A program made the position numbers and the translations under genes. This document shows positions 1 to 32,125 of a stretch of 32,125 nucleotides of DNA, piece by piece. Source of the DNA: Beijerinckiaceae bacterium (lineage in GTDB: Bacteria > Pseudomonadota > Alphaproteobacteria > Rhizobiales > Beijerinckiaceae). The notes under the pieces are model-generated. The model did not search any database, had not been told where the DNA came from, and was given only the letters and a program-made list of their open reading frames with translations. Numbering within the stretch: position 1 is the stretch's first letter; each line of letters starts with the position of its first letter. The stretch lies in assembly GCA_947498445.1 (NCBI GenBank), contig CANMLK010000015.1, forward strand, positions 1-32,125, written 5' to 3'.

Positions 1-132
1 GAACGAAATCTCATCGAGCGCTTCTTCCTGAAGCTCAAACACTTCAGGCGCATCGCAACGCGCTACGAACAAACACCGAGAGCATTCATGTCCATGCTAT
101 CAATCGTCAACGCGCATATTTGGACACGATGA
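1..132 (+). CDS. IS5-family (IS427-like) DDE transposase, C-terminal part only; truncated by window start
   Basis: Frame 1 reads ERNLIERFFLKLKHFRRIATRYEQTPRAFMSMLSIVNAHIWTR*, the C-terminal ERFF...KHFRRIATRY motif of IS5-family transposases. Confidence 0.85.
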   Translation, partial: ERNLIERFFLKLKHFRRIATRYEQTPRAFMSMLSIVNAHIWTR

Positions 133-146
133 ATGTCAACGCGCTC
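1..146 (+). mobile_element. Right part of an IS5-family insertion sequence; inner end ...AATGTCAACGCGCTC, flanked by TAG
   Basis: Repeated in inverted orientation at 31911-32125; homology stops at GAGCGCGTTGACATT (reverse complement), with CTA next to the element at both copies, consistent with a TA/YTAR-type target. Confidence 0.8.
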
Positions 147-394
147 TAGAATGGACCGGCTATGTGTTTGCCAAGATGGCGGGCGACGAGACGACCGTAG
201 AGATCGAAGCCGCCGCCCGACGTGGTGCCAACGTAAAGATTCACATCGCGACCGCGATAGAAACTCTCCTGAGAAGACGCTAAATCCACCGGGCACGATA
301 CGCCAACGCACAGCGCCGCAGCCGATAGCGCCGCGCGTGTGAGCGTCGCGGAAAATGTATTCGCCATGCGCGTCCTCCTTGGCCTGATATCCAC
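146..394 (-). pseudogene. TctC/Bug-family tripartite tricarboxylate transporter substrate-binding protein, 5' fragment truncated by the IS insertion
   Basis: MANTFSATLTRAALSAAALCVGVSCPVDLASSQESFYRGRDVNLYVGTTSGGGFDLYGRLVARHLGKHIAGPF*; signal peptide plus the F-Y-R-G-R...GGGFDLYGRLVARHLGKH signature also present in the 7203-8219 and 15661-16716 proteins; the stop lies at the IS junction. Confidence 0.8.
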
Positions 395-452
395 GGGATT
401 TTGCTAGCAAGTCATACGCCATCATGCAGGCTGGCGGTGGGGCGCGGCAACG

Positions 453-484
453 AAAAAACGCGCGGCCCAGTGGACCGCGCGTTT
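453..484 (-). terminator. Rho-independent terminator downstream of rpsD
   Basis: Perfect 10-bp stem AAACGCGCGG/CCGCGCGTTT (456-465 / 475-484) followed on the minus strand by a T-run (453-458 on + is AAAAAA). Confidence 0.85.
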
Positions 485-509
485 CAAATTGTGAGCTGGG
501 TTGCTCAGA

Positions 510-1127
510 TCAGCGCGAATAGAACTCGATCACGAGGTTCGGTTCCATGATGACCGGGTAGGGCACTTCCGAGGGAAGCGGAATGCGCGTCATTTTCGCG
601 GTCATCTTGGAGTGGTCGACTTCGTAATAGTCGGGCACGTCACGCTCGGCGAGCTGGCTTGCTTCAAGAACAAACGCGAACTGCTTGGAGGATTCCTTGA
701 TCTCAACGAGATCGCCCGGCTTCACGAGATAGGAAGCGATGTTCACGCGGCGGCCGTTCACACGGATGTGGCCGTGGTTCACGAACTGGCGTGCGGCGAA
801 CGGCGTAGCGGTGAACTTTGCGCGATACACGACGGCGTCGAGGCGGCGCTCCAGGAGGCCGATCATGTTGTCGCCCGAGTCGCCCTTCATGCGGATGGCT
901 TCCGCGTAATACATGCGGAACTGCTTCTCGGAGATGTTGCCGTAATAGCCCTTGAGCTTCTGTTTGGCCTTCAGCTGCGTGCCGAAGTCGGACATCTTGC
1001 CCTTGCGGCGCTGACCGTGCTGGCCGGGGCCGTATTCGCGGCGGTTCACCGGGCTTTTCGGACGGCCCCAGATGTTCTCGCCCATACGACGATCAAGTTT
1101 GTACTTGGATTCTGCGCGCTTGGTCAT
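510..1127 (-). CDS. rpsD: 30S ribosomal protein S4
   Basis: [70 protein letters not shown]...; 205 aa; the ORF track extends further upstream but the ATG at 1127 matches the S4 start. Confidence 0.97.
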
Positions 1128-1392
1128 AGCTAACCTCGTAGATAAGCGCCGACGAGGCCACGGCTTTGCACGCGCTTGTGGCGCTGCTCGATCCGCGTCT
1201 CCTCCCGCCGGCAATGGCGGAGGAACGCGCCCTCCTCTGTTCCACACGCTTCGCGAGAAGCAGGGAACCGACAGGTTTCTCACCGATTTCGGGAAAAGCC
1301 ACGGGTGCGTCTAATTGTTATTTCGCCCCGGATGGAGCGTAACGACGTGTTCTCATAGGAGGGAAGGGCCCCGATGTCAAACAATTGGGGCC

Positions 1393-1977
1393 TCAGACGC
1401 CCTTGAAGCCCACCGCTCGCATCTGCGCCAGCCATTTTGCTCGCGTCGCCTCAGTCGCAGTCGAGACCATGCCGAACATGGTCTCCCGCACCGGCGAAAA
1501 GCCGACAAATCCCAAGATGTTGCGCGACAATCGACGTACGCCATGGGCCATGAACCACCAGCGGTATACGAAGGCAGGCATGCCCATCGTGACGACAACG
1601 CGCGCTGAGCGGCCCTTGAGCATGGTTTGCGTGCGTCCTGCGTCCAGATAGCGGAAGGCGTGGCCGGGTCGCATGGTCTGTTCGAGAAAAGCCTGCAAGA
1701 GGGCGGGGGCGCCGCCCAACCAAAGGGGAAAAACGATCACGATATGTTCGCACCAGGCAATGTCGGCGAGCGCCTCGCGGAGCGCGTCGGGCGGTTGGCC
1801 GGTCTCGAAGTCGGATTGGCGGCGGAGTATTGGAAAGTTGAGGTCGGCGATGTGGACTCGTCGCGTTTGGCCGCCGGATTCAATGACGCCGTCCGCGTAG
1901 GCGTCCGCCAGCGCATGACAATGGTGCGACCGATTGTCGTCGGGATGTCCTTGCACGATGAGTACGCGTTTAGGCAT
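1393..1977 (-). CDS. NAD(P)H dehydrogenase (quinone)/flavodoxin-2-fold oxidoreductase
   Basis: MPKRVLIVQGHPDDNRSHHCHALADAYADGVIESGGQTRRVHIADLNFPIL... FPLWLGGAPALLQAFLEQTMRPGHAF: flavodoxin_2 (NQO1-like) pattern. Confidence 0.85.
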   Translation of the reverse strand: MPKRVLIVQGHPDDNRSHHCHALADAYADGVIESGGQTRRVHIADLNFPILRRQSDFETGQPPDALREALADIAWCEHIVIVFPLWLGGAPALLQAFLEQTMRPGHAFRYLDAGRTQTMLKGRSARVVVTMGMPAFVYRWWFMAHGVRRLSRNILGFVGFSPVRETMFGMVSTATEATRAKWLAQMRAVGFKGV

Positions 1978-2056
1978 CCCTCACCTTTCTCACTGATAGC
2001 TTGGACCTTTGACGGCACTTTAGAGCGAATACAGACGTTCGTCGAGCACTTCTCAA

Positions 2057-2073
2057 TTTAGAGGAATTATAAA
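2057..2073. promoter_or_regulatory. Candidate Irr/ICE-box-like operator upstream of the Fe(3+) ABC transporter
   Basis: TTTAGAGGAATTATAAA matches 12 of 14 defined positions of the ICE-like pattern TTTAGAA-N3-TTCTAAA as recalled; located ~75 bp before the 2148 ATG. Confidence 0.4.
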
Positions 2074-2147
2074 CTACTGACTTTGCTTGCAGTTTTTGGA
2101 AAATTTGAGAATGTGTCGGCGTCTAATCAAAGCGACGAGGAGCCCCG

Positions 2148-3167
2148 ATGATTTTCCGCGCGTCCCTTCTTCACATCGCCGCAGCGGCTATCGCCATTTC
2201 TGCGCCAGCTTCTGCTCAGGACGCCGTGAACCTCTACACCACCCGCGAGCCGGGCCTTGTGCGTCCGCTTCTGGAAGCCTTCACGAAAGAAACCGGCGTC
2301 AAGGTCAATACGGTTTTCGTGAAGCAGGGTCTTGCCGAACGCGTGCAGGCGGAAGGCGCTCGTTCGCCCGCCGACGTGCTGATGGATGTCGACGTCGGCG
2401 CCATTCTCGACATGGTGGACAAGGGCGTAACTCAACCCCTTCGCTCCGAAGTTCTGGAACAGGCGATTCCGGCCAATTTGCGCGATGCGAAGGGTCAATG
2501 GTTCGCGCTGTCGATGCGAGCGCGCGTCGTCTATGCATCCAGGAAACTCGGTCTGAAGGCTATCTCCTACGAGGATCTTGCAGACCCCAGGTTCAAGGGC
2601 AAAGTCTGCACGCGCTCTGGCCAGCATCCCTACAACACGGCGCTCATCGCCGCCTATATCGCCCATTACGGTCCTGAAAAGGCTGAACAATGGTTGCGCG
2701 GCGTGAAGGCGAACCTGGCGCGCAAGCCCGGCGGCGGCGACCGTGAAGTGGCGCGCGATATTCTTGCGGGCATCTGCGAGATCGGGATTGGCAATTCCTA
2801 CTATGTGGGCCTGATGCGCTCGGGCAAGGGCGGGCCGGATCAACTGAAGTGGGGCGAGGCGATCGACGTCGTCATTCCGACGCTTGAGGGCAAGGGCGCG
2901 CACGTGAACATCTCCGGCGCCGCGCTGGCCAAGAACGCGCCTAATAAGGAGGCGGGTGTAAAATTCATGGAATGGCTCGTCATGGCTGAGGCTCAGCGGG
3001 TCTATGCTGAAGGCAATTACGAGTATCCCGTCGTAAAGGGCGCCAAGGCCGATCCGATCATCGCGGCGCTAGGTGAACTTAAAATCGACCCGATGCCGGT
3101 GGCTGACGTCGTTCGTTATCGCAAACAGGCGAGCGAACTTGTCGACAAGGTTGGTTTCGACAATTAA
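2148..3167 (+). CDS. Fe(3+) ABC transporter substrate-binding protein (FbpA/FutA type)
   Basis: Signal peptide then QDAVNLYTTREPGLVRPLLEAFTKETGVKVNTVFVKQGLAERVQAEGARSPADVLMDVDVGAI...; iron SBP features; followed by permease and ATPase genes. Confidence 0.9.
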   Translation: MIFRASLLHIAAAAIAISAPASAQDAVNLYTTREPGLVRPLLEAFTKETGVKVNTVFVKQGLAERVQAEGARSPADVLMDVDVGAILDMVDKGVTQPLRSEVLEQAIPANLRDAKGQWFALSMRARVVYASRKLGLKAISYEDLADPRFKGKVCTRSGQHPYNTALIAAYIAHYGPEKAEQWLRGVKANLARKPGGGDREVARDILAGICEIGIGNSYYVGLMRSGKGGPDQLKWGEAIDVVIPTLEGKGAHVNISGAALAKNAPNKEAGVKFMEWLVMAEAQRVYAEGNYEYPVVKGAKADPIIAALGELKIDPMPVADVVRYRKQASELVDKVGFDN

Positions 3168-3210
3168 TCGATAGCTTGGCGCCTGCGTATCAGGGCGCAG
3201 GTGGGGCGGA

Positions 3211-4971
3211 ATGGCTGGCAGGTTCAGCGTACATGGCGGCATGTTTGGCAAGGGCGGCGATCGCAGATGGCTCGTCAGCTCTGCGCTTGTCGCCGTTCTC
3301 GTGGTCGCGCCGGTTGTCTCTCTAGCGCTCATTGCAGCGCAGGGTTCTGGCGATCTGTGGCCGCACATCTTCGCTTTTGTGTTGCCTCAGGCGTTGAAGG
3401 AAACGGCCATCTTGCTACTGGGCGTCGGCGTCATGGTCGTGACGCTGGGCACGACGCTGGCGTGGTTGATGACGGCCTACGAATTTCCCGGCCGTCGCAT
3501 ATTCGACTGGGCGCTGCTGCTGCCGCTGGCGACGCCAACGTATATTGTTGCGTTCGCCTATCTCGATCTGCTGCATCCTATCGGACCCATTCAGACGGGC
3601 TTGCGCGCGCTGTTTGGCATTGAGGATGTCCGCGGCTTGTGGTTTCCGGATGTGCGCTCTATGGGCGGCTGCATCCTGCTGCTCGGGTTCGTGCTGTATC
3701 CATATGTCTATCTGTCGACGCGCGCGATGTTCCTGATGCAGGCGGGCAGCCTGCTCGAAGCCTCGCGCACTCTTGGCGCCAGCCGCAGCCGCGTGTTCTT
3801 TCGCGTTGCGTTGCCGCTTGCGCGCCCCGCCATCGCGGTGGGCGCTTCGCTTGCGCTGATGGAAGCGCTAAACGACATCGGCGCGTCGGAATTTCTGGGC
3901 GTCAGCACACTGTCGGTGTCGATCTATTCAACGTGGATCAATCGCTCCAATCTGCCGGGCGCCGCGCAGATTGCGCTGGCGATGCTCGTCATCGTCGTCT
4001 CGCTTATTCTGCTGGAGCGCTGGGCGCGGCGTCGGCAGCGATATGTCTCCATGGCGCAACGCGTGCGTCGCGCTGCGCCGATGCAGCTGACAGGCTGGTG
4101 GGCGGGCGCAACGATCGCCTTTCTGTGTCTGCCCATCGTCATCGGGTTTGTATTGCCCGCGCTGCATCTTGGCGCCGAGGCGTGGAAGCGTATCGCGTTC
4201 GCGGGCGTCTCGCAGCAGATCTGGCAAGAGATCCTGAATACGATCCTGATTTCTGCTGTGGCTACCTTTGTGGCGCTTTTGCTGGGCTTTCTTGTTGCGA
4301 GCGCTGCGCGCATTTCGCAGGCGCGGACGGCTGGCGTATTCCTGCGCGCGTCCTCACTCGGGTATGCGGTGCCCGGCACTGTGCTGGCCATCGGCCTGAT
4401 GACGCCTATCTTCGCGCTCGATAACATGCTGGCGGACGGGCTTGAGAAGGTCTTCGGCATTTCCGTAGGGTTGTTGATTTCAGGGTCGGGCACCGTGCTG
4501 GTTTACGCCTATGTGGTTCGCTTCCTTGCGATCTCCGCGGGCGGCGTTGAATCGGGGCTGTCCAAATTGTCGCCGTCCCTCGATGGCGCCGCACGGGCGC
4601 TGGGCGAGACGGCGGGGGGCGCGATGCGGCGCGTGCATCTTCCTTTGCTGCGGCCTGCGCTGGGCGCTGCGGCGTTGCTGGTTTTCGTTGACTGTATGAA
4701 GGAACTTCCGGCAACGCTCTTGCTGCGGCCGCTCAATTTCGAAACACTTGCAACTCATCTTTATGGTGAGGCGGCGCGTGGCACCTACGAGGACGGCTCC
4801 GTTGCAGCCACGTGCATTATTCTGGTAGGGCTTATTCCGGTGATCATGCTCGCGCGCCTTGGCCGTCGTCGTCAGTTCGCCCACGGCGGCGCCAGCCCCA
4901 CGCAGGAGGCGATTGCGCGCGATATCATCCTTGGCGATGGCGCGCCGGTTTCGGGACGCAGCGCTGCATGA
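3211..4971 (+). CDS. Fe(3+) ABC transporter, double-domain permease (FbpB type)
   Basis: 586-aa polytopic protein with two permease EAA-like loops (LLEASRTLGASRSRVFFRVALPLARPAI; LDGAARALGETAGGAMRRVHLPLLRPAL). Confidence 0.92.
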   Translation: MAGRFSVHGGMFGKGGDRRWLVSSALVAVLVVAPVVSLALIAAQGSGDLWPHIFAFVLPQALKETAILLLGVGVMVVTLGTTLAWLMTAYEFPGRRIFDWALLLPLATPTYIVAFAYLDLLHPIGPIQTGLRALFGIEDVRGLWFPDVRSMGGCILLLGFVLYPYVYLSTRAMFLMQAGSLLEASRTLGASRSRVFFRVALPLARPAIAVGASLALMEALNDIGASEFLGVSTLSVSIYSTWINRSNLPGAAQIALAMLVIVVSLILLERWARRRQRYVSMAQRVRRAAPMQLTGWWAGATIAFLCLPIVIGFVLPALHLGAEAWKRIAFAGVSQQIWQEILNTILISAVATFVALLLGFLVASAARISQARTAGVFLRASSLGYAVPGTVLAIGLMTPIFALDNMLADGLEKVFGISVGLLISGSGTVLVYAYVVRFLAISAGGVESGLSKLSPSLDGAARALGETAGGAMRRVHLPLLRPALGAAALLVFVDCMKELPATLLLRPLNFETLATHLYGEAARGTYEDGSVAATCIILVGLIPVIMLARLGRRRQFAHGGASPTQEAIARDIILGDGAPVSGRSAA

Positions 4972-6047
4972 TGAAAACCAACAGGGCAGCGTCTCTCGAC
5001 ATTCAGCATGTGCGGCAAGTTTTTGGTTCGACGCTCGCGGTGGACGACGTGTCGCTAGCGGTCAGGCCAGGGGAAACGGTTTGCCTGCTGGGACATTCGG
5101 GCTGCGGGAAGACGACTCTTTTGCGCGTGGTTGCGGGGCTTGAGCGCCCAACCTCCGGCAAGGTGATCCTCGACGGCCGTGAGGTGGCTGGGCCGGGCGT
5201 TTTTGTTCCCCCCGAGCAGCGCGGCGTTGGCCTGATGTTTCAGGACTACGCGCTGTTTCCCCATCTCACCATCCTTGAAAACGTGATGTTCGGTCTGGCG
5301 CGACTGTCCGGCGCAAAAGCGCGGGCGATTGCGGAGGCGTCTCTCTCGCGTGTCGGGCTGGTGAAATACGCGAGCGATTATCCGCACATGCTGTCTGGCG
5401 GCGAGCAACAGCGTGTTGCGCTTGCCCGCGCGCTCGCGCCACAGCCAGGCATCCTGCTGATGGACGAGCCCTTCTCGAATCTCGACCAGCGCATGCGCGA
5501 ACGCATTCGCGAGGAAACGATGGGTCTTCTGCACGAGAAGGACGCCACCGCCCTTGTCGTCACCCACGACCCCGTCGAGGCGATGATGATCGCAGACCTC
5601 ATCGTTTTGATGCGCGGCGGGCGCATCGTCCAGACTGGAACGCCGGAGGAGCTTTATGAGCGGCCGGTCTCACTGTTTGCGGCGCGGTTCTTTTGCGATC
5701 TGAACGAGATTGAAGGGCAGGCGCGCGACGGCCGGGTTGAAACGCCGCTGGGTTCGTTCGCCGCGCCCGCCGATGCTCCCAATGGTCGCTGCGTTGTGTG
5801 CGTGCGGACCACTTCGCTCCACATTGTGCCGCCCGAAGAGGCCGATGTGGTGGGGGTCGTGATCCGTCGCCGCTTTCTGGGCGACAGTGATCTGATCACG
5901 GCGCGTGTGGACGGGCTTATCGCGCCGCTAATTCTAAAGGCTTTGCCCGGCGTCGCGTCAACGCTGTCTGAGACTATCGGAGTGCGGGTGACGCATGGTC
6001 AGGCTCTTGTCTTCGCTCTGGGTGGTGATAGTTTAAATTCCGCTTAG
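4968..6047 (+). CDS. Fe(3+) ABC transporter ATP-binding protein (FbpC type)
   Basis: Walker A GHSGCGKTTLL, signature LSGGEQQRVALARAL, Walker B ILLMDEPFSNLD; ATG overlaps the permease stop (ATGA). The ORF-track start at 4812 is too far upstream. Confidence 0.93.
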   Translation: MMKTNRAASLDIQHVRQVFGSTLAVDDVSLAVRPGETVCLLGHSGCGKTTLLRVVAGLERPTSGKVILDGREVAGPGVFVPPEQRGVGLMFQDYALFPHLTILENVMFGLARLSGAKARAIAEASLSRVGLVKYASDYPHMLSGGEQQRVALARALAPQPGILLMDEPFSNLDQRMRERIREETMGLLHEKDATALVVTHDPVEAMMIADLIVLMRGGRIVQTGTPEELYERPVSLFAARFFCDLNEIEGQARDGRVETPLGSFAAPADAPNGRCVVCVRTTSLHIVPPEEADVVGVVIRRRFLGDSDLITARVDGLIAPLILKALPGVASTLSETIGVRVTHGQALVFALGGDSLNSA

Positions 6048-6162
6048 GGTTTGCTTGTCTCTGGACTTGAATTACTGATCACTAATACAACTTTCGTAGC
6101 GTTTCACTCGACGCATTGCAGAGGTGGTGCGAATTTCCCCTCAGAATTATTTCGAGGCACTG

Positions 6163-6453
6163 ATGATTCGTCCGAAACGCCAAAAGGCAAAACGCGGTTT
6201 TGCAGCCATGTCGCTGGAAAAGCGCCGGGAAATTGCTCGCAAGGGCGGGCAGGCCGTGAAGCCTGAAAACCGCGCCTTTGCAAAAGACAAGGAACTGGCG
6301 GCGGAAGCCGGCCGAAAGGGTGGCGCGCAATCGCCGGGAAAGCGTCGCGGCCGCAATTCTGCGGGCCGCGCCTTGGCCTCTGCGAAACTTGAGACGGTGG
6401 CGGCGATCGACGCTCACCAGTCAGCGTCTGTGCTTGCGCCGGTGCGCGAATAG
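6163..6453 (+). CDS. Small KGG-repeat (con-10/YciG-like) general stress protein
   Basis: RGFAAMSLEKRREIARKGGQAVKPENRAFAKDKELAAEAGRKGGAQSPGKRRGR: two KGG repeats; the start could also be 6124. Confidence 0.75.
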   Translation: MIRPKRQKAKRGFAAMSLEKRREIARKGGQAVKPENRAFAKDKELAAEAGRKGGAQSPGKRRGRNSAGRALASAKLETVAAIDAHQSASVLAPVRE

Positions 6454-6609
6454 ACAATTTGTGCGAAATCGAACCCTGCTGTCCTGTCGTGCGCTCGAAA
6501 AACGGCTGCGTCAGAGTCTGGCTACGCTGGGCAGGGACAGCTGAGGGGATTGGACGTCACCACAGGTTCGGTCTATGTCGGCGGCAGATCGAACCGCTGC
6601 GAGACTGTC

Positions 6610-7125
6610 ATGCGCACCAGCGAAGCTGAAATCCTGTTCGTCCCGGGCGCCAGCCCCGATGATCCCGAACACTGGATGACCCGCTGGCAAAGCCGGCTTA
6701 CGACTGCCCGGCGCGTCACGGCGGAGAGCGACAATATCGCGAGCCTCACCGCCGCGCTTTCGCAGGCGTTGGCGGTGGAGGGGACGCGCCCGATCGTGCT
6801 GATCGGCCATGGCGCGGGCGTCTTCGCCATTGCGCAGGTTGCGCGCACCAGCGACGTGTCGCGTGTGCGCGGGGCCTTTCTCGTCAATCCCTCGTCCGCG
6901 TGGAATGTACCGGCGCCCTCGCGCGAGCCGCTGCCGTTTCCCTCGCTCGTCGTCCTCAGCCGCGATGACCCGTACGCAAGCTATGAGGAGATGCAGGACG
7001 TCGGCCTGGACTGGGGCGGGCATATTGTAGACGCGGGCGCCATAGGTCGCCTCGACAGCACATCCGGGCATGGCCCGTGGCCAGAGGGCCTGATGCGCTT
7101 CGGCGCATTCATGGCGCGCCTTTAG
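6610..7125 (+). CDS. RBBP9/YdeN-family serine hydrolase (alpha/beta hydrolase)
   Basis: MRTSEAEILFVPGASPDDPEHWMTRWQSRL...IVLIGHGAGVFAIAQVA...FPSLVVLSRDDPYASYEEMQDVGLDWGGHIVDAGAIGRLDSTSGHGPWPEG; start uncertain (ORF opens at 6550). Confidence 0.8.
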   Translation: MRTSEAEILFVPGASPDDPEHWMTRWQSRLTTARRVTAESDNIASLTAALSQALAVEGTRPIVLIGHGAGVFAIAQVARTSDVSRVRGAFLVNPSSAWNVPAPSREPLPFPSLVVLSRDDPYASYEEMQDVGLDWGGHIVDAGAIGRLDSTSGHGPWPEGLMRFGAFMARL

Positions 7126-7202
7126 GACGGTTCACAGCGCAGCAATTTTTGGTAAGCTCCGCTCAGACGCAAAAAACCGCGCATTCTTGGAAGGGAACAC
7201 CG

Positions 7203-8219
7203 ATGATCAAACGCACATGGCTTGCCGCTGGTTTGGCGCTTACTGCACTTGGCGCCGCCGCGCCAGCGAAGGCGCAGAGCGTCGCAGAATTTTACAAAGG
7301 CAACACGATCCGCATCGTGATCTGGGCGGCTGCCGGCGGAGAATACGACATCCACGCAAAGCTCGTCAGCCGGCATCTGGGCAAGCAACTGCCTGGCAAC
7401 CCCGCTGTCATCGCCACGCAAATGACGGGTGGCGGTGGTCTGGTCGCGGCCAATCATCTCTACAACGTGGCGCCCAAGGACGGCACCGCCATGGGCATGA
7501 TGGTGTCGAGCCTGCCGTTCCTGCAGGCTATTGGACTTGAAGGCGTGAGGTTCGACGCCGCGCGCTTCAATTGGGTCGGCACGATTGCGCCCACGCAGGA
7601 AGGACTCGTGGCCTGGCACACGGCGCCAGTGAAGACGTTTGAAGATCTGCGCAAAGTGGAATTCGTGCTTGGCGCTTCTGGCGCAGGCTCAACCAGCGTT
7701 CTCACGCCCACGATGATCAACGCGCTGCTTGGCGCAAAGATCAAGATCGTGCCCGGCTATCCCGGCGGCAGCCAGATTAATCTGGCGATGGAGCGCGGCG
7801 AATCCATGGGGCGCTGGAACACATGGTCTTCGTGGAAGACTACCCACCCGGACTGGATTTCAGAAAAGAAGATCAACTTCCTGCTGACGTCTGCGTTGCG
7901 CAAGCCGAAAGATCTTCAAGGGCCGCCCTTGCTGACAGAGCTTGCCACAACAGACGATGACAAGCGCATCTTCGAATTGCTCGCCACCAATGCTGAAATG
8001 GGCCGGCCGATTGTTGCGACGCCGGATGTTCCGGCTGACCGCATGAAGGCCATTCTGGCCGCTTATCGCGCGATGATCGTCGATCCCGAGTTTGTCACCG
8101 AGGCGAACAAGTTGAAGATCGAGATTGATCCGATCATCGGCGACGATCTCAAAGCCATGGCGGTTAAGGCGCTGTCGACGCCTAAGCATCTTACTGAGCG
8201 GGTGAAGAAGCTGATGTGA
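7203..8219 (+). CDS. TctC/Bug-family tripartite tricarboxylate transporter substrate-binding protein
   Basis: Signal peptide then SVAEFYKGNTIRIVIWAAAGGEYDIHAKLVSRHLGKQLPGNPAVIATQMTGGGGLVAANHLYNVAPKDGTAMG; 338 aa. Confidence 0.88.
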   Translation: MIKRTWLAAGLALTALGAAAPAKAQSVAEFYKGNTIRIVIWAAAGGEYDIHAKLVSRHLGKQLPGNPAVIATQMTGGGGLVAANHLYNVAPKDGTAMGMMVSSLPFLQAIGLEGVRFDAARFNWVGTIAPTQEGLVAWHTAPVKTFEDLRKVEFVLGASGAGSTSVLTPTMINALLGAKIKIVPGYPGGSQINLAMERGESMGRWNTWSSWKTTHPDWISEKKINFLLTSALRKPKDLQGPPLLTELATTDDDKRIFELLATNAEMGRPIVATPDVPADRMKAILAAYRAMIVDPEFVTEANKLKIEIDPIIGDDLKAMAVKALSTPKHLTERVKKLM

Positions 8220-8268
8220 GGGGGCGTCTTTAAGCGTCGTTTTTTGCACCTGGCAATTGCGTGATGTG

Positions 8269-8345
8269 CGGACTTGATCCGCGCATCCAGACGCGATGCA
8301 AGTCATTGAGCCGCACTGCTTGATGGCCGGATCAAGTCCGGCCAT
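8269..8345. repeat. REP-like palindromic element/bidirectional hairpin between convergent genes
   Basis: Perfect stem ATGGCCGGA-TCAAG-TCCGGCCAT (8323-8345), plus an inverted copy of its core, CGGACTTGATCCG, at 8269-8281; translates to the familiar spurious 'MAGLDPAIK' string in antisense ORF 7860-8777. Confidence 0.65.
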
Positions 8346-8368
8346 GACGGCGCGGTGAGGTTGCCGCC

Positions 8369-9676
8369 TTAAGCCTGCCCAAACACGCGGTTGAAAATCG
8401 CATCGACGTGCTTGAGGTGATAGCCTAGGTCGAACAAATCTTCGAGTTCGGCGTGAGACAGTTTCGCCGTTACATCCTTGTCGGCTTTCAGCAGTGCGAG
8501 GAAGTCGCCTTCGTCGCGCCATACGGGCATGGCGTTGCGCTGCACGTATGAATAGGAATCCTCGCGCGACACGCCCTTCTGCGTCAGCGCAAGAAGCACG
8601 CGCTGGGAATGAATGAGGCCGCCCAGACGGTCGAGATTTTTCTGCATGTTGCCGGGATAGACGATCAGCTTTTCGATGACGCCGGTCATACGCGCCAGTG
8701 CGAAGTCGAGCGTCACGGTCGCATCGGGTCCGATCATGCGTTCGACCGATGAATGCGAAATGTCGCGTTCGTGCCAAAGCGCGACATTCTCCATCGCGGG
8801 CATCGCCATGCCGCGCACGAGGCGCGCCAGACCTGTCAGATTCTCCGTGAGCACAGGATTGCGCTTGTGCGGCATGGCCGACGAGCCCTTCTGGCCTTCG
8901 GAGAAAAACTCCTCGGCCTCAAGAACTTCCGTGCGCTGCAGATGACGAATTTCGGTTGCCAGTCGCTCGATGGACGAGGCGACGACGCCGAGCGTCGCAA
9001 AGAACATGGCGTGACGATCACGCGGAATGACCTGAGTCGAGACGGGCTCAGGCTTGAGGCCCATCTTCTGCGCGACATGCTCTTCCACGCGCGGATCGAT
9101 GTTGGCGAACGTGCCGACGGCGCCGGAAATTGCGCAGGTGGCTATTTCCTCGCGCGCATTCACAAGCCGCGTGCGGCAGCGGGCAAACTCGGCATAGGCC
9201 TGCGCCATCTTGAGGCCGAAGGTGACGGGCTCGGCGTGGATGCCATGGGAGCGGCCAATGCACGGCGTCATCTTGTGCTCGAACGCGCGCTTCTTGAGCG
9301 CGGCGAGCAGGGCGTCGACATCTGCAATGAGAATGTCGGAGGCGCGCATCAATTGCACGGCAAGGCATGTGTCGAGAACGTCAGACGACGTCATGCCCTG
9401 ATGGACGAAGCGCGAATCTTCGCCGATGAATTCGGCAAGGTGCGTGAGGAAGGCGATGACGTCATGTTTGGTGACGCGCTCGATTTCGTCGATGCGATCG
9501 ACGTTGAAGACGGCGCTTCCCGCGCGGTCCCAGATCGTCTTGGCGCTCTCCTTGGGGATGACGCCGATCTCGGCCAGCGCGTCGCAGGCGTGCGCCTCGA
9601 TTTCGAACCAGATGCGGAACCGCGTCTGCGGATCCCAGATCTTCACCATTTCGGGGCGGGAATAGCGCGGGATCAT
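8369..9676 (-). CDS. purB: Adenylosuccinate lyase
   Basis: MIPRYSRPEMVKIWDPQTRFRIWFEIEAHACDALAEIGVIPKE...GSSAMPHKRNPVLTENLTGLAR signature. Confidence 0.97.
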   Translation of the reverse strand: MIPRYSRPEMVKIWDPQTRFRIWFEIEAHACDALAEIGVIPKESAKTIWDRAGSAVFNVDRIDEIERVTKHDVIAFLTHLAEFIGEDSRFVHQGMTSSDVLDTCLAVQLMRASDILIADVDALLAALKKRAFEHKMTPCIGRSHGIHAEPVTFGLKMAQAYAEFARCRTRLVNAREEIATCAISGAVGTFANIDPRVEEHVAQKMGLKPEPVSTQVIPRDRHAMFFATLGVVASSIERLATEIRHLQRTEVLEAEEFFSEGQKGSSAMPHKRNPVLTENLTGLARLVRGMAMPAMENVALWHERDISHSSVERMIGPDATVTLDFALARMTGVIEKLIVYPGNMQKNLDRLGGLIHSQRVLLALTQKGVSREDSYSYVQRNAMPVWRDEGDFLALLKADKDVTAKLSHAELEDLFDLGYHLKHVDAIFNRVFGQA

Positions 9677-9694
9677 CGCAAGGTCTTTCTGCGT

Positions 9695-10375
9695 TCAGAC
9701 GAGTTCGCCGCGCGCGGTCAGCGCTGCGCGGCGGATCGCGTCAATGTTGCTTTTGTAGGCCGGTTCGCCGCCCTTGAAGACGGCGGAGCCTGCGACGAGC
9801 CAATTGGCGCCGGCCGCGACGATGGCGCCAGCGTTGTCGGCGGTGAGGCCGCCGTCGACTTCCAGATCAATCGGCCGGTCGCCAATCATCGCGTGAATAC
9901 GGCGGATTTTGTCGAGGCAGGCGGGAATGAACTTTTGCCCGCCAAAGCCCGGGTTGACCGTCATCACAAGGATCAGGTCGAGATCGTCGAGCACATATTC
10001 CAGCACGCTTTCGGGTGTGCCGGGATTGAGCGAAACGCCGGCCTTTTTGCCCAGCGCCCTTATGGCCTGCAGCGAGCGATGGAGGTGGGGCCCGGCCTCT
10101 GCGTGGACCGTGATGATGTCCGCGCCGCCCTTGGCGAAGGCCTCTAAATAGGGGTCTACCGGGGAGATCATCAAATGGACGTCGAACACTTTGTCCGTGA
10201 CCTTGCGGATGGACTTCATCACATCCGGGCCAAACGTGATGTTGGGGACGAAATGGCCGTCCATGACATCTACGTGAACCACATCGCCGCCCGCAGCCAT
10301 GACCGCGCGCACGTCGTCGCCAAGCCGCGCGAAATCGGCGGACAGGATTGAGGGGCAAATTTGAAAAGGTCGCAT
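9695..10375 (-). CDS. rpe: Ribulose-phosphate 3-epimerase
   Basis: [55 protein letters not shown]...[15 protein letters not shown]...VDGGL. Confidence 0.96.
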
Positions 10376-10524
10376 GGCGCGGCGGTAGCATGGGAGACGA
10401 CCGCGAGTCCATCATATCGGAGCTGCAGACTGGAGCGGCGGTTGGCAGGCCTCATGCATCCTGGGCGTGTCGCCCATGCGAAGGCGCAGATGAGAAAAAC
10501 TTGGCGGCGCCCTATGTTGATCTC

Positions 10525-11793
10525 ATGAACGCCGCTCCGCCCGCTCGCCCACCCTCCCGGCCGCCAAGATTCAGTGACAACGTCATCATCTTTGGAATAG
10601 CCATCGGCCAGATCCTGACGTTTGGCGTTCTTTTCCATTCGTTTTCGCTCTTCGTTGCGCCGTTGCAGCAGGAATTTGGCTGGACGACGACGCAAATCAC
10701 GCTGGCCTTCACCATTGGGCTTTTCTGCGCAGACCTGTTTGGAATTCCGGTCGGCCATTGGGTGGACAGAAGCGGCGGCCGTTGGGCGATGGCGGTGGGC
10801 TCGACTTTTGCAGCCATATTGCTCGCTCTTTGGTCACGGATCGATAGCCTGTGGGAGTTTTATGCGATCTGGGTCGCGCTGGGTTTTGCGCAATCCATGT
10901 CGCTCTACAACGTCGCCGCAGCAGTCGTGACGGCAAACACCAACGATTACCGCCGTGGGCTGACGCTGCTCGCCATCCTTACGGGTCTTTCGTCGGTGGC
11001 GGTCGTGCCGCTCGCAAGTCTGGCCATTGAGGCCTGGGGCTGGCGTCACGGCCTCGTCGTGCTTGCTATCGTCCAGCTTCTTGGGCCTGCCCTGATCTAC
11101 TTCACCGTTCTGCGCGGCACGGTCGGCAGCCGCACGGCGGAGTACGAACGGCGCAAAGTGGCGCTTTCCGAGGGGCGGCTGCCGTCTACCGGGGCCAGCT
11201 CACCGCTGCGTTCAGCAATTCGGACGCCAACCTTCTGGCTCTTTGCTGTTGCCTTCTCGGTTCACTGGTTCGTCATCACGTCAATGCTCATCCACATGTT
11301 GCCAATTCTGGTCGAGATGAGCGTGACGTATCAGGTCGCGGTGGCGATCTTTGCTATTAACGGACCAGCGGCGGTGATTGGGCGGCTCGCGCTTTACGTG
11401 TTCGATCCCAAGGCTTCCGCTCGCAAGAGCGGCCGCATCGCCTTTCCGATGTTTGCGGTGGGCATGTTGTTGCTGATCTTTGTCGCGCCGCTTGGCCTCT
11501 GGGGGCTCATCCTCTTCGCCACGGTGTATGGCATGTCGGCCGGCGTACTGATGGTCGTGCGACAGACCGCCATCGTGGAGGCGTTCGGTATCCGGGGGTA
11601 CGGCGCGATTACGGGAGCGCTGACGACGGTGTGCATCCTGCCGCGCACCATGGCGCCGGTGGCTGTCGCGGTGATGCGCGACGGCTTCGACTCCTATCAG
11701 CCGGTGCTGTGGATTTTGTTTGGGCTCATCCTGATTGGAACAGCCGCATTCTGGGTCGCTTTGCGGGGCGCGCGGTTTGGAGTTCAGCGATAA
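10525..11793 (+). CDS. MFS transporter
   Basis: 12-TM-like hydrophobic protein; FGIAIGQILTFGVLFHSFSLFVAPLQQEFGWTTTQITLAFTIGLFCADLFGIPVGHWVDRSGGRWAM; internal ATG chosen because upstream extension overlaps rpe. Confidence 0.85.
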   Translation: MNAAPPARPPSRPPRFSDNVIIFGIAIGQILTFGVLFHSFSLFVAPLQQEFGWTTTQITLAFTIGLFCADLFGIPVGHWVDRSGGRWAMAVGSTFAAILLALWSRIDSLWEFYAIWVALGFAQSMSLYNVAAAVVTANTNDYRRGLTLLAILTGLSSVAVVPLASLAIEAWGWRHGLVVLAIVQLLGPALIYFTVLRGTVGSRTAEYERRKVALSEGRLPSTGASSPLRSAIRTPTFWLFAVAFSVHWFVITSMLIHMLPILVEMSVTYQVAVAIFAINGPAAVIGRLALYVFDPKASARKSGRIAFPMFAVGMLLLIFVAPLGLWGLILFATVYGMSAGVLMVVRQTAIVEAFGIRGYGAITGALTTVCILPRTMAPVAVAVMRDGFDSYQPVLWILFGLILIGTAAFWVALRGARFGVQR

Positions 11794-12110
11794 TCGGGCG
11801 GAAGGGCCTGGACCCGCGCCACTGCGTCCGCCCATTGCTTGCAAAACTCGGGGAGGTTGGCCGCTTCACGCTCTACGACGCCGTAAAGTTCGTCGAGTTC
11901 ATCCTCTTCCAGCCCGGATTTTTCCTCGACATGGGCAATTGCTGCTTCGAGGCGAAGCATCTCGGAAGCTGAGGGCGTAACGTCCTTGCAGGAGTCGAAG
12001 GCGATGTCATAGCGATAAAGGTCGTGCAGGGCTGTGCGCCAGTAAGCCTCCGTCTGGGCAAACGCGCCGGGGGCGCAGAGCATCAAGACGGCAAGGATCT
12101 TCAATCGCAT
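11784..12110 (-). CDS. Small putatively periplasmic hypothetical protein
   Basis: 108 aa, signal peptide MRLKILAVLMLCAPGAFAQ then an acidic helical region with two Cys (DSCKD, EFCKQW). Confidence 0.55.
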   Translation of the reverse strand: MRLKILAVLMLCAPGAFAQTEAYWRTALHDLYRYDIAFDSCKDVTPSASEMLRLEAAIAHVEEKSGLEEDELDELYGVVEREAANLPEFCKQWADAVARVQALPPDYR

Positions 12111-12252
12111 ACTTTGTTCCAGTTCACGCGACCCCGTCGCCGCTTTCGGATTGGAGAGCCGCAGTTCACTCCAGCCCTACATGTGTTCGACGATTGTGAC
12201 TTTCGCAAGAGGCCAGCATATTCAAAGTCGTATTGAGCAAGAAGCGTTCCCT

Positions 12253-13248
12253 CTAGCGGCCAAAGCGATCCTTCCAGGCGGGCAAGGCGCCGACAAATGG
12301 CAACGCTTTGGCCTCATAGACAGCGCGCGCACAGGCGCGGCTGAGGCAAGATGCCGCTGCGCCGCCAAGCTCGGCCAATTGGCGCAGATCAACGGGCTTG
12401 CCGGATTCGCCTGTGCCCGCCGCAAAAACAACGTCGCCATCCATGGGCGCATGCGAGGGCCGGATCGCGCGCGCAAGCCCATCGTGCGCCATGATGGCGA
12501 TGCGCTTGGCTTGAGCCTTTGTCAGAACGGCGTCGGTCGCGACGATGGCGATGGTTGTGTTCTCGCGGGCCCGGTCGCCCTTGAGGGGTTGCGCATCGGC
12601 GCGATCCGGGTCGAACCGCGCCGGGGCGCCGAGTCCGCCAAATTCATTGTTGCGCTCGTCCGGGCCCGCCCAGAAGTGGGGCCCCCCATTGATCAGGACG
12701 CTCCCCACGGCGTTGACCACAACGAGGGCGCCGATCGTGAATCCGCTGCGGGTTTGCGCGCTGGCAGACCCGAGGCCGCCCTTAAGGTCCACAATCGTGG
12801 CCCCATAGCCGGCCCCAGCGGTGCCCAGCTCGAAATCGAGGGCTGCGTTGGCGGCGGCTTCGCGACCCAGTCCCCACCACGGCGGCGGGTCGGTCCAGTC
12901 AAGCGCACCCCCTGCGAGAAGGTCAAAGACGATGGCGCCCGGCGCAATGGGCACGCGCGCGGCGCCAATTTCCAGGCCACGGCCGATGGCGCGCAGGTGG
13001 GCCATGACGCCGCCCATGGAATCAAGCCCATAGGCCGAGCCGCCTGACAGGACGAGCGCATCTACAGTCTCGACGCTGGCTTCGGGCTCGAGCAATGCCG
13101 AATCACGCACGCCCGGCGCTCCTCCATGGATAGCGACCGAGGCGACGGAGGGTTTGTCGAACACAAGGGCGGTGACGCCGCTCGCAATTCGCGCGTCGTG
13201 GGCGTTGCCCACACTCAGTCCGGGTACGTCGGTGATGAGGTTGCGCAT
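12253..13248 (-). CDS. P1 family (DmpA/NylC-like, S58) Ntn-type peptidase
   Basis: MRNLITDVPGLSVGNAHDARIASGVTALVF...VLSGGSAYGLDSMGGVMAHLRAIGRG...AREN-TTIAIVATDAVLTKAQAKRIAIMAHDGLARAI. Confidence 0.88.
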   Translation of the reverse strand: MRNLITDVPGLSVGNAHDARIASGVTALVFDKPSVASVAIHGGAPGVRDSALLEPEASVETVDALVLSGGSAYGLDSMGGVMAHLRAIGRGLEIGAARVPIAPGAIVFDLLAGGALDWTDPPPWWGLGREAAANAALDFELGTAGAGYGATIVDLKGGLGSASAQTRSGFTIGALVVVNAVGSVLINGGPHFWAGPDERNNEFGGLGAPARFDPDRADAQPLKGDRARENTTIAIVATDAVLTKAQAKRIAIMAHDGLARAIRPSHAPMDGDVVFAAGTGESGKPVDLRQLAELGGAAASCLSRACARAVYEAKALPFVGALPAWKDRFGR

Positions 13249-13305
13249 GGATGCAGCGAATCACGAATCCGGGCGCGCGGGTAGCTCTATTGAGGAGCCG
13301 CGTGC

Positions 13306-13381
13306 AAAAAAACCGGCGTTTCCACCGGGCGTTCTGATTTGAGGACCTGAGAACAAGCTCAGATCGACGCCAGGCTTTTTT
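13306..13381. ncRNA. Candidate small structured RNA or bidirectional terminator in the divergent interval between the P1 peptidase and ccdA
   Basis: Minus strand: CCGGTG-GAAA-CGCCGG followed by T7. Plus strand: GGCGTTCTGA...TCAGATCGACGCC with T6 at 13376-13381. Confidence 0.35.
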
Positions 13382-13456
13382 GTGTTCACGCGAACGTGCC
13401 GGCCTGCGACCTTGCGTGGCCTTCCTCGCGCCCCCGTCTCTGATTAAGAGCGTAGT

Positions 13457-14185
13457 ATGGTCGATGTCACGCTCACAGCCGCCGTTTTCGCGGGACTTTT
13501 GTCCTTCTTGAGCCCGTGCGTACTGCCTCTAGTGCCGCCGTACCTGACGTTCATCGCGGGGACGACCGTCGAGGAACTCGCGGAAGGGGGAGAGCGCCGC
13601 GCGCGGCGCGACGTCGCCTTTGCCGCCATTTTGTTCGTGCTCGGCTTTTCGACGGTCTTCGTGGCGCTGGGCGCGACTGCATCCGTGTTCGGCCAGGTGA
13701 TCCGTTCGCACATCGGCACGTTGTCCGCGCTTGCGGGCGTTGCGATCATCGCCATGGGGCTTCACTTCCTCGGCGTCTGGCGCATGGCGTTCATGTATCG
13801 AGAAAAGCGCGTCAACGTGGAAAAGCCGGTCGGGGTCTGGGGCGCCTATGTAATGGGGCTGGCCTTCGCGTTTGGCTGGACGCCCTGCATCGGGCCGATT
13901 CTTGCGGCCATTCTCACCGTGGCCGGGAGCGAGGACACCGCAGCCCGCGGGGCCATTTTGCTGGGCGCATATTCGGCGGGACTGGGCATCCCGTTCTTGA
14001 TGGCGGCGCTGGCCATCGAGCCGTTCATGAGGTTTCTCGGCCGCTTCAAGAAGAACTTCTACGTTGTGGAGCGGGTGGTCGGCGTCCTTCTGGTCGCTAC
14101 GGGAATCGCGTTCATGACCGGGGCCATGACCTCGATGTCTTTCTGGCTGCTTGAAACCTTCCCCGCGCTGGCAAAGCTGGGCTGA
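13457..14185 (+). CDS. ccdA: Cytochrome c biogenesis protein CcdA (DsbD-like transmembrane thiol reductant transporter)
   Basis: VTLTAAVFAGLLSFLSPCVLPLVPPYLTFIAGTTVEEL...FAFGWTPCIGPILAAILTVAG: conserved SPCVLPLVPPYL and GWTPCIGPIL. Confidence 0.95.
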   Translation: MVDVTLTAAVFAGLLSFLSPCVLPLVPPYLTFIAGTTVEELAEGGERRARRDVAFAAILFVLGFSTVFVALGATASVFGQVIRSHIGTLSALAGVAIIAMGLHFLGVWRMAFMYREKRVNVEKPVGVWGAYVMGLAFAFGWTPCIGPILAAILTVAGSEDTAARGAILLGAYSAGLGIPFLMAALAIEPFMRFLGRFKKNFYVVERVVGVLLVATGIAFMTGAMTSMSFWLLETFPALAKLG

Positions 14186-14198
14186 CAAAACAAAAAGT

Positions 14199-14225
14199 CC
14201 GGAAGCGCATCCGCTTCCGGCCCTT
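14199..14225. terminator. Bidirectional rho-independent terminator between convergent ccdA and livJ-like genes
   Basis: Stem CCGGAAGCG-CATC-CGCTTCCGG (14199-14220), with CCCTTTT after it on + and ACTTTTTGTTTTG after it on -. Confidence 0.8.
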
Positions 14226-14246
14226 TTCCAAAACTGTCGGATCGAC

Positions 14247-15362
14247 TCAGAGCTGCTCGTAGACCAGCTTGCCGTCGGCCGCTTTACGCCATTCGTAGAC
14301 CACGTAGTCGGCGTCCGTGCGGTCGCCCTTCTTATCGAATGACAGAGGGCCAAGAACCGTATCGAACGTGCGGCCCGAATGGATGACCTCGGCGACCTTC
14401 TTCGGGTCGAGGCTCTTGGCTGCTTCCGCCGCCTGCTTGAGGACCTGCACCGATGCGTAGCTGTAGAGCGTATAGGCCTCGGGGTTGATTTTCTTGGCCT
14501 CGAAACGCTTCACGATTTCGGCCACGCCGGGGCGCTTGGTCGGGTCGGGACCATAGCTCATCAGCGTGCCCTGACCGGCGTCGCCAGCGATGGCGCCGAA
14601 CTCGGCGGAGGCGATGCCGTCGCCGCCCAACAGGACAGCCTTGACGCCGGCGCCGCGCATCTGTCGCAAGATCAGACCCGCTTCCGTGTGCAGGCCGCCG
14701 AACATGATGACCTCCACGCCCTGTGTGCGAAACCGCTGGACGAGTGCGGAGAAATCCTTCTCGCCGACGTTGACGCCGTCATAGATGGCTTCCTTCACGC
14801 CAAGGCCGTTCATCGCCTTCTTGGTTTCGTCGGCGAGGCCCTTTCCGTAGGGCGTCTTGTCGTGGATCACCGCGACTTTCTTGCCCTTCATCTTGTCAGC
14901 AATGTACTTGCCGAGCACAGCGCCCTGCTGATCGTCGCGACCGCATGTGCGGAACACATTCCACAATTTGCGCTCGGTAAAGGTGGGGTTTGTCGAGGCC
15001 GGCGTGATCTGGAGGATGCCGTTTTCGTTGTAGACTTCGGAGGCCGGTATCGACACGCCGGAATTGAAGTGGCCGACGACGAACTTCACGCCATCGCCCA
15101 CGAATTTGTTGGCGACGGAGACGCCCTGCTCGGGGCGCGAAGCATCGTCGCCGATAAACACCTGAATCTTTTGTCCCAGGATGCCGCCCGCGGCGTTCAA
15201 ATCCTCGACCGCCTGCTCGGCGCCGTTCTTCAGCTGCGCGCCAAAGGCCGCAGATGCGCCGGTGACCGGACCTGCAATGCCAAGCCGGACTTGCGCGTGC
15301 GCTGTCGGCGCGAGGCTAAGGCCAGCCGCAAGTGCGATGCCGGTAAGCCAGAATTTTTTCAT
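14247..15362 (-). CDS. Branched-chain amino acid-type ABC transporter substrate-binding protein (LivJ/LivK family)
   Basis: AQVRLGIAGPVTGASAAFGAQLKNGAEQAVEDLNAAGGILGQKIQVFIGDDASRPEQGVSVANKFVGDGVKFVVGHFNSGVSIPAS. Confidence 0.93.
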   Translation of the reverse strand: MKKFWLTGIALAAGLSLAPTAHAQVRLGIAGPVTGASAAFGAQLKNGAEQAVEDLNAAGGILGQKIQVFIGDDASRPEQGVSVANKFVGDGVKFVVGHFNSGVSIPASEVYNENGILQITPASTNPTFTERKLWNVFRTCGRDDQQGAVLGKYIADKMKGKKVAVIHDKTPYGKGLADETKKAMNGLGVKEAIYDGVNVGEKDFSALVQRFRTQGVEVIMFGGLHTEAGLILRQMRGAGVKAVLLGGDGIASAEFGAIAGDAGQGTLMSYGPDPTKRPGVAEIVKRFEAKKINPEAYTLYSYASVQVLKQAAEAAKSLDPKKVAEVIHSGRTFDTVLGPLSFDKKGDRTDADYVVYEWRKAADGKLVYEQL

Positions 15363-15515
15363 GGAAAACGCTCCCTTCCGAGGTCGCTGCGGGCGTTCTT
15401 CGCCGGAGCGGAGGCTCGCAGCTTATCCCGATGGGGTAAAATTTGAAGCTATTTTCACGGATTGTGCCACTCTCCATTTCTGGAGTCTACGCGCATTTTT
15501 GGCCAAGCCCGGCAA

Positions 15516-15629
15516 GAGGCAATTTCCGCCGCCTACCTCCCCAACGTGGCCGCAAAGGATGGGACGGTGATCGGCGGGGTTCAGACCGGCGCATTGCTCG
15601 ACCAAGTCATCAGCGTGAATGCAGGGTAA
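15516..15629 (+). pseudogene. Remnant of another TctC/Bug-family substrate-binding protein gene
   Basis: The + frame reads EAISAAYLPNVAAKDGTVIGGVQTGALLDQVISVNAG*, matching the conserved A-N-Y-L-x-N-V-A-x-K-D-G-T-V-I-G segment of the TctC proteins in this window; no complete ORF. Confidence 0.7.
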
Positions 15630-15660
15630 AATGACAAAATATGTCGAGTGCAGTCTAAAA

Positions 15661-16716
15661 TTACTGCATCCCGATGGTTTTACGAACGCGCTCGATTTGA
15701 GCCGAAGGTAAGTTGTAAAGCGCCCTCACGCGCGTTTCCAACTCGTCACCTGACATGGGATCCACGCTCAGATTAAGCTTTTGCGCCTCGGCAAGAAGCG
15801 CTGGGTCTTGCAGCGCCGCCATAAAAGCTTTTTTCACCGCTTCGACGCGATGTGAGGGAACTTCCGGGGCCATGACAAAAGGCCGCGTGAACAAGAGTTG
15901 CGCATAAATAGCCTCAAGCAGCTGCCGATCATCGGCTGTCTTGGCGAAGTCGAGAGCTTTGGGAACGCCTTGCCTGTCAAGTTCGGGCTCTCCGCGCAGT
16001 GTTTCTTGTACTAACGCGCGCATGGGAGAGTCTGGCTTGAACCAATGCGGCCTTTGGGTGATGGTGGCCTGATAGCCGATCCCACAGAGGCCGTGCACCT
16101 CACCTTTTTCCATCGCTAACATGACATCGCGGGACCCGGCGTAGCCAGTCACGAGTTTAATGCGCGCGCCCAAGATATTGATGAGGGCCAGAGGCATGTC
16201 GCGGGTTGTTCCACCACTCGCGCCTATTATGATTTCTTTTGTAAATATCTCATCGAAGGTTTGTACAGGCGCATCTCGGCGTACGACGCAAACAGCGACT
16301 TCGGAGTTCGCACTGCCGATGAAGTTGAGTTTCAAAGGTTGATACCGAACAAGAGAGCGGTCGCCTAACAGGGCATCAAGCAGGGAGCCCGAAGAGGATG
16401 CAGCAATCACGGTTCCGTCTTTGGCGGCGAGTGCAGAAACATGAGCCACTGCAGTATTGCCGCCCGCCCCGGGCATGTTGGAGGGCGTTATAGTCGGGCG
16501 TCCTGGCAAATGGCTTGTGAGATGGCGCGCGACAAGACGTCCATAAAAATCGTAGCCGCCTCCCGCGCCTGACCCGATGATAAGCGACATTGACCGGCCG
16601 CGGTAAAAGTCTTCCACCTCTTTCTGCGCGAAAGCGTTGGTGGTCGCTCCGATAAGTCCGGTCGCAAGCGCTACGATCCCGGCGTAGCTCACGAAAATGC
16701 GAGACATGCGTCGCAT
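15661..16716 (-). CDS. TctC/Bug-family tripartite tricarboxylate transporter substrate-binding protein
   Basis: MRRMSRIFVSYAGIVALATGLIGATTNAFAQKEVEDFYRGRSMSLIIGSGAGGGYDFYGRLVARHLTSHLPGRPTITPSNMPGAGG; ORF opens at 16806. Confidence 0.87.
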   Translation of the reverse strand: MRRMSRIFVSYAGIVALATGLIGATTNAFAQKEVEDFYRGRSMSLIIGSGAGGGYDFYGRLVARHLTSHLPGRPTITPSNMPGAGGNTAVAHVSALAAKDGTVIAASSSGSLLDALLGDRSLVRYQPLKLNFIGSANSEVAVCVVRRDAPVQTFDEIFTKEIIIGASGGTTRDMPLALINILGARIKLVTGYAGSRDVMLAMEKGEVHGLCGIGYQATITQRPHWFKPDSPMRALVQETLRGEPELDRQGVPKALDFAKTADDRQLLEAIYAQLLFTRPFVMAPEVPSHRVEAVKKAFMAALQDPALLAEAQKLNLSVDPMSGDELETRVRALYNLPSAQIERVRKTIGMQ

Positions 16717-16870
16717 AACTCCATCCCTTGGCGAATCTGGTGAACTTGAATTTGATCTTTGCGTCCAGGCGACGCCGAGGATCTTAACGCGTGTTCCGCG
16801 AGTCAAGCGCTGTCTGAGATTATCTGACCTCAGCCTCGAACACGTCGAGTGCGCGAAAAGCGCCCGGCGG

Positions 16871-17266
16871 TTAGATCTCGAATCCGTACTGCCGCTTCAT
16901 GGCGCGAACTCTCGTCAGGCGATAGCCGAACGCCGCAAACAGGCAGAGGGTTACGAAAATCAGGCCAAAGAGGCGGGCTTCCCAGCTCAGGGCGGCGAGC
17001 GAGGCGGCTGGATTGGCAGGCAAGCGTGCAAGAAGCGCCACGATTCGCGCGCCGGGGATGACCGATTCCGCAAACAGGACAAAGTGGAGAAACCCCACCG
17101 CCGCAGCGAGCGCCGCTGAATATGCGAACGCCTGCCACATCGGCCGCCATGTCTGCGCCAACGCCCGCCCGGCCGAGAACGCGGCGGCGCCGCCAAGACT
17201 CACTGTCACAAGGAGAAAACTCCATGGGGCATAGGGCGAGGGAACCCACAGCAGATCGCCCATCAA
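16871..17266 (-). CDS. Small multi-spanning membrane protein at the 3' end of the liv operon
   Basis: 131 aa, about four hydrophobic segments; start overlaps the livF-like stop (17263-17266); possibly the DUF6867-type protein seen beside Rhizobiales liv genes (from memory). Confidence 0.65.
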   Translation of the reverse strand: MMGDLLWVPSPYAPWSFLLVTVSLGGAAAFSAGRALAQTWRPMWQAFAYSAALAAAVGFLHFVLFAESVIPGARIVALLARLPANPAASLAALSWEARLFGLIFVTLCLFAAFGYRLTRVRAMKRQYGFEI

Positions 17267-17985
17267 TGCCCCCCTTCGAGATAAGCGGCGCGCACTTCCG
17301 GCCGCGCGAGCAATTCGCGGCCCGCGCCTTCCAACGTCACGAGACCATTGACCATCACATAGGCGCGGTGCGCCAACTCCAGCGCATGGTAGGCGTTTTG
17401 CTCAACAAGAAAAACGGTGAGCCCCTGTTCGCGATTGAGGTCGCGAATCACGTCGAAGATGAGTTTCACGACGATGGGCGCGAGGCCCAGCGACGGTTCG
17501 TCGAGCAACAGAAGCCGGGGGCGTGTCATGAGTGCGCGGGCGATGGCGAGCATCTGCTGTTCACCGCCTGACAATGTGCCGCCGCGCTGGTGCATCCGCT
17601 CCTTCAGACGCGGGAAGATCGCGAATATCCGGTCGAGATCGGCGCGGAAATTTGCGGGATCGCCAAGCGAGGCGCCCATCTGCAAGTTTTCCCACACGCT
17701 CATGCGCGCGAAAATGCGTCGGCCCTCTGGCGATTGCGCGACGCCAAGCCGCGCGATCTCATGCGAGGGCAAGTTCGTGATGTCGCGGCCGTTGAAAACA
17801 ATTCGGCCCCGGCGCGCGCGCGGCTCGCCAAAGATCGTCATCATCAGTGTGGATTTTCCTGCGCCGTTGGCGCCGATGAGCGCGACGATCTCGCCGTTAT
17901 TGACGTGAACGTCAACGCCCTTGAGCGCGGCGATGGAGCCGTAATAACTTTCAACGCCGGTGATGGAGAGCAGGGGCGCAGTCAT
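17263..17985 (-). CDS. livF: Branched-chain amino acid-type ABC transporter ATP-binding protein LivF
   Basis: LLSITGVESYYGSIAALKGVDVHVNNGEIVALIGANGAGKSTLMMTIFG...LSGGEQQMLAIARALMTRPRLLLLDEPSLGLAP. Confidence 0.93.
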   Translation of the reverse strand: MTAPLLSITGVESYYGSIAALKGVDVHVNNGEIVALIGANGAGKSTLMMTIFGEPRARRGRIVFNGRDITNLPSHEIARLGVAQSPEGRRIFARMSVWENLQMGASLGDPANFRADLDRIFAIFPRLKERMHQRGGTLSGGEQQMLAIARALMTRPRLLLLDEPSLGLAPIVVKLIFDVIRDLNREQGLTVFLVEQNAYHALELAHRAYVMVNGLVTLEGAGRELLARPEVRAAYLEGGH

Positions 17986-18908
17986 TCGTGCGCCTCGCGG
18001 GCGATTTCGGCGACGACGTGTTCGGCCTCCGCCGCGTCCGCTACGCCAAGGTAGGCGGCGATCACGTTGGTGTCGTTGCGCACGAAGTCGGGCGGTCCAT
18101 CGGAGATCAGCGCGCCGTAATCCAGCACGACGACATGGTCGGAAATGTTCATCACCACGCTCATGTCGTGCTCGATGATGAGAATGGATGTGTCGTGTTC
18201 GTCGCGGATGAGGCGCAGCAGGTTGGCGAGTTCGCCTGACTCGCGGGGATTCAGGCCTGCGGCGGGCTCATCAAGGCACAGGAGTGCGGGGCCGGTGCAC
18301 ATGGCGCGCGCGATCTCCAGTCTGCGCTGGTCGCCGTAGGGCAGGGCGCCGGCGGGATCGTCGGCGCGGTGTTCAAGCCCGATGCGCTCAAGCCAGGCGC
18401 GGGCCGTCTCGATGGCCGCCGCCTCAGCCCTTCGCCAGGAGGGGGCCGAAAGGAGACCAAGGATCGACCAGCCAGAGGCGCGCATCAACGAATTGTGCTG
18501 CGCGACAACGAGATTTTCCAGCGTGGTCATGCCCGGGAACAGGCGAATGTTCTGAAACGTGCGCGCCACGCGCGCCTTTGCCGCGATCTCGAAATCCGGC
18601 ATGCGCTCAAGCAGATAAATATCGCCGGACGCCAGTTGCGCGTGGCGTTTTCCGGTTTTCGTAAGCGCGCGCACTTCCTGCGCATCGGCGCGGCCTTCGC
18701 GCGCAAACGCAAGTCGCCCTTGGGTTGGTTTGTAAAAACCGGTGACGCAGTTGAAGAGGGTTGTCTTGCCCGCGCCGTTAGGGCCAATCAGCGCGGTGAT
18801 ATCGCCGCGCCCAACGCTGAACGACACATCGTTCACGGCGACAAGTCCGCCAAAGCGCATCGAGAGATGTTCGACGCGCAGGATCGGGTCTGTCTTCCAG
18901 CGGCTCAT
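17982..18908 (-). CDS. livG: Branched-chain amino acid-type ABC transporter ATP-binding protein LivG
   Basis: [57 protein letters not shown]...[33 protein letters not shown]. Confidence 0.93.
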
Positions 18909-20434
18909 CCGTGGCCCTCTTTCACGAGGGAGCCGGATACGCTGCGGCGTTCTTTCAGAAAGATCGAGGGTTCGCGAGTCGAGATGAGTCCGCGCGGTTT
19001 CCAGATCATCATCAAGACCATGGCGAGGCCGAAGATGAGCATGCGGTATTGGTTGGGATCGAAATCGTTGCCGAACAGCACTTTCAGGAAATCGAGTTCG
19101 CGCAGAATTTCCGTGCCGCCGACCATGGCGATTGCCGCGAGCGCAACGCCAATCTGCGAGCCCATGCCGCCGAGCACGACAATCGCGAGGATGGTCGCTG
19201 ATTCCATGAAGGTGAAAGAGTTTGGATTGATGAAGCCTTGACGTACGGCGAAAAATGCGCCGGCAAGCCCGCCAAACATCGCGCCAAGGGCAAAGGCGGT
19301 GAGCTTGGTGTTGGTCGTGTTCACACCCAGCGAGCGACAGGCGATTTCATCTTCGCGTAGCGCCTCCCACGCGCGGCCAATCGGTAAGCGGCGCAACCGG
19401 ATTGTCACGATGTTGGTGATCAGAGCCAAAACGAGGATGAGATAGAACAGGAAGATCGTGCGGTGGATTGGCGAGAAGGCGATGCCGAATGTCGCCGCAA
19501 ATCCATTCTCGGCGGTTGTGAACGGAAGACCGAAAAACGAGACGCGGGGAATCGACGATATTCCCGCCTCGCCATTCGTCAGGTCCACCCAATTGGTGAG
19601 CACAATGGTGACGATTTCGCCGAACGCGAGCGTGACCAGCGCTAGATAATCGCCGCGTAATCGCAGCACGGGAAATCCCAGCAATATGCCACAGAAGGCG
19701 GCGAGAATCCCCGCAAGCGGCAGACATATCCAGAAGGACAGGCCGAATGTCGTCGCCAGCAGCGCATAGGCGTAGGCGCCCACGGCATAGAAGGCGACGT
19801 AGCCCAGATCGAGCAGGCCTGCGAGACCCACAACGATGTTCAGGCCCCAGCCAAGCATTACATAGATGAGGATCTGGACGCCGTAATTGTTGATCCACTT
19901 CAGCGAGCCTTGCGGGCCAAGCCAAGCCAGCAAAACAAGCGGATAGGCGATGACAAAGCCAAGCGCCACGACGCCGACCAGATTGATATAGCCATTTGTG
20001 CGCGAAGCCTTTGAGGCTTGCGGCGCAGCGATGGGACGCTCAGGCGCGGTTCGGCCTTCACGCTCGAAGTAAAGTCCCGCAGCCAGCAGCGTTGAGCCGC
20101 CCGCTGCAAACCAGAGCGCAAGGCCGATCTGCGGCCGGTCGGGAAAAATCATCAGGCCAATGGCAAGCAAATCAGCAAGCGCGCCACTGATGGCGAGCGC
20201 GCGGGCGCGCCAGTCGTCGAGGATGGAGGACAGAAAGCGCGCCACGAAAATCGCGATCATCGCCACGCCCACAAACGGCCAGCGTTCTTCGAGAACGAGG
20301 CGGTTGTTCATGTCCGCTTCAACGCGCAGCGCAAGAATCGGGAATGATAGAAGCGCTGCGACTAGCCCCGCAAATGACGCCTCGCGCAGCGCCGTCTGCA
20401 CGCGTGTTGGTCGTTTGGCTGCGGCGTCGTCCAT
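18905..20434 (-). CDS. livM: Branched-chain amino acid-type ABC transporter permease LivM
   Basis: [32 protein letters not shown]...[45 protein letters not shown]; 509 aa with N-terminal hydrophobic extension. Confidence 0.93.
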
Positions 20435-20438
20435 GGGC

Positions 20439-21362
20439 TCAGACCTTCTCGACTTCCGGGCGTCCGAGCAGACCGGAAGGCATGAAGATCAGAACAATGA
20501 TGAGGATCGAGAACGCGGCGGCGTTTTTGTAGTCGCTGGACACATAGGCCGCCCACAGCACCTCGATCAGTCCAATGAGCAGGCCGCCCAGTACGGCGCC
20601 GGGGATCGAGCCGATGCCGCCAAGCACGGCGGCGGTGAACGCCTTCACGCCCGGGATGAATCCATCGTCAAAGCGCACGACGCCATATTGCAGGAGGTAA
20701 AGCGTGCCCGCGACCGAGGCCAGCATGGCGCCGATGATGAATGTAATCGACACAGTCCTGTCGACGTTGACGCCAAGAAGCGCCGCCATCTTGCGGTCCT
20801 GCTCGACGGCGCGCTGGGCGCGGCCGAGCGCGGTTTTTTGCACCACGTACCAGAAGATGGTGAGGAGGATGGCGGTGGCGGCCATGATGATGATCTGGCG
20901 CGATGAGATGGTCACCGCGTTTGCCGCGCCGGGCTGTCCGTAAAGATAGAAAACATGCTCCAGAATTGGCGGCATGGGCTTGTTGCGCGGCCCCTGGGTC
21001 ACCTGCACGAAGTTCATCAGGAAGATCGACATGCCGATGGCGGAGATCAGCGGGGCGAGGCGGAATGAGCCGCGCAATGGCCGGTACGCCATTTTTTCGA
21101 TGGCCCAACTCCACACCGATGTCAGGATCATCGCCGCCACCATCACAAGGAAGAGGACGAGATAAATCGACGGGATTGCAAACAGAGTGGTCAAGGCGAG
21201 CAGGATGATCAGCGCAATGAAGGTCGACACCATGAAGACGTCGCCGTGGGCGAAGTTCACCATGCCGATGATGCCGAACACCATCGTGTAGCCGATGGCG
21301 ATGAGGCCGTAGATCGATCCGAGCGTGAGTCCGTTGATCAATTGCTGAAGAAAATTCTCCAT
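20439..21362 (-). CDS. livH: Branched-chain amino acid-type ABC transporter permease LivH
   Basis: [52 protein letters not shown]...[20 protein letters not shown]; start at 21362 rather than 21416. Confidence 0.93.
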
Positions 21363-21482
21363 GCGCCCCGCAGCTGTTGTCCGGCGGCAGATTCGCCGGT
21401 TGGTGGAAGCTAGCAACCCCGACGTAGCGGGGCAATCGCGGACGATGTCTGCAAGCGCGATGTCCGCAGGAAGCAGTCCAGA

Positions 21483-21863
21483 CTAGACGCCCGCTTCCTT
21501 GAAGAACGCTTCGGCTTCCTTGAAAGCGTGGTTGGCGGCGGGCACGCTGGCGTAGACCGCACACTGGATCAGGATTTCCTTGATTTCGTCGCGGGTGAGG
21601 CCGTTGTTCAGCGCCCCGCGCAGGTGCAGACGAAATTCGTCCCACTGGGCGTTGGCCACGCATACACTCAGCACGACAATGGAGCGGGCGCGCCGGTCGA
21701 GGCCGGGCCGCTGCCAAACGTCGCCCCACGCGGTGCGCGTGATGTAGTCCACCCAATCGGCGTTGAAAGCGCTGCGGTTGGCGAGCGAACGGTCAACCCA
21801 TTCGTCGCCCAGCACCTCGCGCCGCGTCGCTTCGCCCGTCTTGCGCCGGGCCTCGTCGTCCAT
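21483..21863 (-). CDS. pcaC: 4-carboxymuconolactone decarboxylase (PcaC-like, AhpD fold)
   Basis: RRKTGEATRREVLGDEWVDRSLANRSAFNADWVDYITRTAWGDVWQRPGLDRRARSIVVLSVCVANAQWDEFRLHLRGALNNGLTRDEIKEILIQCAVYASVPAANHAFKEA. Confidence 0.93.
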   Translation of the reverse strand: MDDEARRKTGEATRREVLGDEWVDRSLANRSAFNADWVDYITRTAWGDVWQRPGLDRRARSIVVLSVCVANAQWDEFRLHLRGALNNGLTRDEIKEILIQCAVYASVPAANHAFKEAEAFFKEAGV

Positions 21864-23110
21864 CAGCGCCGACCTCTGGCGTTTTTGCGCGCGGCCTTCT
21901 TTGACGCCGTCTTTGATGCTTTTTTGGCGGGCTTCTTCGCTGCCGTTCTTGTGGGCTTTTTGACCGCCTTTTTGGCGACCTTCCTGGCCGTTTTCTTTAC
22001 GATGGCCTTCGTGGATTTTTTGGCTGCTTTCTTTGTGGCCTTTTTGGCGACCTTCTTGGCGACCTTCTTTGAAGCCTGCTTGGCAGTCTTCTTGGCTGCT
22101 TTCTTCGCCACTTGTTTTAAAGCCTTGGGAGCAGCTTTCTTAGAGGCCTTCTTGGTAGCGGCCTTTACGCTCTTCTTCGCAGCTTTTTTGGCTCCCTTGG
22201 TCGCCGCTTTTGCAGCGGGGGCTTTGCTCGCTTTCTTGGTCGCTTTCTTCGCAGCTTTCCTGGTCGCCTTTTCGGGGGGCGTCTTGGCTGGCTTCTCTAC
22301 CATTGCCGCCTTGGCTGGCTGTGTGGCGGCGGGAGCCGTCAGGAAGGAGACAATCGTGCGCGTAAATTCGTTGGCTGCTTCGATGTTGGACAGATGCGCG
22401 GCTTCCAGCGCCACCAGCCGGGCGCCGGGGATGTGGTCTGCGATCAGCCCGCCAGCGGTGGGCGGCGTCGCTGCGTCCTGGGTGCCGACAATCACCAGCA
22501 CGCGGTTTTTAACGCCGCGGATCGCCTCACGCTGGTCCGCGTCGCGCAGCGCGGCGGCGGTGGCGGCGTAGGCCTCCGCCGATGTGGAGCGGAAACGCGC
22601 CGCCATGGCGTCCACCTCCGCAGGCGCGCGCTCCTGAAAATCGCGGGTGAACCAGCGGTCCATCGTGCCCGGCGCCATGGCGTCCAGCCCCTCCGCCAGC
22701 GCCTGTTTGATGCGGGCGTTCCACACGTCGGGGTGGCCAAAGCAGGCGTTTGTGTTGGAGAGAATCGCACGATCAATGCGCTCTGGCGCGTTGATCATCA
22801 GCCACATGCCCACCGCTCCGCCCAGCGACAGGCCCATGAAATGGGCTTTCTTGACCTTGAGCGCGTCGAGGATGGCCAGCGCGTCGCGTCCCAGTTGCTC
22901 GACGGAATAGGGCCCCGGCGTTGGTTCACTCAGGCCATGGCCGCGCGAATCGTAGCGGATGACCCGGAAGCGCCGCGTCAGGGAGGGCATTTGCGGCTCC
23001 CACTGGCTGAGATCCGAGCCCAGTGAGTGCGCGATGAGGAGCGCGGGCGCTCTGTCGTCGCCCTCAACCGAGACGTTGAAGGAAACGTCGCCGAGCTTGA
23101 TTTCCGCCAT
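21863..23110 (-). CDS. pcaD: 3-oxoadipate enol-lactonase (PcaD-like alpha/beta hydrolase) with C-terminal Lys/Ala-rich histone-H1-like tail
   Basis: Aa 1-257: MAEIKLGDVSFNVSVEGDDRAPALLIAHSLGSDLSQWEPQM...GLSLGGAVGMWL...VIVGTQDAATPP; aa ~264-415: repeated AKKATKKA/AKKVAKKA motifs ending KNARGRR. Stop overlaps the pcaC start (ATGA). Confidence 0.92.
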   Translation of the reverse strand: MAEIKLGDVSFNVSVEGDDRAPALLIAHSLGSDLSQWEPQMPSLTRRFRVIRYDSRGHGLSEPTPGPYSVEQLGRDALAILDALKVKKAHFMGLSLGGAVGMWLMINAPERIDRAILSNTNACFGHPDVWNARIKQALAEGLDAMAPGTMDRWFTRDFQERAPAEVDAMAARFRSTSAEAYAATAAALRDADQREAIRGVKNRVLVIVGTQDAATPPTAGGLIADHIPGARLVALEAAHLSNIEAANEFTRTIVSFLTAPAATQPAKAAMVEKPAKTPPEKATRKAAKKATKKASKAPAAKAATKGAKKAAKKSVKAATKKASKKAAPKALKQVAKKAAKKTAKQASKKVAKKVAKKATKKAAKKSTKAIVKKTARKVAKKAVKKPTRTAAKKPAKKASKTASKKAARKNARGRR

Positions 23111-23186
23111 TGCAGCCCCCCGAGCCAGACGCCAGCATATCTGGCGAAAATTTTCAGTTCGCCTCTGCTAGCGTTCACGCGCTCCA

Positions 23187-23236
23187 AGCGCAACAGGCGA
23201 GCGCAACAGGCGAGCGCAACAGGCGAGCGCAACAGG
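23187..23236. repeat. 13-bp tandem repeat, ~3.8 copies of AGCGCAACAGGCG, in the pcaD/coxG divergent intergenic region
   Basis: Units at 23187-23199, 23200-23212, 23213-23225 and partial 23226-23236, identical by eye. Confidence 0.95.
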
Positions 23237-23350
23237 ACTGCACGTTTTGCAGCAGCCTGTCGCGTTTGAAAGTGCGCGCGGCGACATCGCCCTTTACGGG
23301 GCGCACGGTCCAAGACATAAGTCGTCCCAGCCAACGCGAGGGAACCATAT

Positions 23351-23803
23351 ATGGCGATGACGATGAAGGGGGAGGTTCACCTCCCGGCCGAGCGGCAGAA
23401 GGTTTGGGACATGCTCAATGACCCGGAAGTGCTCAAGCAGTGCATCCCCGGCTGCCAGGAGCTTGAAAAGACCTCGGACACGTCCTTCAAGGCGATCGCC
23501 AAAATCAAAGTCGGGCCCGTCAGCGCAACCTTCAAGGGCAACGTCGAACTCACCGACCTCGACCCGCCGAATGGCTACAAGATTTCGGGGCAAGGCGAGG
23601 GTGGCATCGCGGGCTTCGCCAAGGGTGGCGCGGTCGTGGGCCTGTCGGACGCGCCGCAGGGCGGCACCATCCTCAGCTACAATGTGGAAGCCAACGTCGG
23701 CGGCAAGATCGCCCAGCTCGGCGGCCGTCTCATTGACGGGGTCGCCAAGAAAAACGCGGACGCCTTCTTCTCGAAGTTCGTCGAGGTCGTCAGCAAGGCG
23801 TAA
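23351..23803 (+). CDS. coxG: CoxG-like SRPBCC protein (carbon monoxide dehydrogenase subunit G)
   Basis: [88 protein letters not shown]. Confidence 0.93.
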
Positions 23804-23961
23804 TGGCCGTATAGGCTTGACCGCGCGGCGGCGGGCTCGCAAATTGTAGGTCACGCGGGCGCCAGTTGCGCCCGATCCCCGCAAATTCCATGGCGCTTGC
23901 GCGATCCGCGCGCGGCGCATCCACCTCACAGGGTGGAGATCGGCATTCAGGAGAAAATTGT

Positions 23962-24441
23962 ATGCCCAAGGTTTCGATGACCGTGAACGGCAAGCCGGTG
24001 TCCGCCGACGTTGATCCGCGCACGCTGCTTGTACAGTTTTTGCGTGAGACCCTGCGTCTGACCGGCACGCACGTTGGTTGCGACACGAGCCAGTGCGGCT
24101 GCTGCGTGGTTCACGTCGACGGCGTCGCCATGAAGTCCTGCACGCTGCTGGCGCTTACCGCCGATGGCGCGAACGTTTTGACAATCGAGGGCCTCGCCAC
24201 GGATGGCAAGCTGCATCCGATGCAGGAAGCCTTCCGTGAGAATCACGGCCTGCAATGCGGTTTCTGCACGCCGGGCATGATCATGTCCGCAGTCGACATC
24301 GTGCGCCGCAAGGGCAGCGAGCTGGATGAAAAGACCATCCGCCACGAGCTGGAAGGCAACATCTGCCGCTGCACGGGCTACCACAATATCGTCAAGGCGA
24401 TCGCCGCTGGCGCCGCCGCCATGGCGCCGGCAGCCGAATAA
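23962..24441 (+). CDS. coxS: (2Fe-2S) small subunit of CODH/xanthine dehydrogenase-type molybdenum hydroxylase
   Basis: [51 protein letters not shown]...[19 protein letters not shown]...[17 protein letters not shown]: both [2Fe-2S] motifs. Confidence 0.95.
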
Positions 24442-24479
24442 CGTAGCCGCGCGCGACACAAATACGGGGAGCTTCAACG

Positions 24480-25283
24480 ATGTACCAGTTCGCCTATCAC
24501 CGGCCGGACACAGCGCGCAAAGCCGTCAATACGGCCGCCAAATCCGAGGATTCCAAATTCCTCGCCGGCGGCATGACGCTGCTGCCAACCATGAAACAGC
24601 GCCTTGCGGCGCCCACAGGGCTGATCGATCTTTCCCGCTGCGACGACATGCGCGGCATCGAGGTGAAGGGTCGTAACGTCGTCATTGGCGCCATGATGCG
24701 CCATTTCGACGTCGCCAATTCCGACATCGTGAAGGAGAAGATCCCCGCGCTTGCCGACCTTGCAGGCATGATCGGCGATCCCGCCGTGCGCCATCGCGGC
24801 ACGATTGGCGGCTCCGTCGCCAACAATGATCCGGCGGCCGACTATCCGTCCGCCGTGCTCGCGCTGGGCGCGACGGTGATCACCAACAAGCGCAAGATTC
24901 CGGCGGATGAGTTCTTCAACGGCCTGTTCGAAACGGCTCTTGAAGAGGGCGAACTGATCACGAAGATTTCGTTCCCGATCCCCAACAAGGCGGCTTACGA
25001 GAAGTTTCGCAATCCCGCTTCGCGCTACGCCATCGTTGGCGTGTTCGTCGCCAAGAAGGGCAGGGACGTGCGCGTCACTGTCACGGGCGCGGGTTCGGGC
25101 GGTGTGTTCCGCGCGGGCAAGCTCGAGGCGGCGCTGACTGCGAAGTTCCATCCCAAGGGGCTCGACGGCCTGACGTTCCCGGCCGAAGGCCTGAACACGG
25201 ACATCCACGCCGACGCCGAATATCGCGCGCATCTGATCATGGTGATGACGCGCCGAGCCGTGCAAAAGGCGCTGGCCAAGTAA
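24480..25283 (+). CDS. coxM: FAD-binding medium subunit of CODH/xanthine dehydrogenase-type molybdenum hydroxylase
   Basis: MYQFAYHRPDTARKAVNTAAKSEDSKFLAGGMTLLPTMKQRLAAP...VRHRGTIGGSVANNDPAADYPSAVLALGA: FAD motifs AGGMTLLP and TIGGS. Confidence 0.95.
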   Translation: MYQFAYHRPDTARKAVNTAAKSEDSKFLAGGMTLLPTMKQRLAAPTGLIDLSRCDDMRGIEVKGRNVVIGAMMRHFDVANSDIVKEKIPALADLAGMIGDPAVRHRGTIGGSVANNDPAADYPSAVLALGATVITNKRKIPADEFFNGLFETALEEGELITKISFPIPNKAAYEKFRNPASRYAIVGVFVAKKGRDVRVTVTGAGSGGVFRAGKLEAALTAKFHPKGLDGLTFPAEGLNTDIHADAEYRAHLIMVMTRRAVQKALAK

Positions 25284-25308
25284 GCGTTTTACGCGCGGAC
25301 GAGACTAC

Positions 25309-25342
25309 AATCCCTCCCCATCGGGGAGGGATTTTTGTTTTT
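25309..25342 (+). terminator. Strong rho-independent terminator between coxM and the MoxR/coxD gene
   Basis: 11-bp stem AATCCCTCCCC-ATC-GGGGAGGGATT followed by TTTGTTTTT. Confidence 0.88.
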
Positions 25343-25371
25343 GGCGGGCGCCTGCGCTATAAGCAGCCGCC

Positions 25372-26340
<969 letters not shown>

Positions 26341-26368
26341 CACGCGCACGACGGGGGCGAAGCAGAAC

Positions 26369-26914
26369 ATGAGCATGCAAGAAATCACACCAGCGCCGGG
26401 GCGAGCCTGCGGCTCATGCATGATGTGCTGCAAGGTCTTTAATGTGCCCGAACTCGCCAAGCCCGCTGGCCGCTGGTGCGTGAATGCGCGCGCTGGGGTG
26501 GGCTGCGTCATACATGACGCTCGCCCCATGTCATGCCGCATGTTCCAGTGCTTTTGGCTCAGCTCGTCAACGCTGAGCGACGAATGGAAACCGGACCGCG
26601 CGAAATTTGTCGTCGCAGTTGAGACCAATGGCGCGCTGCAGATCATGTGCGATGCAGCGCAACCGACCGCGTGGCGGCGCGAGCCTTATGAATCGCAAAT
26701 TCGCCGCTGGGCGGAGCATGGCGTGACTATAAAAAAGCCGGTGCTGCTGATGATCGGCGACAAGGCCAGCGTGATCCTGCCCAACACCGAATTGCCGATT
26801 GGCCAGCTCAATCCGGGCGACGGCGTTGAGCTGACCCACGACGGCACGCGCTTTCATGCAAGCGTGCGCAAGGCGAGTCTGGCGCAGACAAGCGCAGGGA
26901 AGACGAGCGCGTGA
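26369..26914 (+). CDS. YkgJ-like cysteine-cluster (CxxCxxCC) protein within the cox operon
   Basis: GRACGSCMMCCKVFNVPELAKPAGRWCVNARAGVGCVIHDARPMSCRMFQCFWL; start taken as ATG 26369; stop overlaps the coxE GTG start (GTGA). Confidence 0.75.
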   Translation: MSMQEITPAPGRACGSCMMCCKVFNVPELAKPAGRWCVNARAGVGCVIHDARPMSCRMFQCFWLSSSTLSDEWKPDRAKFVVAVETNGALQIMCDAAQPTAWRREPYESQIRRWAEHGVTIKKPVLLMIGDKASVILPNTELPIGQLNPGDGVELTHDGTRFHASVRKASLAQTSAGKTSA

Positions 26915-28152
26915 GCCAAGCGCGGGCGCCCGGACAGGACAAATCTGGCGGAGCGCTTGCCGAAAATATTTTGCACTTTGCGCGGGCGTTGCGCGCAGCG
27001 GGCCTGCCGATTGGCACGGGCGCGGCGCTCGACGCCATCAGCGCGATCGAGGTTGCGGGCGTGCGCAACCGCGATGATTTTCGCGTGACGCTGGAAGCGG
27101 TGTTCGTCAAAAAGCGTGAACACGCTGCGGTGTTTGACGAAGCGTTCCGCATTTTCTGGCGCCGTCGCGGCTTCCTTGAACAATTGATGACGCTGATGTC
27201 GCCGGTTGATCAGCCCGCAAACGGGCCAGGCGCGCCAGTTGAAAAGCCCGCTGCTGCGGCTGCACGGGTAGCGCAGGCGCTGATGGGCAAGCGCGAACCT
27301 GAGCGCGAGGAAAGCGCCGTCACTTACGATCAATCGTTCACGGTCTCGCAAGAAAAACTCCTGCAGCGCAAGGACTTTGCGCAAATGAGCGCCGCTGAGA
27401 TCGCGGACGCCTTGCGCGCCATCGCGGCGCTGGATCTGTCTGGCGATGAGCGGCGTACGAGGCGTTTTGCGCCTGCTCGCTCTGGCGCGCGCATCGATTT
27501 GCGCCGCACGCTGCGCCGCTCCATGCGCGGTGGCGGCAGTTTCATTGATCTTGCGCGCACCGCGCCGCAGGTGCGCAAGCCGCCCATCGTGATCTTGTGC
27601 GACATCTCGGGTTCGATGGCTGAATACACGCGCGTGTTTTTGCATTTCTTCCACGCGCTGACAGAGAAACGCGGGCGCGTGCACACGTTTCTGTTCGGCA
27701 CGCGGCTCACCAATGTCACGCGCGCGCTGCGCCACAAGGACCCCGACGAGGCGCTCGCGCAATGCTCCGGCGATGTTCTCGACTGGTCGGGCGGCACGCG
27801 CATCGGACAGTGCCTGCGCCAGTTCAATCGTGATTGGTCGCGGCGCGTGCTGGGGCAGGGCGCCACGGTATTAATCTTCACCGACGGACTTGAGCGGGAG
27901 GGCGTGAGCGAGCTTGCCCGCGAGATGGAGCGTTTGCACAAATCCGCCCGCCGCCTTGTCTGGCTCAATCCGCTGCTGCGGTTTGAGCGGTTTGAGCCGC
28001 GCGCGCAGGGCGTGTGGGCCATGCTGCCGCATGTGGACGAGTTCCGGGCGGTCCACAATCTGGCGAGCGTAGCCGCGCTGGCGGCGGCGCTTTCGGCGCC
28101 CCGAACAGGCGGCGCCGTCGATCCGCGGATGTGGTTGAAGCGCGTGGGCTGA
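26911..28152 (+). CDS. coxE: VWA-domain protein, CoxE-like
   Basis: KPPIVILCDISGSMAEYTRVFLHFFHALTEKRGRVHTFLFGTRLTNVTRALRHKDPDEALAQCSGDVLDWSGGTRIGQCLRQFNRDW: MIDAS DISGS and CoxE-type VWA. Confidence 0.92.
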   Translation: MSQARAPGQDKSGGALAENILHFARALRAAGLPIGTGAALDAISAIEVAGVRNRDDFRVTLEAVFVKKREHAAVFDEAFRIFWRRRGFLEQLMTLMSPVDQPANGPGAPVEKPAAAAARVAQALMGKREPEREESAVTYDQSFTVSQEKLLQRKDFAQMSAAEIADALRAIAALDLSGDERRTRRFAPARSGARIDLRRTLRRSMRGGGSFIDLARTAPQVRKPPIVILCDISGSMAEYTRVFLHFFHALTEKRGRVHTFLFGTRLTNVTRALRHKDPDEALAQCSGDVLDWSGGTRIGQCLRQFNRDWSRRVLGQGATVLIFTDGLEREGVSELAREMERLHKSARRLVWLNPLLRFERFEPRAQGVWAMLPHVDEFRAVHNLASVAALAAALSAPRTGGAVDPRMWLKRVG

Positions 28153-28169
28153 AGCTCCACCTCATGCGC

Positions 28170-28214
28170 CGCTTGGTCATGAAACGCTTGGTCATGAAGC
28201 GCTTGGTCATGGCG
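28170..28214. repeat. 15-bp tandem repeat, 3 copies of CGCTTGGTCATGAAR (last copy degenerate)
   Basis: CGCTTGGTCATGAAA / CGCTTGGTCATGAAG / CGCTTGGTCATGGCG. Confidence 0.9.
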
Positions 28215-28268
28215 CGCGGGAGCGCTATATTCATTCGTACATTCCGACTTTAGCTCCGGGAGGCTCTC

Positions 28269-28592
28269 ATGCTCGCCACCGACGAAAACATTCTGGCCCG
28301 CGCCGAGGACTGGCGAAAAGCAGGCAAGGGCGTCGCCATTGCGACCGTTACGGAAACCTGGGGCTCGGCGCCGCGGCCGGTCGGCTCGCATCTCGTCATC
28401 GATGAAGATGGTCATTTCCTGGGCTCCGTTTCGGGCGGGTGCGTCGAGGGCGAGGTTGTCAGCGAGGCGATGGACACGATCGCCGATGGCAAGCCGCGCA
28501 TTCTGGAGTTTGGCGTGGCCGATGAAGCTGCGTGGCGCGTTGGCCTCTCGTGCGGCGGGCGTATTCGCGTCTATGTCGAGAAGGTGGTCTGA
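28269..28592 (+). CDS. XdhC/CoxI N-terminal-domain protein (Mo-cofactor maturation)
   Basis: MLATDENILARAEDWRKAGKGVAIATVTETWGSAPRPVGSHLVIDEDGHFLGSVSGGCVEGEVVSEA...WRVGLSCGGRIRVYVE; 107 aa, no Rossmann domain. Confidence 0.92.
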   Translation: MLATDENILARAEDWRKAGKGVAIATVTETWGSAPRPVGSHLVIDEDGHFLGSVSGGCVEGEVVSEAMDTIADGKPRILEFGVADEAAWRVGLSCGGRIRVYVEKVV

Positions 28593-29311
28593 TGCGTTTC
28601 GATGTTCTGGCCGCAATGAATGGCGAACGCGCGGCGCGGCGCGCCTGTGTGCTCGTCACCGAAATGCCCGGCGGTGATCAGCGGTTTGTGAAAGCCGCTG
28701 ATCTGGCGTCCGATCCGCTCGCCGAGATTCTTGAGGCGAGCCTGCGCACTGGCAAGAGCGGCATGGTGGAGCACGAGGGCCGCTCGTATTTCCTTACCGT
28801 GCAGGCGCCGCCCGCGCGGCTGATCGTGATTGGCGCCGTGCATATTACGCAAGCGCTGGCGCCCATGGCGCGCGTCGCGGGGTTCGATCTGACGATCATC
28901 GATCCGCGCACCGCGTTCGCCACGCTGGAGCGTTTTCCGGACGTGACGCTGATTGCCGACTGGCCGCAGGAGATCATCCCGACGCTTGGGCTTGATCGCT
29001 ATACGGCGGTTGCGTGTTTCACGCACGATCCCAAGATTGACGATCCGGGGATCGAAGCGGCGTTGTCTGCGGAGTGTTTTTATGTCGGCGCGCTCGGCTC
29101 GCGAAAGACCCACGGCAACCGCGTGCAACGCCTGAAGGAGAAGGGTTTCTCCGATGAGCAGATTGCGCGCATCAAGGCGCCCATCGGCGTTGATATCGGC
29201 GCGGTGAGCCCGGCGGAAATCGCCGTGTCCGTGCTTGCGGAAATCGTGCTTTCGCTGCGCAAGAAGCCTTTGCGCGCGGACGCGCCGCAACGCGCTGGAG
29301 CAGCGGCGTGA
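28592..29311 (+). CDS. XdhC-family protein, C-terminal Rossmann-domain type
   Basis: PPARLIVIGAVHITQALAPMARVAGFDLTIIDPRTAFATLERFPDV...YVGALGSRKTHGNRVQRLKEKGFSDEQIARIKAPIGVDIGAVSPAEIAVSVLAEIVL; ATGA-type overlap with the preceding gene. Confidence 0.92.
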   Translation: MRFDVLAAMNGERAARRACVLVTEMPGGDQRFVKAADLASDPLAEILEASLRTGKSGMVEHEGRSYFLTVQAPPARLIVIGAVHITQALAPMARVAGFDLTIIDPRTAFATLERFPDVTLIADWPQEIIPTLGLDRYTAVACFTHDPKIDDPGIEAALSAECFYVGALGSRKTHGNRVQRLKEKGFSDEQIARIKAPIGVDIGAVSPAEIAVSVLAEIVLSLRKKPLRADAPQRAGAAA

Positions 29312-30339
29312 AGTTTGGACCTGTAGCGGTGGCCGACAGCGTTGGCGCCATCGCTGCACACAGCATTCGGTATGACAGTTTCGTCCTCAAGAAGGGGGAG
29401 ACCGTCACGCGCGCGCATGTGGAGAGCCTGCGCGGCGCGGGCATTCTGGAAATTGTCGTCGCGCAGCTTGAAGGTGATGATGTTGGCGAGAATGACGCAG
29501 CTGGCGCGCTGGCCCGCGCGTTGGCCGGCGCCCATGTTCGTATTGAAAAGCCATTCACCGGGCGTAGCAATCTGTTTGCCGAACGCGCGGGCGTGCTGGT
29601 CATCGACGAGGCGGGCGTCAATGGCGTCAACGATGTTGACGAAACGTTGACCGTCGCAACGCTGGCGCCATGGAAGGCTGTGGTCGCAGGCGAGATGATC
29701 GGCACGGTGAAGATCATTCCCTACGCTGCGCCAAGACGTGGGCTCGACGCCGCGTTGGCTCTGTCACGCAAGGACTTCATCAAGGTTGCCGCATTCAGCG
29801 GCAAGAAGGTCGGCGTCATCTCGACATTGCTGCCGGGCCTGAAGTCGGCGACGGTGACCAAGACGTTGCGCGTGATGAGCGAACGCCTTGCGCCAATGGG
29901 CGGCGAAATTGTATGCGATTTGCGCACGCCCCATGAGTCCGGGGCGCTCTCCGCAGCGATTCGCGAGGTCGCGCCGCTCGCTGACATTGTGGTGGTCTTC
30001 GGCGCCTCCGCGATCACCGACCGGCGGGACGTGATCCCCTCTGCGCTCGTCCATGCGGGCGGCGAGATTGTGCATCTGGGCATGCCGGTTGATCCGGGCA
30101 ATCTGCTGCTGTTGGGGCGCATCGCAGGCAAGCCGCTGCTGGGAGCGCCGGGTTGCGCGCGCTCGCCAAAGGAAAACGGCTTTGACTGGGTGCTGCAGCG
30201 ACTCTTTGCCGACCTTGAGGTTACGGCGTCCGACGTCAGGCGCATGGGCGTTGGCGGCTTGCTGATGGAAATCGTCACACGCGGTCAGCCGCGTGAAGGT
30301 CAGCAGGGCGAAACCGGCGGTTCTGGCGACGATGACTGA
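29308..30339 (+). CDS. Molybdopterin-binding/MoeA-like (MoCF_biosynth) protein
   Basis: MKFGPVAVADSVGAIAAHSIRYDSFVLKKGETVTRAHVESLRGAGILEIVVAQLEGDDVGENDAA...MPVDPGNLLLLGRIAGKPLLGAPGCARSPKENGFDWVLQRL; GTG start overlapping the upstream stop. Confidence 0.88.
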   Translation: MKFGPVAVADSVGAIAAHSIRYDSFVLKKGETVTRAHVESLRGAGILEIVVAQLEGDDVGENDAAGALARALAGAHVRIEKPFTGRSNLFAERAGVLVIDEAGVNGVNDVDETLTVATLAPWKAVVAGEMIGTVKIIPYAAPRRGLDAALALSRKDFIKVAAFSGKKVGVISTLLPGLKSATVTKTLRVMSERLAPMGGEIVCDLRTPHESGALSAAIREVAPLADIVVVFGASAITDRRDVIPSALVHAGGEIVHLGMPVDPGNLLLLGRIAGKPLLGAPGCARSPKENGFDWVLQRLFADLEVTASDVRRMGVGGLLMEIVTRGQPREGQQGETGGSGDDD

Positions 30340-30943
30340 GCGCCCGCGCATTGCGGCTGTCATTTTGGCCGCTGGACAGTCGAGCCGCTATCGGGCGGCC
30401 GATCCCTCCGCCGTCTCGAAAGTTGTTGCGACGCTCGCAGGTAAGCCCCTTGTGCGACACGTTGTGGAAGCGGCGTTCGCCGCTGACCTTGATCCGGTCG
30501 TCGTGGTCACCGGCTTTGCGCGGGAGGCGAGCGTAGCCGCACTTGAGGGGCTGGCGGTCAGCTTTGTCCACAATCTGTCCTTTGCGAGCGGTTTGTCGTC
30601 GTCGCTGAAGACCGGCGTTGCTTCCTTGCCTGATGACGTGGCGGGCGCCGCGATCTTGCTGGCTGACATGCCCAGGGTGAGCGGCGATTTGCTGCACACT
30701 CTTGCGGCGGTGTTCCACGATAATCCGCACGCCTCTGCGCTTGCGCCAAATCTGAATGGGCAGCGCGGCAATCCGGTTTTTATCCGCCGCGCGCTTTTCG
30801 ATGACGTTGCGCGGCTTGAGGGCGACGTCGGAGCGCGCGCGTTATTGCGAGGCCGCAGCGACGTTATTGACGTGGCGATGGACGACGAAGCCGTCGCATT
30901 TGATGTCGACACGCCGGACGCATTGACCGCGCGCGACGCGTGA
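30332..30943 (+). CDS. Nucleotidyltransferase family protein (MobA/MocA-like)
   Basis: MTERPRIAAVILAAGQSSRYRAADPSAVSKVVATLAGKPLVRHVVEAAFAADLDPVVVVTGF...GAAILLADMPRVSGDLLHTL. Confidence 0.9.
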   Translation: MTERPRIAAVILAAGQSSRYRAADPSAVSKVVATLAGKPLVRHVVEAAFAADLDPVVVVTGFAREASVAALEGLAVSFVHNLSFASGLSSSLKTGVASLPDDVAGAAILLADMPRVSGDLLHTLAAVFHDNPHASALAPNLNGQRGNPVFIRRALFDDVARLEGDVGARALLRGRSDVIDVAMDDEAVAFDVDTPDALTARDA

Positions 30944-30951
30944 CGCCTCGC

Positions 30952-31761
30952 TTACGATGCGCCTGCGATGCGCAGCCTTGCCGAAGCCGAGCCGCAGCCG
31001 AACAGGGTATTGATGTCTGCGCACGGCAAGGGCCGCGAAAACAGGTAGCCCTGAAGCTCGTGGCAACCGGCCTCGATGAGCGCCCGCTGTTGCTCTGACG
31101 TTTCCACACCCTCAGCCGTGACGGTGAGGCCAAGGTTCCGGCCGAGCTGGACGATGGAGCGCACAAGAATATCCGATTCCGGGTCCATGGATTCGACGAA
31201 GGCGCGGTCAATCTTGATCTTGTCGAGCGGCAGCTTGCGTAAATAAATCAGGCCGGAATATCCGGCTCCAAAGTCATCAAGCGCAACCCTTATCCCGAGT
31301 TTGCGCAATGCCGCGAGTTTCGCGTAGGCGCGGGGCATGTCTTCGACAGGGAAATGTTCCGTCAACTCCAGTTCAAGCCGGTCAGGCGGAAAGCCTGTTT
31401 CATTTAAAATACGGCGAACGGTGTTGAGAAAGCCGAATTGCAGCTGCTTTGGCGAAATGTTGACGGCCACGCATACGCCCGGCCAGTTCAGGCCTTCCGA
31501 ACATGCGCGTTGCAACGCCCATTCGCCAAGGTCGCACACGAAGCCAGATTGCTCGGCGACCTCCAGAAAGTCTTGGGGGGAAGCCAACTGACCGGAAGGC
31601 AAGCGCATGCGCATGAGCGCTTCCACAGTGACCGTGCGCGCAGTCGTCGCCGATACGATGGGCTGATAATAAAGGGTAAACTGGTTGCGCTGGAGGGCCT
31701 GGGCCAAATCGTCCCGCGTAAACGCTGTCTCGGATCGATCTACAGTCATTCTTTGTCCCAA
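30952..31761 (-). CDS. Stand-alone EAL-domain protein (putative c-di-GMP phosphodiesterase)
   Basis: FTLYYQPIVSATTARTVTVEALMRMRLPSGQLASPQDFLEVAEQSG...NISPKQLQ...LELELTEHFP...ALDDFGAGYSGLIYLRKLPLDKIKIDRAFV...VTAEGVET...LQGYLFSRPLP. Confidence 0.93.
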   Translation of the reverse strand: MGQRMTVDRSETAFTRDDLAQALQRNQFTLYYQPIVSATTARTVTVEALMRMRLPSGQLASPQDFLEVAEQSGFVCDLGEWALQRACSEGLNWPGVCVAVNISPKQLQFGFLNTVRRILNETGFPPDRLELELTEHFPVEDMPRAYAKLAALRKLGIRVALDDFGAGYSGLIYLRKLPLDKIKIDRAFVESMDPESDILVRSIVQLGRNLGLTVTAEGVETSEQQRALIEAGCHELQGYLFSRPLPCADINTLFGCGSASARLRIAGAS

Positions 31762-31910
31762 GCGCGGATCAGATCCGGTGGCACGACAGAGTGCAGTGGC
31801 GGATCAAAAAAAAGTCATAGCCGGAAATCACATTCTTCAATCAGCGGAGACTAGACGGGATTTATTAACGAGCCCTTCCGCTACAACAAAGAAAGACGCA
31901 GCGGCAACTA

Positions 31911-32125
31911 GAGCGCGTTGACATTCATCGTGTCCAAATATGCGCGCTGACGATTGATAGCATGGACATGAATGCTATCGGTGTTTGTTCGTAGCGCGTT
32001 GCGATGCGCCTGAAGTGTTTGAGCTTCAGGAAGAAGCGCTCGATGAGATTTCGTTCGCAATATAGCGCGTAGTCGCAGCGAACCTGTGGCGACGTCGTTC
32101 TGGGCGGAATGACGGCGATCGCGTT
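31911..32125 (-). mobile_element. IS5-family insertion sequence, partial, inverted relative to the copy at 1-146
   Basis: Reverse complement matches 1-149 with two base differences by eye; inner end GAGCGCGTTGACATT preceded by CTA. Confidence 0.82.
31925..32125 (-). CDS. IS5-family DDE transposase, C-terminal part; truncated by window end
   Basis: Minus strand reads ...AIAVIPPRTTSPQVRCDYALYCERNLIERFFLKLKHFRRIATRYEQTPIAFMSMLSIVSAHIWTR*. Confidence 0.88.
   Translation of the reverse strand, partial: NAIAVIPPRTTSPQVRCDYALYCERNLIERFFLKLKHFRRIATRYEQTPIAFMSMLSIVSAHIWTR

Follow-up and report, generated by a model that had tools for sequence, protein, structure and literature searches.

Form II cox gene clusters (coxSLM) encode the small (S), large (L) and medium (M) subunits in the order S-L-M and their role in relation to CO is uncertain (PMC13203968, PMC13240472), with CO oxidation being uncertain even for intact clusters (PMC13240472). 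Genome surveys of the family seek complete S-L-M or M-S-L units; partial cox operons were ascribed to incomplete recovery (PMC13240472) or read as a possible loss of function (PMC11245477). The latter source described photic-zone SAR202 with coxS and coxM in the absence of coxL, at annotation level, and left this unexplained (PMC11245477). Steroid C25 dehydrogenase of Sterolibacterium denitrificans has eight catalytic alpha subunits against six beta/gamma sets, and the alpha isoforms were proposed to form alternative alpha-beta-gamma enzymes (PMC6153880). Each component of the arrangement considered below is already known. For sharing of S and M among several L in the present Mo-enzyme family, no description was found in open papers (subscription papers lay outside the search), and a literature search for Sulfolobus cut paralogues likewise found nothing in open papers.

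The window (the whole stretch analysed, 32,125 bp, which is the entire 32-kb contig C15 of a Beijerinckiaceae genome) carried homologues of S, M, CoxD, CoxE, XdhC and CoxG in the order of form II cox clusters, and its coxS and coxM belonged to the form II subfamily (Table 1). However, coxS and coxM were separated by exactly 38 bp, which included the GGGGAG ribosome-binding site of coxM, and the L domain PF02738 had no match anywhere on the contig. The subunit families were also in common with form I Mo-CO dehydrogenase (coxMSL), but the window order was S-M and not M-S-L, and the CSFR of the form I motif AYxCSFR was not found in any extracted L. The cluster L of relatives carried the form II motif AYRGAGR, whereas the window cluster is without L, and the candidates for partnering it are paralogues encoded in trans, whose active-site loops vary. 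The window resembles the SAR202 described there in having S and M without L and differs in belonging to another phylum. It resembles steroid C25 dehydrogenase in that catalytic subunits outnumber partner sets, although that enzyme is of another Mo family (EBDH-like, with a bis-MGD cofactor and heme b in the gamma subunit).

Table 1. Features of the L-less cox cluster in the window
Feature	Position	Strand	Evidence or remark
coxG homologue, SRPBCC fold	23351..23803	+	Pfam COXG E=9.8e-41; syntenic in relatives
coxS, [2Fe-2S] small subunit, complete, 8 cysteines	23962..24441	+	Fer2_2 E=6.5e-33, Fer2 1e-7
S-M junction	24442..24479	+	Site of ~2.4-kb L gene in relatives; compare L064, L066, L070
coxM, FAD-binding medium subunit, complete	24480..25283	+	FAD_binding_5 E=3.7e-46, CO_deh_flav_C 3e-5
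coxD, MoxR-type AAA+ ATPase, ATG near 25429	25372..26340	+	AAA_5 E=5e-12, MadB-like ATPase
Uncharacterised ORF between coxD and coxE	26267..26914	+	No Pfam match; 34-60% identical in relatives
coxE, VWA protein	26911..28152	+	VWA_CoxE E=9.4e-75
XdhC N-domain (XdhC_CoxI), own ORF	28269..28592	+	E=6.6e-27
XdhC C-domain (XdhC_C, Rossmann), overlapping ORF	28532..29311	+	E=4e-42
MoeA-like protein, weak	29308..30339	+	NCBIfam E=2e-6, no Pfam match; syntenic
MobA/MocA-like nucleotidyltransferase	30293..30943	+	NTP_transf_3 E=2e-32

The sequence-only reading of the window had placed the end of coxS at 24441 and the start of coxM at 24480 and had seen no large subunit in the window; both coordinates were verified and the lack of L was borne out by the profile search. 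The coxG that it named was supported by its Pfam match, as were CoxD, CoxE and a MobA-like protein in its maturation set, while the MoeA-like member was weak only. Its 'two XdhC' were found to be the N- and C-domains of a single XdhC split over two overlapping ORFs and not two full paralogues; this split (28269-29311) recurs across relatives. The coxS product has 159 aa from ATG 23962, which is preceded by AGGAG; the mechanically listed start TTG 23866 was rejected as too early. The coxM product has 267 aa from ATG 24480. The ORF between coxD and coxE evolves fast, yet it is retained in close relatives. Upstream of coxG and on the opposite strand, in the window (21863-23110) as in relatives, lies a gene for a 3-oxoadipate enol-lactonase-like hydrolase (415 aa), whose C-terminal ~155 aa form an extension that had no Pfam match.

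Comparison of the syntenic locus, which the same reading had proposed, showed L between S and M in most relatives and its absence in several; most of the genomes compared were MAGs. The order in relatives was a permease and the hydrolase on the minus strand followed by G, S, L, M, D, E, XdhC-N, XdhC-C, Moe and Mob on the plus strand, and G-S-L-M-D-E-XdhC-Moe-Mob is the ancestral locus, still present in most relatives. L of ~2.4 kb was located between S and M in G022, G024, G031, G020, G004, G003, G013, G055 and G049, and L also held this place in many named genera (Bosea, Labrys, Mesorhizobium, Bradyrhizobium). Adjacency of S and M without L was found in G007 (M 96% identical to that of the window, junction 38 bp), G001 and G021 (88%; 20 and 32 bp) and RYN_496, which is genome G064 (85%; 32 bp), and, at greater distance, in G016, G017 and G029. 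It was also found in Xanthobacteraceae Bin_30_3_2 (L132), Bradyrhizobiaceae SJ505 (L136, in the order S-M-M') and the one-contig chromosome of Rhodospirillales bin96 (L175). On the S+M tree, the L-less state required six changes, at least five of them forced by the starred branches.

The fate of the original L was followed with the cluster L of G022 as query. Orthologues of 91% (G031) and 72% identity (G062) were located in L-bearing loci, that of G062 in a second, complete S-L-M locus. No match above 47% identity was found in the window genome (best match 46%), G007, G001, G021, G064, G016, G017, G029, G061 or G063, and none of the window genome's own L fell inside the cluster-L clade of the L tree. 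Relocation of cluster L within the genome was ruled out by this difference in identity (≤47% in L-less genomes against 72-91% where L persists), and the comparison indicates true loss of the original L.

Although L is gone from the cluster, it is not gone from the genome. Family searches of the window genome (3.9 Mb) produced 24 PF02738 matches, all outside the contig, against seven for FAD_binding_5 and 13 for the small subunit, and the number of L genes was about 22; gene counts per genome rest on such profile searches. In a FastTree phylogeny of 106 L proteins, with which an earlier tree agreed in outline, one clade (support 100) took in the cluster L, the L of L-S-M loci and all but four of the L without S/M. 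In this form-II-like clade, 56 of 69 rows lacked S and M within 1.5 kb. Nine L of the window genome belong to the clade: that of C122 is part of an L-S-M locus, and the other eight are orphans (C33, C200, C209, C1, C5, C8, C122-minus and C173). The genome-wide hunt suggested by the sequence-only reading turned up intact same-clade L without adjacent S/M. Two of the orphans (C209 and C173) abut contig ends; in G007 and G064, where the flanks are present in full, the orthologues of both are likewise orphan. Against these, only two S/M sets of form II type were present, the window pair and that of C122. The L genes of nine L-less genomes were surveyed, and each of the nine carried same-clade orphan L; such orphans abound in the L-bearing G022 and G024 as well. 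Orphan L genes are also present in Roseiarcaceae H3SJ34-1, a culturable relative. The GxGEAG-type catalytic-glutamate motif was found by a simple pattern in most, not all, orphan L, the active-site loops varied (PYRGNGR, AYRSSGR, TYRGAGR, PYRGAGR), and the nearest solved structures to one orphan L were CoxL 8uem and 1n5w. Neighbouring genes encoded, among others, KDPG aldolase, semialdehyde dehydrogenase, a TctC receptor, amidase and enoyl-CoA hydratase, GMC oxidoreductase, a TPP enzyme and acyl-CoA dehydrogenase.

In three genomes, L and S/M were wholly apart. In G061, L and M number five each; four L lie beside their own S/M, leaving exactly one orphan form-II-like L (C9:83866) and exactly one L-less S-M (C5:114210). 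G063, a single contig of 3.86 Mb, has three form-II-like orphan L and a single S-M without L. The intact form-II-like L of G021 number five, a count that leaves out one unclassified L fragment at a contig end; all five are orphan and both of its form-II-type S-M sets are L-less. Since in these genomes all intact form-II-like L are orphan and all form-II-type S/M are L-less, by elimination the two should pair, if they function like characterised members of the family.

The explanation held with good confidence is that the S-M pair and its maturation genes serve one or more trans-encoded form-II-like L, the cluster having descended from a form-II cox-type S-L-M operon that lost its own L and kept the rest because it was shared. 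Two possibilities raised by the sequence-only reading, loss of the original L and service to an L encoded elsewhere, would therefore hold jointly, the second being very likely; a separate redox role is neither needed nor favoured. From genome content we infer the assembly of S and M with trans-encoded L (one or more of the eight orphans), the number of L per pair and their substrates. The path of electrons from Mo through [2Fe-2S] to FAD is established for the family. The window S/M and an orphan L would presumably use it, such that substrate would be oxidised at the Mo centre of the trans-encoded L, electrons would pass to the two [2Fe-2S] clusters of S and on to FAD in M, and the adjacent maturation genes would load and mature the cofactor in that L. 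On balance, the wider hub-and-spoke form of this proposal is favoured, in which one S-M pair and one maturation set would serve many exchangeable L, up to about eight here. Each L would stand in its own catabolic neighbourhood and new substrates could be gained by adding an L gene alone; the different catabolic neighbours of the orphans fit separate substrates with a common electron module. The 'missing' coxL would then be the end state of an uncoupling reached repeatedly in Alphaproteobacteria. Most orphan orthogroups of the window genome are orphan also in G022 and G024, so that their separation is older than the loss; as orphans abound in these L-bearing genomes, sharing probably came first and allowed the loss to be tolerated. 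On the other side, the second S/M set, beside L at C122, could alone serve the orphans.

A narrower form of shared service, included in the probability of the main explanation, is that a single, particular orphan L took the place of the lost L as a 1:1 non-orthologous partner. G061 is such a 1:1 case, and an L of the C209 type, orphan in the window clade, is part of an L-S-M cluster in G022, G024 and G029. Nevertheless, the excess of eight orphan L over two S/M sets in the window genome and the orphan state of most of these orthogroups in L-bearing genomes argue against it, and strict replacement is held as a doubtful alternative. In a tree scan for L confined to L-less genomes, the C200-type L was present only in the window genome and G007.

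Recent loss of L could instead have left S, M and the maturation genes as decaying passengers. L is indeed absent, and dN/dS of S was somewhat higher in the L-less clade (mostly 0.09-0.14) than in L-bearing pairs (0.005-0.079). However, dN/dS between the window and G007 was 0.049 for S and 0.052 for M, and values in more distant L-less pairs (0.09-0.15) were close to those of L-bearing pairs (0.005-0.19). In the five genomes that have the loss in common, both S and M are still intact, with 85-97% identity and dN/dS of 0.05-0.15. Of the positions with 97% or greater invariance across 80 L-bearing clusters, the window retained 62/62 in S and 72/72 in M (134/134), and these residues were likewise unchanged in G007, G001 and G021. 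S/M and maturation genes were also retained in the parallel L-less lineages. The substitution pattern indicates that S and M are under purifying selection and are not decaying, and the passenger explanation is quite improbable.

That S and M act without any L, as a free-standing, diaphorase-like flavin/iron-sulfur redox module, would agree with the intact state of both cofactor-binding subunits. It is very improbable, as genes acting on L (CoxD/E, XdhC, MobA-like) are retained beside the pair, no L-less genome examined lacked a same-clade orphan L, and the S/M residues invariant in L-bearing clusters stay invariant. Finally, an assembly or binning artefact with 2.3 kb collapsed, raised earlier as an assembly deletion and conceivable in a draft of 332 contigs, is refuted to the point of being scarcely credible by independent genomes with M 85-96% identical that show the same adjacency with differing junctions of 20-38 bp and by the single contig of G063.

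Should many L depend on one S/M pair, as in the wider form of the shared-module proposal, numerous orphan L of Alphaproteobacteria would probably be active enzymes that operon-completeness filters overlook. A form-II-like L assayed alone would fail because the right partner is absent, and the enzyme would resemble a plug-in system.

Other observations concerned further S/M pairs and L genes. In Bradyrhizobiaceae SJ505 (L136/L247), the L-less S-M is followed by a tandem second M, 56% identical to the window M. The window genome has another S/M pair in M-S order with no L adjoining (C11:30813-32128, L079), for which the orthologous locus of G029 forms a complete M-S-L unit (M and S 57% and 68% identical); in the window genome, the matching L lies ~11 kb off on the same contig (C11:19160, L078) and belongs to a different L clade. 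At C85 of the window genome (L080), a fused S-M ORF precedes an L that is interrupted by an in-frame TAG/frame break; this L is intact in G007 (L198). G021 (L225, C28:14241-15562) and G022 (L182/L267, C2:267658) each have a further S-M pair that lacks L; of the two pairs, one is of the L-S-M type and the other is divergent. In addition, cobalamin-independent methionine synthase-like (Meth_synt_2) genes were found near the orphan L of C33 and C173 (L081, L091).
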